NCBI GenBank assembly: GCA_028289065.1
Contig: JAQGHA010000003.1
Span: 1-58,886 of the forward strand
Origin: Candidatus Saccharimonadota bacterium
GTDB taxonomy: Bacteria; Patescibacteriota; Saccharimonadia; Saccharimonadales; Saccharimonadaceae
Length of the DNA: 58,886 bases
Direction: 5' to 3'
The translations under genes and the position numbers were made by a program. Shown piece by piece: positions 1-58,886 of this stretch. A model generated the notes under the pieces. The model searched no databases. It was not told where the DNA came from and saw only the letters and a list, made by a program, of their open reading frames with translations. Numbering within the stretch: the first letter of the stretch is position 1; each line of letters opens with the position of its first letter.

Positions 1-1118
1 AGGGTTAAGTTCAATTTGTCTGCGAAACCTTTTTGACGCTTGTTTTGGCCAACACCACCTACACGGGTCACCGAAAGGGCCGTACTAACTGCTGGGCGCA
101 TGGTATCTTTGAAAATTTTCTCATCCAGAATCCACTGGCCATCGGTAATGGACATAATGTTGGTTGGCAGGTAAGCAGTAATATCGCCACCTGGCGCATA
201 CACAATTGGAATCAGGGTTTGGCTGGCGTGGTTGGATTCGGTCTTACCACCACGTTCGAGCAAACTGGAGTGGGTATAGAACATGTCACCTGGATACGAG
301 TCACGGCCCGGGCTAACACCGGCGATTAGTGAAATTTCACGATACGCTTGGGCGTGGGCGGTTAAGTCATCGTAAATAACCAGCGTGTCCATATTAAGTT
401 TATGCCAGAAATATTCTCCATGGGCGGCACCAACATACGGTACAAGGTAGGTCAGAATTAATGACTGGAACGAGTTACTGACAATCACAACGGCTTTTTT
501 AAGTGCATCGTTCTTTTCAAGGGTGCTCACTAATTCAGCGACGTCGTGTTGACGTTTGGCAATCAGCACGTAGATAACCGTAATATCGGTGTTCTTCTGG
601 TTAATGGCAATTTGAGCAGCCAGGGCAGTTTTACCAACCTTGCTGTCGCCAAGCATCGCCATACGTTGGCCACGGGCAAGTGAATATTCAAGGTCAAGAA
701 TAGTGACACCAGTTTCAACTGGAGTATCCAGTAGCTCACGTTCATAAAGCATTGGTGCCGAGTGAAAAACATCCCATTCTTGGTCGGCGGCGATTTCACC
801 CTTACCATCGATTGGCTCGCCGAAAACGTTAATAACACGGCCAATGAAGTTTTTCCCAACCGGGATCATAATATCGCGGGCCTCAATAACACACACTTGC
901 CCAATATGAAGGGGGGATGGGTCGAGTTTCATTACCACCACGTGGTCTTCAAGCACTTGATGTACATAGCCACGGGTGCCATCTTCAAAACGGACCGTCG
1001 CGTGAACGTTAGTAGGCTGCAAGCCTTTAATACTCACCATGAATGAATCAATACCAACAATTTCGCCAACCGGGTTGCCGTCACTAACTAATTTTTCAAA
1101 CTTTTTATTTGCTTCCAC
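1..1118 (-). CDS. atpA: ATP synthase F1 alpha-subunit-like, 3' end outside window
   Basis: Nucleotide-binding F1 subunit; about 372 residues are visible and the C-terminus is cut by the window edge. The reading frame shows a Walker A segment [11 protein letters not shown], the alpha-type segment [36 protein letters not shown], and the SVTRVGG region that carries the arginine finger in alpha subunits. The usual alpha signature GDRQTGKT is changed to GDSKVGKT, and the LLRRPPGREAYPGD region reads [15 protein letters not shown], so it is a divergent alpha. I chose the GTG at 1118 because GGAG lies 7 bases upstream; it overlaps the end of the delta-like gene by 14 bases, which suggests translational coupling. 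The N-terminus is shorter than usual for alpha subunits, whose first segment binds OSCP. Confidence 0.9.
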
Positions 1119-1623
1119 GAAGTGACTCCAATTCCTCAACCAGTAGGCCGTGCCTACCTTGCAATGCTCCACGGACACTAAGGTCGTGAACATGGTTCGG
1201 GGTTCGTAAATACACGCCAGCGACTAAAGCTGGTTGCAAGCCAACCGCAATAACTGCTTGGGGGTGAACTGTTGTACGCACCCAATCTGTTAGTTTTTGT
1301 AAGCTTTCAACATCAGCTGTGACTGAAAACGTCATGTGTAGTACTGGTGCTTTGTCTTTTAGTAAACGTAGTTCTTTAATCAAATTACTTCGTTCGATAC
1401 TATTTTCAAGAGTCAAATTATTCTGGTGTAAAAATTCAGAAAGTTGGTCCGACAGCATTGGTTGAGTTTGTTCGCCAGAACCAGCTTTTGCCCGAACAGC
1501 CGATGCCGTCATTTCATTGTCGACTCGTTCGACTTCACTAACCAATCGCGAGACATCAATTTTAGTTACCAAGCTAGCTGGCAAAGTAAAATTCTCATGT
1601 GTTTTTATTTCAGTCTCGGTCAT
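1105..1623 (-). CDS. atpH: ATP synthase delta/OSCP-like subunit
   Basis: 172 residues. The C-terminal third matches the OSCP/delta pattern: a beta-strand ([10 protein letters not shown]), then [21 protein letters not shown] and SVRGALQG, comparable to the family's LIGGxxIRxGDxxxDxSVRxxL. The N-terminal half, which in OSCP is a helical bundle that caps the alpha subunits, is poorly conserved here. Its ATG overlaps the stop of the upstream coiled-coil gene (ATGA), and its end overlaps atpA, so it sits where delta normally sits (b-delta-alpha). I infer a peripheral stalk role. The divergence leaves room for an F1-like machine other than the standard synthase. Confidence 0.75.
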
Positions 1624-2375
1624 AATTTCATATCGTCCACAATCGCCTGTTTGTTTTCTTCCATTTGGTGGATGATTGATGGCAGTTGTGCCTTAAGGTC
1701 GTATTGGTCACCCAGTGCACCAAGTAGGTAGTGCTCGATAATTCGGCCCATATTATCTTCAAAAGCACTCACCAATACTTGTTGCTGGTCAGCAACGTTC
1801 TTTTCAAGTGTTGCGTTAATTTGGGCATATTGGTCTTTCAATGCCTGGGCGCTATCATTCAGTGACTTCAAAGCCATGTCCTGAGCTTCTTTCATTTCAG
1901 CAATACGAACTTTGTTTTCTTCAAAAACATTAGTGAGGGTAACCTTTTGGTCGGCAACGTTCTTTTGAAGAGTGGTACGAAGGTCTTGGTACTCAGCTTG
2001 AAGCTGTTCAGAATTTTCAGTTAAAGTCTTAAGGGCCACTTCTTGGGCTTGTTTCATTTCGTTGTTGTATTCAGTAAATTGGCCTTCAAGCTGTTTCGCA
2101 ACGCGATCTTTTAACTCAACATTTACTTGAGCAATGGCAACATCTAGTTGCTTCGTAACATGGTCTTGAAGCTGAACGTTTACTTGCCCAATGGTTGTGT
2201 TGAGGTCTTGCTGGAAAAGGGCACCGGTATCATTAATGATCTTTTCAAAATATGAACGTCCAAAAGTTCGCAGTTCATCTTTAAAAGTTTCGTCAATGTA
2301 ATTAACCACAGCGTCAGATGCCTCTTCTTGAGGAGTCTTCTTCACTTCCGGTTTTTTATGTTGAAATATACCCAT
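1620..2375 (-). CDS. Soluble coiled-coil protein in the position of ATP synthase subunit b
   Basis: 251 residues from the ATG at 2375, which has AGGTGGG just upstream; a GTG at 2384 is the alternative. It is almost entirely helical coiled coil with a charged N-terminus (MGIFQHKKPEVKK). I see no hydrophobic membrane segment, unlike canonical subunit b. Two internal tandem duplications are visible: 19-residue units at about 62-80 and 81-99, and 54-residue units at about 107-160 and 161-214 (starting MKQAQEVALK and MKEAQDMALK). It lies between the c-like membrane gene and the delta-like gene, with a 4-base overlap onto the latter. Position and fold suggest a stator rod; how it would reach the membrane is not evident. 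Confidence 0.6.
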   Translation of the reverse strand: MGIFQHKKPEVKKTPQEEASDAVVNYIDETFKDELRTFGRSYFEKIINDTGALFQQDLNTTIGQVNVQLQDHVTKQLDVAIAQVNVELKDRVAKQLEGQFTEYNNEMKQAQEVALKTLTENSEQLQAEYQDLRTTLQKNVADQKVTLTNVFEENKVRIAEMKEAQDMALKSLNDSAQALKDQYAQINATLEKNVADQQQVLVSAFEDNMGRIIEHYLLGALGDQYDLKAQLPSIIHQMEENKQAIVDDMKL

Positions 2376-2395
2376 TGTTCCCACCTATTTCTGCA

Positions 2396-3238
2396 CTATA
2401 GTCTTAGTAGTAAATATACCGCAAATAAACCGATAATTAAAATTAATACGCTTGTTAATATCACTTCCAGCAGCGCTCGGAAAATTGACTTCTTCGACAT
2501 CGGGTTACGACCGATAGAAATGAGGCCATTTCGCACACCAGAATATAAAATTGCAATCGCCGCTAGAATACTGATTAATGTAATTCCTAAGCTTAAATAA
2601 ATACGAATTGGACTGACTTCTTTTTCGGCAATTGTTTGACCAACCCGCTGTAAGAACTCAGGCAAATCAGATTTTGTACTTTCAATGTTCGGATTACTCT
2701 TGATGTCGATGGTTACCGGGATTGACCCTAAGGTTACCGTTTTGTTGGTCTTTCCTTCGGTATCTTTTAATACAGATGTTCCTAGGGTGATACCTTTGCC
2801 ATTAAATGGGGCATTTGCCCGTCCGAAAACAGTCTTCTCGTCGGTACCCGCTTTCATTGCTACCCCATTGATAGACGAAAGTGTCACGTAATCCCCGGAG
2901 GTGATTGGCCCAGCCTGATTGCTCACCAATACGTTATACGTCCCAGATGCTGCCACAAACACTTCATTCTCTAAACCGGAGTTGGAAAGCGTTACCGATA
3001 ACGCATTACGGTCAACGACGACGCCAAACATGTTTTGTAATTCAGCTTGTTTAGCAATTTTAACCCGGTTAGCATCCTTACCAGTAAGTTGAACAATCGT
3101 GCCATTATCGTAAGCGGCGTCGGCAGAATACCCTTGTACGCTGCCACCACCAACACCTTCGGCGGCCACTGGTAAAAAGACAGCCGTAGCCACTCCGACC
3201 ATAATCGCCAAACTAAGGATAGCTCGTGATAGTTTCAC
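2396..3238 (-). CDS. Exported protein with C-terminal membrane hairpin resembling ATP synthase subunit c
   Basis: 280 residues from a GTG start. Residues 1-26 look like a Sec signal peptide (cleavage near PVAA/EG). Residues 27-205 form a beta-rich, Gly/Thr/Val-rich exported domain. Membrane helices lie at about 213-233 and 253-278, joined by a cytoplasmic loop with RNP at 244-246. In subunit c the two helices are joined by a cytoplasmic R(Q/N)P loop, and this gene occupies the c position upstream of b-like, delta-like and alpha genes. Counting from RNP, the essential carboxylate position is Val264; the only acidic residue in helix 2 is Glu258, near the loop end. The resemblance is my inference from motif, topology and gene order; an unrelated anchor protein is possible. 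Confidence 0.5.
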   Translation of the reverse strand: MKLSRAILSLAIMVGVATAVFLPVAAEGVGGGSVQGYSADAAYDNGTIVQLTGKDANRVKIAKQAELQNMFGVVVDRNALSVTLSNSGLENEVFVAASGTYNVLVSNQAGPITSGDYVTLSSINGVAMKAGTDEKTVFGRANAPFNGKGITLGTSVLKDTEGKTNKTVTLGSIPVTIDIKSNPNIESTKSDLPEFLQRVGQTIAEKEVSPIRIYLSLGITLISILAAIAILYSGVRNGLISIGRNPMSKKSIFRALLEVILTSVLILIIGLFAVYLLLRL

Positions 3239-3452
3239 TGTTTGTTTATGCTCCCTACACCTCTATTATGCGCTGGGTTCATTATACCATAAGTAGTATG
3301 TGTTTTTGAGCCTGTCTAAGTGGCTAAATCATTGTTATTTTCATGGTGCTTGTGGTAAAATGGCACCAAGCTTTGATGAACCACCACAAGTCACAAGTGA
3401 TACAAACATTTACTATGCCCTAACAGGGTAAAAAAAGAGTAAAAAAATCAAA

Positions 3453-5894
3453 ATGACTGTGTGGTTCCACCTACCCACTACTTTAAACCTGCCCTTAGAT
3501 AGGCGACTCGCTTTGCGCGTTTCGTGTATTCTATTGCTATGTATTGCGTTAATTACAACGTTATTTTTGAATGCAGTATCATACGCGGCTCCAGGGGTGA
3601 ATCAAACCATTGGCTTCCAAGGCCGTCTTCTCGACTCTAACGGTGACATCGTTCACGATGGCTACTACAACATTCAATTCAAGGTGTACCAAGGTGGTAG
3701 TGGTGAAGCCGCCAATAACCCCGACGGTACCTTGAAATGGACCGAAACCTACATCAACAACGGCAATGCAACCGGTGCTGTTGAAGTGAAAAACGGTTTT
3801 ATGTCGGTCAACCTTGGGTCACTCAACCCATTCGGCAATAGTATCGACTGGAACCAGGACACCTTGTGGCTTTCTATGAATATTGCCGGGGCTGCCACTG
3901 GCTGTACAACTTTCGGAAGTGGCGCCTGTGTAGCCGATGGCGAAATGTTGCCAATGAAGCGAATGACCGCAACTCCTTACGCTTTAAACGCTGGAGCTGT
4001 AAACGGTAAAACAGCCGATAACTTCATCCAACTCGCTCAAGGCGTACAAACCGATGCGAGTACTAACACTAGCAGCATTTTCATCAACAAAACCAGCACC
4101 GGCAACCTTATCCAACTTCAAAACACCGCCACTGATGTATTTACCGTTAACAATGACGGTGATTTGAAGTTTGGTAATAACGCCGACCACAGCCTATCAG
4201 TCGCAACATCCGACGCCGACACCGATGGTCGTGAACTCGCCATCAACGCCGGAGCTGGTGGAAGTGGCAGCGGCAGTAATGGTGGCGGATTGAGCCTACA
4301 GGGTGGTGCGGCCGGTGGTACTAATGGCGATGGTGGCAATATTGAAATCAACGCTGGCGCCAAAACTGGCACTGGAGCTGACGGAACTATCTCCATCGGA
4401 ACCGCTAACGGAAGTGCAATTACTATCGGTAGCACTTCTGCAGCATTGAACCAAAACATTAGCATCGGTACCAACAATACCGTTGGTAGTACCTCAAACG
4501 TTACTATTGGTGCTGGTGAATCAGCCAACAGCGGTGCAACTATCGTTCAAGCCAAAGATTCAGTCACTATTAAAACCGATGGTATTACCCGTGCAACTTT
4601 CTCTGACAGCTCAAATACTGTCTACTTTGGTAACGGCGTCTCCGCATCAGCACCAAATGACTTTACGCTTCAAGGTACAAACAGCTCAGCCACTGGTGTA
4701 GCCGGTGGTTCGCTCAGCCTTCAGGGTGGCCAAGCGACAACCGGTGACGCGAACGGTGGCAATATTACGCTAGGCGGTGGTGCCGGTAGCGGTACTGGCG
4801 CGAGTGGGTTAGTAGTACTTAATACTCCTACTTTCTCAACTGTCTCCAACGACGCTAACTGTTACACCAGTGGCGCGGTCGTCGCTAATAGCTGTACCAT
4901 TACCACTTCAAGCATCAATAACTCCGCGGCGGTTATTGTGGGCTTCAGCGCTACCGGTAAAATTGCTACCCTGCCCGACCCAACTATTACGACCGCCGGC
5001 CGAATAATCTACGTTACCGCCGCTAACGGATCAAAAGACTTTACACTGGCTATGAATGGCGGTGGCAATGGAAACCAAACAACCATGCGCCAAAACACAA
5101 CAACTACCATTCTTTGGAACGGTTCAGACTGGACTATCGCCGGTGCTTCAAACTACGGTGTTAATACAACCGATGATATCGAAAATGTCCAAATCGGTAG
5201 TGGCAGCGATGACAGCACTACTACCCTTTTGACCGTTGATAAAGCAGCCTCAGCTCCAACCGTTACCGATGAAGCACTGCTTGGTAGCATGTACTACGAC
5301 ACCACTGTCGGTAAATTGCAATGCTATGAAGCCGATGGCTGGGGAGCATGTAGCTCAAGCCCAGACAGCTTTGTAACATTAAGCCCAGAATATGCCAATG
5401 CCGTAAAGAACGGTAATGGTATTGGAACCATGAGTTCGGACCTTTGTTCTGACACGCTTAATATTAATGACGGTAGCGATGAACAACCGACCGTTTGTGG
5501 AACTAACGAAACTTACAACTTCTACAGCTGGACCTCTGCTGAGCTAGCTGATCAAAAGCGCAGTATTTATGTAACCTATCAACTACCAAGCAACTTCAAG
5601 GAATTTGTTTCAGGCTCAACTTCACTTATGGGACGAACCGACAACGCAAACTCAACCGTTAATTACCAGGTATACAAGAATACCGGCAGCGGCTTGGCTG
5701 CTTGTGGCGCAGCTGTCGCTGTATCAACCGGGGCACAAACTACTTGGCAAAAAGCCGTCGCTACTAGCACCGCTGACCCTTCTACTTGTGGTTTTGCGGC
5801 TGGCGATAGTGTCGTATTCAGAATCAATCTTACAGCCAGCGTGGATGCCAATGCCTACGCCAGTAACCTTAACTTCGCATTCAGCAACCTTTAG
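3453..5894 (+). CDS. Large secreted beta-rich surface protein
   Basis: 813 residues, Sec-type N-terminus: basic start, hydrophobic segment at about 24-46, then SYAAPGVNQ. Residues about 50-180 contain a globular region (IGFQGRLLDSNGD, then PYALNAGAVNG) seen in phage-tail-like and surface fibre proteins of these bacteria. The middle is Gly/Asn/Thr-rich with repeated NGGG, GGN and ISIGT steps, consistent with a beta-solenoid stalk. A later module (ATLPDPTITTAGR through GSDWTIAGA) resembles the terminal modules of the GH81 proteins at 22606-28575. The end shows no membrane anchor or LPxTG. Base use is richer in G and C than in neighbouring genes. The partner or ligand is unknown. Confidence 0.7.
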   Translation: MTVWFHLPTTLNLPLDRRLALRVSCILLLCIALITTLFLNAVSYAAPGVNQTIGFQGRLLDSNGDIVHDGYYNIQFKVYQGGSGEAANNPDGTLKWTETYINNGNATGAVEVKNGFMSVNLGSLNPFGNSIDWNQDTLWLSMNIAGAATGCTTFGSGACVADGEMLPMKRMTATPYALNAGAVNGKTADNFIQLAQGVQTDASTNTSSIFINKTSTGNLIQLQNTATDVFTVNNDGDLKFGNNADHSLSVATSDADTDGRELAINAGAGGSGSGSNGGGLSLQGGAAGGTNGDGGNIEINAGAKTGTGADGTISIGTANGSAITIGSTSAALNQNISIGTNNTVGSTSNVTIGAGESANSGATIVQAKDSVTIKTDGITRATFSDSSNTVYFGNGVSASAPNDFTLQGTNSSATGVAGGSLSLQGGQATTGDANGGNITLGGGAGSGTGASGLVVLNTPTFSTVSNDANCYTSGAVVANSCTITTSSINNSAAVIVGFSATGKIATLPDPTITTAGRIIYVTAANGSKDFTLAMNGGGNGNQTTMRQNTTTTILWNGSDWTIAGASNYGVNTTDDIENVQIGSGSDDSTTTLLTVDKAASAPTVTDEALLGSMYYDTTVGKLQCYEADGWGACSSSPDSFVTLSPEYANAVKNGNGIGTMSSDLCSDTLNINDGSDEQPTVCGTNETYNFYSWTSAELADQKRSIYVTYQLPSNFKEFVSGSTSLMGRTDNANSTVNYQVYKNTGSGLAACGAAVAVSTGAQTTWQKAVATSTADPSTCGFAAGDSVVFRINLTASVDANAYASNLNFAFSNL

Positions 5895-5922
5895 CCCAGT
5901 TGGGTGCCCATATCTGTTATGG

Positions 5923-5928
5923 TAAAAT
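5923..5928 (+). promoter_or_regulatory. Predicted -10 (TAAAAT) of a leaderless transcript
   Basis: TAAAAT ends 10 bases before the ATG at 5939 and no Shine-Dalgarno lies between. This decides the start at 5939 over the in-frame ATG at 5900, which would place the hexamer inside the gene. Confidence 0.5.
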
Positions 5929-5938
5929 AACAGTACTA

Positions 5939-6466
5939 ATGAAACTAGCAAAACGCTTTGTCGTCTCTAAAAAAACCATCATCACAGCGACTGTGATTAT
6001 CACCGTTGTAATAGCCGGTGCAACCATTGGTGTATTAACTATTAAAAACAAGGCAACTGAAAATGGCACTAAGAATACCCAGGCTGTTGATGCTCCAAAC
6101 TACAAAACTGTTCTCCCTACTGGTGCGTCAATCAGCAGTTTAGGCGGATGGAGTCGCATTAGCCCTCCAGAAAACGATCCGGTATACGCCTATACCGATG
6201 CAATAAATGGCGTTTCGATTAATGTCAGCGAGCAACCCCTACCAGCCTCCTTTAAAGGTGACGTAGATGCTGAAGTTTTAGAACTGGCAAAAAAATACAG
6301 CGCCACCACACAGGTAAACGCTGGATCCGTAAAAGTGTACATTGGCACCTCAGCTAAAGGTCCACAATCGGTTATCTTTACTAAAAATAATCTACTGGTT
6401 TTAATTAAATCTCAACAAAAAATTGATGACAAAAACTGGGAAAAATACGTCGAATCGCTTAGCTAG
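5939..6466 (+). CDS. Single-span membrane protein of unknown function
   Basis: 175 residues. A basic N-terminus (MKLAKRFVVSKK) is followed by a membrane helix at about 14-36 and an extracytoplasmic domain of about 130 residues containing GGWSRISPPENDPVYAYTD and a C-terminal DDKNWEKYVESL. I recognise no catalytic motif. The organisation, a short anchor plus a compact alpha/beta domain, is common among small surface proteins of this lineage. Start chosen from the -10 hexamer upstream. The gene is convergent with the next one, with only 2 bases between the stops and no clear terminator hairpin. Confidence 0.7.
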   Translation: MKLAKRFVVSKKTIITATVIITVVIAGATIGVLTIKNKATENGTKNTQAVDAPNYKTVLPTGASISSLGGWSRISPPENDPVYAYTDAINGVSINVSEQPLPASFKGDVDAEVLELAKKYSATTQVNAGSVKVYIGTSAKGPQSVIFTKNNLLVLIKSQQKIDDKNWEKYVESLS

Positions 6467-6468
6467 TG

Positions 6469-7056
6469 TTAGTGAGCTTTTTTGTATTCGCTAATTGAGT
6501 TAGCTACTTTACCGTCAGTTTTCAGGTTTTCGTAAAACAAGACTTGGTCTTTAGAGATAACCATGGCATCTTCAGGGCCATGAATCTCGCTACCTAACTT
6601 AATCAGCTGAACATCACTTTGGTCAGATGAGGTTTGTTGCGGGTTTGTATCGGTAGCATCGGTTGATTTCGTTTGAAGGTAAAATATATCGGTTAACTTC
6701 AGGTTTTCATCATTGAGCGTAGATAGTTTACCAAAATAAACTTGGCCGTTCGTAAAGAAAACAGCTTGGTACTTTTTAGTATCAATTGCACTATCGCCGC
6801 CTTTATTCATATTTGAAATAGCGAACCAAGCAGCAAGCGCTAAAATAAGCAGGCCAATAATTAATAATAGTGGAAACTTAAAACGCCGAGAAGGCTGTGG
6901 CGCCTTGGTGTTGCGGTGAGTAGCCGTTGGTCGCTCAACAGGAGTTGGCTCAGCTTTTACCGGTTGAGGTTCTTCGGGTTGGCGATAAGTGGGTTCCGAA
7001 CGATTAACCACTCTTCTATCTGCCGGTCGTGATACACGAAACGGTCCTTCATCCAT
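6469..7056 (-). CDS. Single-span membrane protein with proline-rich cytoplasmic tail, unknown function
   Basis: 195 residues. Residues 1-62 are Pro/Arg/Thr-rich and disordered; a membrane helix lies at about 63-83 (FPLLLIIGLLILALAAWFAI); the rest is an exterior domain with YQAVFFTNGQVYFGKL, a pattern seen in many uncharacterised CPR proteins. GGAG lies 9 bases upstream of the ATG. No enzyme motif is visible. The arrangement, an N-terminal disordered part inside and a small domain outside, suggests a sensor or scaffold role, but that is a guess. Confidence 0.7.
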   Translation of the reverse strand: MDEGPFRVSRPADRRVVNRSEPTYRQPEEPQPVKAEPTPVERPTATHRNTKAPQPSRRFKFPLLLIIGLLILALAAWFAISNMNKGGDSAIDTKKYQAVFFTNGQVYFGKLSTLNDENLKLTDIFYLQTKSTDATDTNPQQTSSDQSDVQLIKLGSEIHGPEDAMVISKDQVLFYENLKTDGKVANSISEYKKAH

Positions 7057-7138
7057 ATCTGCTTCTCCAATTTCCTATTCTTACTCGCTCTATCATAGCA
7101 TAAGGGGTATATCATCGACAATTAGCGAGTTGCACTGC

Positions 7139-7591
7139 CTAGAAATCAGCAATAACCAGTTTATGCATTTGCATCATATTGCCGTAGGCATTTGGTCGCT
7201 GCATAAGTTCGCCCATATTCTCGGGAATTACCTGCCAACTTAAACCAAACTGATCTTTACACCATCCACACTGTTCGGATTCAGGCACCTTTGAGAGCTT
7301 CTCCCAATAGTAATCAATTTCTTCTTGATCTTTACAATCAATAACAAACGAAACCGCTTCACTAAATTTAAAGTCAGGGCCACCATTGAGGCTGGTGAAG
7401 CGCTGGCCGTTAAGCTCAAAATCAATCACGAGGACTTTACCGGCCATAGATTTTTGAAAATCCATCAGACCTTCAGTTGTGTATTATTGAATGTCCAAAA
7501 TTTTACTGTTTGGAAATACAGAAATATAATAATTTACCGCTTCTTCAGCATTGGTATCAAACCATAAACACGGGGTAATCTTTTGACTCAT
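7139..7591 (-). pseudogene. VOC/PhnB-like protein gene interrupted by an in-frame TAA
   Basis: From the ATG at 7591 (GGAGG just upstream) the frame reads MSQKITPCLWFDTNAEEAVNYY, the usual start of PhnB-like glyoxalase/VOC proteins, then ISVFPNSKILDIQ and a TAA at 7484-7486. The same frame continues without a shift as YTTEGLMDFQKSMAG and on to 7139 (GPDFKFSEAVSFVIDCKDQEEIDYYW, CGWCKDQFGLSWQ). A single base change therefore separates two halves of one intact domain. An internal ATG could still make the C-terminal 108 residues, but that lacks the first beta-alpha-beta unit. It is a recent nonsense mutation, or a sequencing error. An intact relative lies at 39116-39553. Confidence 0.8.
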
Positions 7592-7632
7592 GGTGCCTCC
7601 TTTGATTGCGCTATCTACTATTATTATACGCT

Positions 7633-8283
7633 TCAATCCTGATCATGCCGTTTATCGATGTACTTATGTAACCTATCGACATACAAAATATAGGTATTTC
7701 TGGAATGGTTTAATAGTTTCTTTAACTCGAGTTTTTTCAGTACAATTCCAGCTGTCTCGCGGGTTAAACCTAAAGCATTGGCTATCTCTTGTTGGGTTAT
7801 TGTAAGCTTACGGATAGTTTTGTTCGGAAATGTCGAACCGAGCGTATCAGCCATATATAACAGCGTACGGGCAACTTTTTCACTGGCTTTTGATTGTTCC
7901 AGAGCTTCAATGTGTTTTAAATTAGTCAGAAGTATTTTAGTTAATCGCACATGCCGCTTAAAAAGGCTGTCATGGTTTTGCTGCATATGATCTAAATAAT
8001 CTTCGCACGGTATCACCCGTACCGTACAGCGAGTATAGGCTTCGTAAAAATATTGGCAGCGGTCAATTAAACCAATCGTAAAGCCAATTGGAATATCCTC
8101 GCCTTTATTGTCTATCGAAACAATTCGCTCTTCACCGGCTTCGTTAATGGTATAGGTTTTAATAATACCCGATTCAATAATGTAGGTGCCTTTCGGTACT
8201 TCGTCTTTCAATAAGACAGTCTGCCCCTTCTCGAAAACTAATGATGGATACGAGGCAATAAATTGTTCGAAAGCTTGGACCAT
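7633..8283 (-). CDS. Crp/Fnr-family transcription regulator
   Basis: 216 residues. The N-terminal cyclic-nucleotide-binding-type beta barrel (EKGQTVLLKDEVPKGTYIIESGIIKTY) is followed by a dimer helix (SKASEKVARTLLYMAD) and a winged helix-turn-helix (ITQQEIANALGLTRETAGIVLKKLELKKLL). No cysteine cluster for an Fe-S cluster is seen, and the phosphate-binding RGE..A.R element of true CRP is absent, so the effector is unknown. GGGGGTG precedes the start. The leader holds TACAACA (8284-8290) and TGTTGTA (8311-8317), a perfect 7-base inverted repeat that could be an operator or an mRNA stem. A paralogue lies at 16170. Confidence 0.85.
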   Translation of the reverse strand: MVQAFEQFIASYPSLVFEKGQTVLLKDEVPKGTYIIESGIIKTYTINEAGEERIVSIDNKGEDIPIGFTIGLIDRCQYFYEAYTRCTVRVIPCEDYLDHMQQNHDSLFKRHVRLTKILLTNLKHIEALEQSKASEKVARTLLYMADTLGSTFPNKTIRKLTITQQEIANALGLTRETAGIVLKKLELKKLLNHSRNTYILYVDRLHKYIDKRHDQD

Positions 8284-8379
8284 TACAACACCCCCTAATT
8301 GGGATATTCATGTTGTATGCCATCCCTCATCTTAGAGTACGCTGATTATTTCATGCATGCAACCGAGCTTGTGAGATAT

Positions 8380-10110
8380 CTAACTCAATAGTCGTTTTAA
8401 TCCGAGAAGTGACGCTCCGACTATCAGGATTGAACCACCGACAATAAACAACCGATAGTCAAAACCAGAATCCAGTGAATTATCATTTGTTGTACTTTTT
8501 CCTAATGTCGCCGGTGTATCATCACTCGTGCCTTGCAATGGCTGAGTGTTACGTATGGCATGAGATGACTGAGCATTTATATTCGTAAATGAACTGCTGC
8601 TAGCCCGTACACTTGATGAATTGCGTGTTTCAGCAGCAGGTACAAACTGTATTGGCCCTGTTGGCGCTGGCTTCGCTGGTTCTTCCTTGTTCCCGTAGAA
8701 AGTATCTATACCAAAGCTACCATGCCAATTTTGAAAGACGTTTATAAATAAAACTCCAAACCAATCGGAAATACCGAACTGGCTACCAGATAGGTTAGCG
8801 ATGTTGGCCAGTGCTACTGCCTGGCCGGTTTTTGCACCACCGGCCATAGTATTACCAGATACAACCGCATCACCCGATTGTGCATCAACCGATATAGTAT
8901 TGGTAATTCCATGCTTTGATTCAGCATTGACCTTCAAGTCAGGCGAGTAGGTTTCGTTTTTGGTTACTTCATTGCCTATTAAAGCCGAAGTTGCACCAGC
9001 TGGCGCATCAACAATAACCCCAACCCACTTACCGAGTACATTCACAAATACGAGTAAACTATTTTTGGCGATAATTTCATGACCAGTCAGGTTAAAAATC
9101 ACTACCCCAGTATCGGCTTTGCCGGTTTCAGCATTGCCCGCTGAAGTATTGTTAAGGACGGCAGCTGCTCCGCTTTCAGCCACTGCGGTAATATTATTTA
9201 TTATATCGGTCGAATCTTTTGTCGATACTTTCGTTTTTGATGAATCATCATCAGTATTACTTGCTAACATTTGCGGGATGAAATCTGGGGCAATGAGTAT
9301 GTCGCCTTCTAAGTTTCCGTAAATGTTGATAGTACCAATAAATGATTGTTGGGTTGCGATCATAGAATTTAGTATGTTCACAACATTCGCAACCGCTGTC
9401 GCTGAACCAGTGGTTGCATCGCCAGCAGCTGTGTTGTTAGTTACATTCGCGTCACCGCTTTTTGCGGTCAGGCCAATGGTATTATCTATTTTGAAATCAT
9501 TTTTCACATCTATATTCGTAGCAGCATCATTGCCGGCCTCTGCTTCCAACATAGCCTTAAGTAGCATGGGGTATAAAATTATATCGCCTTTAACATCACC
9601 AAGAATATCTTGTGTAAAACTAGCTATCTTTTGATTATCGCCGACGCCTACCGATGAATTGACCATATTGACCAGCGTTGCTATAGCCGCTGCATCACCC
9701 GTAGTAGCCGAGCCGCCGGTCGTATTTTTGTTTATGGTGCTATCACCCGAAACAGCATCAGAAGTTATATCGTTATCTAACGTAACCGTCGTATCAACCG
9801 ATTTAGACTCATCGTTTTTTGCAGCTTCAGTCGGTTCTATAACTACTGGCTGTGGTGGCGTTTCATACCTACCGGATGTCGGGTTATACTGCCACTCTTC
9901 GCTATCCCAAAAACCAGTACTTTGGTTATAGGTATAAGTGGGTTGAGGCGGCGTTGGTGCTGGTTCGACCGGTACCTGCTCACTTGTGTCGGCAGGTGGT
10001 GTCGTTGGCTCTTGCGTGTCGGCCATCGCTGATATTGGATAGCCCGCCGCAAGAACTAGCGCTATAAAGTAGAGAAGTACTCGACGAGTCATTTTGGTAA
10101 TTATATGCAT
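8380..10110 (-). CDS. Secreted repeat protein with C-terminal membrane anchor
   Basis: 576 residues. Signal peptide about 1-30 (ending SAMADTQ), a Pro/Thr-rich linker, then a beta-rich body with at least four copies of a motif of the form SGDAxVxxNTxAGxAxTGxAxxxAN (SGDSTINKNTTGGSATTG, SGDANVTNNTAAGDATTG, ESGAAAVLNNTSAGNAETG, QSGDAVVSGNTMAGGAKTG). A Ser/Thr-rich stretch leads to a membrane helix (YRLFIVGGSILIVGASLLGL) and KRLLS. No clear LPxTG is present. The motif is shared with the proteins at 10203 and 12458. AAAGGGGGAG precedes the ATG. Likely an envelope fibre or adhesin, by inference. Confidence 0.75.
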   Translation of the reverse strand: MHIITKMTRRVLLYFIALVLAAGYPISAMADTQEPTTPPADTSEQVPVEPAPTPPQPTYTYNQSTGFWDSEEWQYNPTSGRYETPPQPVVIEPTEAAKNDESKSVDTTVTLDNDITSDAVSGDSTINKNTTGGSATTGDAAAIATLVNMVNSSVGVGDNQKIASFTQDILGDVKGDIILYPMLLKAMLEAEAGNDAATNIDVKNDFKIDNTIGLTAKSGDANVTNNTAAGDATTGSATAVANVVNILNSMIATQQSFIGTINIYGNLEGDILIAPDFIPQMLASNTDDDSSKTKVSTKDSTDIINNITAVAESGAAAVLNNTSAGNAETGKADTGVVIFNLTGHEIIAKNSLLVFVNVLGKWVGVIVDAPAGATSALIGNEVTKNETYSPDLKVNAESKHGITNTISVDAQSGDAVVSGNTMAGGAKTGQAVALANIANLSGSQFGISDWFGVLFINVFQNWHGSFGIDTFYGNKEEPAKPAPTGPIQFVPAAETRNSSSVRASSSSFTNINAQSSHAIRNTQPLQGTSDDTPATLGKSTTNDNSLDSGFDYRLFIVGGSILIVGASLLGLKRLLS

Positions 10111-10140
10111 AGCTCCCCCTTTACGATTACATTTTCCTGG

Positions 10141-10172
10141 GAGAGAGTGGCGGTTTTATACGCCACTCTCTC
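10141..10172 (-). terminator. 12-bp perfect hairpin between two surface-protein genes
   Basis: GAGAGAGTGGCG at 10141-10152 pairs with CGCCACTCTCTC at 10161-10172 across an 8-base loop. It lies 30 bases past the stop of the 197-residue surface gene and 30 bases before the start of the 576-residue gene on the same strand. There is no U-run on the minus strand, so it may be a partial terminator or an mRNA-stabilising stem that sets different expression of the two genes. Confidence 0.6.
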
Positions 10173-10202
10173 AACAAACTCCCTTAGAACTGCACAGAGG
10201 TG

Positions 10203-10796
10203 CTAGTTAGTGACACGAACCGTGAAGGTTGATGAGCTGGTGTTTGTGACGTTACCACTTGTTGCACTACCACCAGTAGTGTTGTGGTCAACCTGGGCTG
10301 AGCCCGAATATGCAGATTGCGTATTCGTATTGTAAACATGGATATCGTTATCGTTGTTTACATCAACATCAACCTTGTTCTCAAACTTAACTTTATTAGT
10401 TGAGCTTGGGCCTGTGTTAGTAATACTTCCAGTGTCGCTTCCGCTACCACTTCCAGTACCTTCAAAGGCTGCGCCTGCATTAGAATTATCAAATTCTACA
10501 GTTGCATCTACCATGTTGCTGTTTTCTCCACTACCACTAGCGGCACCCCCACCTGTAGTGTTGTCTCTCACTTCAACATTACCGCTTGCGGCACTTTGAG
10601 TATTCTTATTTGAGAGCTTAAGGTCATTGTCATTATCGACATCCATCTCACTATGACTCTCACTGGTTACTTCATTGTTAGAATTTGGACCGGTTGTTCC
10701 GATTGTTCCTGAAGCCGCTCCCGCGAAGCCCGCGAGACCCACTACAAGCCCTAACGATAGAACGCCTGCGCCAACTGCTTTTTTAAGTTTTATCAT
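10203..10796 (-). CDS. Small secreted repeat protein, pilin- or fibre-like
   Basis: 197 residues from the ATG at 10796, chosen because AAAGGAGG sits ideally upstream; a longer frame to 10877 lacks such a site. The signal peptide ends near GAASG. The mature protein has two near-duplicate halves: TGPNSNNEVTSESHSEMDVDNDNDLKLSNKN followed by a QSAxSGxxxVxxNTTGG unit, then TGPSSTNKVKFENKVDVDVNNDNDI and a second such unit. It has no membrane anchor and no LPxTG. The strongest ribosome site in the region suggests high expression. Composition (Asn, Asp, Ser, Gly, Thr) suits an extracellular fibre that may bind calcium through its DNDND stretches; this is inference. Confidence 0.75.
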   Translation of the reverse strand: MIKLKKAVGAGVLSLGLVVGLAGFAGAASGTIGTTGPNSNNEVTSESHSEMDVDNDNDLKLSNKNTQSAASGNVEVRDNTTGGGAASGSGENSNMVDATVEFDNSNAGAAFEGTGSGSGSDTGSITNTGPSSTNKVKFENKVDVDVNNDNDIHVYNTNTQSAYSGSAQVDHNTTGGSATSGNVTNTSSSTFTVRVTN

Positions 10797-10981
10797 AGCT
10801 GTCCTCCTTTGATTTGTAATTTCTCGGGTGTCCGCCCGACCAAGCCCAACTATTACGCCGCTTGGCCAAATGGCCACAAACGAGTGCGCTTATCTCAAAA
10901 CCTCCTTTCACATTCCTCGCATCTCACTACCAAGAATATAAGACCGAACATTAGCGGTATATGAGAATTCTCACATATAAG

Positions 10982-11857
10982 TTAATTTCTGGAACGAAGC
11001 TGAGAAATACGCGTTAATAAGCTGGCAACTGGAAGTAAGAAAAGCGCCGATATAGCCGAGAAAGTAAGTTGAAGTTTCATAACAATTTTTTCCTCGTTTA
11101 GCCAAATAACGGCTAGCAAATATCCAAATACCAGGAGCCAGCTGTACCAGATAATAACCATTTCGTTAAATAATAGGCTAAAAAATATAATTGCAAACAA
11201 AATGAATACCGACGCCCAATCAAAATGGTGTGACTTTTTTAACGAACCTATTAATTTCGCATCGCCTACCTGAGCTTTGTACGAATAGTGCCAAGCTAAG
11301 CTATTAAGGGCATCAATAATATTTAGTAATGAGTTTTTAGATAATTGCTCGCCAACGCGTACGATGCGTTGCGGGCGCTGACCTTTTAAAACTACCGCCC
11401 GTTTAATAAACGAGGGCGACACAATTATGCCAGCTTGAAGCGAAATCACAACTTCACCCTTTTTACTTTTTTTATACCCCGCTATTAAAGCTTCTCGGCT
11501 AGACCGATGAACTCTGCGACGTAAATACGCCATTGATACCTTTGAACCTTTATTAATAATCGCTCGAACCCGATCAGCCGTGCCGTCAGCAAATCCATCG
11601 TCAACCACTACAATATCAAACCTATGATAATGGCTTCGAAGTAACGATTTTAACGATGCTTCAATTGTTGCTTCGTTATTGCGTGCATATACTAGCACTG
11701 TCACCCAAGGCTGCGTTGGCTTACGCAACTGCCGCATACGTGTTTGAATGTCCACTTCTTGGAAAATACAATATACATGCATGCTTGCTAAAATAATGAC
11801 GCCAACTAGCACAACTGCCGCGAGTAGCAAAAATATTATTACTAGTAACTCGCTCAT
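10982..11857 (-). CDS. Reduced family-2-like glycosyltransferase with membrane helices
   Basis: 291 residues. A membrane helix at about 4-28 precedes a GT-A-like domain: WVTVLVYARNNEATIEASLKSLL, then FDIVVVDDGFADGTADRV, the nucleotide-sugar-binding start of family 2 enzymes. The acceptor part is shortened: after GEVVISLQAGIIVSPSFI I see no DxD in place (LQAG instead) and no ED or QxxRW motif. Two or three membrane helices follow at the C-terminus. It overlaps the sortase gene by 4 bases. It may be a catalytically dead GT2 or a remodelled membrane protein; the neighbours suggest a role in assembling or decorating the sortase-anchored surface proteins. Confidence 0.6.
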   Translation of the reverse strand: MSELLVIIFLLLAAVVLVGVIILASMHVYCIFQEVDIQTRMRQLRKPTQPWVTVLVYARNNEATIEASLKSLLRSHYHRFDIVVVDDGFADGTADRVRAIINKGSKVSMAYLRRRVHRSSREALIAGYKKSKKGEVVISLQAGIIVSPSFIKRAVVLKGQRPQRIVRVGEQLSKNSLLNIIDALNSLAWHYSYKAQVGDAKLIGSLKKSHHFDWASVFILFAIIFFSLLFNEMVIIWYSWLLVFGYLLAVIWLNEEKIVMKLQLTFSAISALFLLPVASLLTRISQLRSRN

Positions 11858-12450
11858 TGCGAGGTCACTCCTGTAAAGTTAAACGAAACTAAAGTTCGAT
11901 AAGTATCAAACGGCCCTGAGCAAGTTTGTAGCGCTAATATAGGTGCTCCGCTATCAACAAATACACTTGTATCGTCCGGGGTTACTTGATGATTCGATGA
12001 AAATGAATACGAAAATATTTTCCCGGTGTCGGTGTACACTTCAGCTGTTGCCCCGGTGGAAATATTTGGCAGCATTGCAAACAAACCCTGCCGGGCATGG
12101 CCATAAATTAAGGTTGTTCCATTGCTATCATTTACCGGTACCGAACGGTCGGCATAAAAAGCCGATTGAGTATCTAGGGTCCAAGTATTACTGGCTTGGT
12201 CATACGAGCCGGTTCTGACAGGTAAATCTATATTCATACTGGCAACTACCACCCGGGTTGGAATGCCTAAATTAATTTTTTGTTGCGCTGGCCCAACCAA
12301 TCGCTGACTTGCTACGTTGGCGACTGGTTGAATATACATTGGTTCTGGTGCAGGAAATAGTATCGCCACAAATGTTCCCAGTACACACAGGTTCATTACA
12401 GCAATGGCGCTATTAATTATTCGGCTATGGGAAGTGCGCCGCTTGCTCAT
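11854..12450 (-). CDS. Sortase
   Basis: 198 residues. An N-terminal membrane helix at about 13-32 is followed by a sortase beta barrel with catalytic His118 (LIYGHARQGLF), Cys177 (ALQTCSGPF) and Arg185 (TYRTLVSF). It joins surface proteins to an acceptor by cleaving an LPxT-type motif outside the membrane. Its gene follows a substrate candidate with LPHTS by 7 bases and overlaps the glycosyltransferase gene, so it appears to be a dedicated sortase of this locus. The TC...R spacing resembles class D/E/F enzymes; the class is not certain. Confidence 0.85.
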   Translation of the reverse strand: MSKRRTSHSRIINSAIAVMNLCVLGTFVAILFPAPEPMYIQPVANVASQRLVGPAQQKINLGIPTRVVVASMNIDLPVRTGSYDQASNTWTLDTQSAFYADRSVPVNDSNGTTLIYGHARQGLFAMLPNISTGATAEVYTDTGKIFSYSFSSNHQVTPDDTSVFVDSGAPILALQTCSGPFDTYRTLVSFNFTGVTSQ

Positions 12451-12457
12451 ATGTTAC

Positions 12458-13018
12458 CTATAAAGACTTATAGTAGCGATATAAAGCAATTCCGCCCACA
12501 CCCAGGGTAGCTATCAGCGCTAGCGAACCAACGGTGATAATTAATGCATTCAAAGTTGCGTCACTACTGGTGTGTGGCAAGGCGCTCACTCGACCGGTAG
12601 CTGTTGGCTGCACAGGGTTAGGCGTAGCAGGTGTAGGAGCTGGCGGTTGAACAGCCGGAACGACCGCGCTCGCGACACAACTTCCAAGGCCAACTTGCGG
12701 AAGCGGGTTGGTAATCGTGAAAACGAAGGTTGTACCGTTCGTGTTAGTAACAGAGCCCGATGCGGCCCCTCCCGCCTGCCCATTACCGCTCACATTTACG
12801 GTGCCACTTACTGCACTTTGATTATTAGTGTCGATAATTTCAACAGTGTTTTCAGTTTTTACCGTACAACTATATTTCGTGACAGATGTACATAAGTTTT
12901 GAGAGTCAGGCCCGGTGAATCCAACATCACATACTGCCTGTGCCGACGCTGATGAACTGATACCTAATGGTGTTAACGCAAAGATTGCTACCGCTAATAC
13001 TTTCAATAGTTTCTTCAT
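12458..13018 (-). CDS. LPHTS-containing secreted repeat protein, likely sortase substrate
   Basis: 186 residues. Signal peptide about 1-27 (ending SSASAQA). Residues about 30-100 hold one copy of the locus repeat (NQSAVSGTVNVSGNGQAGGAASGSVTNT is the pattern, followed by an FTITN strand) with Cys residues that could form disulfides. A Pro-rich linker leads to LPHTS at 147-151, a membrane helix at about 157-178 and a YRYYK tail, the layout of a sortase signal. AGGAGG lies 5 bases before the ATG. It heads the operon with the sortase and the glycosyltransferase. Confidence 0.75.
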   Translation of the reverse strand: MKKLLKVLAVAIFALTPLGISSSASAQAVCDVGFTGPDSQNLCTSVTKYSCTVKTENTVEIIDTNNQSAVSGTVNVSGNGQAGGAASGSVTNTNGTTFVFTITNPLPQVGLGSCVASAVVPAVQPPAPTPATPNPVQPTATGRVSALPHTSSDATLNALIITVGSLALIATLGVGGIALYRYYKSL

Positions 13019-13123
13019 AATTCCTCCTCATAATTACAAATAATTATTCAGCGAACTGTCTGTTTGCTCTCATAATAGGACTGCTTTATATTTTTGTAAA
13101 GAAAAGTTATTATTCTGCCCTGT

Positions 13124-13129
13124 TATACT
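13124..13129 (+). promoter_or_regulatory. Predicted -10 (TATACT) of a leaderless transcript
   Basis: TATACT ends 7 bases before the ATG at 13137; no Shine-Dalgarno can fit between. Confidence 0.5.
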
Positions 13130-13136
13130 GAGCTAC

Positions 13137-13406
13137 ATGAAAACCATTGAACTTCTAGGCGGTACGGTGCATAAAATGCCTGCCGATTTGCGCAAAGCAT
13201 TAATTGCTCATTCCGACGGTCTCGCCGCTTGGAACACTATTACACCGTTGGCACGTAACGAATGGATTTGCTGGGTTGAGGGTGCAAAACTTATCGATAC
13301 CAGAAAACGCCGGGTAGAACGTACCCATACAGAATTAGCCGAAGGTATTCGGCGCCCCTGCTGCTGGCCTGGTTGTATGCACCGCGAACGAAACGGTAAG
13401 AACTAG
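13137..13406 (+). CDS. YdeI/OmpD-associated family protein
   Basis: 89 residues. WNTITPLARNEWICWVEGAK, RKRRVERTHTELAEG and the C-terminal RRPCCWPGCMHR match the short YdeI/OmpD-associated (bacteriocin-protection-like) domain. Members are cytoplasmic and poorly understood. Two cysteine pairs at the end could bind a metal. The stop overlaps the stop of the opposite-strand gene at 13403. It is transcribed alone from a leaderless-type promoter. Confidence 0.8.
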   Translation: MKTIELLGGTVHKMPADLRKALIAHSDGLAAWNTITPLARNEWICWVEGAKLIDTRKRRVERTHTELAEGIRRPCCWPGCMHRERNGKN

Positions 13407-13840
13407 TTATTGTTCTCGACGAGAATACTCAAATTATCACTAATAACGCTTTCGATATTAGCGCTTCCATCAACTTGAATGTTGAAAGTGTTCATGAAGT
13501 CTTGCTTGCCTTCTGGGCCACCTTCAATACCTTCAACAATATCAATGCCGGTTGAAGTGAGTTGAATACCAACATAAATTTTCGCTTCAGCGGTCGCTCG
13601 CTCCTTAGTGTGAATAAAGCCCTTATCGATTAAAAAGGTAAAGGCATTTAAAACATCAGTTGAAACCGAGTTAATATCAAGCAGGTTATTGGTTAACCAT
13701 TTCTTATCACTCGTAACATATAGCCCGCCATTTTTTCTATCAATAAAGCCGAGTTGACGATATTTCATAGTCAGTGGAACGGTCCGTTGCAGCTGATAAA
13801 AATAAAGGATTATCTTTCCGGCTGTTTCTTTAATTGTCAC
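13403..13840 (-). CDS. Unknown protein, possible winged-helix domain
   Basis: 145 residues from a GTG start with AAGGAG 7 bases upstream. The segment from KIILYFYQLQ to LTSTGIDIVEGIEGG has the helix pattern and LTxxGID end seen in small winged-helix proteins. After that a beta-rich tail (FNIQVDGSANIESVISDN) may oligomerise. I recognise no specific family. It is monocistronic and convergent with the YdeI-like gene. Confidence 0.6.
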   Translation of the reverse strand: MTIKETAGKIILYFYQLQRTVPLTMKYRQLGFIDRKNGGLYVTSDKKWLTNNLLDINSVSTDVLNAFTFLIDKGFIHTKERATAEAKIYVGIQLTSTGIDIVEGIEGGPEGKQDFMNTFNIQVDGSANIESVISDNLSILVENNN

Positions 13841-13948
13841 CTTTTCACTCCTTGGTTATCTCGGCAAATTCTGTATTTTGGCATTTGCATTGCACTCTAT
13901 AGTGTCAGTATACACTCTATTATACCCCGGGGGTACTACGATATTAAA

Positions 13949-14635
13949 TTAGTTAATATCAATGGTGAGTGCTCGGTGATCAGAAAGATCATCATTAGAT
14001 ATTTCAATATTTGTAAACGTATATGCCTTGGGTATGAGTGCATAATCAGTACTTTTATTCATACTCGGGTAAGAAATGTACTCTACTTCGTTAGAACATC
14101 GATACTTGTCCCCCCATACCTCAGCCGTTTCATTCAAGTTGCTAAGGTTAAAATCACCAACAATAATTCGTTCTTCACCGCGCGTTGCTAGAATATCAAG
14201 TGTTTCGAGGAGATGGGCGGTAGCAAAGTCAGTAATATCTGTGATGGAAAAATGAACATTAGCAACCTTAACTATCTTACTATCAACCTCAAGGTCAAGT
14301 AGTTGTATTATCCGATTATGCTCATCACCTTCGGCTTGTTTAAGAATAATAGTATCAGATTTAGTAATACGATACTTACTAAGCGCAGCTAGTCCTTCCC
14401 TGTAAGTTTCATGCACAGTACTTGCTTGCAGTCGTGATATTACGCTATGTTCGGCAGGATACCCAAGGGTTTGATTAAGCAATTGAGCCTGGTTATAATG
14501 TGAAATGTTAGGTAAATACACAACTTCCTGAAAAAAGATTATATCGGGTGATTGTACTTGTAAATATTTGATTATAGCAGGCTGTCGTATCTGCCAAGTG
14601 TGGAACTCTTGCAGGTTTAAGGTAGTGATTCTCAT
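13949..14635 (-). CDS. Endonuclease/exonuclease/phosphatase family protein
   Basis: 228 residues. Motifs of the EEP fold appear in order: TLNLQEF (Asn near the start), DIIFFQEV (metal-binding Glu), ANVHFS, IIVGDFNLS (GDFN) and the terminal LSDHRALTIDI (SDH catalytic His). The substrate could be DNA, a phospholipid or a phosphate ester. No signal peptide is present, so it is probably cytoplasmic. A TACACT hexamer (14642-14647) ends 6 bases before the ATG. Another EEP protein lies at 43182. Confidence 0.85.
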   Translation of the reverse strand: MRITTLNLQEFHTWQIRQPAIIKYLQVQSPDIIFFQEVVYLPNISHYNQAQLLNQTLGYPAEHSVISRLQASTVHETYREGLAALSKYRITKSDTIILKQAEGDEHNRIIQLLDLEVDSKIVKVANVHFSITDITDFATAHLLETLDILATRGEERIIVGDFNLSNLNETAEVWGDKYRCSNEVEYISYPSMNKSTDYALIPKAYTFTNIEISNDDLSDHRALTIDIN

Positions 14636-14678
14636 GCACTTAGTGTATCAAGTCTTTCAAATAATAAAACAAATATGC

Positions 14679-15656
14679 TTATTGTTGTAAGAGTTTTAGT
14701 ACACATTGCTCATCAATACTAAGGTATTTTTTCGGTTTCATAATGGTTATTGCTTTGCGAATATCGGATAATTTCGATTCGTCTTCATAGGCTATAATTA
14801 CCCTTGGATCAATATATGAACTGCGGGCCACTGCCGGTGTATTACCAAGGCGTTTCGCTACTCGTTTTACAATTGAAGCAACTGCCCTCTTTCGAGCCGT
14901 CTCATTCGCATCGTCTTCAAGTTCATCTTTTATTACCGCACTAGTAGCTAATAAGGTTCCACCCCACGTTCGAAAATCCTTAGCTGTAAATTCTTCACCC
15001 ATATATTTTTTGATGTATTCATTCACGTCGGCCGGATGAATGTCGTGCATCTTACCTTCTGTATCTTGATAACGGAATATCTCGTAGCCCGGTAGTTCAT
15101 CCAATTGTTTAATAATTCGTGCAATAGTTGGGTCATCAATTGTTTTAATGTGTTCTTTGCCACTTTTGCCAATAAAATCGAAAGTTACATGGGTACGACT
15201 TATTTGGGCGTGTTTTGAACGTAAAGTAGTCACTCCATACGTTTGATGTTCTTTGGCATAGCGGTCACTTCCAACCCGAAAGTAGGCTTCATCGATAAGC
15301 TTAATAATACAAGCAAGTACCTTATCTTTGCCCAACCGCTTTCGAGCCAGGTCTTTTTCGACTTGGCGCCGCAGTTCAGGAAGATGTTCAGCAAAACGAA
15401 GAATACGGTCAAACTTCAGTTTTTCTTGCTTCATCCTGAAGGCTGGATGGTATATAGATTGTAAGCGACCAGCTGAATCGTATCCTCGAGCCTGAATTTT
15501 AGCAGATTTTGCTTTGGCAATTTCTACTTTATCCCAAGCTGGTGGTATAACGAGCTTATTGATTCGCTCAAGTTCTGACTCATCGGTAATCCGTTGGTCC
15601 TGATAGAAATAATGATAATTTTTTCCAGCTTTACGCCGGGTAATGTAAGTAGTCAT
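14679..15656 (-). CDS. DNA topoisomerase IB
   Basis: 325 residues, the usual length of the bacterial/poxvirus-like type IB enzyme that relaxes supercoils through a 3'-phosphotyrosine. The N-terminal domain (YYFYQDQRITDESELERINKLVIPPAW is the pattern region) is followed by the catalytic domain with RVGSDRYAKEHQTYGVTTL, FRTWGGT and SSYIDPRVI with active Tyr281. Arg, Lys, Arg and Tyr elements all appear present. A TATATA hexamer (15664-15669) ends 7 bases before the ATG, with no Shine-Dalgarno. Confidence 0.92.
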   Translation of the reverse strand: MTTYITRRKAGKNYHYFYQDQRITDESELERINKLVIPPAWDKVEIAKAKSAKIQARGYDSAGRLQSIYHPAFRMKQEKLKFDRILRFAEHLPELRRQVEKDLARKRLGKDKVLACIIKLIDEAYFRVGSDRYAKEHQTYGVTTLRSKHAQISRTHVTFDFIGKSGKEHIKTIDDPTIARIIKQLDELPGYEIFRYQDTEGKMHDIHPADVNEYIKKYMGEEFTAKDFRTWGGTLLATSAVIKDELEDDANETARKRAVASIVKRVAKRLGNTPAVARSSYIDPRVIIAYEDESKLSDIRKAITIMKPKKYLSIDEQCVLKLLQQ

Positions 15657-15820
15657 GGGTGGATATATACCGATAATTAAATCAGATGTGAGTTACGGAG
15701 GCGGCCCTTATTTATTAACTATATAAACAAATCGAGGTTTATATCTGACCGCTTATATTGTGGTCGTCGTGAACGGCCCCATTTTTTAACGTTTCGAATA
15801 GTTCGTGACATAAAATTCCT

Positions 15821-16018
15821 TTATGAATGAATTCGTTGTGCCCAAAAAGTATTTAAACTTTCAAGTGCAGTAAAAATATTAGAACTTCGTTGATCTTTAA
15901 CAACAATTTTACGTACAGGTTTAACTTCAAACCTATCTAAATCAGGAAATCGTTCAGATTTTCTGGCCATAAAAGTGTGGATCTTGTTTGTTAGTTCAGC
16001 TTCTGTGTACTGGTTCAT
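15821..16018 (-). CDS. Small unknown protein
   Basis: 65 residues from the ATG at 16018, chosen because AAGGAGGA lies 6-8 bases upstream; a longer frame from 16072 has no such site. The product is basic and mostly helical (MNQYTEAELTNKIHTFMARK...) and ends FTALESLNTFWAQRIHS. I recognise no family. It is divergent from the Crp/Fnr gene at 16170 and shares its regulatory region, so it may be a target of that regulator. Confidence 0.65.
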   Translation of the reverse strand: MNQYTEAELTNKIHTFMARKSERFPDLDRFEVKPVRKIVVKDQRSSNIFTALESLNTFWAQRIHS

Positions 16019-16101
16019 AAACACTTCCTCCTTAGTTATTGCTCCCCTGTGGTGTATGTAAGTAGTATGCACCAGATAATAAAAGAAGAATGTATAAGTT
16101 C

Positions 16102-16137
16102 TTACGAAAATTTTGTAAATTTTCTTACATTATGTAA
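16102..16137. promoter_or_regulatory. Two operator-like palindromes in a divergent promoter region
   Basis: TTAC-N9-GTAA at 16102-16118 and TTACATTATGTAA at 16125-16137 have centres 21 bases apart, two helical turns. They lie upstream of the Crp/Fnr gene, whose likely -10 TATAAT is at 16146-16151, and of the divergent small gene. The likely role is autoregulation by the adjacent regulator; this is inferred from position and symmetry. Confidence 0.45.
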
Positions 16138-16169
16138 AAACGCATTATAATAATAGTAGAACTAATAAT

Positions 16170-16832
16170 ATGAACTCAATTATCGACACCCTCCGTAGCA
16201 CTAGCCAAATTCGCCTTTTTAAAAAGGGCTCGGCTATTTTATTCCAAGGGGAGATTCCTCGAAAAGCCTATATTATCCGCGATGGGGTGGTAAGGGCGTA
16301 TACCGTAAAAACATCTGGTGAAGAGTCTACAATCGCCCTATATACCAAAGATGACATCTTTCCTGTGCCTTGGTTACTTGAAGCCACGAGTAACAGCCTG
16401 TTTTATTACGAAGCTGTCAGCGATGTTAGAGTTTTAGGTGTTACTAAAGAAGAGTTCCATAAAACGATGATGAATAATACTCAGCAATTACAAGAGATGC
16501 TGCGCTATGTCAGCAAGCAGTACACCTCTATGCTTGTTCGTATTACCGGCCTCAGCCAATCTCGGGCAATTGAAAAAATTAGCTTTACATTTTATTATCT
16601 ACTTTTTAGATATGGTATTAAAATGCCGGACGGTATGCACCATATTGACTTAAAACTGAATCATTTGATGATTGCTAACCTGACTGGTTTAACTCGCGAA
16701 AGCACTACAACTAATTTAAAGGTGTTAAAAGAAAAAGGTGTTATCAACTATACACGTTCTTCCTTTTCCGTTAACAAGCGCAAATTAGAAAACTTTATTG
16801 GTGAAGATGGCTTCCGGGAACTGAACCTCTAG
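16170..16832 (+). CDS. Crp/Fnr-family transcription regulator
   Basis: 220 residues. The cNMP-binding-type domain (RLFKKGSAILFQGEIPRKAYIIRDGVVRAYTV region) is followed by a dimerisation helix (SRAIEKISFTFYYLLFRYG) and a C-terminal HTH with LMIANLTGLTRESTTTNLKVLKEKGVI. No Fe-S cysteines are seen. It is a diverged paralogue of the regulator at 7633. Palindromes in its own upstream region suggest autoregulation. Its stop overlaps the stop of the receiver gene on the other strand. Confidence 0.85.
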   Translation: MNSIIDTLRSTSQIRLFKKGSAILFQGEIPRKAYIIRDGVVRAYTVKTSGEESTIALYTKDDIFPVPWLLEATSNSLFYYEAVSDVRVLGVTKEEFHKTMMNNTQQLQEMLRYVSKQYTSMLVRITGLSQSRAIEKISFTFYYLLFRYGIKMPDGMHHIDLKLNHLMIANLTGLTRESTTTNLKVLKEKGVINYTRSSFSVNKRKLENFIGEDGFRELNL

Positions 16833-17209
16833 CCTCTATCGGCTAAAGTGGATTCAACAATTCGCAACAATTCTTTCGGCGAAGCCAATGATTTTAAGAT
16901 ATACCGTTCTACTCCAAGCTTAAAGGCAGTATCAACTTCCTTATGAGCTTCATAGTTACTAAAAAGAATAATTGACGTTTTTGGATGCTTCACTGATTGA
17001 TACTTTTCTAAAAACCCAATACCATCCATTATTGGCATACGCAGGTCAAGCAAAATAAGGTCGGGGTCACCGGCTTTTTCAATTTGATCTAAAGCCTCTT
17101 GGCCATTGAATGCCGTTGTAACGTCATAGCCAACTGAACTTAGGATTGTAAAGTAGGCGTCATTTAAATCTTTTTCATCTTCTACTACTAGAACTTTTGA
17201 TTTTTTCAT
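16829..17209 (-). CDS. Receiver-only response regulator
   Basis: 126 residues, a CheY-like receiver: acidic pair in VEDEKDL, phospho-acceptor Asp in LLDLRMPIMDGIGFLE, Thr/Ser in IILFSNY and Lys in YILKSLASP. There is no output domain. It lies 43 bases after the histidine kinase at 17253 and has GAAGAGGTAAT before its ATG. Close in sequence to the receiver at 18510. It probably signals by protein-protein contact or relays phosphate to another protein. Confidence 0.9.
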   Translation of the reverse strand: MKKSKVLVVEDEKDLNDAYFTILSSVGYDVTTAFNGQEALDQIEKAGDPDLILLDLRMPIMDGIGFLEKYQSVKHPKTSIILFSNYEAHKEVDTAFKLGVERYILKSLASPKELLRIVESTLADRG

Positions 17210-17252
17210 ATTACCTCTTCTCCGTAGTGCGGAATATTATCAATAGAATTAT

Positions 17253-18431
17253 TTAAATAGGTAATTCAACGGTGAACGTTGTCCCTTTGTTGTGTTCTGA
17301 CATAGCAGTAATTTTTCCATTATGTAAATCAACAATTTTCTTTGCCCAATACAACCCGAGTCCGCTACCTCCTACATGTGTCGATAAATCATTATCGATA
17401 CGTGAGAACTTTTGAAACAAGTGGTGTCTATCGGCTTCTTTTATGCCCACGCCCTCGTCTTTTACGCTTATCAAAACACGGTTATCCACTTGATTGATAG
17501 TTACCGTAATTGCCTTATGTTCGTGAGAATATTTACTAGCGTTGTTAATGATATTTTCAAGCACCATACGGATTAAGTTGCTGTCAATTTTGGCTTTTAT
17601 TGAAGATTTTGGCTTTTCACATACTACTGTTTGATAACGTTCAGTAAATGTATCTTGCTGTTCATTAATGATGCTACATACCAGTTCGTATACATCAGTC
17701 GTGGTTTTGACAGGTTTAATTTTGCCAGCATCAACTTGGGCTACTTTTAGTAAATCAGATATTATTCTTAACTGACGTTCGTTACTTTCGTAGGCTTTTT
17801 CTAGTAAGGTTAGTTGGTTTGGTTCAAGAGGGCCAGTAAAGCCTTCGACCAGCATACCAATATATTGTTTAACACCGGTCGCCGGTGTTCTTAGTTGGTG
17901 GGAAGCAAGAGAAATAAATTCATCTTTAGAAACATTTAAAAGTTGGAGTTCTTGGCGCTGTTTTTTTAGTAGCGTATTATTTTTACGAAGCCCATCTTCG
18001 TACTTCTTTCGATCAGATAAATCACGGGTAACCTTAGCGTACCCAATCAAGGTTCCAGACGCATCGTATAAAGAAGTAATAATGACGTTTGCCCAAAATT
18101 TCGTGCCGTCTTTTCGAACTCGCCAATCTTCATCCTCTACCCGTCCATATTGACGAGCAAGCTTTAACTCAAGTTCAGGCTTGTTTTTGTCTTTATCTTT
18201 TTGTAGGTAAAAAGTAGAAAAATGCTTACCAATAATTTCTGAGGCCGCGTAGCCTTTATTTTTTTGAGCACCTTTATTCCAGGTTTGAATATACCCACCG
18301 GCATCCATAAAGAAAATTGCGTAATCTTGCACATTATCAACTAATAGCTTATAAAGCTCTAGTTCTACTAGAGTTTCTTCATGTCTCATTTGAAGCGAAG
18401 ACATACTATTAGTTACAGCCTGCTTACTCAT
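17253..18431 (-). CDS. PAS-domain sensor histidine kinase
   Basis: 392 residues. A PAS domain at about 30-145 (YAIFFMDAGGYIQTWNKGAQKNKGY region, ending YAKVTRDLSDRKKYE) is followed by a short coiled coil, HisKA with SLASHQLRTPATGVKQY and an HATPase domain with NIINNASKYS, DEGVGI and GGSGLGLYWAKKIV. No membrane helix or signal peptide, so it senses a cytoplasmic cue, perhaps redox or a ligand in PAS. TATAGT (18437-18442) ends 5 bases before the ATG. Probably cotranscribed with the receiver gene at 16829. Confidence 0.92.
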   Translation of the reverse strand: MSKQAVTNSMSSLQMRHEETLVELELYKLLVDNVQDYAIFFMDAGGYIQTWNKGAQKNKGYAASEIIGKHFSTFYLQKDKDKNKPELELKLARQYGRVEDEDWRVRKDGTKFWANVIITSLYDASGTLIGYAKVTRDLSDRKKYEDGLRKNNTLLKKQRQELQLLNVSKDEFISLASHQLRTPATGVKQYIGMLVEGFTGPLEPNQLTLLEKAYESNERQLRIISDLLKVAQVDAGKIKPVKTTTDVYELVCSIINEQQDTFTERYQTVVCEKPKSSIKAKIDSNLIRMVLENIINNASKYSHEHKAITVTINQVDNRVLISVKDEGVGIKEADRHHLFQKFSRIDNDLSTHVGGSGLGLYWAKKIVDLHNGKITAMSEHNKGTTFTVELPI

Positions 18432-18436
18432 CTCGT

Positions 18437-18442
18437 ACTATA
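18437..18442 (-). promoter_or_regulatory. Predicted -10 (TATAGT) of a leaderless transcript
   Basis: The hexamer ends 5 bases before the histidine kinase ATG at 18431, leaving no room for a ribosome site. Confidence 0.5.
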
Positions 18443-18509
18443 CTAGCGACTAGTAACGGCTAGGTCTGTAAAATATTATACAAACATCTTAAACAAAGCT
18501 CAGAAAAAA

Positions 18510-18881
18510 CTAAGAAAGGTCGTTTACGATTTTGAGTAATGAAGATGGCGTTGCCAGCGCTTTCAGTACATAGCGCTCAGCGCCAAGGTCGTAAGCTTTA
18601 TCAACTTCCGCTTGCATATCGTAATTTGAAAACACGACAATATGAACGTCAGGATGCTTTTCTTTAGGCTGATAACTTTCTAAAAAGCCTATTCCATCCA
18701 TTACAGGCATACGTAAGTCTAAGAAAATAACATCTGGGTTATGTTGTTCGGCTACTTGCAGAGCTTCTTCGCCATTAAAAGCTGTAAACACATTTTCATA
18801 TGCAGTTTTTAAAATAGTTACATACGCTTCATTCAAAGCAACATCATCTTCAATAATTAATACAGTCGGTTTATTTTTCAT
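18510..18881 (-). CDS. Receiver-only response regulator
   Basis: 123 residues from the ATG at 18881, chosen because GGAG lies 6 bases upstream; a TTG at 18893 is the alternative. A CheY-like receiver with IIEDD, phospho-acceptor Asp55 in FLDLRMPVMDGIGFLE, VVFSNY and YVLKALATP. No DNA-binding or enzymatic domain. The start lies 1 base past the stop of the kinase at 18883, so the two form a coupled pair. It is a paralogue of the 16829 receiver. Confidence 0.9.
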   Translation of the reverse strand: MKNKPTVLIIEDDVALNEAYVTILKTAYENVFTAFNGEEALQVAEQHNPDVIFLDLRMPVMDGIGFLESYQPKEKHPDVHIVVFSNYDMQAEVDKAYDLGAERYVLKALATPSSLLKIVNDLS

Positions 18882-18882
18882 A

Positions 18883-21132
18883 TTATTCTCCAATCTTTAC
18901 AGTCGTTTTAGCAATATCACTATTTTTTGGCAAACATACACTAAAGGTCGAACCCTTTCCTAGGGTTGACGTTACTTTAATAGTACCACCATGCAAATCA
19001 ACTACCTTCTTTGCCCAGTATAACCCAAGGCCAGTTCCACCGACGTGATCTGATAGATGATTGTGAATACGATTAAACTTTTCAAAAAGTTTTTCAATAT
19101 CTTCAGGCGCAACCCCTACGCCGTTATCTTTAATCGAAACAGTTATTGCTTCATCATGGTTTGTAATTGAAACCCGTATTGCCTTGCCTGGATCGGAGTA
19201 TTTACTAGCGTTATCTATCATATTTTCTAATACCATTCTCATTTTATCTGGGTCAGCATAAGCGATTGCTTTAAAAGACGGGGCAACAAAACGTACGTCT
19301 TGTTTACGAGCTGCATAGGTATCTTGTTGCTCTTTGATAACATCGGTTAGTAGTTCTGAGAGGTCAATCATTTTCGGTCGTATACGTACCTTGCCGGCGT
19401 CAACTTGAGCGACTTTCAGCAAGTCAGATACTATAGTTAATTGTCGTTCATTACTTTCATAAGCTTTTTGTAAGTACGATCGTTGCATTTCGCTTATCTC
19501 ACCGGCCATTCCCTCGAGTATCATACCAACATACTGCTTTACACCCGTAGCAGGTGTACGTAATTGGTGAGAGGCCAATGAGATAAAATCGTCTTTTGTT
19601 TTATTTAAATCAATATAGTGTTGCACACGCTGGCTTTCAAGTTTATGACGACGTTCAATTTCGTTTTGCAAACCCTTGTTTGTCTTTTCTAGTTGAAGTG
19701 TTCGTTTTTTAACGCGATCTTCCAGTACCGAATTAAACTTTTCTAGACGGTCTTGCAACTTTTTACGTTCATCAATTTCAGTTTTAGCATCTTGGAATAA
19801 GTTGGCGTTATATACCGCTAAGGCCGCTCGATTAGCTAGCCCTTGAGCGATTTCAACATCGTTAGCATCATAGTGACGGTGTGACTCGGTTGATATAAAA
19901 GTAATTACCCCGATAGTTATGCCATCAATTTTAAGTGGTACGGTAATAACTGAGTGGATATCCAAGTCGCGAAGTAATTTAAGTTCTTTTTTATTTTTTG
20001 CGGCCGCCACCAGCATCTCATCAGTGACAACAGGAGTGTGCTCAATTTTTCCGGTACGAATAACAAGTGCTGATCCGTTCTCAGCATCGATGCTAACTGG
20101 GCCTTGTTTCGCCCTTAATTCTTTAGCCCATTTCACTTTTTCTGGGTCTTTATGAGCGATAGCTACTTGTTCAATTTTTCCATTTTCTAAAATATCTATT
20201 GAACACCAATCGGCAACATCTGGCACAATCATTGAAGCAATTGCATCAAGGGTTTGCCTATACCCAAGTGAAGCCGAGAACTGCGTATTGGCTTTCGCTA
20301 AAATGTGCAGGCTCTTTTCGGCAATTTTACGCTTCGTAATATCCACCACTAACCCAGGGAAACGAACCGGCTTACCGGTTTTATCAACCTCTACGTGCCC
20401 TCGAGCGAGCAACCATCGGATATTTCCCTCGTTGTCATAGGTTCGATATTCACTCTCATAAGATGAAGATTTTTTTGTAAGCGCTTTGGTGATCGACTCT
20501 TTTACACGCCCGGCATCATCAGGATGAACTCGTTTAGTCAGCTCGCTAAGTGGTACTTCCATTTGTTTTGACCCGTCGCCAATGCCAAATAATTTTACAA
20601 GGTTTTTGTCGGCAAGCACCTTGTCTTCATCAAGGTTCCACATCCACGTACCCACTTCGCTATAGTCCAAAGCACGTTCAAGTTGGTCTTGGGCTATCGT
20701 TAACTCACGACGTGCTAAAGTTTTCTCGGTAATATCAGACGTTTGTTGACAGATTGCGATAACCTTACCGTCTTCAAAGACGGGGTAGTGAGTTACTTCC
20801 CAAAATTTAGTCGTCATTTTACCGCTATGGTCTTTAAGGTCGTAGCTTAAATCAGGCATCGTATCTGGTTGGCCGGTTTTTATAACTTTTCTAAATGACT
20901 CTAAAAGGCGACTAACACCTTTCGTGAGGTATTCTTCAGATGTATCTGGAAATGCTTCTAGCACCGGCTTACCAATCACACTATCACGCTCTACCATAGC
21001 AATTCGAGCGTGCGCTTCGTTCTCTTCAATAACGGTAAACACAGGGTCGTTAGCATCGAACACAATATACGCCGTTTCTAGTGATCGGAATAATTCTTTG
21101 AAATTAAGCACAGAGTTGGTTTCTTTAGTCAT
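18883..21132 (-). CDS. PAS-PAS-GAF sensor histidine kinase
   Basis: 749 residues. Order: PAS about 10-135 (ending CQQTSDITEKTLARRE), PAS about 150-270 (ending LVVDITKRKIAEKSL), GAF about 290-450, coiled coil about 455-520, HisKA with SLASHQLRTPATGVKQYVGM, HATPase with NMIDNASKYS, DNGVGV and GGTGLGLYWAKKVV. No membrane helix is seen, so it is cytoplasmic. The kinase core is nearly the same as in the 17253 kinase, showing a duplication with different sensor parts. It is paired with the receiver at 18510. Confidence 0.92.
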   Translation of the reverse strand: MTKETNSVLNFKELFRSLETAYIVFDANDPVFTVIEENEAHARIAMVERDSVIGKPVLEAFPDTSEEYLTKGVSRLLESFRKVIKTGQPDTMPDLSYDLKDHSGKMTTKFWEVTHYPVFEDGKVIAICQQTSDITEKTLARRELTIAQDQLERALDYSEVGTWMWNLDEDKVLADKNLVKLFGIGDGSKQMEVPLSELTKRVHPDDAGRVKESITKALTKKSSSYESEYRTYDNEGNIRWLLARGHVEVDKTGKPVRFPGLVVDITKRKIAEKSLHILAKANTQFSASLGYRQTLDAIASMIVPDVADWCSIDILENGKIEQVAIAHKDPEKVKWAKELRAKQGPVSIDAENGSALVIRTGKIEHTPVVTDEMLVAAAKNKKELKLLRDLDIHSVITVPLKIDGITIGVITFISTESHRHYDANDVEIAQGLANRAALAVYNANLFQDAKTEIDERKKLQDRLEKFNSVLEDRVKKRTLQLEKTNKGLQNEIERRHKLESQRVQHYIDLNKTKDDFISLASHQLRTPATGVKQYVGMILEGMAGEISEMQRSYLQKAYESNERQLTIVSDLLKVAQVDAGKVRIRPKMIDLSELLTDVIKEQQDTYAARKQDVRFVAPSFKAIAYADPDKMRMVLENMIDNASKYSDPGKAIRVSITNHDEAITVSIKDNGVGVAPEDIEKLFEKFNRIHNHLSDHVGGTGLGLYWAKKVVDLHGGTIKVTSTLGKGSTFSVCLPKNSDIAKTTVKIGE

Positions 21133-21184
21133 ACACTCTCAAATTATTTGTATATATAATTATACTGTTTTACCCTGTGAATAT

Positions 21185-21214
21185 AAATAGGAGACCACCA
21201 AGGGTCTCCTATTT
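21185..21214 (-). terminator. 12-bp hairpin terminator
   Basis: AAATAGGAGACC (21185-21196) and GGTCTCCTATTT (21203-21214) form a perfect stem with a 6-base loop, 18 bases past the stop of the gene at 21233. Confidence 0.75.
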
Positions 21215-21232
21215 AGTTATACGTTAATGCAT

Positions 21233-21508
21233 TTATTGAACGCGAGTTGCACGACGGCCGCTGAAAGCTTTAACGATAGCTAGTAGGATAACTGCACCTA
21301 CAATTGCTACGATTAGACTTGTAAGGTTGAAACCCTCAACAGTGTTACCGGTTAACATGCGGTAGAGGAATCCACCTACGAATGCACCGATGATACCAAC
21401 AACGATATTTGCCATTGCGCCCATTTGCGCGTTAGTTTTCATAATCATGGATGCAATCCATCCAGCTAATGCACCGAATAGTATCCAAAGTACAATATCA
21501 AGTATCAT
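21233..21508 (-). CDS. GlsB/YeaQ/YmgE-type small membrane protein
   Basis: 91 residues, three membrane helices: ILDIVLWILFGALAGWIASMIM, NIVVGIIGAFVGGFLYRML and SLIVAIVGAVILLAIVKAF. The GALAGW..S, GAFVGG and VGAVILL pattern is that of the transglycosylase-associated (GlsB/YeaQ/YmgE) family, linked in other bacteria to stress response; the molecular function is unknown. A strong AAGGAG site precedes the ATG and a hairpin terminator follows, so it is an independent, probably abundant product. Confidence 0.88.
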   Translation of the reverse strand: MILDIVLWILFGALAGWIASMIMKTNAQMGAMANIVVGIIGAFVGGFLYRMLTGNTVEGFNLTSLIVAIVGAVILLAIVKAFSGRRATRVQ

Positions 21509-21613
21509 TTTAATTCTCCTTTTTTAATATATTTATAGAATAGCGAAGTATGTAAAAATTTCCTGTAAAAAATTTTACTAAATCAACAAAATCCTATTAA
21601 TAACTATTGACGA

Positions 21614-22000
21614 CTAAGAATTATTGATAGAGGTGATGTTTAATACATCGGAAGGTTCTGGGGTTGAATTATTCTTTTTTACCACACTATATGTTGGCGT
21701 CACCATAACTACCTTTTCTATCATATCAACCTGATGATTCGTCTTTACAATAAAGGTATTTCGATTCAAATGAATTGCTCGGTATTCCGTTAATAACAGT
21801 GGGATTCTCACCGAGCAATTTTCATCAGAGCATTCACACTTAAAATGGAGAATTAGATTCTCGTCACGAACAAGGTTAAAATGGCCATCTTTCCTATGCA
21901 TCGCATCTAAGTCATCTAAGTCTGTTCCTACTTTTTCATTCGCTCGTCGGAAAATCATTTCATTTTCGATTTGCTGGCGTTCGGCTCGTGATAATTTCAT
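21614..22000 (-). CDS. Unknown cytoplasmic protein with CxCxxxxC motif
   Basis: 128 residues. The N-terminal helix (LSRAERQQIENEMIFRRANEKV) is followed by LHFKCECSDENCSVRIPL, a possible zinc site, and a beta region ending TYSVVKKNN. The same arrangement, a helix, CECsdxxC, then a strand-rich tail, is one I associate with conserved hypothetical proteins in this and other bacterial groups, but I cannot name the family. The gene is monocistronic. Confidence 0.7.
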   Translation of the reverse strand: MKLSRAERQQIENEMIFRRANEKVGTDLDDLDAMHRKDGHFNLVRDENLILHFKCECSDENCSVRIPLLLTEYRAIHLNRNTFIVKTNHQVDMIEKVVMVTPTYSVVKKNNSTPEPSDVLNITSINNS

Positions 22001-22195
22001 ATGTATATATTATCAGTTATTTGCATTGTATGTCTAAACAATGATATGTATGCATACATAAAGAGACGATATACTTGATATAGCTTGTGTTTAACTAAAG
22101 ATAACTTTATACTTTCTATAGAGATAAACATCCCATGCCACGGCATTTACTCAACGAGTAGTTACCATCAAATTGATAACAAAATAGGAGAATAA

Positions 22196-22606
22196 ATGGG
22201 ATTTTCACCCGGCGGTTCAGGAAGCATTGCTACCAGTAGCGACGTAAGCTTTAGTAATTTAGCAAGCGGACAAGTGCTAACGTATGACACAACTACCCAA
22301 AAATGGAAAAATGTCGCTGCATCAGCCGGCCTTTTGGCATCTAAAGACACGGCTGCTTCCGGCAATAGCACTTTTACTGCCGGCTCAACTGCCAATTTAA
22401 CAAAGTTCACCGGAACGTTATCGGCCGATAGGGTGATTACGCTAGCGGCGGCGGCAGCCAACTCGTATTTCGACCTGTCATTTATCGATACAGTCTTTAA
22501 TGGTTTCAGCGTGACTATTTCTAATGGTACCTTTAGCCATTCCTTTAGCTATCCAACTTTCATTAAGTATGTAAACATAGCCGGTACCTGGGAGCGAGTT
22601 CTTTAA
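22196..22606 (+). CDS. Short tail-fibre-like protein
   Basis: 136 residues without a signal peptide. The N-terminus (GFSPGGSGSIATSSDVSFSNLASGQVLTYD is the pattern, then TTQKWKN) resembles phage tail-fibre and receptor-binding proteins. The C-terminal half (LTKFTGTLSADRVITL to AGTWERVL) is a version of the terminal module of the two following GH81 proteins. AGGAG lies 8 bases before the ATG. Its TAA overlaps the ATG of the next gene (TAATG), so translation is coupled. It may be a fibre subunit or chaperone-like partner of the enzymes. Confidence 0.65.
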   Translation: MGFSPGGSGSIATSSDVSFSNLASGQVLTYDTTTQKWKNVAASAGLLASKDTAASGNSTFTAGSTANLTKFTGTLSADRVITLAAAAANSYFDLSFIDTVFNGFSVTISNGTFSHSFSYPTFIKYVNIAGTWERVL

Positions 22607-25600
22607 TGGCTTTTAGTGACCCAATTTCTACCTCGGCACCGGTCTATGATAATAGAACTAACTCAATTACAACCCCAGCCGCTAGTAGTTGGTGGGGGCC
22701 GGCTATTTCTGCACCCTACCCTACAAATGCCTGGTTTATGGACTACGTCATTGAGCCTAATGCGGATTTATTGCAATCAAAAAGTGATCGCCGTTTATCT
22801 GTTAACCCGTATAACTTACGCGTAAATACTGCCGGTATTGATACTAACAAACCATTCATACGGACTTACACTGATAACCGCACCATTCGTAACGAACACC
22901 AAATTAACTACGACGCGTCAGCTGAAAATTATGGCTGGAAAGGCGACCAATACCCACAAATCTGGCGTTACCTTGACCTTACGCTTCGTTCAACCGAAAC
23001 TACCGTTTCGCGTTACCTTAAATCGTTTGATCAGTTATCGGCAACGTTCCGCTGGAACGTCGATGGCTCGCACTATATGGAAGCTCCCATTGTGCGCGGG
23101 ATGCCGTATGTAACAATGCGCTATACCGCTATGACCCCTGTTATTGAAACGGCCAACACCGACTATCATGCAATCGTCAGCGTCAATGGAAGTAGCCCAA
23201 GTGGTACATTTACCGGAACAAAGTTTAAATTGGTAGTAAACCGTCCTTACCTAGGTGCTGGTGCCACAGAAACCTGGATTGTCTACGCCCAGTCTTCTAT
23301 CACCTTCACAGCAACATCGCTTAATCTAATTGCAACCGGGCAATACACTGGCTACATTCGTCTCGCGGTCATTGCCAATGGTAGCGGCAGTGAAACAATG
23401 CTGGATACATATAAGGATGCCGTGCCAATTGGCGGAACGACTGCGGTTACAGTGAGTGGCGGGAATGTTCAAACAACCACTTTTTCTTATACAAAAGTAG
23501 GTACTGGTTCAAACCTTATAACGTATGCCCTGCCTCACCATGAAGCAATATTAACTTCACCGACATACGTCCCTAACCACAGCTTCCCTACAATCCGTGG
23601 CACCTTGCACGCTGTTATTGGTAATATCTGGACACTTTCCGATACGCTTAGTACCATAACTTGGAATTCGCCTAACGCCATTGATGGTGGTAGGTTATCT
23701 GGCATAACTTCAGCCTTGGCGACTGAAAAAACTTTTGCCGCCAGCAACCTAGATGCCACTGAAGCTTATACATTTGGTAAGCAAATATCCCGCGCAGCCC
23801 GCTTAGCGCTGATTGCTGATCAAGTTGGTGATACGACAGCACGCGACAGTATTATTGCTTCAATGAAAACGTATCTAAACCCGTGGTTTAACCGCAGCGC
23901 CAATGCCAATACAACCCTCAGTTTGGCCTATGACACCACATGGGGTGGTATCGTTTCGATGAATGCTTTGGTCACGTCGCCTCCCGGTAACCCTAACCAA
24001 GCCACTGAATTTGGCAATGCCATTTATAACGACCATTATTTTCACTGGGGATATTATATATACGCTGCTGCGGTAATTGCCCACTTTGATGCCGCATGGG
24101 GCACAACCTACCGAGCCAAGGTTAATGACATCATTCGTGACATTGCCAACCCGTCAGTGTCGGGCGACCCCTACTTTACCCAGCTTCGACATTACGACTG
24201 GTACGAAGGTCACTCTTGGGCAGCCGGTTTGCAATCAAATGGTGACGGCCGTAACCAGGAATCTACCTCTGAAGCAATGCATGCGTGGTACGGGATAAAC
24301 TTGTGGGGCCTCGCTACTAGCCAGCCCGACCTGCGAAATGTTGGTCGGTTCTTACAAGCCGCCGAAGTGCGTTCTGCTAAAACATATTGGCAAATGCCAA
24401 GCTATAACAGCGTATACCCATCGGGCTTTGCCGCTCAAAAAATGGTTGCTCTTATATTTATGAACAAGGCGTTTAACGGCACTTGGTTTGGGCTTGGTGA
24501 TGACCAAATTGTAGGTATTGAAACCATGCCATTTACGCCGGCTACCCACGAATTACTAACGAGTTCCTACGTAGCGGAAATGTATCCTGTCCGTTTGCAG
24601 CCAAAAGAAACGACCTCTACAGCCACTACCCCGGGTGGTTGGCTTGGTAATACCTTGGCTACAAAGGCAATTATTAACCCTGACGCAGCTTATACGGCTC
24701 TCTCGAGTACGCCTTTGGGTGACCCTGAATACATTGATAAGCAAGGTGCATCAAAAACAAATTTCCTATGGTGGACGGCCGTTCAAAATGTCAGTACCTC
24801 AGAGGCAATATCCACCACTACCGGTTTGTCCGTGTCACCTGCCTCTACGGCCGCATCCGGTGCTACCGTTACCATGACGGCCACAATCTCGCCGTCTGCT
24901 GCTGGTACCGTCTATTTTTACGATGACACTACTTTATTGGGTAGCACGGTTGTATCAGGTACGACCGCCAGTTTATCTATAACCACACTAGCATCGGGCA
25001 CTCGATCATTGAGCGCGACCTTTAGTCCTACCGATACGGACACCTATAGTGGCTCGACCTCAAGCAACGTTTCGTACACCATCACCGGCGGTTCGTCGGC
25101 GATAACAACTTCTACCAGCCTGAGTGCCTCACCGGTAAGTTCAACAACCGCTGGCAACAATGTAACATTCACCGCTACAGTGTCGCCCTCAAATGCTGTG
25201 GGTACGGTCACATTTAAGGATGGTGCCTCTACCATCGGGACTGGTACTGTCAGTGGTGGGGTGGCAACCTACGCAACCAGCGCACTTTCTACTGCAGCTC
25301 ACACTATAAGCGCTGTCTTTAACCCTACGGTTCCAGCTAACTTCACGGCATCAACCTCGGCAAACCTGACGTATACCATTACGGCTGCTGGCGGCGGTTC
25401 GAATAATTCTAACGCCAATGACGTTCCTTACATGGCCTTCGTCAGCGGGCAACCAAATACCGCCGTCCGTATAGGTATAACCGATAGTAACTACACTATT
25501 GCTGCTCAAGATACGATTATTGCCTACACAACACTTACCGTTACTCGCACCGTAACATTGCCAAGTGCTGCCGGTAATGTTGGCCGCAGCATTGTTATTA

Positions 25601-25746
25601 AAGACGAATCTGGAAACTGTAATAGCGGTCGACAGATTGTTATTTCTGGCCTGATTGATAACTCCGCCAGTAACGTCATAACAACCGCTTTTGGAAGTAT
25701 CCGGTTATATAGCGGCGGCAACGGCTGGTATAAAATATCATCCTAA
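22606..25746 (+). CDS. GH81 endo-beta-1,3-glucanase with Ig-like repeats, no signal peptide
   Basis: 1046 residues. The N-terminal GH81 part (about 1-740) shows NDHYFHWGYYIYAAAV with Asp476 and NQESTSEAMHAWYG with Glu552 and Glu556, the conserved acidic residues of GH81, 76 residues apart. It would hydrolyse beta-1,3-glucan (laminarin, callose, fungal walls). Two bacterial Ig-like repeats follow (about 745-930; SxSPxSTTAGNNVTFTATV pattern), then a terminal module (about 945-1046) with ARTVTLPSA-like and VIKDESGNC segments shared with the next gene. The start MAFSDPIST has no Sec or Tat signal. Export route unknown. Confidence 0.9.
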   Translation: MAFSDPISTSAPVYDNRTNSITTPAASSWWGPAISAPYPTNAWFMDYVIEPNADLLQSKSDRRLSVNPYNLRVNTAGIDTNKPFIRTYTDNRTIRNEHQINYDASAENYGWKGDQYPQIWRYLDLTLRSTETTVSRYLKSFDQLSATFRWNVDGSHYMEAPIVRGMPYVTMRYTAMTPVIETANTDYHAIVSVNGSSPSGTFTGTKFKLVVNRPYLGAGATETWIVYAQSSITFTATSLNLIATGQYTGYIRLAVIANGSGSETMLDTYKDAVPIGGTTAVTVSGGNVQTTTFSYTKVGTGSNLITYALPHHEAILTSPTYVPNHSFPTIRGTLHAVIGNIWTLSDTLSTITWNSPNAIDGGRLSGITSALATEKTFAASNLDATEAYTFGKQISRAARLALIADQVGDTTARDSIIASMKTYLNPWFNRSANANTTLSLAYDTTWGGIVSMNALVTSPPGNPNQATEFGNAIYNDHYFHWGYYIYAAAVIAHFDAAWGTTYRAKVNDIIRDIANPSVSGDPYFTQLRHYDWYEGHSWAAGLQSNGDGRNQESTSEAMHAWYGINLWGLATSQPDLRNVGRFLQAAEVRSAKTYWQMPSYNSVYPSGFAAQKMVALIFMNKAFNGTWFGLGDDQIVGIETMPFTPATHELLTSSYVAEMYPVRLQPKETTSTATTPGGWLGNTLATKAIINPDAAYTALSSTPLGDPEYIDKQGASKTNFLWWTAVQNVSTSEAISTTTGLSVSPASTAASGATVTMTATISPSAAGTVYFYDDTTLLGSTVVSGTTASLSITTLASGTRSLSATFSPTDTDTYSGSTSSNVSYTITGGSSAITTSTSLSASPVSSTTAGNNVTFTATVSPSNAVGTVTFKDGASTIGTGTVSGGVATYATSALSTAAHTISAVFNPTVPANFTASTSANLTYTITAAGGGSNNSNANDVPYMAFVSGQPNTAVRIGITDSNYTIAAQDTIIAYTTLTVTRTVTLPSAAGNVGRSIVIKDESGNCNSGRQIVISGLIDNSASNVITTAFGSIRLYSGGNGWYKISS

Positions 25747-25767
25747 TACTAAGAACGGAATTACTTA

Positions 25768-28575
25768 ATGGCTTTTACTGACCCCATCGCAACTACCGCC
25801 CCTCCGTTCAATGTTCGGACGGCTCCTCACTTACTGACACCAAGTAGTTATTTTACCTACATAGGGTCAAAACTATTACCTACAAATATATGGTGGCAAA
25901 ACCTTATCATTCCTCATTATGATTCAAGTAATTATAACGGTAAAACAGCCACCTTTCCTTATTCACAGTGGCCATCAGCCAATGGCAAAGGATATACAGT
26001 AAGCTATTTTGGAACTCAAACAGGTGAACGCGATGTAGCTAATAATGCCATTACTTTGTCGGGTGCTAAGGATATCAGCCTTGAAATTAACGAGGCCATT
26101 ACCACTCGGCAAATAACCGACTATACCGACCTTGGGGTTAATTTACGCTTCAATGCCTCGGCTGGCAATATGGTGGTTAATTTTGTTCAAGGCCAAGGCT
26201 TTAATTCGGCCATCTACACCGGAGTCACACCGGTAATCCGATTCGATAATGCCATCCTTACCATTAATGGCGGCGACCCGTCGTCGGCCAATTTAACTGG
26301 TGTTACGAAACTAAAAGTTAAAACTAATCGCTTTAACCGCACCTGGCTAATTTATATGACATCTGCCGTTTCCTTCACGCTGAGTGGTGGCGTATTAACA
26401 GCAACCTCAGCCTTTACGGGAACTATTCAAACAGCTGTTCTAGAAACCGAAACTGATTCAGCGGCCGAAGCTGTTTACGATGCCGCCCGAACCAGCGTCT
26501 TAACCGGAGGCTCTGTTAGTTCAACTTTTAGTGGTAACACAGCAACTATGACATTTACCTTTGCCTCAACCGGATCCGGTGCTCCACTAGTATTTGCCCT
26601 ACCGCATCACCAGGATTTAATGACAGGTGCTACCTATGTAGCCGCATCACTGGCTTCTATTAAAGGGCCGATGGCCGGTATCCGGGCTTCAAGTTGGACA
26701 TTGAACGAAACCCTTAGCACTATATCGTGGCGCTCACCAAATACTATACCTACCTCAGCCTATGCCGATATCCAGGCAGCCTTAGCAATTGAAAAAAATA
26801 GCACGTATGACTATGTTGGAAATGGCTATGGCTGGAGCCCTTATTACGGCGGTAAGTACATAGCTAAAATGGCCCGCTTGATTATCATTGCCGAAGAGGT
26901 AGGAGATACTGCTACGGCTACCCAAATAGCATCGAACCTAAAAACGCTTGTTTCTTCGTATTTAAATGCCACTCCGGTTGGTTCAAAGGGAACGAATGGT
27001 TCTGGATACGTGAACGCCTTGCAATATCAAGGTGGGTCAACCTGGAAAGGTGTCAGCACCCAAAATGGCCTCGAAGATATGGGTGCCGATTTCGGTAGTG
27101 GCCGCTTCAATGACCATCATTTCCACTACGGCTACTGGATTTACGCCGCTGCCGTACTAGCCCGTAACGACGCAACTTGGCGCGCTAACAATAAGGCTGC
27201 TATTGAATCATTGATTCGAGATATTGCTAACCCTTCACATACCGACACATATTTCCCTAAGTTTAGGCATAAAGATTGGTTCGCTGGCCATTCGTATGCC
27301 AGTGGATTAGTTGGTTTGGATGTTGGGCCTGGGCAAGAATCTACATCAGAAGCAATTAATGCCTGGTACGGCGTTCACCTTTGGGGGTTAGCTACCAGTA
27401 ATACCGATATATCTAATTTGGGGCGATTATTGCTGGCCAGCGAAGTTCGGTCCGCTAAGCGCTACTGGCACATTTACGATAACAGCGATATTTATCCGGC
27501 TCCATTTAACACCCATGGTACGGCAGTCATCCTGCGTACTCATAAGGTAGCCGTCGAAACGTATTTTGGGTCAAAACCACACTACTTTTATGGCATTCAG
27601 TCCTTACCTTTTACGCCAGCTTCCGAATTGTATATCGATCAACCTTGGGTACAACGTTCATACGCCATGGCTTCGACACAAATTCCCGCTACCCAAACCA
27701 GTAACCCGCAGGATACCGCTTGGGATAGCGTGATTTACTCGTTCCATGCCGTTATTGACCCTACGGCTGGCTATAACGAAGCGCAAAGTTTAACTTTAGA
27801 GCAAATTCCAGAATATAGCACTAGTGTTCAATACGGGCGCAACATTGATAACGGTCACAGTAAATCTAATGCTCTTGCTTGGGCTTCAACTCGTACAGCT
27901 TCGGACGGTGGCTCGGCCACAGCAACGTCAACGAGCCTGACGATTAGCCCTTCGTCATCGGCTGCGAGTGGTGCTAGTGTAACGTTAAGTGCAACTATAT
28001 CACCTTCAGCCGCTACTGGTTCAGTTGCCTTCAAAGATGGTGCCACCACAATCGGTACGGTTACAACTTCTGGCGGAACTGCCTCACTATCTACATCAGT
28101 GCTGACTACCGGAACTCATTCGCTTAGTGCTGTATTCACATCTTCAAACTCAGTAACCTATACAAGTTCATCCTCAGCAACTGCGAGTTATGAAATTACC
28201 AGTAGTACGCCAGGTGCGGGTGGCTCAACTGGTAGCAACAAAAACGCCGTTGCGTATAAACCATTCAGCTCCGGTCAACCATTGGTAGCGATTCGAGCGG
28301 CTGTTGCTAATGTCAATTACACTGCGTTACCAACTGATTCGATTATTGCCTACACTTCAATTACAGCGGCACGAACACTAACACTACCTGCGCTTTCCAG
28401 TGTGACTGCCGGTTGGGAAATAATAATAAAAGATGAATCCGGTAATTGTTCTGCCGGTTCGCCGATAATTGTATCCGGTCAAATAGATGGTGCGTCAGGA
28501 AAGACGTTAAATACTTCATATGCTCGGCTCGTACTCTATGCCGGCACTACTTCTTGGTATACGGTTGCCGGTTAA
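25768..28575 (+). CDS. GH81 endo-beta-1,3-glucanase with Ig-like domain, no signal peptide
   Basis: 935 residues, a diverged tandem paralogue of the preceding enzyme. NDHHFHYGYWIYAAAVLA has Asp449 and GQESTSEAINAWYG has Glu524 and Glu528. One Ig-like repeat (about 715-810) is present instead of two, followed by the shared terminal module (IIIKDESGNCSAG). It begins MAFTDPIAT, again without a signal peptide, 21 bases after the first enzyme, so the three genes form an operon. The N-terminal residues 1-20 match the first enzyme closely, suggesting a conserved function for that short start, perhaps docking. Confidence 0.9.
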   Translation: MAFTDPIATTAPPFNVRTAPHLLTPSSYFTYIGSKLLPTNIWWQNLIIPHYDSSNYNGKTATFPYSQWPSANGKGYTVSYFGTQTGERDVANNAITLSGAKDISLEINEAITTRQITDYTDLGVNLRFNASAGNMVVNFVQGQGFNSAIYTGVTPVIRFDNAILTINGGDPSSANLTGVTKLKVKTNRFNRTWLIYMTSAVSFTLSGGVLTATSAFTGTIQTAVLETETDSAAEAVYDAARTSVLTGGSVSSTFSGNTATMTFTFASTGSGAPLVFALPHHQDLMTGATYVAASLASIKGPMAGIRASSWTLNETLSTISWRSPNTIPTSAYADIQAALAIEKNSTYDYVGNGYGWSPYYGGKYIAKMARLIIIAEEVGDTATATQIASNLKTLVSSYLNATPVGSKGTNGSGYVNALQYQGGSTWKGVSTQNGLEDMGADFGSGRFNDHHFHYGYWIYAAAVLARNDATWRANNKAAIESLIRDIANPSHTDTYFPKFRHKDWFAGHSYASGLVGLDVGPGQESTSEAINAWYGVHLWGLATSNTDISNLGRLLLASEVRSAKRYWHIYDNSDIYPAPFNTHGTAVILRTHKVAVETYFGSKPHYFYGIQSLPFTPASELYIDQPWVQRSYAMASTQIPATQTSNPQDTAWDSVIYSFHAVIDPTAGYNEAQSLTLEQIPEYSTSVQYGRNIDNGHSKSNALAWASTRTASDGGSATATSTSLTISPSSSAASGASVTLSATISPSAATGSVAFKDGATTIGTVTTSGGTASLSTSVLTTGTHSLSAVFTSSNSVTYTSSSSATASYEITSSTPGAGGSTGSNKNAVAYKPFSSGQPLVAIRAAVANVNYTALPTDSIIAYTSITAARTLTLPALSSVTAGWEIIIKDESGNCSAGSPIIVSGQIDGASGKTLNTSYARLVLYAGTTSWYTVAG

Positions 28576-28583
28576 CAACCTGG

Positions 28584-29489
28584 CTACCAACCACCGCTTG
28601 AGCCACCGCCGCCAAAACCGCCGCCACCAAAACCACCAAAGCCACCACCGCCCCGTGGTCCACCGCCACCTAAGAAACCGCCCCCGGCCCACCAGCTTGG
28701 TTTATCACCATGACGAGCGTGTGATTGATAATTAGCCGACACCGCTTTATCTAAGAGTAAGCCTATAATAACCAAGGCTCCACCGCCCACTAAGCCGAGA
28801 ACTAAAGAACCAGTTAGTAAACCAGCTGTACCACCCATAGCTCCACCAATTACTCCACCGGCCCACCAGCTTTTAGTACGTGCCAAAATAGAACCGAGCC
28901 AAGAGAATATTAAAAAGCCGACCCCAAACACCAGTTCCCAAGGGAAAGATGCTGCTTGTTCAGCTGTTGATTCGGCCGTATACTCGCCATGAATAGCGGC
29001 AATAATGCTAGTGAGGCCGGCTTGAATACCTTCAAAGTATTTTTCTTGGCGGAATAGTGGCGAAATATCATTACGAATAATACGACCAGACTGCACGTCA
29101 GTCAGCGCGCCTTCTAAGCCAGTGCCAACTTCAATTCGAAGCAGACGATCATTTTTTACTACTAATAATAAAACGCCATTATTGTTTTCGGTAGTTCCAA
29201 TTCCCCATTCACGTGCAATAGCTAGTGAATAAGCTTCCAGTGAACTATTTTCAATTGAAGGCACAACGACGATAACAATTTGGTTGCCTGACTTCGCTCG
29301 TTCATCGGCGATTTGCTGAGCGAGCGTGGCTTTTTGTTCGGCTGTCAGTGTATTTGTTTGATCAACAATAGGAATATCTGTTGGTCGGGCAGGCACACTC
29401 AAGGCAGCAGCATCCACAGCATTCAAACCTGCTGCTACAAATCCAAAGAGGGCAATTACCAGCCCGAGCCGAACAAATTTTAAAAACAT
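28584..29489 (-). CDS. TPM-domain (YgcG-like) membrane protein
   Basis: 301 residues. Signal peptide about 1-28, TPM domain about 35-165 (VDQTNTLTAEQKATLAQQI, GNQIVIVVVPS, GVLLLVVKNDRLLRIEVGTGLEGALTD, IIRNDISPLF), then two or three membrane helices and a Gly-rich C-terminus (GGFGGFGGGG). TPM proteins are often encoded with LemA, as here 13 bases downstream of lemA. The function is linked to membrane stress or photosystem repair in other organisms; unknown here. Confidence 0.9.
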   Translation of the reverse strand: MFLKFVRLGLVIALFGFVAAGLNAVDAAALSVPARPTDIPIVDQTNTLTAEQKATLAQQIADERAKSGNQIVIVVVPSIENSSLEAYSLAIAREWGIGTTENNNGVLLLVVKNDRLLRIEVGTGLEGALTDVQSGRIIRNDISPLFRQEKYFEGIQAGLTSIIAAIHGEYTAESTAEQAASFPWELVFGVGFLIFSWLGSILARTKSWWAGGVIGGAMGGTAGLLTGSLVLGLVGGGALVIIGLLLDKAVSANYQSHARHGDKPSWWAGGGFLGGGGPRGGGGFGGFGGGGFGGGGSSGGW

Positions 29490-29502
29490 ACTTCTCTTTC
29501 GT

Positions 29503-30096
29503 TTATTCGAAGTTTACGTCTGGTGCATTTTCAGCACCGTCATCAGCTTCAAAGTAAGGGAACTTATCAAAGCCAAAGATACCAGCCGTAATGTTAGTTG
29601 GGAAGGTTTGGATGCGGGCATTGTAGGATGCAGCCACACCGTTGAAATCGTTCCGAGCTACCGAAATTCGGTTCTCAGTACCTTCAAGTTGTACCTGTAA
29701 GTCTTGGAAGGCAGCCACTGCCCGAAGCTCGGGGTAATTTTCAGTCACAGCCAACAAACGGCCAAGCGCTTGGCTTAACTCACCCTGCGATGCTTGGTAT
29801 TGAGCAATTTGATTAGGGGTTGCTTTGCTTGGGTCAATATTAATACTGGTCGCCCGAGCGCGAGCTTCAGTTACATCAGTAAGCGTTTTCTGCTCAAAGT
29901 TCGCTGCACCCTTTACCGTGCTTACTAGGTTTGGCACCAAGTCAGCTCGGCGTTGATATTGCGATTGTAAGTTAGCAAAGGTTTTATTGACATCTTCACG
30001 TTGCCCAACAAGGCCGTTATAGCCGCCAGCGATAATTGCTGCGATTAGTACGATAGCACCAATAATAATTCCGGGAATTAACCATTTACGCTTCAT
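29503..30096 (-). CDS. lemA: LemA family protein
   Basis: 197 residues from the ATG at 30096, chosen because GAGGAG lies just upstream (the in-frame start at 30120 lacks one). Membrane helix about 6-26, then the LemA helical domain: NGLVGQREDVNKTFANLQSQYQRRADLVPNLV, SRALGRLLAVTENYPELRA-type segment and LEGTENRISVARNDFN. Topology N-out is typical. Coupled to the TPM gene downstream. Confidence 0.92.
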   Translation of the reverse strand: MKRKWLIPGIIIGAIVLIAAIIAGGYNGLVGQREDVNKTFANLQSQYQRRADLVPNLVSTVKGAANFEQKTLTDVTEARARATSINIDPSKATPNQIAQYQASQGELSQALGRLLAVTENYPELRAVAAFQDLQVQLEGTENRISVARNDFNGVAASYNARIQTFPTNITAGIFGFDKFPYFEADDGAENAPDVNFE

Positions 30097-30149
30097 ATTC
30101 ACTCCTCTGTTATCAGTCATAATTATATAAATAGTATAGCAAACAATCG

Positions 30150-32504
30150 CTACGGCGTGGTCTTTCGGGGGTTTGCCGGCGTTGTATTGTTGCCATTACC
30201 GTTATTGGTGGTAGGACACCCTGTAGCGTCAACTTTTGTGCCTGCAGGCGTATTCGCACATTGGTCGAGGCTATCTATCACGCCGTCAGCGTCGGTATCA
30301 ACTGCGGTTGGTGTATCATCCTCTTCTTCAACCGGACAACCCGTATCGTCTACTTCAGTACCTGCTGGGGTGTCGGCACACTCATCGTTTTCATCAATCA
30401 CCCCATCTTTATCAGCATCTTCGGGAGCTTTTGGTACATCACAAGTACCGGTTGGACTGGCCGTTCGCAAGAAGTATTCTTGGTACGTTCCTTCAGTACC
30501 ACCGCCAGTGGCTCGTTGCCCATTACTACGGCAAATAGTTAAGCGTTCCACACCGGATGGCGCCGTAAACGGTTGGTTTTTCTGACCTTTCAGTCCGGCT
30601 TGAATGACACTACGCCAAATTGGACCAGCCATGCTCGAACCACCGTTTTTCATTGGCGTATTGTTGTTGTTTCCAACCCACACCCCAACTGCTAATTGTT
30701 TGGCGTAACCAATTGTCCAAGCGTCTCGGGCCTCATCGGTTGTACCAGTTTTAACAGCAACATCAAAGCCATTGGTATTCAAGCTGGTACCAAAAATAGG
30801 TGCCCGAGCCGCCTCATCATTGAGAATATCGGAAATTAAGAATGAAGCGTTCTCACCCATCACTCTAGTACCAGACGCTGTCGTCTTCTTGAAAATTTGC
30901 TTTTCAAATTTATCGTCAATTCTGCTAATGGTCGAAATATCGTATTGATTTCCCGTATTCGCAAAAGCAGCATAGGCATTCGTCATGTCAGTCAATTTCG
31001 CTTCGGCTGAACCTAGTGCTAATGAAAGGCCGTAATCGGTTTTGTCGTCTACCGTACTTAAGCCAAGTCGTTGGAAAGCTTCAACTGCATTACCAACTCC
31101 AAGTTTTTGCATCACTTCTACCGAAGGAATATTTAGCGATTGCGAAATAGCATTTCGAACCGTAATATTACCCCTAAACTTACGGTCAGCGTTTTGTGGT
31201 TGATAGCCACCAAAGTCTGTCTTCTCATCTTTCAAAATAGTTCCAGGTGTAATGATTCCCCGTTGCAATGCCTCGGTATAGTACAGCGGCTTAATACTGG
31301 AACCGGGCTGCCGAGCGGTGGTAGCCATATTCACTTTACCAAAATCAGCATTATTATAATCAGCACTTCCTACTAATGCCCGAACTTCACCGTTGGTTGG
31401 GTCAATCGCTACAACTGCGGCATTCGAACCACCGTTACGTTGAATGAAATTCATTTGCTTGTCGACAGCGGCTGTGGCAGATTCTTGTAAGCTCATATCA
31501 AGGGTAGTGGTAACACGGAAACCAGAACGGGTTACACGCTCTTCACCGTACTTCTCATATAATTCATCTAATACCAATTCAGCAAAATGCGGCGCCTTAC
31601 CATTAGGGCCAGCGTCCGGTGAAGCATACGCCAGGACCTTTGCAGTCGCTGCATCGGCCTCAGCTTGAGTAATTACTTTATTATCAACCATCCGGCTTAA
31701 GACGGTCGCCTGGCGTTCTTTAGCGTAGTCTATATTTCCTGAGATTGGCGAGTAAGCGGATGGTGCTGGTAGTACCCCAATGAGCATGGCACTTTCGGCT
31801 AAATCTAAATCAGCGGCTGGTTTTCCAAAATAGGCTTGAGCCGCCGCACCAATACCAAAGGCACCTTCACCGTAATACACCGAGTTCAGGTATAAATCGA
31901 GGATTTCATCTTTGGTATAGTTTTGCTCGATAGCTAAAGCAATCGTTAGTTCTTGATACTTTCGTAAAACAGTTTGGTTATTTGATAGAAGCGTATTCTT
32001 AGCCAACTGTTGAGTAAGGGTTGAGCCACCGTAACCCGTAGCGTCGCCACTTAGCAAGTTAGCGTACAAAGCTCCTAAAATACTTACCGGAGAAAAGCCA
32101 CCGTGTTTATAGAAATTTTTATCTTCAGCTGAAACAAGGGCTTTTTCGGTAAAATCCGATATTTGGTCAAGTGGCACACGTTCGCCGCGGTTAGCCGTGC
32201 CGAAGCTATAAAAATCATCACCATTCTTGTCTAGCAACACTACGCCAGTGTTGTTGTAGTTCATCAAACGGTCAGGGTCAGATATAGCATTGGCAAAGTA
32301 TATATAGGTAATAAGAGGAGTTATTATTAAAAAGGCTAAAATAGGGCCACCAATAACGGCAGCTTTCTTTGGCTTACTTAAACCTTTAAACCATTTCAAG
32401 CGACCAACAAAAAAACCAACGACCGGCCCACGTTTCTTAACTGGCGTGGTAACCTTAGCGGTTCGCTTTGGGCTGTAGGATTTAATGCGGGTATATTTTG
32501 GCAT
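30150..32504 (-). CDS. Class A penicillin-binding protein (PBP1A-like) with calcium-repeat tail
   Basis: 784 residues. A basic cytoplasmic N-terminus and membrane helix (about 48-70) precede the GT51 transglycosylase domain with Glu in VSAEDKNFYKHGG and GGSTLTQQLAKN, then the transpeptidase domain with SxxK in QPGSSIKP, SxN in ISQSLN and KTG in VKTGTTDEARDAW. The C-terminal 110 residues hold two thrombospondin type 3-like repeats (DADKDGVIDENDECADTPAGT and a second copy) joined by acidic linkers, which in other proteins bind calcium. It polymerises and crosslinks peptidoglycan. TATAAT lies 15 bases before the ATG. Confidence 0.93.
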   Translation of the reverse strand: MPKYTRIKSYSPKRTAKVTTPVKKRGPVVGFFVGRLKWFKGLSKPKKAAVIGGPILAFLIITPLITYIYFANAISDPDRLMNYNNTGVVLLDKNGDDFYSFGTANRGERVPLDQISDFTEKALVSAEDKNFYKHGGFSPVSILGALYANLLSGDATGYGGSTLTQQLAKNTLLSNNQTVLRKYQELTIALAIEQNYTKDEILDLYLNSVYYGEGAFGIGAAAQAYFGKPAADLDLAESAMLIGVLPAPSAYSPISGNIDYAKERQATVLSRMVDNKVITQAEADAATAKVLAYASPDAGPNGKAPHFAELVLDELYEKYGEERVTRSGFRVTTTLDMSLQESATAAVDKQMNFIQRNGGSNAAVVAIDPTNGEVRALVGSADYNNADFGKVNMATTARQPGSSIKPLYYTEALQRGIITPGTILKDEKTDFGGYQPQNADRKFRGNITVRNAISQSLNIPSVEVMQKLGVGNAVEAFQRLGLSTVDDKTDYGLSLALGSAEAKLTDMTNAYAAFANTGNQYDISTISRIDDKFEKQIFKKTTASGTRVMGENASFLISDILNDEAARAPIFGTSLNTNGFDVAVKTGTTDEARDAWTIGYAKQLAVGVWVGNNNNTPMKNGGSSMAGPIWRSVIQAGLKGQKNQPFTAPSGVERLTICRSNGQRATGGGTEGTYQEYFLRTASPTGTCDVPKAPEDADKDGVIDENDECADTPAGTEVDDTGCPVEEEDDTPTAVDTDADGVIDSLDQCANTPAGTKVDATGCPTTNNGNGNNTTPANPRKTTP

Positions 32505-32546
32505 AATTTATGTATACCTATTATACCCGATTCCTTATACAAACGG

Positions 32547-33476
32547 TTAAATGACCTGTTTGCGCTTCAAAATGATATATGAAGCTACTAGCACCAGGGC
32601 AATCACACATATCAATGCACCGAATATCCAATCAACGTGAGCGAATGGTAAATCGATATTCATTCCATACATACTAAAGAATATATTCGGAAGGGTAATC
32701 ATAACCGTTACAACAGTTAGAATTTTAATCGAGCGGTTCAAGTTATTTGAGCTAATCGAACTATAGGCTTGGCGAATGTTAATAATAGATTTTGTATTTG
32801 AACGACATGTTTCAATCGATTGCGTAATACTTAACTCAAGGTCCTCAATAATATCGGTGTCGTCTTCATGGAGCTCAATGCTGCGCCCCAATTTCAAACG
32901 GCGAAGCGTCGCACTGGCTGGCAAGAGTGCTGCCAAAAACTCATTAATTTCATCCTCAATAGTTACAAAGTCGATGAAGTCCTTGTTGCGAATTTCATGC
33001 CCACGCAAACGGTTGCGAATCGCTTTAATTTGTTTGCTAGTGATTGTAATATATCGGTCGTATTGCTCAGCAATTTGATGCAGGATTTGTAACATTAGAC
33101 GCGTTGGCTGTGTGGTCGCAAATTCTAGCTTATCGCTGAAAAATGGTGCAAAATGCGGAAGCTTGCGAAGACTTACTGTAATAATGCTTTCCGGACCATA
33201 CACAATTAAAAGTGGAAGTGTATCAAAGGCACCATCGGGCAGTGAAATTGCTGCTCGTACATATATGTAAACCAGTTCACCGTCCCGTTCTAGACGAGGC
33301 ATTTCATCTTCGTCTAATGCATCGGCTAAAAGGCCTTCGTCGAGCCCGTGGGTTTTAATAAGTGTGGCAATTTCATCCTTAGTAGGGTTTTCAGCATGCA
33401 CCCACGTCCCTTTTTGATACTTCTCTTGCTCTTCGAGCTTTGTAGAGCGAATTGATTTGTAGTAATATTTGAGCAT
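32547..33476 (-). CDS. corA: CorA-family magnesium/cobalt channel
   Basis: 309 residues. A long cytoplasmic alpha/beta funnel precedes two C-terminal membrane helices with the signature YGMNIDLPF between them (about 263-271); the pore helix contains the preceding FFSM. The end (ILKRKQVI) is basic as in CorA. AAGGA lies before the ATG. It would take up Mg2+. Length and motif match the family. Confidence 0.93.
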   Translation of the reverse strand: MLKYYYKSIRSTKLEEQEKYQKGTWVHAENPTKDEIATLIKTHGLDEGLLADALDEDEMPRLERDGELVYIYVRAAISLPDGAFDTLPLLIVYGPESIITVSLRKLPHFAPFFSDKLEFATTQPTRLMLQILHQIAEQYDRYITITSKQIKAIRNRLRGHEIRNKDFIDFVTIEDEINEFLAALLPASATLRRLKLGRSIELHEDDTDIIEDLELSITQSIETCRSNTKSIINIRQAYSSISSNNLNRSIKILTVVTVMITLPNIFFSMYGMNIDLPFAHVDWIFGALICVIALVLVASYIILKRKQVI

Positions 33477-33533
33477 AAAATCCTTCGCTGTTCTTTTTTA
33501 TCTTACTAAGTTCTATTCTAAACGGTATTGGCG

Positions 33534-34178
33534 TTACTGTACAACTTGATCAGTAAAAACAACCAATCGCTCGGAATATGTTTGTACCGAATTGTTCCAA
33601 GAGCCTTGGCAGGTTACAAGGTTTAAATGGGCCTTGCCATCATCCGATCGGAATACATCGGTCGCATCTTGTTCAGGAGTGTAAGATGCGAGTCGAGTAA
33701 CCGTAAAACGTATCACCTTACCATCCTCACCAAGGACCGAAACCTCGTCACCAGCAACCAGTTTATTAAGTTCGTTAAATACTGAAGCCACACCCCTTTT
33801 CCATCCATAGTGGCCAGCAATAACCGCGCTGCCCTCTTCGCCGGGTTTCGGGCCGAGCTGATACCATGCAGCCGTCTTAGGGTCTTCATCTATATCCATA
33901 TTATCCTCGGCTGTTATGCCGACATGGTTCACAGCCGTATCAACATTAATTTTACTTATGTTGAGATGAGTTGGTGCAGCAACTGGAATCGAAGGAACGG
34001 CGTCATGAACGATAGCTGCGGTTTGTGGAATAGCCAGTTCTGTAACTGCACCAGCGGGAGTAGCATGGTAGCGTGGCATGAAATTATATAAGACGATAAC
34101 TGTTGCACTCATCGAGAGTAACAATACGGCAGTAGTGATTAATGTCTTTTCAGCGATGCGGATGAATCGGCGACGCAC
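33534..34178 (-). CDS. Sortase
   Basis: 214 residues from a GTG start. Membrane helix about 13-33, then a sortase barrel with catalytic His123 (AVIAGHYGW), Cys190 (LVTCQGSW) and Arg204 (YSERLVVF). It follows the LPDTG protein gene by 9 bases in the same direction, so it is probably that protein's dedicated enzyme. One of three sortases in the window; the spacing between Cys and Arg (14 residues) matches the 56214 enzyme. Confidence 0.88.
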   Translation of the reverse strand: MRRRFIRIAEKTLITTAVLLLSMSATVIVLYNFMPRYHATPAGAVTELAIPQTAAIVHDAVPSIPVAAPTHLNISKINVDTAVNHVGITAEDNMDIDEDPKTAAWYQLGPKPGEEGSAVIAGHYGWKRGVASVFNELNKLVAGDEVSVLGEDGKVIRFTVTRLASYTPEQDATDVFRSDDGKAHLNLVTCQGSWNNSVQTYSERLVVFTDQVVQ

Positions 34179-34187
34179 AGCCAGCCT

Positions 34188-35117
34188 CTAGATAGAACGT
34201 TTCTTATAAAAAGCGTAGGCAAGTAATGAGGCGATTGATGCGAAGAAGACTAATGTAGTTACCCAAAGAATACTGCTTTTCCTACTTGCTTCACCTGTAT
34301 CTGGGAGTCCAGGGGTGGTATCGGTGCTGTCATTACCAGCACAAACCGAAGCTGTAATTGTATCGTTAATTAACGTTACGCTCCCGTTACGAGCAAGTAG
34401 GCGACCTTGAATATTTGCACCGTTAGCCACGGTAATTGAATTTAATGCCAAGATTGTTCCAAAAAATGTCGCGGTTGTATCAATTGCGGCAGAATCAACT
34501 CGCCAAAATACGTTACATGCTTGAGCGCCGTTAATCAAACTAACCGTGCTGCCTGAATTTACATTCAATCCGTTACCGCTAAATGGTGCTTGGAAAATAA
34601 AGACCGAAGACGAATCGTTTTGGCCATCGAGTACTAACGCACCTGCACCTGCAGTAATACCGAACGTGGTTGAGGACGAATCATACACACCGGCGACCAA
34701 AATTCTTCCCCCAAGTTCTGTCGGTAATGTCGTTAGTGGTGTACGTCCAGCTACATCATTATAGGCTGTAGTAAGGTTATTTTTAGCCGTTAATAAGAGT
34801 GGTGCATTTGTTATACGACACGGTAGAGGACCAGCTGCATCAACCGAATAAATTGTTCCTGTTACCTGAGAACATGTCAGCATAGTACCAGCACCGGTTG
34901 CCGGGCTTAATCCTACGTTACCAGTAATAACCGAGGCATTACCGGCGTCTGTAATATTAGGAGTGCCTGACAGTATCGCGAAAGGTGATGCGGTGCGAAG
35001 GTCAACACTTGGCTGAGCGGCTTGTACAGAGTGACTCATAACTATAGTGACAAATGACATAACTAAAATCGCAACGAGTGCGATAACTGGATAATATTTA
35101 ACCTGCGAAGTATGCAT
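34188..35117 (-). CDS. DUF3494/ice-binding-like surface protein with LPDTG anchor
   Basis: 309 residues. Signal peptide about 1-33, then the DUF3494 beta-helix that includes bacterial ice-binding proteins: LRTASPFAILSGTPNITDAGNASVITGNVGLSPATG is the signature region, TAYNDVAGRTPLT, and FQAPFSGNGLNVNSGSTVSLINGAQACNVFW. LPDTG at 271-275, a hydrophobic helix and KKRSI form a sortase signal. The neighbouring gene at 33534 is a sortase. DUF3494 proteins may bind ice or serve as adhesins; the ligand here is unknown. Confidence 0.88.
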   Translation of the reverse strand: MHTSQVKYYPVIALVAILVMSFVTIVMSHSVQAAQPSVDLRTASPFAILSGTPNITDAGNASVITGNVGLSPATGAGTMLTCSQVTGTIYSVDAAGPLPCRITNAPLLLTAKNNLTTAYNDVAGRTPLTTLPTELGGRILVAGVYDSSSTTFGITAGAGALVLDGQNDSSSVFIFQAPFSGNGLNVNSGSTVSLINGAQACNVFWRVDSAAIDTTATFFGTILALNSITVANGANIQGRLLARNGSVTLINDTITASVCAGNDSTDTTPGLPDTGEASRKSSILWVTTLVFFASIASLLAYAFYKKRSI

Positions 35118-35281
35118 GTCAGCCCTTTTATTGTTTGTTTAGTTTAATGTCCGAACAATTCGATCATCGAATCCAACCTTAAATCTGTAAGAGTTGACTG
35201 ATATATCCTCAAAGATCGTGATCTCACTAGAGGTGCATTATGTCTATGGTTATACTAACACCGAAAAGATAATTAAGCAAT

Positions 35282-36544
35282 TTACACACCCTTGTTATTG
35301 TCGTTCATTTCCACGAACTTGGCACTCATAGTTGGATTACCGCGTGTGAGCTTTTTTACCGTCAATTCATCAGCTTTATTATTAGCAATTCTCAAATTAT
35401 CTTCAGAACGCAAAAGGTTTTCTTTCGTTTTTTGTAATTGCTTAATCGAATTATCGATACTGTCTATAGCCGTCTTAAACTTTTCCGATGCTAAGCGATA
35501 ATTACGCCCAAACGAATCACGGAAATCGTCTAACTGGCTTTCGAAGTTTGTAACATCAATATTTTGGGCTTTTACTAAAGCCAGTTCTGATTTGTATTTC
35601 AAAGAATTAAGCGCCGCGTTGCGTAACAGCGTAATCATCGGAATGAAAAACTGCGGGCGAATAACGTACATTTTTGGGTACTTGTGAGAGACGTCAACGA
35701 TGCCCGTATTGTACAGTTCGTTATCTGCTTCAAGTAACGTTACGAGCACGGCGTACTCACACTTCTTTTCGCTGCGGTCTTTATCAAGTTCACGCAAAAA
35801 GTCTTCGTTCTTTTTCTTTGTAGCAGTCTCGTCACCTTCGTTTTTCATCTCAAACATTATTGAAATAATTTCATTGCCGGCTTCATCGGTTTCGCGGTAT
35901 ATATAATCACCCTTACTACCAGTTGTAGCATCATTGTCTTTTTCAAAATAAGCATTCGGAAAAGCCGTGGCGCGCAGTTTATTAAATTCAATCTCACAAT
36001 GCTGCTCAAGGGTCTCACCTACCATTTTTGTAGACAGCTTGGCTTTCATATCTTTGTAGTAGGCAATCATTTCATCTTTAGACTTGAGTTCGTTTTCAAA
36101 CTTCTCTTTAAGGGAAGTTTCTAGAAGCTGTTTTTCGGTGTCCTTGGTTTTTAATTCGCCAACTAGTAGGTCACGTTCTTTCTCAACTTTATTGACCGCT
36201 TCGGTTAAGGCTAATTTCTTTTCAGATTCAATCGTTTGTAGTTCAGCTTTTAATTCAGAGAGTTCCGCATTCTTTTTAGCTTCAATCTGCGCAACTGCGA
36301 ATTCCTTTTGGGCTTTTAGTTCCGCGATTTCGGCATCTTTTTTAGCTGCACTGGCCTGCAGTTCGTTTTTAGTATTTGCTTCGGCAAGTTTAACAGCATT
36401 TTCTTTATCCCGTTCAAGCATATGAACACGCTCCATTAATTCTTTTTCGAATTCGTGGTCACGGACTTGCTTTAGGATATCAGCAAAACCAGCCTCATCA
36501 ACTTTGAAGGCTTTTTTGCAGTGGGGGCAGATAATCTCGTTCAT
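35282..36544 (-). CDS. DUF2130 domain protein
   Basis: 420 residues. N-terminal zinc-ribbon-like start ([14 protein letters not shown]), a long charged coiled coil (about 30-165) and a C-terminal domain with [48 protein letters not shown] and [20 protein letters not shown]-type segments; this matches DUF2130, predicted to have a nuclease-like fold. Cytoplasmic. TATAAT (36551-36556) ends 6 bases before the ATG. Confidence 0.88.
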
Positions 36545-36550
36545 TACCCT

Positions 36551-36556
36551 ATTATA
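36551..36556 (-). promoter_or_regulatory. Predicted -10 (TATAAT) of a leaderless transcript
   Basis: The hexamer ends 6 bases before the DUF2130 ATG at 36544; AGGACA at 36574-36579 sits 17 bases upstream as a -35. Confidence 0.6.
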
Positions 36557-36593
36557 GCTTCGAATTTAAAGAGTGTCCTACTATTTGCAACTA

Positions 36594-37220
36594 TTACACA
36601 TCTATCGCATCTATCCAGGCTGTACCCGGAGCCGTCAATGCCCTGGCACAGACATTAACATTGCCATGAACTTTATGCGCTTCGCCACTAGGGCAGGCTT
36701 GGCTATCCAAGGCGTAAAATAAATATGCACCTGGGTGACTCACTTGAGTTTGGCTAGAAACAGCGGCATATACAACCCCTTTCATCACCTTTGTACCATT
36801 AGTGAGGGTTTTCATTGCACCCGAACCTGCGGAGGCGTTTTGTCTTAATAATACCGGTGTTGGTGTAGGTTTCGTAGGTTGCGGTGGGACTGTTTTAAAT
36901 TCAGACGTCCAACCATCAGCTACAATCATCCCCCGCTCACACATTCCAACTCCCAAGCCGTAGGCGGAATCGTCAGGGAAATCATTTACGGTAGTCCCAA
37001 GGCATGTCCAGTCATCTGGAAGCTTATCACTCGTAACTTGATATAATCTGATAATTTTTTCCCAGTTAGAAACACTCGATAATACTATCGAATTAGACGC
37101 ACGTCTTTGTATACCGTTATAGCTCACTATAGTGATTGCTGCCAAGATTGCGATGACAACAACGACAATCAGCAGTTCGACGATAGTGAAGCCTTTGTCT
37201 TGCTTCTGCTGTGTCCTCAT
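36594..37220 (-). CDS. Type IV pilin/pseudopilin-like protein
   Basis: 208 residues. A prepilin start (QQKQDKGFTIVELLIVVVVIAILAAI) has G before F at the peptidase site and Glu at +5, followed by the long N-terminal helix. The rest is a beta-rich globular head with several Cys residues (TCLG, MCERG, ACPSG, VCARAL) that could form disulfides. It would need a prepilin peptidase and pilus ATPase encoded elsewhere. A TATACT hexamer (37230-37235) ends 9 bases before the ATG. It is not beside other pilus genes. Confidence 0.88.
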   Translation of the reverse strand: MRTQQKQDKGFTIVELLIVVVVIAILAAITIVSYNGIQRRASNSIVLSSVSNWEKIIRLYQVTSDKLPDDWTCLGTTVNDFPDDSAYGLGVGMCERGMIVADGWTSEFKTVPPQPTKPTPTPVLLRQNASAGSGAMKTLTNGTKVMKGVVYAAVSSQTQVSHPGAYLFYALDSQACPSGEAHKVHGNVNVCARALTAPGTAWIDAIDV

Positions 37221-37283
37221 ATAAGACTTAGTATAGCATGAGCTTCTTAGCTATCAGATCTCTATCTCTATGAATGTTGTAGT

Positions 37284-38081
37284 TTATGTGCGTTTAAATG
37301 TAATGGCAACGATTACAGCTAACAGTAGAAATATACTACCAATCACCAGTGCAGGTGCAGCAAACGGTAAAGTATTGGCAGTGAGCGGCGGAGCAATACC
37401 TGTGTTTGGAAGGGTAGGTGTTGATGCATTACCAGGCGCAGTTAAAGGTGTGCCATCGTATGTATAGATAGAACCCGCAAGCGCTGCGGCGGCAAATTTA
37501 TAGCCGTCGGCACTTGAGGTAATAGCGATCCAATCTCGTGAACCGGCAGTTGTTTGTTCGGTCCATGTAAGGCCAGAATCAGTTGAAGTATAGATTGAGC
37601 CACCAGCTGTAGACACTGCGGCGAGCTTTGTTCCATCAGTACTAGAAGTTATGGACCTCCACTCTCGTGAACCGGCAGTTGTTTGTGCAGTCCAGGTAAC
37701 TCCAGAATCCGTAGAGGTATAAACCAACCCAGAGCGAGCTGTAGCAGCCAACTTTGTACCGTCCGCACTTGAAACAATAGCTTGCCAGTTGCGTGAACCA
37801 GCGGCGGTTCGCTCAATCCAGGTTGCGCCGGAGTCTGTAGAGGTATAGATAAATCCGCCAAGCACGGCTGCTGCAAGTTTTGTGCCATCGGTACTTGAAG
37901 CTATAGTCTGCCAATCCATTACAGCCGCTGTAGATTGTGTCCAGGTGCCATCGCCCGGAGCTGCATTTGCTCGAGTGGTCAAAACTGAAGCCACGCCACT
38001 TACTACTAATACTGCTGCAAACAAAGCTACCATCGTACGAGACATACGCTGTTTCAATTGACGAACATTAACAATATTCAT
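37284..38081 (-). CDS. Asp-box repeat surface protein with LPNTG anchor
   Basis: 265 residues. Signal peptide about 1-40 (ending ANAAPG), then four repeats of about 44 residues, three with an Asp-box STDSGxTW (about 81-88, 123-130, 167-173) and the pattern W..I.SS.DGTKLAA. LPNTG at 224-228 is followed by a membrane helix at about 241-262 and KRT, a sortase signal. Asp-box repeats build beta-propellers in sialidases and adhesins; no catalytic residues are evident, so a binding role is more likely. The neighbouring sortase at 33534 is a candidate anchor enzyme. Confidence 0.75.
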   Translation of the reverse strand: MNIVNVRQLKQRMSRTMVALFAAVLVVSGVASVLTTRANAAPGDGTWTQSTAAVMDWQTIASSTDGTKLAAAVLGGFIYTSTDSGATWIERTAAGSRNWQAIVSSADGTKLAATARSGLVYTSTDSGVTWTAQTTAGSREWRSITSSTDGTKLAAVSTAGGSIYTSTDSGLTWTEQTTAGSRDWIAITSSADGYKFAAAALAGSIYTYDGTPLTAPGNASTPTLPNTGIAPPLTANTLPFAAPALVIGSIFLLLAVIVAITFKRT

Positions 38082-38233
38082 TTTTATTTTCCTACCACTC
38101 TTTTTTTATTTTACCCGAACATTTTCCGAAGCTCTCTTGTATACCTAACCACTACTATAAATAAACCATAAGTACAATAGTGGAATTTTCGAACGTTTTA
38201 TAAAGTGACAGGTTGTTATAAAAAGATTGCTGG

Positions 38234-38704
38234 CTACACTTCGTCGTGTGTACCAAATAAGGAATCTATTTCCTTGGTAAATTCGCGAGCTTTAACCTCT
38301 ACAGTTATAGCGTTAGCCGCGTCAACTGCAACCCGAGTAAGCCGTTCATCATCCACATGCTCTGCCCCAGCGTTCTGGTTAGAATTAAACTGGTTTTTCA
38401 AGATTTCCGGCATAACTGACGAGCTACCTTGGCGTAATAGTTCAGCCAAGCGTTCGGCTTGTTCAGGATACACCGTTAAGCGTTCCTGTTGGACTTGATC
38501 CAGTCGCATATAATCAAGCAGAAACCTGGCGTCTTCAGAGTCCATGACCAATTGAAATGCATTTAACGCAAGATTCGCGAGCGCTGCACGATTCGCTTCA
38601 GATTCTTCACGAGTCTCTGAAATGAGCAGTAATCTTTCGGTGGGCTCACCGGATGCAAACCGCTCCTTCTGACCAGAGGCTGATTCACTATTTTGGAATT
38701 TCAT
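38234..38704 (-). CDS. Unknown cytoplasmic helical protein
   Basis: 156 residues, highly charged, mostly helical: TREESEANRAALANLALNAFQLVMDSEDARFLLDYM then a Gln/Asn-rich linker and a basic/acidic C-terminus. No known motif or signal. TATAGT (38711-38716) ends 6 bases before the ATG, which supports the start and expression as a separate transcript. Confidence 0.6.
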   Translation of the reverse strand: MKFQNSESASGQKERFASGEPTERLLLISETREESEANRAALANLALNAFQLVMDSEDARFLLDYMRLDQVQQERLTVYPEQAERLAELLRQGSSSVMPEILKNQFNSNQNAGAEHVDDERLTRVAVDAANAITVEVKAREFTKEIDSLFGTHDEV

Positions 38705-38847
38705 AAATAAACTATACTACAATTTCGTAATATTACAATTATATTGTGTAGTTTCAGTTTTCAGTAGCCTAAAACCAGAATACGCTTCTGAACTTAAGTA
38801 ACTGCCAAGCGGTTGGGTTCTGTGTATGTCTGACGTCCTCAGCAAAG

Positions 38848-39030
38848 TTAAAATGCTTGAACTACAAAATAGATGAAAGCCGCAATAAGTAACAACGAGA
38901 TTACCGAGATAGCGATCGCTACAGCTACTGGCATCTTCTGGCGTTGCTTGGCGTCAGGAAATTCCCCACCAGTAAATAGTATTGGAATATATATTATTAT
39001 GTGCGCGAAATAACGTAAGGCTGGTTTCAT
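38848..39030 (-). CDS. Small two-helix membrane protein
   Basis: 60 residues with an N-terminal hydrophobic segment (YFAHIIIYIPILFT), a polar loop (GGEFPDAKQRQK) and a C-terminal membrane helix (VAVAIAISVISLLLIAAFIYFVV). Homology unknown. TATAAT at 39037-39042 ends 6 bases before the ATG, a good promoter that supports a real gene rather than a chance frame. Confidence 0.55.
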   Translation of the reverse strand: MKPALRYFAHIIIYIPILFTGGEFPDAKQRQKMPVAVAIAISVISLLLIAAFIYFVVQAF

Positions 39031-39036
39031 AGGTGA

Positions 39037-39042
39037 ATTATA
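39037..39042 (-). promoter_or_regulatory. Predicted -10 (TATAAT) of a leaderless transcript
   Basis: The hexamer ends 6 bases before the ATG at 39030 with no ribosome site between. Confidence 0.5.
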
Positions 39043-39115
39043 GCAAACAAAGATGCTTTTATTATTTCTTGCTAGAATAGCAATAAGACTAACTATTCAC
39101 TTGGGGGAATAATCT

Positions 39116-39553
39116 ATGGCAACTATCAATCCTTACATAAACTTCAACGGAAATGCTGAAGAAGCTTTCAACTTATATAAATCTGTATTTGGCGGCGAAT
39201 TCACCAATGTTGTACGTTTCAAAGACCTCGCAAGCGCTGACTTTCCTGTACCAGAAAACGAAGCGGATAAAATTATGCGGATAGTCTTACCGATTGGTGG
39301 CAACACATTAATAGCCAACGATGTACCTGAAAGTATGGGGCCAGTAAACGAAAACGAAAACCGGTCTAAAATATCAGTAACTACCGAGAGTCGAGATGAA
39401 GCTGACGCCATTTTTAACGGCCTTACCGTCGATGGAACGGTTGAAATGCCTATGGACGAGAGCCCATGGGGTACGTATTTTGGTATGTTTAGAGATAAGT
39501 ATGGAATTGAGTGGACGGTGGAGTTTGATTCGAAGGGTAACCCGCAAGCGTAA
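39116..39553 (+). CDS. VOC/PhnB-like protein
   Basis: 145 residues. INPYINFNGNAEEAFNLYKSVFGGEF, the PhnB-like start, is followed by ADKIMRIVLPIGGNTLIANDVP and WGTYFGMFRDKYGIEWTVEF. The fold is a glyoxalase/VOC dimer that can bind a metal; the function of this subgroup is mostly unknown. GGGGGA lies before the ATG. It is intact, unlike the relative at 7139-7591. Confidence 0.88.
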   Translation: MATINPYINFNGNAEEAFNLYKSVFGGEFTNVVRFKDLASADFPVPENEADKIMRIVLPIGGNTLIANDVPESMGPVNENENRSKISVTTESRDEADAIFNGLTVDGTVEMPMDESPWGTYFGMFRDKYGIEWTVEFDSKGNPQA

Positions 39554-39554
39554 T

Positions 39555-40772
39555 TTACTCAACATCTAGCTTAAAGCTATGTTTTTTACCAATTTTAAGA
39601 ATATCACCATTTTGAACGCTAACAACCTCAGATTCGGGCTCGATACGAATATCATTTATACGCACCGCGCCTTGGGCTACGAGTCGTCGCGCAGCACCCC
39701 TACTATCAACTATTTTCGCAGTTACAATAGTATCTATTAAATTCAGCGGCGTACTTACGGTAAGGCTTTGAATATCGTCAGAAATCATCTTTTGACTAAC
39801 TTCTGAAATCCAATCACTCCGCGCTTTCTTAGAAGCTTCCTCTCCGTGATACATTCGAACAATTTCCGTGGCAAGTGCAAGTTTAACATCGCGAGGATTT
39901 TCTCCATCAGCGAGGCGCTTACGATACGAATCAACTTCTTCAAGACTCAAGCGAGTACAGTCAATAAACACCTGTATTATACCGGCGTCGGCGAGTTGCA
40001 TGGTCTTAATAAACATAGACCATGGTGTTTCATCTAAACCAACACCAGTCCCAAGACTTTTACTCATAAGTTTCTCACCAGTTATAGGGTTTTCCAAAAG
40101 AGTTGTGGCTATAACGAACTTCTCTTTATTTTTAAGTCGCTTTAAAAGTGTTCGCCCAGCAAGCATATTGAAGGTTTGGTCAGTACCACCAATTTCAACA
40201 TCTACCTCAAGTGCTACCGAGTCGTAGCCTTGCATAAGAGGGTAAAAAAATTCGTGAACGTATAATGGCTTTTCGGCCGCAATGCGTTTTTTGAACGCAT
40301 CCCTGTCAACCATTTGTTGAACTGTAAAATTAGAAGCAAGCTCAACGATTTCTGCAAAAGTAAGCTTTGAAAGCCATTCTGAATTAAATTTGAATTCGAT
40401 TGGGTTGACTGTATCTTCAAAATTTAGAATTTTACCAATCTGCTGTTTAAATGATTTGAGATTTACTAGAACCTCTTCAGGTGTCAGCTGCACCCGCATT
40501 GATGTCTTGTCGCTTGGATCACCGATCATTGCTGTGAAGTCCCCTACAAGGACAATAATCTTATGACCTAGTGCATGAAGGCGCTCCATTAAGAGGTAGT
40601 TTGTAGAATGGCCAAGATGCACATAATCAGCCGTAGGATCAATACCTACATAGAAAGAAAGGCGTCGCCCGCTCAATAATTGCTCACGAAGCCCTTCTTT
40701 GGTTGGAATGACTTCGGCAATCGAACGAGTCAATATTTCTTCGATTGCTAAAGGGTCTGTGTTTACGGTCAT
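39555..40772 (-). CDS. tyrS: Tyrosyl-tRNA synthetase
   Basis: 405 residues. Class I signature HLGH (52-55) in GIDPTADYVHLGH, KMSKS as LMSKSLGTG, and tyrosine-pocket residues Tyr41, Tyr177, Gln181, Asp184 (FYPLMQGYDSV) and Gln199 (GGTDQ), all as in canonical TyrRS. A C-terminal S4 RNA-binding domain (ARRLVAQGAVRINDI) is present. It charges tRNA-Tyr in translation. GGAG lies 7 bases before the ATG. This is probably the housekeeping enzyme; a paralogue lies at 43942. Confidence 0.95.
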   Translation of the reverse strand: MTVNTDPLAIEEILTRSIAEVIPTKEGLREQLLSGRRLSFYVGIDPTADYVHLGHSTNYLLMERLHALGHKIIVLVGDFTAMIGDPSDKTSMRVQLTPEEVLVNLKSFKQQIGKILNFEDTVNPIEFKFNSEWLSKLTFAEIVELASNFTVQQMVDRDAFKKRIAAEKPLYVHEFFYPLMQGYDSVALEVDVEIGGTDQTFNMLAGRTLLKRLKNKEKFVIATTLLENPITGEKLMSKSLGTGVGLDETPWSMFIKTMQLADAGIIQVFIDCTRLSLEEVDSYRKRLADGENPRDVKLALATEIVRMYHGEEASKKARSDWISEVSQKMISDDIQSLTVSTPLNLIDTIVTAKIVDSRGAARRLVAQGAVRINDIRIEPESEVVSVQNGDILKIGKKHSFKLDVE

Positions 40773-40864
40773 GAAAGCTCCATACTTTTAACTAAGTCTT
40801 ACGTGTAGTTATCATTTTAACACGATAAACCTTACCCCATAGAGACTCAAACACATAAAGTTGA

Positions 40865-40870
40865 TATAAT
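40865..40870 (+). promoter_or_regulatory. Predicted -10 (TATAAT) of a leaderless transcript
   Basis: TATAAT ends 9 bases before the ATG at 40880; no Shine-Dalgarno between. Confidence 0.5.
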
Positions 40871-40879
40871 TCAAAATAC

Positions 40880-41443
40880 ATGAACAAATTACACACAGCC
40901 GAAGACATAGTCGCCGTATTAGCGGCTAATGAATCGTTCGTCAGTTTCCTCAAGCTCATAGATAGCCAGGTTCAACATCCGTGGTGTGTTTTTGGCGGAC
41001 AGCTGCGAAATATCGTCTGGGATCACATTCACGAAAATACGCATCCAACTCAATCAAAAGATATTGATGTAGCAATTTTTGCACCCGATAGTAAACTCTT
41101 GGAACTATCTTTGCAGAATATACTTTATTCACACATTCCAGCGTATCACTGGGATATAGAAAACTTCGCCTATTCACATAATGACAATAATGATACGCCA
41201 TACTCGACGCTAGATGAAGGCCTATCAAAACAGCTTATGACAATTATGAGCATCGGGGCAACACTTGATTCAGGTGGCAACATCAGACTTATCGCACCAC
41301 TTGGCGCTGAAGACCTCCTAACCTGTACTATTCGACCAACGCCCATTATTTACGAGCATCCCGAACGCATATCAATGATTATCGACAAGATAGAAGCGAA
41401 ACATTGGAAGCAACAATGGCCACTGCTTCAGATTAATTTATAA
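40880..41443 (+). CDS. Nucleotidyltransferase-like protein (NTP_transf_6/DUF925 type)
   Basis: 187 residues. WCVFGGQLRNIVWDHIHENTHPTQSKDIDVAIFAPD gives the GGxxRNxxWD and DIDV motif of DUF925-type nucleotidyltransferase-fold proteins; DIDV has the paired Asp that bind metal. The C-terminus is a helical region ending EAKHWKQQWPLLQ. Substrate unknown. Its stop overlaps the stop of the decarboxylase gene by 11 bases. TATAAT lies 9 bases before the ATG. Confidence 0.75.
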   Translation: MNKLHTAEDIVAVLAANESFVSFLKLIDSQVQHPWCVFGGQLRNIVWDHIHENTHPTQSKDIDVAIFAPDSKLLELSLQNILYSHIPAYHWDIENFAYSHNDNNDTPYSTLDEGLSKQLMTIMSIGATLDSGGNIRLIAPLGAEDLLTCTIRPTPIIYEHPERISMIIDKIEAKHWKQQWPLLQINL

Positions 41444-43118
41444 GCTGAGCTTGATCGAATTCTTTTTTAGCATCAATAATATAATCAATCAGGAAATTGA
41501 TGGTTTCTGAGGTGTTATTTACACCAAGTAAATAAATTCTAAAGGCTACAACGGGCGTACCGTTATGGTTATAAAATGATGCCGACGATTTGCTAAAAGC
41601 AATTCGAGGGTCGTTTCCTTCATGATTCGTAAACCACTTATAGAAATCGGCCGTATACTTCGTATTCTGCGCTAGAATTACGTCGTCAACAAGCTCTTTC
41701 TCGTGCTCCGCGACAGGGTCTGGGCCAGAAATGATGCTTCTCAAGAATACGTCAGTCGACTGCACACCAACATTCTCAATAACAATACCATTGTCGTTAA
41801 GTTTTTTATGCTGTTGAACGAAAATATCGCGCATTGCTAATGAGTGGCCAAGTAACACCTGGTACCCCTCTTTGCCAATTGATTGAAGTGTTTTCCAGGT
41901 CGCAATTATGTTTGCGGTTGATCGAGACGTCTCGAGCGTATATACCCCTGGGTTATACTCTTCATCATCATGAAATAAAGGTGTCATGATATCCTTCTGT
42001 CGCTTCAAAAGGTTAAAATCTTCCTTATCTTTAAAAATCACCATACTGGAGTTATACGGAATGTATCCAGTTTTATGGAAATCAATTCCGAATGAATCGG
42101 CAAAGTGAAACTTAGAAGCTTTCTCTGCATTCACCCTAGCATCGTTCAATACTCGTTCGCTAAATTCAAGAGGGTTGCCATCAAAATCATAGTCTACAAA
42201 GTTCAACCAGACCCAGCCTAGTACACTATCAACGTGAATATGAGGTTTGTAACTAAGCTTGAACTCTGCAACAAGCCTTTCGCGAATATTATAAATCTCT
42301 TCGATGTCATCAATAGCCATGTTTGAAGTTGTTCCACCAACTCCTTCAATACAGGCAATCTTCTTACCTGCTAATAAAGCTTCTCGACAGGTCTTTTCAA
42401 GTTCGACCAAATCAGTTGTTTGGTTGATATTAGTCTTAACTTGGTAATAATTATCTTGACCAATGCCGGTCCAGTTGGTTGCAGACTGTTGACTATAATG
42501 TGAAGCAACGTTACCAATAACCACCGCTTCTCCATCAACTAGGCCTTTCAAGAGATGGCTAGGTACAGCCTTAGCAAGACCTACTTTAATTGCATAAAGG
42601 TTTGTGCCCGTACCTCCAAAAGTAAATACCCCAGAAGAAACATCAGGATCCATGCCAGCCATTTTGGAAAAAGCTGCTGCACAGGCAATTTCGTCTTTCA
42701 AACCCTCTCCGGCATCTTCACCGGTGACCGCATTCCCCATATATAAAGATGCTGCTATATATGTAGAAAGATAAATAAAGTTTGGCTGAGGAATAACATT
42801 CTTAACCATGAAAGGGCTATGGGCTTTGACCGATCGCTGCATATTGTCTGATACTGATTCAACGGATGCATTGTGATTAAACTGATATTTATCGGTTATT
42901 TCCGAGGTCGCAACAACTTCCGAAAGATGCCTATTTTCACCTGAAGGGTAGAGTGGGCCAGGTCCTTGGTTTTTTATGATACTATCAACAGCTGATTTCG
43001 TGAGTGCAATGAGTTTATCTGAATTCTGCCCATCTGCTTCAAGAAACAAGTTTTGACGCATGTCTTGAAGAATGTTTTGATATTTATTACCTTCACTGCT
43101 CACGATATCTGGCTCCAA
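41433..43118 (-). CDS. Group II PLP-dependent decarboxylase, tyrosine/glutamate decarboxylase type
   Basis: 561 residues from a TTG start with a leaderless-type promoter. PLP-fold segments: FTFGGTGTNLYAIKVGL, HIHVDSVLGW, and the PLP lysine in DFHKTGYIPYNSS; DFHKxGYIPYxS also occurs in bacterial tyrosine decarboxylase. The enzyme removes the alpha-carboxyl of an amino acid to make an amine. HVDAAYGG is changed to HVDSVLGW, so the substrate is uncertain. Bacterial tyrosine decarboxylation loci often contain a tyrS, and here two TyrRS genes flank it. No amine antiporter is nearby. Confidence 0.85.
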   Translation of the reverse strand: MEPDIVSSEGNKYQNILQDMRQNLFLEADGQNSDKLIALTKSAVDSIIKNQGPGPLYPSGENRHLSEVVATSEITDKYQFNHNASVESVSDNMQRSVKAHSPFMVKNVIPQPNFIYLSTYIAASLYMGNAVTGEDAGEGLKDEIACAAAFSKMAGMDPDVSSGVFTFGGTGTNLYAIKVGLAKAVPSHLLKGLVDGEAVVIGNVASHYSQQSATNWTGIGQDNYYQVKTNINQTTDLVELEKTCREALLAGKKIACIEGVGGTTSNMAIDDIEEIYNIRERLVAEFKLSYKPHIHVDSVLGWVWLNFVDYDFDGNPLEFSERVLNDARVNAEKASKFHFADSFGIDFHKTGYIPYNSSMVIFKDKEDFNLLKRQKDIMTPLFHDDEEYNPGVYTLETSRSTANIIATWKTLQSIGKEGYQVLLGHSLAMRDIFVQQHKKLNDNGIVIENVGVQSTDVFLRSIISGPDPVAEHEKELVDDVILAQNTKYTADFYKWFTNHEGNDPRIAFSKSSASFYNHNGTPVVAFRIYLLGVNNTSETINFLIDYIIDAKKEFDQAQLIN

Positions 43119-43127
43119 AAACTAATC

Positions 43128-43133
43128 AATATA
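43128..43133 (-). promoter_or_regulatory. Predicted -10 (TATATT) of the decarboxylase gene
   Basis: TATATT ends 9 bases before the TTG at 43118, facing away from the EEP gene promoter in the same 63-base gap. Confidence 0.4.
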
Positions 43134-43166
43134 TATTCATCATACTGTATTTACGGGAAAATCAAT

Positions 43167-43172
43167 TATAAT
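43167..43172 (+). promoter_or_regulatory. Predicted -10 (TATAAT) of the EEP gene
   Basis: TATAAT ends 9 bases before the ATG at 43182. This supports that start over the in-frame ATG at 43053, which lies inside the divergent gene. Confidence 0.5.
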
Positions 43173-43181
43173 TACACCTAT

Positions 43182-43910
43182 ATGCTTACAGTGCTCAGTT
43201 TTAATATAGGAAATTACACCGCTCATGACGCGCGTGATCTTGCGCGTCTTATAAGCGAGGCACGTGCTGATATCATTGGTTTGTATGAAGTGACCTGGAT
43301 AGAAGATAAGACTGCCGTAGCATCTTTAATGCAAGATCTAGAAACACCGTATAGCGCTACTGGGATGTCATCACATACCCAGAATCACACGCTTCTGCTT
43401 TCTAAATACCCTTTCCTTCACACCGACACATTCATTACCTTGCAAAATTCTGGCTTAAGCACAAAAATCGACACTAACCTAGGCATCATTACTCTCGCTG
43501 CTATACATTTAGCACCTTCACCAGAACAAAGCAGGTTAAAAGAACTCTCAGAAGTGATGAGTACCATCGACGACCCTTCTGTGCCCAGTATGATAATTGG
43601 CGACCTGAATGCCGTATCAAAAGGCGATCCGGTTGATTACTCCGCCATACCCGTAGAAGCGCCTACTTACGAAGTCACAGAAACAATCAAACAAGCCGGC
43701 TTTACCGATATAGGCCATGCTTTATCAACAGTATTTATGCCAACAGTGCCTATAACTCAGGATGACGGAATTGAATTTCATAACCTTCGCCTAGATTACA
43801 TGTATATTAACCAAATACTATCAGATCATAAATACGAGTACCGTGTATTGGCCTCAGGCAACCCTCACAATCTGTCAGATCATCTCCCAATCGTTAGCAT
43901 AATCTATTGA
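43182..43910 (+). CDS. Endonuclease/exonuclease/phosphatase family protein
   Basis: 242 residues. Motifs: LSFNIGN, DIIGLYEV (metal Glu), AIHLAPSPEQ, MIIGDLNAVS (GDLN), RLDYMYI (general RxDY) and LSDHLPIV. No signal peptide. The substrate is unknown. It is divergent from the decarboxylase gene and upstream of tyrS2; the tyrS2 -35 lies over its stop codon. Confidence 0.88.
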   Translation: MLTVLSFNIGNYTAHDARDLARLISEARADIIGLYEVTWIEDKTAVASLMQDLETPYSATGMSSHTQNHTLLLSKYPFLHTDTFITLQNSGLSTKIDTNLGIITLAAIHLAPSPEQSRLKELSEVMSTIDDPSVPSMIIGDLNAVSKGDPVDYSAIPVEAPTYEVTETIKQAGFTDIGHALSTVFMPTVPITQDDGIEFHNLRLDYMYINQILSDHKYEYRVLASGNPHNLSDHLPIVSIIY

Positions 43911-43935
43911 CTTATATTGGTTTTAATGTTAAAAT
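43907..43935 (+). promoter_or_regulatory. Consensus promoter of tyrS2, predicted leaderless
   Basis: TTGACT (43907-43912), a 17-base spacer and TAAAAT (43930-43935), ending 6 bases before the ATG at 43942. The predicted transcription start falls on or next to the A of ATG. The -35 overlaps the stop codon of the previous gene. Confidence 0.65.
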
Positions 43936-43941
43936 TACCTT

Positions 43942-45201
43942 ATGAGTTTTAGTGAAAAGAAATTTAGCAAAACATATGAGTCACTCGAAGGTGCCACCCC
44001 TAATGAGCTCATTTCATTGATTGAGCCTAAAATCGAACATGCCATCACTATAGATAGCGTTAAAGAGCAGCTTGAAAAAGGCGAACCTCTTAACATTAAA
44101 TTTGGCACAGACCCAACTGGCCCAGATCTTCACATTGGACATGTCGTTCCCATTCGGGTTCTTGATATATTAAGCCGCGCCGGTCATAACATCGATCTTG
44201 TATTTGGCGACTTTACGGCAAAAGTTGGCGATCCAAGCGGCCGATCAAATGAACGTCCTCTATTAACAGACGAAAAAATTTCCGAAAACGTATCTACTTT
44301 TCGTACACAGGTCAACAAGTATTTTGACACTACCCGCTCTAATGTTAAAGTATCGCACAATAGTGACTGGCTCAAAGATATGCCTTTCTCTGAAGTCTTT
44401 AAGTATCTTCAAGACGTTAACTTAAGTGAAGCTATGCAACGACGAGACTTTCGCACTCGCCTTCTAGGTGGACAAGGTGTAAGCCTTGCAGAAGCATTTT
44501 ACGGCACAATGATGGGCATTGATTCTGTTCAACTCGAAACCGACATTGAAATCGGTGGTATAGATCAGCTCCTTAATTTCCAACAAACTCGCGAAGTTCA
44601 GAGGAACCGCGGACAACATGCGGAAAGCGTTCTGATGACCCCAATCCTTGAAGGTACTTCGGGTAATGGAATTAAAATGAGTAAATCGCTTGGCAACTTC
44701 GTTCCACTCCGTGCAACACCTAATGAAATTTACGGCAAAATGATGTCGATTCCGGATGACCTAATCCTTAAATACATGACCGCGTTTGCACCAGTCGAAC
44801 AATCGGAACTTGAAGGACTCTCTAAGCAGATTGCCGACAATCCTCTAGAGATGAAGAAACAACTCGCTACCTACATGGCCGCAATATCAACTTCCGAACT
44901 TTCAAAAGGCCTCGAGGAACGAGAAAACTTTGAACGTCGTTTTGTAAACAAAACTCTTGATGAAAAAGATATTCAGGTCTTACCTTCCTCTGTCGATTCT
45001 TTAATTGATGGTATTTTTGCTACCGGAAACTACTCATCACGCGGTGAGATTCGACGACTCGCACTTCAAGGTGCAATTAAAATCGATGGTCAAAAGGTCA
45101 GTGAAGAAGAGCTGTTGGGAGCGCTTCCTGAATCAGACACAATCGTCACAGTAGGAAAACGATCCGCGTATCGAATCGCAAATGAAAATATAAATATATA
45201 G
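43942..45201 (+). CDS. Tyrosyl-tRNA synthetase-like paralogue with altered amino-acid pocket
   Basis: 419 residues. Class I motifs are intact: HIGH (64-67) in GTDPTGPDLHIGH and MSKSLGN, plus a C-terminal S4 domain. Compared with the TyrRS at 39555, the residue at the position of Tyr41 is Lys53, and Gln181 is Met191 (FYGTMMGIDSV instead of FYPLMQGYDSV); Tyr187, Asp194 and Gln209 are kept. Those positions hold the tyrosine side chain and amino group in known enzymes, so specificity may have changed. It forms an operon with the radical SAM gene. Alternatively it is a diverged genuine TyrRS. Confidence 0.85.
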   Translation: MSFSEKKFSKTYESLEGATPNELISLIEPKIEHAITIDSVKEQLEKGEPLNIKFGTDPTGPDLHIGHVVPIRVLDILSRAGHNIDLVFGDFTAKVGDPSGRSNERPLLTDEKISENVSTFRTQVNKYFDTTRSNVKVSHNSDWLKDMPFSEVFKYLQDVNLSEAMQRRDFRTRLLGGQGVSLAEAFYGTMMGIDSVQLETDIEIGGIDQLLNFQQTREVQRNRGQHAESVLMTPILEGTSGNGIKMSKSLGNFVPLRATPNEIYGKMMSIPDDLILKYMTAFAPVEQSELEGLSKQIADNPLEMKKQLATYMAAISTSELSKGLEERENFERRFVNKTLDEKDIQVLPSSVDSLIDGIFATGNYSSRGEIRRLALQGAIKIDGQKVSEEELLGALPESDTIVTVGKRSAYRIANENINI

Positions 45202-45209
45202 AGGCATCT

Positions 45210-46094
45210 ATGGCTACTTCCGAACAATCCCTCAATAATAGTCCACGTATGCATCCTGATACGATCGACATCAGTATGACAGGAAGCTGCCAACTTGACT
45301 GCCAATGGTGCTGGGGTGATGTACACAAAATTGGAATCGAACATCAGCAAGACAGTTGGAAAAACCTTCTATCCTCCTTCAACGAACGCGGCACTAATGC
45401 CGTTGTTTTTACTGGTGGCGAACCACTTATGGTTCCTTTTCTACCAGAAATAGCGCAACATGCCAAAGAGCTTGGAATGCGAACCACGCTCTCGACCAAC
45501 GCCGTCCTCCTTGCTCGAAAGCACCACAAAGTGCTGCCCTTTATTGATGACCTAGGCCTTCCCCTTGACGGTTCGACATCACCGATAAATAAGATTATGC
45601 GCCCTGGAAAAATTGATAATTTTAAAAAGGTTATTGAAGGCGCAAACCTTGTACTTGATAACTACCCTGATACTGAGCTAACTATTCGTACAGTTATTGC
45701 CCGGCCAAATGTCAATGATGTTGCCAATATTCCCGAGGTGCTTTCCAACCAAGGTGTCAATCTCTCACGCATTCGCTATAAAATGTACCAAGTTGAACCA
45801 ATTGGACCACGAGCTACCATAACGAACACCGAAGCCTGGAGTGTCGAAGAGGATGAATGCCTTGAAGTTGCTGAAGAGGTATCTGAACGCTATCCAAATA
45901 TGCATAACACTTTACAGTTATATAAAAATACTTCTGGACGCTATTTCCAGGTGGGAGCTCTTGGTAATGCCTTTGGAACCCTTATTGACGATGATGGTAA
46001 ACCGAAAACAATCGAACTTGGGAACCCTATGAAAGACCTCTCCGAATCACTTGCTATGATCGCCCTCTACTATTCAGGGCTTGATACGCACTAA
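45210..46094 (+). CDS. Radical SAM protein
   Basis: 294 residues. CxxxCxxC at Cys27, Cys31 and Cys34 (GSCQLDCQWCWG) binds the 4Fe-4S cluster; FTGGEPLMVPF is the GGE motif; later strands follow (TTLSTNAVLL, LGLPLDGS, LTIRTVIARPN). No SPASM-type cysteine cluster is found at the C-terminus. The start is 8 bases after the TyrRS2 stop, with GAGG 5 bases before its ATG, so it is cotranscribed. Product unknown; candidates include peptide modification and tRNA/amino acid modification. Confidence 0.88.
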   Translation: MATSEQSLNNSPRMHPDTIDISMTGSCQLDCQWCWGDVHKIGIEHQQDSWKNLLSSFNERGTNAVVFTGGEPLMVPFLPEIAQHAKELGMRTTLSTNAVLLARKHHKVLPFIDDLGLPLDGSTSPINKIMRPGKIDNFKKVIEGANLVLDNYPDTELTIRTVIARPNVNDVANIPEVLSNQGVNLSRIRYKMYQVEPIGPRATITNTEAWSVEEDECLEVAEEVSERYPNMHNTLQLYKNTSGRYFQVGALGNAFGTLIDDDGKPKTIELGNPMKDLSESLAMIALYYSGLDTH

Positions 46095-46098
46095 ACTA

Positions 46099-47145
46099 CT
46101 ATTTCAAGAGTTCTTTTACGTGATTGTTGTAGCGCAAAATCTCTTGTTTTGTGTACTGGAACTTTGGATACGTATTCAAATACGTCCAGATATCTTTTGA
46201 ATAAATAGTGCGATTTAAATCTTGACCATCTACGGGCTGATGAAGCGGAAGCACCCAAAAGTGTGCGCTAGCAGGGCTTTTGTACTTTTCATCATTATAG
46301 ATATGCGATTCATTAATACCGACTGTCACCAGCTGCTGTTTGATTCGTTTAACTGTCAGCATGGCGTGATTAAAAACCTCTTGAGGCATTTCAGCAATAC
46401 TACGAAAATGCTCTTTAGGACTGACGATATAAAAACCAGGAATTGCGTACTTAGCATCTTGCCGTACAACCAGCGTTTCATCCTCATACACAGGACTTAA
46501 AGCTTCATCAAGTTCATCTTCAAACATATCCAAAAACTCTCCTTTAGACAAAGCATCTTGTGCTAAAAAGGCCTGAAAGTTTTTAGAGCCACCAATACAT
46601 GTATAGTATTTAAATCCATCAGGAGCAGGTGGAATTTCCGATTCATCATCGACGTCCACTACGTCCAGCAAAGCGTACTTGTCTTTATTTTCCACCTTTG
46701 GCTCATGTGTCACATATTCACCAAGACGGGATGTAGCAGTCTTTGGACCGTTTAGATAAGCACTTACACCAGCAGCATACTGACCTGATTGGGGTGAAAC
46801 GTCATAACTAGAAAGATATGCTTCAATATGTGGTTGATATACTGAAATGTCGAACCTTTCCTGGATGTGATCAACATGAAAAGGAATTGTGTAGCTGGTT
46901 ACGGGCTGTCCAGCATGTTCTTCAACATAAAGCCCAGCAACAGCTACATGAAACATCTCTTTAAGCGCCGTTCGCATGCCGTGTTGTGTACGAGCAAAAC
47001 TCATCACCTCTTCATCGGTTAGCTCGGCGAATTTCTCTTTATGAGAAAGCGGTTGTATTTGCATCATCCCAGGAACATTTGTATCTAGCGTACTTCGTAC
47101 CGTCACTCGTCCATCATTAAATAGCTGAATTGATTCCCTACTCAT
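46099..47145 (-). CDS. Tandem HIT-like domain protein
   Basis: 348 residues. The C-terminal half reads IPGFYIVSPKEHFRSIAEMPQEVFNHAM and SPASAHFWVLPLH, similar to HIT proteins (PGHxLVxPKxH and HxHxHxxP); the triad would be Ser, His, Trp, so only the middle His is kept. The N-terminal half has VPGMMQIQPLSHKEKFAELTDEE and HAGQPVTSYTIPFH, with AGQxV conserved but the histidines missing. HIT enzymes act on nucleotide phosphoesters or aminoacyl-adenylates. Overlaps the upstream kinase-like gene by 8 bases. I call the family from motif shape only. Confidence 0.5.
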   Translation of the reverse strand: MSRESIQLFNDGRVTVRSTLDTNVPGMMQIQPLSHKEKFAELTDEEVMSFARTQHGMRTALKEMFHVAVAGLYVEEHAGQPVTSYTIPFHVDHIQERFDISVYQPHIEAYLSSYDVSPQSGQYAAGVSAYLNGPKTATSRLGEYVTHEPKVENKDKYALLDVVDVDDESEIPPAPDGFKYYTCIGGSKNFQAFLAQDALSKGEFLDMFEDELDEALSPVYEDETLVVRQDAKYAIPGFYIVSPKEHFRSIAEMPQEVFNHAMLTVKRIKQQLVTVGINESHIYNDEKYKSPASAHFWVLPLHQPVDGQDLNRTIYSKDIWTYLNTYPKFQYTKQEILRYNNHVKELLK

Positions 47146-48427
47146 CTTTTTCTTTCTGGAGACTACTTATAAAAACAGTAATTTTCTCTATCTGTGAAGA
47201 ATTCTCAAGTGGCTTAAAACCGGTAGCACCAATCACAGCGTCCCGCACTAAAGCGTCTATTTCAGTGGTTTGAAGTTTAATAGTCAAAAACAGTGAAATA
47301 ATACTGTTCTGGTTTAAGTTAATTAGGTGCGCACAAATATCTTTTAAGTCTTTTTGATTTGCAACAGATTCATAATGATTTGCTGAATAATCTTCCGGGC
47401 TTAGAAGCGCGAGTACAACAACCATACAGTAGTAGTCTATGTTTTTTAAGTCATTCTTACGAATAAGGGTGATAATCTGTGTAACTAGCTTAACTATTGC
47501 GCTATAGAGTAGTTTGTTTTTAGTACGCAGTAAACTTGAGGACATATCGTTCAAAACATCAAGTTCACTGAAGTATACATCGGCAAATAAATGGCCAATA
47601 TCATTCGGATGCAAATGTGATTCATCTTTAATATCGTCTACTGGCATCTCAGCTTTAAATACTACTTGTTCAATCAAATTTCTCATCTCGAAGGTACTAC
47701 CTTTGAAATCGATGAGGTCTCTAAATGTTCTTTCATACCTCACTAGGTCTGGCTCGGTCAAAAAACGGCTCGTAGAAATGAGTGCGTTTATATTCGATTC
47801 CAGCTCATCCCTCGAAAAAAGGTAGCTCCAGTTTAAAATAAAATTTGTATACCACAGGCGATCGAAATCAGCTGGTGTCAGATTGGCATCAAACGTTGCG
47901 TCTTCCCAGTCAAATAAATACATTACATCACCATTTTCAACAATATTCCGTGGCAGAAATCCCGGGTGGGTAATACCGCGTTTTATCAAAAATTGCATTA
48001 TCTCGACATACCCGTGGGCATCTAAAAGTGGTTTTACTAAACGGTATGACGACATTTCATTCATGTCTGTGCCAACATACTCGCTTATCATGTAGGTAGT
48101 ATCGGCATCAACCGCTATGATTTTCGGAACAATGACCTTAAACTTTATTCCAGCAACAATTTCTCCATCTATAAAATTGTGTGCATTCTGCGACTTTTCA
48201 ACTTCATCGGCCGCTTTATCTGGACGTGCTTTTTTAGCGATATAGCGTGTGCCATTATACATAAATATACGGAACCTATTATCAATATCGATAAACCAAG
48301 GGCTTGTATTGAATGAATAGTAATTGTCTTGGTAAGCAGAGATAACAGCTTCGGAAAGGCTTACTGCGCTATCTAGAGTAAGAATTTGAGGTAAATCTGT
48401 TTTAGCTACTGCATTATCTGGATTCAT
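47138..48427 (-). CDS. Aminoglycoside-phosphotransferase/protein-kinase-like protein with degraded catalytic loop
   Basis: 429 residues. The N-lobe has RYIAKKARPDKAADE (candidate ATP-contacting Lys); the hinge is TTYMISEYVG; the catalytic loop reads RGITHPGFLPRNIV where the usual pattern is HGDxxxxN, so the catalytic Asp is Gly; the metal Asp is kept in YLFDWEDATFD. The C-terminal 200 residues are helical and without known motif. It may be a pseudokinase or a divergent kinase. Coupled to the HIT-like gene. TATAAT ends 9 bases before the ATG, with TTGATT 16 bases upstream. Confidence 0.6.
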   Translation of the reverse strand: MNPDNAVAKTDLPQILTLDSAVSLSEAVISAYQDNYYSFNTSPWFIDIDNRFRIFMYNGTRYIAKKARPDKAADEVEKSQNAHNFIDGEIVAGIKFKVIVPKIIAVDADTTYMISEYVGTDMNEMSSYRLVKPLLDAHGYVEIMQFLIKRGITHPGFLPRNIVENGDVMYLFDWEDATFDANLTPADFDRLWYTNFILNWSYLFSRDELESNINALISTSRFLTEPDLVRYERTFRDLIDFKGSTFEMRNLIEQVVFKAEMPVDDIKDESHLHPNDIGHLFADVYFSELDVLNDMSSSLLRTKNKLLYSAIVKLVTQIITLIRKNDLKNIDYYCMVVVLALLSPEDYSANHYESVANQKDLKDICAHLINLNQNSIISLFLTIKLQTTEIDALVRDAVIGATGFKPLENSSQIEKITVFISSLQKEKDE

Positions 48428-48436
48428 AGTACATAT

Positions 48437-48464
48437 ATTATATCATTGTTTGCGTTAAAATCAA
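48437..48464 (-). promoter_or_regulatory. Predicted leaderless promoter of the kinase-like gene
   Basis: TTGATT (48459-48464) and TATAAT (48437-48442) with a 16-base spacer; the hexamer ends 9 bases before the ATG at 48427. Confidence 0.55.
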
Positions 48465-48549
48465 CTCACAGCAGTAAGGCTTGAATTGTATTTCATACAA
48501 TAAAGTACTATTATTGGCTAGGCCGTAAAGAGTTCACAATTGAGAGCAG

Positions 48550-49242
48550 GTGTGCAGATTGTACGGAGCAAATCATGCGGTACTAGGTGCTGCAGGTGGT
48601 TTTTTAGTGGGAACGTATCTTGAAGCACCCATCTCGATTCGGTTGATGATGGGGGCAGTTGGTACGTTTGGTGGGCTGATATCGGATGCAGACACCAAAT
48701 CCTCTGCACTGGGTAGGTTCTTGCCAAACATATGGCACAAGCTCACCCCAGGGCACCGGCGGTTCACACACTCACTGGCGTACTGCGTAATGGTTTTCGG
48801 ACTAGCGTTGCTGCTGCAGTCGTGGGGAGTAAGGATGGAACTATGGGAAGCACCAAAACTTCCCTACCTTCCGATCGCACTGTTGGCGGGCGTTGTGACC
48901 CATCTGTTTGCCGACGGCTTAACAGTCCAAGGAGTTCCGTTGCTGTACCCGTTCTATAAGGGCAGCTTCCGATTGCTTGGACCGCTGAGTTTACGGACTG
49001 GCAGTGGAGTCGAACCGGCGGTTGTCACTATGTTGCTTTCCATCGGCATCGCATATGTAGCCATGCCATACACCCAAGGGTTTAGTGACATGTTTGTCAC
49101 CCCCGCTATCTTTGCGATAAGAACGGAGAAATTGGTTGTATTCATGGTGACAGTTGCCATGAGTGCCTTAGTGCTGACGATCTATTCATTCAGTCGATCG
49201 ACGGCTATTAAGCGTCGAAGGACGGTGAGTAGGCGGCGGTAA
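48550..49242 (+). CDS. YdjM/DUF457-type membrane-bound metal-dependent hydrolase-like protein
   Basis: 230 residues from the GTG at 48550; the start is uncertain, a TTG at 48559 is possible. Motifs: YGANHAVLGAAGGFLVGTYL, GGLISDADTKSSALGRF, HKLTPGHRRFTHSLAYC and HLFADGLTVQGVPLLYPF, with the metal-type His and Asp residues of the family. About five membrane helices. Upstream, ATTGTATTTCATACAAT (near 48487) is a 7-base-arm inverted repeat that may be an operator. The gene has clearly more G and C than its neighbours and ends in a strong terminator, which suggests recent transfer. Confidence 0.75.
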   Translation: MCRLYGANHAVLGAAGGFLVGTYLEAPISIRLMMGAVGTFGGLISDADTKSSALGRFLPNIWHKLTPGHRRFTHSLAYCVMVFGLALLLQSWGVRMELWEAPKLPYLPIALLAGVVTHLFADGLTVQGVPLLYPFYKGSFRLLGPLSLRTGSGVEPAVVTMLLSIGIAYVAMPYTQGFSDMFVTPAIFAIRTEKLVVFMVTVAMSALVLTIYSFSRSTAIKRRRTVSRRR

Positions 49243-49260
49243 CTCGCAGCTTTGCGCGCT

Positions 49261-49299
49261 AGGTGTTGCTAGGACGAAATTTTCGTCCTAGCAACACCT
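49261..49299 (+). terminator. Long palindromic terminator
   Basis: AGGTGTTGCTAGGACGAAA and TTTCGTCCTAGCAACACCT are perfect inverted repeats around one central T, followed by TTTT. It lies 18 bases past the YdjM-like stop. Confidence 0.8.
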
Positions 49300-49380
49300 T
49301 TTAAATTTTTGTAGATTAATTCGCTTTCGTCCTTTCGGACTCATCACCATAAATACACATTCATGGAGCGAATATATCTA

Positions 49381-49869
49381 CTATATTGCAATAAGTGATG
49401 ATTTATAGGCAATGTCTTTTATCTCTTTTAGGAAATTATTATCGCTCACATTTTTATATTCAAACCATTCAGCAATAATTGATTCAGTAACAATATGTTT
49501 GTTGACCTCTTCGTACTCTTGTTTGTTGAGCCCAACATGATGCGCCACCAAAAGATGGTGACAACCGTTTGATTTTTCAACTTCTCGCCTAACGGGCCAA
49601 ATAAGATTGTAGGCGCCAATCTCAGAGAATCTTTCTACCGGCAGGTTTAAACCTAACTCACGATGTACGCCGCGACGTGCGGCTTCTGTAAAAGTCTCAT
49701 CTCGTAACATTCTGCCACCAAATATCCACCATTCACTTTTAATTGGATTACGCTCTCGCCTTTCTAGTAAAATCTTTCCATCATAACAAATAGCTACATC
49801 AACGCAACCAATTACAAAGTTATCTATAACATCTCCATACTCTTTGTCAGAAAAAACATACTCACTCAT
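49381..49869 (-). CDS. Nudix hydrolase, GDP-mannose mannosyl hydrolase-like
   Basis: 162 residues. The Nudix segment is FGGRMLRDETFTEAARRGVHRELGLNL: the canonical RExxEE becomes RGxxRE, as in GDP-mannose mannosyl hydrolases, which keep GGRxxKDET and ELGL. The N-terminal VIGCVDVAICYDGKILLERRERNPIKSEWWI and later HHLLVAHHVGL also fit. It probably hydrolyses a nucleotide sugar; the substrate is inferred from motif form. TATGAT (49876-49881) ends 6 bases before the ATG. Confidence 0.8.
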   Translation of the reverse strand: MSEYVFSDKEYGDVIDNFVIGCVDVAICYDGKILLERRERNPIKSEWWIFGGRMLRDETFTEAARRGVHRELGLNLPVERFSEIGAYNLIWPVRREVEKSNGCHHLLVAHHVGLNKQEYEEVNKHIVTESIIAEWFEYKNVSDNNFLKEIKDIAYKSSLIAI

Positions 49870-49875
49870 GGCATT

Positions 49876-49881
49876 ATCATA
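49876..49881 (-). promoter_or_regulatory. Predicted -10 (TATGAT) of a leaderless transcript
   Basis: The hexamer ends 6 bases before the Nudix ATG at 49869. Confidence 0.45.
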
Positions 49882-49934
49882 TCAAACAAAGATAAGAAGC
49901 TTCGGTTATTACGATTACAGTACGATAACGCCAG

Positions 49935-50150
49935 CTAGTCTTTATTTGTCTTCTGAATCTCACTCACCAATTTCAATACATCGTTTCCAGATTTATGCTC
50001 AATCACGACAGCTGGGTTGTCCGAAGAACCATTGCGCTTCACTTCTTTACCCTTGCTTGTTATAATTATCGAATCTTTGTGGATAGATTTAACCCTCCCC
50101 TGGGCAAGGCCATTCCCCCATTTCCATGCAATGTAATCTCCAGGTTTCAT
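49935..50150 (-). CDS. DUF2945/HVA1 tudor-like small protein
   Basis: 71 residues. MKPGDYIAWKWGNGLAQGRV, a KEVKRNGSSDNPAVVIEHKSG segment and a terminal VLKLVSEIQK helix match the DUF2945 (hypervirulence-associated, tudor-like SH3 barrel) family. Function unknown. TATACT (50157-50162) ends 6 bases before the ATG. Not linked in transcription with the Nudix gene, which has its own promoter. Confidence 0.85.
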   Translation of the reverse strand: MKPGDYIAWKWGNGLAQGRVKSIHKDSIIITSKGKEVKRNGSSDNPAVVIEHKSGNDVLKLVSEIQKTNKD

Positions 50151-50156
50151 ATAGCT

Positions 50157-50162
50157 AGTATA
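50157..50162 (-). promoter_or_regulatory. Predicted -10 (TATACT) of a leaderless transcript
   Basis: The hexamer ends 6 bases before the ATG at 50150. Confidence 0.45.
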
Positions 50163-50250
50163 AATTTAAATGAGTTAAAGTTACGTAAAAATATTCACTG
50201 AAAAAACTTACCCGTTCACTCATAGTTAGTACTGTTAAAAAGGAGATAGT

Positions 50251-50397
50251 ATGGGATTATTAGACAATTTGAAAGACAAAGCACAAGACCTTATGAACGA
50301 CCCTGAAACAAAACAGAAGATCCAGAAAATGGCAGAAGAAAAAGGCATTACTTTAGAAGCGGCTAAAGAAAAGTTCTTACATAAAAATAAGGATTAA
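50251..50397 (+). CDS. Small cytoplasmic helical protein
   Basis: 48 residues: MGLLDNLKDKAQDLMNDPE then KQKIQKMAEEKGITLEAAKEKFLH. AAAAAGGAGATAG ends just before the ATG, a strong ribosome site, and a hairpin follows the stop. Short amphipathic proteins with MGxLDxxKDxA starts occur as antitoxin-like (Rv0909-type) or stress proteins; no partner toxin gene is adjacent, so the function is left open. Confidence 0.7.
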   Translation: MGLLDNLKDKAQDLMNDPETKQKIQKMAEEKGITLEAAKEKFLHKNKD

Positions 50398-50410
50398 ATA
50401 CAGCGAGGAT

Positions 50411-50442
50411 AATAAAAGCTATTCGTGAGGATGGCTTTTATT
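50411..50442 (+). terminator. Hairpin terminator
   Basis: AATAAAAGC and GCTTTTATT form a 9-bp stem with a 14-base loop, 13 bases after the stop of the 48-residue gene; AT-rich and without a long U-run, so possibly weak. Confidence 0.5.
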
Positions 50443-50486
50443 ATGAGGTAAATTTTTGACACCCTCTAATGGACATACTTCGGAAT

Positions 50487-51137
50487 TTAGATGAAAGTAA
50501 GCGAAGACTCAACTAAATCTTGAAAGCGTTGTTTTGTTTCATCAGAAGTATCATATGAACTCGTAGATTCTTTCGGCCATTTACTATATGTAAACACAAC
50601 CGCTCTTCCGTCTGCTAACGGTACTGAATATTTCGTAATCTCAAAGCCTTCAGGCCGAATCGATTCATTACTAGATACAAAAACTGACTTTTGCGCTTCC
50701 AGTCCATCGATTATAAGCGAAGATGCGTCATTAGCAATTTCTACCGACCCGTTAGCTATATAAAATGACATTTGCGGAGGGAAGTCGGAACCTCCACCAC
50801 AAAGCAATGAATCGTTATCACCACCAATACCCCTAGAATCGCTTGCAAAAAAGACTATATTTGGATTGTCTTTACAGTTAAGATTCACCCATTGTTTTGG
50901 ATATGTAAAAGAAATACCAATGGTCTCATTTTTGTATGTCTTCTCATCAGATTCTTGAGTTGGCGAGGTAAAACTATCACTCTTACCATTGCTGCTTGTG
51001 AAAGATGATTGCGATTCTTCTTTATTGATGAAATTATTCCATACGACCAATCCAAGTGCACCTATAATGAACGCGACAAGAACTACAAAAATAACAACAT
51101 GCGCACTTCCAATTTGGTTTTGTGAATTCTTGATCAT
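50487..51137 (-). CDS. Single-span membrane protein of unknown function
   Basis: 216 residues. A membrane helix at about 13-35 follows a short N-terminus; Ser/Thr-rich linker; then an exterior domain (ETIGISFTYPKQWVNLNC, GGDNDSLLCGGGSDFPP, FVSSNESIRPEGFEITKY) resembling PsbP-like or similar single-domain surface proteins. Two Cys could pair. Function unknown. TATTAT (51144-51149) ends 6 bases before the ATG. Confidence 0.65.
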   Translation of the reverse strand: MIKNSQNQIGSAHVVIFVVLVAFIIGALGLVVWNNFINKEESQSSFTSSNGKSDSFTSPTQESDEKTYKNETIGISFTYPKQWVNLNCKDNPNIVFFASDSRGIGGDNDSLLCGGGSDFPPQMSFYIANGSVEIANDASSLIIDGLEAQKSVFVSSNESIRPEGFEITKYSVPLADGRAVVFTYSKWPKESTSSYDTSDETKQRFQDLVESSLTFI

Positions 51138-51196
51138 AGTTTAATAATAGCAAACAAAAAGACCTTCAGTTCGAAGATCTTTAAGCGTAATCATCT

Positions 51197-51271
51197 TGGC
51201 TCCGACGGCTGGACTCGAACCAGCAACCTCGAAGTTAACAGCTTCTTGCTCCACCATTGAGCTACGTCGGA
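51197..51271 (-). tRNA. tRNA-Asn: tRNA-Asn (anticodon GTT)
   Basis: On the minus strand the acceptor stem TCCGACG/CGTCGGA pairs fully, discriminator G, CCA encoded. The D arm GCTC/GAGC, anticodon loop CTGTTAA with GTT at 34-36 and T arm GCTGG-TTCGAGT-CCAGC are present. The anticodon stem has one mismatch (A27-G43). The acceptor, D and T arms are otherwise normal. Confidence 0.92.
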
Positions 51272-51346
51272 ATACAAGGGGTATTATACCTTGACCTCCA
51301 TTACAGAGTCAATGGCTACGAATTATTGGCACCTTATACTCTGGTA

Positions 51347-51640
51347 CTAAGCGAACCAGGTAATGTACGCGAAGTAGCCGACCATGAGTCCAAGCATAAT
51401 GCCAGCGAAGATAACAATGGCGTTGGCAAGGGTGAATGGTTTTTTATTATCAACGACACTAGCAGTGATCGCCACCGCCGGAGTATCTGGTTGAACGGTA
51501 GCACTATCAGGCTGGTTTTGCATACCATCCACTACAACCCCATCCACCGGCTGAAAATTATACCCCGGTCGCTCTGGTCGGTAACTAATAACGTTGTGGT
51601 CCAGGCTGTCGCTACGCGTAGGTTGGGTATCGTTTTGCAT
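51347..51640 (-). CDS. Single-span membrane protein, unknown
   Basis: 97 residues. A polar N-terminus of about 66 residues (DTQPTRSDSLDHN, PERPGYNFQP, Val/Gln-rich linker) and a C-terminal membrane helix (LANAIVIFAGIMLGLMVGYFAYITW). No known motif; TATACT ends 10 bases before the ATG. It lies beside the tatC gene, transcribed in the opposite direction. Confidence 0.65.
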   Translation of the reverse strand: MQNDTQPTRSDSLDHNVISYRPERPGYNFQPVDGVVVDGMQNQPDSATVQPDTPAVAITASVVDNKKPFTLANAIVIFAGIMLGLMVGYFAYITWFA

Positions 51641-51778
51641 ATTTATCCAAAGTATATCAAAGCCTTAAAGCATAACCAAGGTGAGCCTTCGTATTGTAGT
51701 AAGTTTGACAATAGTAAGTTCTCCCTAAAAGCACTACTATTATAGGGAGGGAAATGTAAGCCATTATATACACGTGGA

Positions 51779-52870
51779 ATGAGTAAGGTACCTGCTGGTC
51801 AACACTTAAAAGAACTGAGAACCCGATTCTTCATCGTGGCGATCTTTTTCATTATTGGCGCTAGTTTAGCGTATGCTTTTCAGGGGCCGGTTATTGAGGC
51901 GGTATTGGCACCGTTACATGGCCAAAAGCTGGTCTATCTTAACCCGGCCGGCGGTTTCAGCTTTATCTTTATGGTATCTATTTATTCAGGGGTAGCTATA
52001 GCTTTCCCGCTGCTTATTCAGCAACTGTATGCCTTTGTTCGACCGGCTCTGCCTGAAACGGCTCAACAGAAATCATCAATGCTCATCATTGGTTCATTCT
52101 TGTTACTTATTGCTGGTATGGCCTTTGGTTACTTTGTGGCTGTACCGAACGCACTGGTCTTCTTGTATAGTTTCGCCGATAAATTCATCGATGCTTCACT
52201 AACTGCGGATTCTTACTTGAACTTCGTTATCGCCTACACCATCGGTATTGGTATCGTCTTCCAAATCCCGTTGCTTTTGTTGCTCATCAACTCAATTAAG
52301 CCATTCACTCCAGGTGGTTTAATGAAATCTGAAAAGTGGGTAATTGTCATTAGCTTTATCGTCGCCGCTATTATTACCCCAACACCCGACCCTATCAACC
52401 AAACTATTATTGCTGGGCCGGTCGTGGTGGTATATCAAATTGGTGTCATTATTATTCTCGCCTCGATTTTTAAAAAGTACCGGGTTGAAAAGAAGCTTCG
52501 TAAAAAAGAGCTGCGCGTACAACGGCTCAGTAAAAAACGCGGTATGGTAGCGGTTCCAGCATCAGATCCAGAGGTTTATCATGCACCTACACCACTCCCA
52601 ACACCTCATCAAGCTCCTCGTCCAGCTTTTAAACCTGCTCCTCAATTTGCAGACATCAAGCCACAACCGAAGCCAGTTCAATTAATGCAGCCAACCCGTC
52701 CACGTTCGATGGATGGTTTTGTTCGCCCAACTCATCACCAAGTAGTCGTACCTAAAAGGGTTCAGCCACAGCCAGCTGCTCGAGCATTACCTCGGCCAGC
52801 ATCGCCTAATCAACGGAACTTTACAATCGACGGTATGTACCGTCCGTTCCAATCACAAACTATTCAATAG
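51779..52870 (+). CDS. tatC: Twin-arginine translocase subunit TatC
   Basis: 363 residues. The TatC core (about 1-235) has six predicted helices with HLKELRTRF at the start, FSFIFMVSIYSGVAIAFPLLIQQLYAFVRPALPE and AIITPTPDPINQTII. It binds twin-arginine signals and inserts folded proteins. The C-terminal 110 residues are a Pro/Gln-rich cytoplasmic tail not found in ordinary TatC. No convincing Shine-Dalgarno precedes the ATG; a CTCCCTA/TAGGGAG inverted repeat lies at 51721-51749. TatA is encoded at 53795. Confidence 0.92.
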   Translation: MSKVPAGQHLKELRTRFFIVAIFFIIGASLAYAFQGPVIEAVLAPLHGQKLVYLNPAGGFSFIFMVSIYSGVAIAFPLLIQQLYAFVRPALPETAQQKSSMLIIGSFLLLIAGMAFGYFVAVPNALVFLYSFADKFIDASLTADSYLNFVIAYTIGIGIVFQIPLLLLLINSIKPFTPGGLMKSEKWVIVISFIVAAIITPTPDPINQTIIAGPVVVVYQIGVIIILASIFKKYRVEKKLRKKELRVQRLSKKRGMVAVPASDPEVYHAPTPLPTPHQAPRPAFKPAPQFADIKPQPKPVQLMQPTRPRSMDGFVRPTHHQVVVPKRVQPQPAARALPRPASPNQRNFTIDGMYRPFQSQTIQ

Positions 52871-52887
52871 TGAATTAATAAAATAGA

Positions 52888-53085
52888 TTAATTCTGGTCG
52901 TCAGTATTTATAACTGGCGGGGTTGAAGATACAGGTTTACCGGTAACTTCTCCGGCAATTTCGTTAACAGTGTTACGTAAATCACCAGTTGGGTCAAGAA
53001 CGGAAGAAACTAGTTCTTGCTTTAGTTCCTGAATTTCATCAGTAAAAGCCCGTACATCACTAAATAGGTCGTCAAAGAATCCCAT
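52888..53085 (-). CDS. Small unknown protein near tat genes
   Basis: 65 residues: an amphipathic helix (FFDDLFSDVRAFTDEIQELKQELVSSV), then DPTGDLRNTVNEIAGEVTG and a Pro/Thr-rich tail. Helix pattern recalls TatA/TatB cytoplasmic regions but no membrane segment is present, so I leave the function open. It follows the 87-residue gene by 3 bases, so they form an operon. Confidence 0.6.
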   Translation of the reverse strand: MGFFDDLFSDVRAFTDEIQELKQELVSSVLDPTGDLRNTVNEIAGEVTGKPVSSTPPVINTDDQN

Positions 53086-53088
53086 AAA

Positions 53089-53352
53089 CTACTTAGCTGC
53101 CTTTGGTTGTTTCACTTTCCGAATGATAGCGTAAACAATGACAGTTATTACTAATGCAGCAGTAATGAAGATACCGCCCATAAATACTGGGTTAGATGAT
53201 ACTAAGAAACCAGTGTTTGGCGCACCCGGTATACCGGCTAGACAGATAGCATCAGTGGATGCACAACTGTATGTACCCGAGCCATAAGCATCAGAGCCGT
53301 AGGCGGTTGGAGCTTGAGCAATGTATTTGTATGTATATTGATTTTGGAACAA
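53089..53352 (-). CDS. Small surface-anchored protein with APNTG motif
   Basis: 87 residues from a TTG start with AAAGGA 9 bases upstream. The N-terminus (YTYKYIAQAPTAYGSDAYGSGTYSC) has YG repeats and two Cys; APNTG at 44-48 is followed by a membrane helix (about 58-78) and RKVKQPK, the layout of a sortase signal, though Ala replaces Leu. There is no N-terminal signal peptide, so its topology is unclear. The YG pattern also occurs in the Tat substrate at 53509. Confidence 0.55.
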   Translation of the reverse strand: MFQNQYTYKYIAQAPTAYGSDAYGSGTYSCASTDAICLAGIPGAPNTGFLVSSNPVFMGGIFITAALVITVIVYAIIRKVKQPKAAK

Positions 53353-53508
53353 AGTAATATTTTCCTTTATTTGTATACTTCATATAATACCAGTAAAAAA
53401 CTAAAAGCAATAGCTTTTTACAATTTTTGTTGACTTTTCAATCAACTAAGCATAATCTAAATGTATAACAGTTCCAAAATAAAAATATAATTAACAAAAG
53501 GATCAAAA

Positions 53509-53715
53509 ATGATCAAGCAAAGCATCGCTCGCATTCTGTCGGTAGAATTAGACCGTAAAGATTTCTTAAAAGCAGTTGGTATTGGCCTCGTAGCTGCTAC
53601 TGGTGTTTCACAAGCTATCAACAGTGTTGTTAAGCAAACATCATCTACACCACAACGATCTGTAAACTTCGGTTACGGTGACTCAGTGTATGGTGGTCGT
53701 CCTTCAAACCGTTAA
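53509..53715 (+). CDS. Tiny predicted Tat substrate
   Basis: 68 residues. ELDRKDFLKAVGIGLVAATGVSQ has a twin-arginine-like RKxFLK motif and a hydrophobic stretch; the mature part is only about 30-35 residues (PQRSVNFGYGDSVYGGRPSNR). It lies between tatC and tatA, in the same direction. Arg-Lys in place of Arg-Arg is known in some Tat signals. Why a folded-protein exporter would serve so small a product is unclear; it may be co-exported with another protein, or be membrane anchored. Confidence 0.6.
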   Translation: MIKQSIARILSVELDRKDFLKAVGIGLVAATGVSQAINSVVKQTSSTPQRSVNFGYGDSVYGGRPSNR

Positions 53716-53794
53716 TACGATAAATACTCTTGCCATAATCGCAATACCGCGATAACATTAAGATAGTCAGTTTTATCTATTAGGGAGTATTCAT

Positions 53795-53983
53795 ATGTTC
53801 GGATTAGGCGCACCAGAACTCATTATCATTCTTATTGTTATTCTAGTTATCTTCGGTGGTTCACAACTTCCAAAGCTAGCCCGAAACATTGGTTCATCTG
53901 CGAAAGAACTTCGCAATGGTCTAAAGGATGATTCTAAGGACAAGAAAACAAACGTCAACGTTAATGACGACACTAAAGTTTAG
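53795..53983 (+). CDS. tatA: Twin-arginine translocase subunit TatA
   Basis: 62 residues. One membrane helix (PELIIILIVILVIFG), FGGSQLPKLARNIGSSAKELRNG, the typical hinge and amphipathic helix, and a short charged tail. It forms the pore ring recruited by TatC. AGGGAG lies upstream of its ATG. Confidence 0.93.
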   Translation: MFGLGAPELIIILIVILVIFGGSQLPKLARNIGSSAKELRNGLKDDSKDKKTNVNVNDDTKV

Positions 53984-54000
53984 TTCTTAACTAACTTTAA

Positions 54001-54042
54001 AATAGAAACGCTACGTGCTACTTGGTACGTAGCGTTTCTATT
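54001..54042. terminator. 16-bp perfect palindromic bidirectional terminator
   Basis: AATAGAAACGCTACGT (54001-54016) and ACGTAGCGTTTCTATT (54027-54042) pair with no mismatch around a 10-base loop. It ends the tatA transcript and also covers the last codons and stop of the opposite-strand gene at 54018, so its sequence is constrained as coding as well. Confidence 0.8.
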
Positions 54043-55754
54043 TGGCCGGCTAATTCAGCTATATTAGCCCATGAAGAGTTTTCAGTAAGGATAACGAGCA
54101 CGTACGTACCCTTGGGGCTGTAGACAATGGCCGCATCGTGCAGGAGAGCATCTAAGAACCCAACCTTGTCAGCCACTACAGCCGATGGTATTCCCGCCGG
54201 TATTCCCTTTCGATAGACATTCTTTTTCATGGCCGCAATCCAGGTGTCTCGGCTGGTTTGTTGGCTTAATATTTGCCCGGTTTCTAATAGCCCTAGCAAT
54301 AACGATTCGTTCTCGGCGGTGGATTTGATACTATTCGATACTAAGAATGAGGTTTGGGTAGCGCCTATGGCGTGCGCCTCATCGGTCAGCGCCTTAACGC
54401 TAATCTTCTTCAAGAAAGCCACTGCACACTCGTTATCGGATAACTGAATCATATCTTGGAAACATTTGGCCGCATCTCGCCCACCGTTAATTGGGTCGCT
54501 CCACTGCCACTCACCTGATTCAATCCGCAGTAAGGTACTGTAAGCTACGAACATCTTATAAGTACTGGCGGTGGTATATTGAGTGGTCGCCCGGTAACTG
54601 GCGTTACGCCGTTGACCTGATAGTTCCCGTAAACTGACACCGTATGTACCTGGGTGACTATCGGCATATTTTTTCAGTAACGCCGAAAGTTCCGCATCAT
54701 CCGGGCTGTAGGTTCGGTTATATTTTATGATCGGTTGAATCGTATCTACTTCAACCGCCACTACATCCTCGCCCTTTTCCAACGATGTTTTTATACTACT
54801 CAACATCTTCGGCGCATTGAACACCACACCGCTCTGGCCACTTTCGCGGCTGGCTTCTACAAAGTTACGCAAGGTCACTGTGGTTGTGCCAACTGGCTTT
54901 TCTACCACCGAAGCAATACGCTCACCTAAATAACTAGCTGAGCGCTCGACATTGAACGAATAATCAAGTTTTCCATCCACAGCCGCAAAATCAAGCCATA
55001 GCCGAAGGATTTCTTTAGGGATCTTATGTTTATCTTTACCGTCGTTTACATCTATGCCGTTTTTAATAACATCTGTAACATGGGTAGCTAATTCGGTGGC
55101 TTCTTTGGTAGAAATGGTTGGCTTTATTTCATCACCAGAAATTGTCACCTTACCGCCCTGTACGCCGGGTTCAACAGAGGATAATTTCGCTCTTACGTCA
55201 TCAAAATTACAATCACCACCAGAAAATGCCTCGACTGCCTGGATGGAATTATTTTCAACTTTTACCGTAGCGTTACGAACATCTAAATGGCAACTATCAC
55301 CAAATGTAGTTGTTATATACGAATCCAAAGTTGCTGCATTACGTTGATATTCCAGCCCGGCTATATCGTTAACAAACAGGTGTGCCCAAAATATTGAACC
55401 TGGGACCAAGCGCAACAACCAGGGGTAATTAATTGCATCAATCCTGTCTTTATTCGAGCTGGCAATACCTAGTTCAGCCGGCGAGGCTTTAAAGAATGCC
55501 GAATCCGAGCCTTTAAAGTACACGGCTACCTTAGATGTTGCAAACTTTTCATCTAACGTTTTAATAGCCTCATCCTTAGATGAACCGCCTAGCTCGAAAC
55601 CTTCAATTGAACTATAAGGAACCAGCGTATTTGTAGGGTAAAGCAGTTGGAATAGAATAAAAAGCCCACAAATAGCCCCAACAACATACACAACAAAACG
55701 TCGTGGATGACGAGCAGCCCACGACTTAGTGGCAGTAAATTTCTCTTTCAACAT
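54018..55754 (-). CDS. Serine beta-lactamase-fold protein with N-terminal exterior domains
   Basis: 578 residues. Membrane helix about 22-44, then about 300 residues with VanW/PG-binding-like segments (IEGFELGGSSKDEAIKTL and a second such region), followed by a class A beta-lactamase/PBP-like domain with SxxK in TTASTYKMF, SDN in QLSDNECAV and KxG in VADKVGF. It probably acts on peptidoglycan or is a penicillin-recognising transpeptidase-like or carboxypeptidase-like enzyme; true beta-lactamase function is uncertain. TATAAT (55762-55767) ends 7 bases before the ATG. Confidence 0.82.
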   Translation of the reverse strand: MLKEKFTATKSWAARHPRRFVVYVVGAICGLFILFQLLYPTNTLVPYSSIEGFELGGSSKDEAIKTLDEKFATSKVAVYFKGSDSAFFKASPAELGIASSNKDRIDAINYPWLLRLVPGSIFWAHLFVNDIAGLEYQRNAATLDSYITTTFGDSCHLDVRNATVKVENNSIQAVEAFSGGDCNFDDVRAKLSSVEPGVQGGKVTISGDEIKPTISTKEATELATHVTDVIKNGIDVNDGKDKHKIPKEILRLWLDFAAVDGKLDYSFNVERSASYLGERIASVVEKPVGTTTVTLRNFVEASRESGQSGVVFNAPKMLSSIKTSLEKGEDVVAVEVDTIQPIIKYNRTYSPDDAELSALLKKYADSHPGTYGVSLRELSGQRRNASYRATTQYTTASTYKMFVAYSTLLRIESGEWQWSDPINGGRDAAKCFQDMIQLSDNECAVAFLKKISVKALTDEAHAIGATQTSFLVSNSIKSTAENESLLLGLLETGQILSQQTSRDTWIAAMKKNVYRKGIPAGIPSAVVADKVGFLDALLHDAAIVYSPKGTYVLVILTENSSWANIAELAGQIETLRTK

Positions 55755-55761
55755 GTGCTCT

Positions 55762-55767
55762 ATTATA
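55762..55767 (-). promoter_or_regulatory. Predicted -10 (TATAAT) of a leaderless transcript
   Basis: The hexamer ends 7 bases before the ATG at 55754; it sits in the 13-base gap after the LexA-like gene. Confidence 0.5.
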
Positions 55768-56214
55768 CTAGCGCTTAATCAGTTCGCCTAGTTCAGTTCG
55801 AGTCGCTATATAAGCAGCTTCAAAGCCAAGTACCTTTAACGAACCAACTAAAACATATATCTCATCCAAAACGCCAGGGTCAGCTGATTGCTTGTAGCTT
55901 TCAAACCGTTCGCGAACCGCTCCAACCAACCACTTCTCTTTGCTGGCATCTTTAGAATTCACCACCGTATTATTCGGACCAGCGCCGTTACCGTATTGGG
56001 CGGAAACTACTTCTAATGAGCGGGCTGAATTATCTCGTTTTCGGATGTAGCCTTTATCAATCAAACCATTAATATGAATGGCTACCGTTGAAACGGATTT
56101 ATACCCAAGGGCGCTCATAACTTCCCGGTAACTTGGGCCATAACCGTGCTCTTTAATAAAACCGTCAACGTAATCAAGTAATTCTTTTTGGCGTTTAGTG
56201 GAACGCTCGGTCAT
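55768..56214 (-). CDS. LexA DNA-binding-domain protein lacking the peptidase domain
   Basis: 148 residues. Residues about 1-70 (RQKELLDYVDGFIKEHGYGPSYREVMSALGYKSVSTVAIHINGLIDKGYI) match the LexA winged helix closely. The C-terminal half (KEKWLVGAVRERFESYKQSADPGVLDEIYVLVGSLK) is helical and has none of the S24 peptidase features (Ser/Lys dyad, Ala-Gly cleavage site). It would not be cleaved by RecA as LexA is. Its ATG overlaps the sortase stop, so the two genes are coupled. Confidence 0.85.
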   Translation of the reverse strand: MTERSTKRQKELLDYVDGFIKEHGYGPSYREVMSALGYKSVSTVAIHINGLIDKGYIRKRDNSARSLEVVSAQYGNGAGPNNTVVNSKDASKEKWLVGAVRERFESYKQSADPGVLDEIYVLVGSLKVLGFEAAYIATRTELGELIKR

Positions 56215-56891
56215 TACGAAACCCTCTCGGCATACACGATTGCCCGCTTATCATAGGTCTTTTCGTTTGGTAGCCAGGTACCCGTGCAAGTCATGAGGTT
56301 TAAACCCTCATCAACATCACCATACGTATGGAGCACCTTGTACATATCAACTGATTCTTTTGGCAAGGTTTCAACGTGCACCACTTTATAGTTAAACAAC
56401 TGGCCGTCGCCTCGTTCAAGGCTAATGGTCGTGCCATTTTTGAGCGTATCAATATAGGCAAATAATCCCTTACGAGTGGCGCCACTGGCGTGTCCATCAA
56501 TAAATACCGCGCCAGGGGTTCCTGGCTTAGAACTACCGCTATACCAACCGCCGTCATAAATATTCACCGGCGCCTGAATGGCACCAACTGAATTAATAGC
56601 CATCGGCCGAACTTTAGCGTTTAAACTCAGCGAATCAATTCGTAGCACTCGCGGCTCGTCGGCAGGCACCGTATAGGTTTTAATCGCTTCAACCGGCACG
56701 GCCGTTTCATCCGAGCCTTCTTTAACCACATCAGCGTTACTCGAACCTTCCCCTGAAGCTATCGGTTGGGTCACAGCTGACTTATGTGCAAATATACCGT
56801 AGGCCAAAAACCCAATACCAAGGCAGGCGAGTATGCCGACGATAAGAATGAAAGAAGGGATGCGCTGAATTTGTTTATTTTGTATTTTCAT
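56214..56891 (-). CDS. Sortase
   Basis: 225 residues. Membrane helix about 12-34, Ser/Glu-rich linker, then a sortase barrel with His134 (FIDGHASG), Cys202 (LMTCTGTW) and Arg216 (DKRAIVYAERV). Third sortase of the window. It overlaps the O-antigen ligase gene by 17 bases upstream and the LexA-like gene by 1 base downstream, so three functions are produced as one unit. Confidence 0.88.
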   Translation of the reverse strand: MKIQNKQIQRIPSFILIVGILACLGIGFLAYGIFAHKSAVTQPIASGEGSSNADVVKEGSDETAVPVEAIKTYTVPADEPRVLRIDSLSLNAKVRPMAINSVGAIQAPVNIYDGGWYSGSSKPGTPGAVFIDGHASGATRKGLFAYIDTLKNGTTISLERGDGQLFNYKVVHVETLPKESVDMYKVLHTYGDVDEGLNLMTCTGTWLPNEKTYDKRAIVYAERVS

Positions 56892-58209
56892 TGCGTACTA
56901 AAAGTATACCAGAACCTCGAGAACGTACCAAGGCAATCGCGGCCAAGCCCCACCACACCAAGGCAACAGTTTCATCAACCCAAACCGGCTGAATTAAGCC
57001 GATAATAACCAGTCCGATACCACTTGCGAAGACACCAAGCACAAACCAATCTTTACGGCCCTTCCATAACCGACTCAAAACCATCCAAGAAACCGCTATG
57101 AACAAACCAAGCCCAATCCAACCGGTTTCATGGGCTATAAATAAATACTGATTTTCTATAATAACTGGTGAATCCGTCAGTAATGAGGCTGAACCGGTGC
57201 TACCTATACCACCGCCTAATGGCTGTCGAACCAATCGCTCTGCGCCATCAACCAACGAATCAGCATGGCCATCGTTCGAGTTAACGTCGTTTCCTTCGGC
57301 AGGGTTTTCGTGCAAAATAACGTTCGATACAAAGTAACTTTCTTTGAACGCCCCTAAACTTCCCCCCACTACTAAGGCGACAATCGCTAGGGCAACCCAG
57401 GTTTTCTTCGGCAACTTACGGCTATACACCGCGGCCAATACTATCCCGACAGTTACTAATACCCCCAGTACCGCGCTCCGCGAGTAACTTGCCCATAAGG
57501 CAACGACACTACCAACAGCCAATACTGCCATCATCACTTGCCTGTTTTTACTTAACACTTTCGGACCCTTCAACCAGTAAGCTAGCAGTAGCGTTACTAC
57601 CACCATGGCATAGGCGCCTAAGGGGTTAGGGCCACGCAAAGTACTATTGATACGAATGAAATCAGGGTTTTGGTCAACGGTCAGAAACGGCATGATGGTG
57701 TTTTGGTTATAGCCAAGTAATTTCAAGAAGTCATTTGGCAACACGGTTATTTGTAAAATTGCGAATACTAACACAACAAAGGCGCCGGCGACAAACACTT
57801 TTATAAACAGCCGACTATATTGTGGATACAAGCTAAGCGCTACATATACCAGTACAAAGAATAATAAATAGCGCAGGTTAATTAATATACCAGCCAAAGT
57901 TGCCTCGGCACCAGTAAAATACAGGGGAATCAGGGCGATGTTCAAAGCGGCAAATGCGGCAATACATAAGAACAGCGGGTCTTTAAAAATATTCCAACGT
58001 TTATGTACTGTTAAAAGTACCGGTAAAAATAATGTGGCGATGCCAAGTAAAATTTCTTTCCATGATTTAATGAGGAGTTCATAATCGGGCCAAAGGGTTG
58101 AGAAGCCGACCGAGAATGGAGCGTGCAGTACAATTCCACCAAAAATAGCCAACAAAAGGCCAATGAATATTTTATCAACCAAAGTGATATTTACTGTTTT
58201 TTTCGCCAT
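56875..58209 (-). CDS. O-antigen ligase-family membrane protein
   Basis: 444 residues with about eleven predicted membrane helices and a large exterior loop after LGGSLGAFKESYFV with GHADSLVDGAERLVRQPLGGGIG, the RxxxLxGxG-type Wzy_C region. It likely joins or polymerises surface polysaccharide. It is divergent from the polyprenyl glycosylphosphotransferase gene, which would start such a glycan. The stop overlaps the sortase gene. Confidence 0.82.
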   Translation of the reverse strand: MAKKTVNITLVDKIFIGLLLAIFGGIVLHAPFSVGFSTLWPDYELLIKSWKEILLGIATLFLPVLLTVHKRWNIFKDPLFLCIAAFAALNIALIPLYFTGAEATLAGILINLRYLLFFVLVYVALSLYPQYSRLFIKVFVAGAFVVLVFAILQITVLPNDFLKLLGYNQNTIMPFLTVDQNPDFIRINSTLRGPNPLGAYAMVVVTLLLAYWLKGPKVLSKNRQVMMAVLAVGSVVALWASYSRSAVLGVLVTVGIVLAAVYSRKLPKKTWVALAIVALVVGGSLGAFKESYFVSNVILHENPAEGNDVNSNDGHADSLVDGAERLVRQPLGGGIGSTGSASLLTDSPVIIENQYLFIAHETGWIGLGLFIAVSWMVLSRLWKGRKDWFVLGVFASGIGLVIIGLIQPVWVDETVALVWWGLAAIALVRSRGSGILLVRNENTK

Positions 58210-58236
58210 ACCCTCTTAGTGTAACCTAGAAAATGC

Positions 58237-58242
58237 TATAAT
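58237..58242 (+). promoter_or_regulatory. Predicted -10 (TATAAT) of a leaderless transcript
   Basis: TATAAT ends 10 bases before the ATG at 58253, in the 43-base divergent gap; no ribosome site. Confidence 0.5.
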
Positions 58243-58252
58243 AGCACCACTT

Positions 58253-58886
58253 ATGACTCGCCGGAATTCCAAACTCTACAGCCTGATTCTTATGCTCGTT
58301 GACGCTTTGGTATTAATAGCTGCCTTTGTTCTGGCGTACGTAGCCCGCGTACAATATGACCCTCGCCCATTGCTGCATAACATTTATGCTTACGACTACC
58401 TATTTGCTTTTCTCCTTATCGTGCCAGCCTGGATTGCTGTCTTCGGTTTGATTGGGCTTTACCAACCAGGCACATATAACCGTCGCTTAGCTGAATGGAG
58501 CAAAATTGCTATTGGCGCCTTCCTCGGTATCTTGTTAGTTATTGGTTTTGAGTACATTAGCGATAAAGACCTTTTTCCAGCCCGCTTAGTTGCCGCCTAT
58601 GCCCTAGCTGCTTCGTTCCTATTAATCGTTTTCGAACGTGAAATTATGCGCCTCATTCGCAACCTTAGCTTTAGGTACGGAAAAGGTATTAAACGAGTAC
58701 TGCTTATTGGCTCATCAGGTGCCACGAACGATATCGCCTTCAGTCTCTCTGATACCAAACGCAGTGGTTTTGAAGTTGTGGCTATTGCTGGGCCAAAAAA
58801 AGTATTACCTGATTCATCGACTGCCTTGCACTTCTCAACTCCTGAACTAGCTTTGAAGCAGATTCGCGAATTAGGTATATCAGCAA
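58253..58886 (+). CDS. Polyprenyl glycosylphosphotransferase, N-terminal part (3' end outside window)
   Basis: 211 visible residues. Four membrane helices (LILMLVDALVLIAAFVLAY, FAFLLIVPAWIAVFGLIGLY, AFLGILLVIGFEYI, LVAAYALAASFLLIVF) and then the start of a Rossmann-like CoA-binding-type domain (RVLLIGSSGATNDI), as in WbaP/WcaJ-type initiating transferases. The catalytic sugar-phosphotransferase domain would lie beyond the window. It would transfer a sugar-phosphate to a polyprenyl phosphate to start a surface glycan. Confidence 0.8.
   Translation, partial: MTRRNSKLYSLILMLVDALVLIAAFVLAYVARVQYDPRPLLHNIYAYDYLFAFLLIVPAWIAVFGLIGLYQPGTYNRRLAEWSKIAIGAFLGILLVIGFEYISDKDLFPARLVAAYALAASFLLIVFEREIMRLIRNLSFRYGKGIKRVLLIGSSGATNDIAFSLSDTKRSGFEVVAIAGPKKVLPDSSTALHFSTPELALKQIRELGISA

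Follow-up and report, generated by a model that had tools for sequence, protein, structure and literature searches.

A three-gene operon of a Saccharibacterium appears to encode captured phage depolymerases. The bacterium would have kept them as glycan-cutting fibres, displayed on its surface or secreted, and would most plausibly export them in folded form by the Tat system on a mini-protein; we give this reading a probability of roughly one half. The window, the whole stretch of 58,886 nucleotides that was analysed, is a single contig (C14) of a 933 kb, 98% complete genome of Candidatus Saccharimonadota, whose source is a tiny, probably host-dependent Saccharibacterium. This assignment follows from the third GH81 of the genome, which groups with Saccharibacterial sequences, and from a GH81 of the genus-mate G014 that had the same score, within one search, as the GH81 of Candidatus Saccharibacteria UBA6040. 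The operon lies on the + strand at 22196–28575 and consists of a fibre-like gene followed by two intact GH81 genes. In the proposed sequence of events, a phage tail-spike (virion depolymerase) cassette would have been captured and then kept by the Saccharibacterium. Gene 1 would serve as a fibre-like adaptor, and GH81-A and GH81-B as beta-1,3-glucan depolymerases, each with a C-terminal module of the tailspike type; their Ig-like spacers seem to resemble those found in wall enzymes of the bacterium itself. Like phage tail proteins, the operon products would fold in the cytoplasm, exit through Tat as signal-less passengers of a Tat-signal-like protein of ~70 aa and, once outside the cell, bind and cut beta-1,3-glucan of the host, a neighbour or necromass.

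The three open reading frames are as originally claimed: gene 1 (136 aa) at 22196–22606, GH81-A (1,046 aa) at 22606–25746 and GH81-B (935 aa) at 25768–28575. A TAATG overlap joins genes 1 and 2, and the gap between genes 2 and 3 is 21 bp. Promoter and terminator scans performed no better than on shuffles. The operon is flanked by a 128-aa gene on one side and by a TPM-domain/LemA pair on the other; this pair is kept in G005 with a different neighbour, and no empty insertion site could be demonstrated. The operon is not located among virion genes, its neighbours being TPM, LemA, PBP and histidine kinase genes, and the statement that no other phage gene lies nearby holds for phage head, packaging and sheath genes.

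By sequence, both enzymes are members of the GH81 family, as had been proposed. The N-domain (E=1e-29 in GH81-A and 2e-38 in GH81-B) and the C-domain (7e-86 and 5e-78) exceed the Pfam cut-off in each, and 4k35 is the best solved relative of both. The acidic residues D476, E552 and E556 of GH81-A and D449, E524 and E528 of GH81-B, presumably catalytic from what is generally known of the family, are in register with 4k35, and their spacing is as near-identical as reported (76 and 75 residues, respectively). Beta-1,3-glucanase activity is predicted for both proteins. The Ig-like repeats were recovered as Big_3_5 domains, two following the catalytic domains of GH81-A (24817–25395, +) and one in GH81-B (27913–28203, +), with approximate limits. 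Saccharibacterial PBPs (L100–L105 and L107) carry a similar Big_3_5-like Ig domain at their C terminus; since the phage GH81 proteins described below have no such repeats, this suggests that they were acquired in the bacterium. Proteins of relatives matched through Ig-like domains only were rejected as fibres, most of them being PBP C-termini.

The view that a glucanase is unexpected in a host-dependent organism is contradicted by three observations: the genome has a third GH81 of the membrane-anchored type (L004), the catalytic domain was matched in 13 other genomes among 200 relatives, nearly all of the anchored type, and beta-1,3-glucan hydrolysis has been predicted for a published soil Saccharibacterium genome (PMC6031116). 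Among 199 relatives, none was found to carry the tandem signal-less pair. Secreted or membrane-anchored bacterial GH81 enzymes (L004; BH0236, PDB 4k35) have the catalytic domains and acidic residues in common with the operon enzymes. However, the bacterial copies checked (L004, L005 and the anchored Saccharibacterial ones) start with a signal or an anchor and have no fibre modules, and most bacterial enzymes fall in other branches of the tree.

The absence of Sec and Tat signals was confirmed for all three proteins, which have neither a hydrophobic N-terminal stretch nor an R-[RK]-x-F-[LI] motif. Re-annotation of upstream starts, which might have revealed a signal, gave none; stops close the upstream frame within 13 (GH81-A), 5 (GH81-B) and 0 (gene 1) codons, and therefore no signal has been overlooked. 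By contrast, the third GH81 of the genome (C1:7507–8706) has an N-terminal membrane anchor. Elsewhere in the window, an 813-aa secreted fibre-like protein (3453–5894, +) has an evident Sec-type start and no Pfam match.

Both enzymes end in a tail-spike-like module (25405–25743 in GH81-A and 28231–28569 in GH81-B, both +), with 43% identity between the two copies. The likeness to phage tail proteins pointed out earlier is found in sequence as well as in predicted fold. The module matches the Pam5 tail spike. For the model of the GH81-B copy (mean pLDDT 70, a moderate confidence that is better for residues 30–122), the structural matches are phage tailspikes and T4 gp10/gp9 among PDB entries and numerous tail proteins of phages in BFVD; a tailspike/T4-gp10-type fold is predicted. 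The module was found in 30 of 200 genomes. Phage tail spikes and depolymerases (CBA120 TSP4, Pam5 and the GDPD minor tail proteins of Microbacterium phages) are likewise signal-less and combine the same fibre fold with a glycan- or teichoate-cutting domain, as the operon proteins do. The operon differs in belonging to a bacterial genome, here without virion genes.

The closest GTDB match to GH81-B is a myxobacterial lipoprotein with 36% identity, while IMG/VR contains a full-length phage relative with 55% identity in the best segment and 53% overall (global alignment). The contig concerned, IMGVR_UViG_3300009978_000030, carries two adjacent GH81 genes in its tail region and encodes a major head protein, a portal-like protein, a neck protein, a tape measure, Dit and a holin. 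Nearly all relatives of its capsid belong to phages that infect Actinobacteria, among them Mycobacterium, Gordonia and Microbacterium, and the contig is that of an actinophage-like virus. The phage pair resembles the operon in consisting of two adjacent signal-less GH81 proteins with an N-terminal [FW]xDP[IF]xTSAP motif and the C-terminal module, the 53% identity being that of the B copies. It differs in its location in a tail/lysis region, in having no Ig-like repeats and in a GC3 of 0.92. The same virus carries a TrwC relaxase (L117:36–1028). The GH16 domain of a 1,595-aa protein of its tail region (L115:62–4846, −) is borderline, exceeding the Pfam cut-off by little, and the protein may therefore be a third beta-glucanase of this actinophage.

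A wider search yielded two further viral contigs with GH81; the second viral contig has the order terminase (TerL), major head protein, fibre-like gene, GH81 and fibre-like gene. A tree built from 63 GH81 domains unites GH81-A, GH81-B, four viral sequences from three IMG/VR contigs and a Labilithrix enzyme in a group at 100%. The third GH81 of the genome groups with the anchored Saccharibacterial ones, outside the viral clade. The phage link that had been suspected is upheld by this tree and by homologues encoded within the tail gene clusters of phages, and a phage origin of the operon is well supported by such comparisons. The Labilithrix protein in the viral clade is a secreted enzyme, so the genes may have passed from phage to bacterium or the other way. 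GH81-A alone gave no match among the viral contigs. Apart from the C-terminal module, annotated phage records contained no match to the GH81 proteins, and GH81 as a phage tail enzyme was absent from these records, from PHROGs and from the literature searched. In a plasmid collection, the matches were ordinary distant GH81 sequences only.

Gene 1 begins with a module (22196–22321) of the pattern M-x-[FY]...SDV...VLxYD...KWxN. Its reported resemblance to a tail fibre is echoed by weak PHROG tail matches; a weak PF04984 match (E=0.014) was rejected as chance. As a whole protein it had no match in phage records or viral contigs, and the confidence of its predicted structure (mean pLDDT 42) was too low for use. 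In phage tail proteins the module is mostly internal. In its own genome it opens six loci, the window operon and five others, one of them decayed; six were also found in G037, a genome of another genus. The five consist of a 396-aa protein encoded within the ribosomal/secY region; a first gene that has decayed (TAA, frameshift), followed by genes of 372 and 331 aa; a tail-fibre-repeat protein of 378 aa with a 751-aa GDPD protein; a 98-aa gene with an 858-aa gene; and a lone 149-aa gene. A seventh fibre, of 619 aa (C6:68060–69919), is located between rpsG and fusA and has a start that differs from the gene 1 module. At least seven fibre loci, six with this N-terminal module, are scattered in the genome. 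Fibre genes occur on the opposite strand within ribosomal-protein gene clusters at L149:6662–7849 (−) and L275:8061–9920 (−). The 751-aa GDPD protein has its nearest likeness among Microbacterium phage proteins, in phosphodiesterase and minor tail proteins, and a cassette partner in G037 is a GH6 with Streptomyces phage relatives. Codon use of the cassettes matches the genome, as does GC3 (0.39–0.45, as opposed to 0.92 in the phage); the cassettes are therefore either long resident or derived from phages adapted to the host. A mis-binned contig was ruled out by this host-like codon use and by sister cassettes on four other contigs.

The suggestion of an unrecognised export route has gained a concrete candidate, a route other than plain Sec, in a Tat locus that lies within the window and is linked to fibres in relatives. 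TatC is encoded at 51779–52870 (+; PF00902, E=8e-52) and TatA at 53795–53983 (+; PF02416, E=3e-14), and these would form the export machinery. At 53509–53715 (+) is the gene for a 68-aa mini Tat-signal-like protein, a candidate carrier or anchor, with the sequence LDRKDFLK, a hydrophobic stretch and FGYGDSVYGG. Members of its family are ~60–85 aa long and combine R-[KR]-x-F-L and a hydrophobic stretch with a tail that ends in [FY]Gx...[FY]G; they were detected in 16 fetched loci and in 0 shuffled controls. The motif is mostly R-K, as in this genome, not R-R. In relatives, homologues are often encoded immediately ahead of fibre genes, and at several loci the end of the mini-protein gene is a few bases at most from a fibre gene of ~235 aa. 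A role as Tat substrate or fibre binder is putative.

Other small proteins accompany these loci. An 87-aa protein of the window (53089–53352, −) has YGxxxYG motifs and an NTG, a membrane helix and a basic tail resembling a sortase signal; similar small proteins are found at other tat loci (L289, L291 and L295), and a sortase gene lies in the window at 56214–56891. Secreted proteins in fibre/tat clusters (L277, L278, L286 and L292) have in common a P[FY]GxGx[FY] motif similar to the mini-protein tail.

TatC was found in 65 of 200 genomes: 24 of the 30 fibre-positive genomes versus 41 of the 170 others (Fisher p=8e-9, uncorrected for phylogeny), an association that could partly stem from shared ecology or ancestry. 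Six fibre-positive genomes had no TatC match. In 7 genomes the fibre module and TatC lie no more than 4 kb apart, a count uncorrected for phylogeny and with a limit chosen after the data were seen. The mini-protein is near TatC in 11 of 13 loci read, 7 of which had been selected for fibre proximity. In G063 a single cluster combines tatC and the mini-protein with a fibre and a member of the gene 1 family, which ties the fibre family of the window to the Tat-linked one. The window operon itself is 23 kb from the tat locus and has no mini-protein beside it.

Folded proteins are the cargo of the Tat system. Passengers lacking a signal of their own are an established part of Tat export in E. coli (PMC4273604), where HybOC and PaoABC are likewise folded proteins leaving with a partner that bears the Tat signal. 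Tat genes have been published for Saccharimonadia (PMC9166423), and the soil Saccharibacterium genome has few predicted Tat substrates under strict motifs (PMC6031116). In comparison with the E. coli hitchhikers, the candidate carrier here is of ~70 aa and mostly R-K; TatA and TatC are encoded in the window, and the partner adjoins fibre genes in relatives, not the operon. Tat piggy-back export and display are inferred, as is the target, a glucan that may come from the host, a neighbour, a fungus or necromass. If the 100-kDa enzymes form trimers, they would make a very large Tat cargo, which counts against export by this route.

Release solely by lysis or damage during host contact, with a phage-derived glucanase cassette retained and no dedicated export, is a possible but rather unlikely alternative. 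Lysis is the normal exit of phage tail proteins, and the phage origin of the operon, the missing signals and the missing adjoining mini-protein all fit it. Yet such release would rarely benefit the producer, and a small genome maintains at least six cassettes, with large intact reading frames and host-like codons; the link between fibres and Tat in relatives is also hard to reconcile with it.

It is more doubtful that the genes supply tail-fibre parts to a phage, prophage or tailocin/eCIS that is encoded elsewhere or infects the cell, the scattered genes being a fibre library. The fibre-like modules and actinophage relatives would suit this explanation, and the common N-terminal module could serve docking. 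The contractile or phage-derived particle that had been envisaged elsewhere in the genome was not found, however: searches of the 98%-complete genome for sheath (PF04984), TerL (phrog_2) and tape measure (PF10145, one tape-measure family) all came back empty, although single-family profiles leave room for a divergent particle. Moreover, the cassettes occur singly amid ribosomal and other housekeeping genes.

We regard a recent, non-functional remnant of phage DNA carrying passenger genes as improbable. One sister cassette has decayed and no counterpart of the GH81 pair was found in the 199 relatives, but both long reading frames are intact with their catalytic residues, and codon use and GC3 are those of the genome, not of the phage. 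Finally, cytoplasmic enzymes working on stored beta-1,3-glucan would agree with the missing signals and are scarcely credible given the Ig-like and tail-spike modules, phage homologues that would work outside cells and a neighbourhood in which nothing hints at such a store.

Captured depolymerases leaving by Tat remain our preferred reading. It could be extended to a Saccharibacterial surface-display system: Tat would export signal-less captured phage fibres and depolymerases in folded form, using a dedicated carrier of ~70 aa whose tail is [FY]Gx...[FY]G, and these proteins would then serve the cell as they serve phages, binding and opening the actinobacterial host envelope. This extension is put forward as a speculative proposal that we consider unlikely as it stands. 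The findings bear on how epibiotic Saccharibacteria attach to their actinobacterial hosts and act on them, and on which of their proteins leave the cell. If epibionts carry the actinophage parts that bind receptors and act as depolymerases, their fibre genes may reveal their host range, and the Tat carrier, if true, would be an export route for a class of proteins overlooked by signal predictors.
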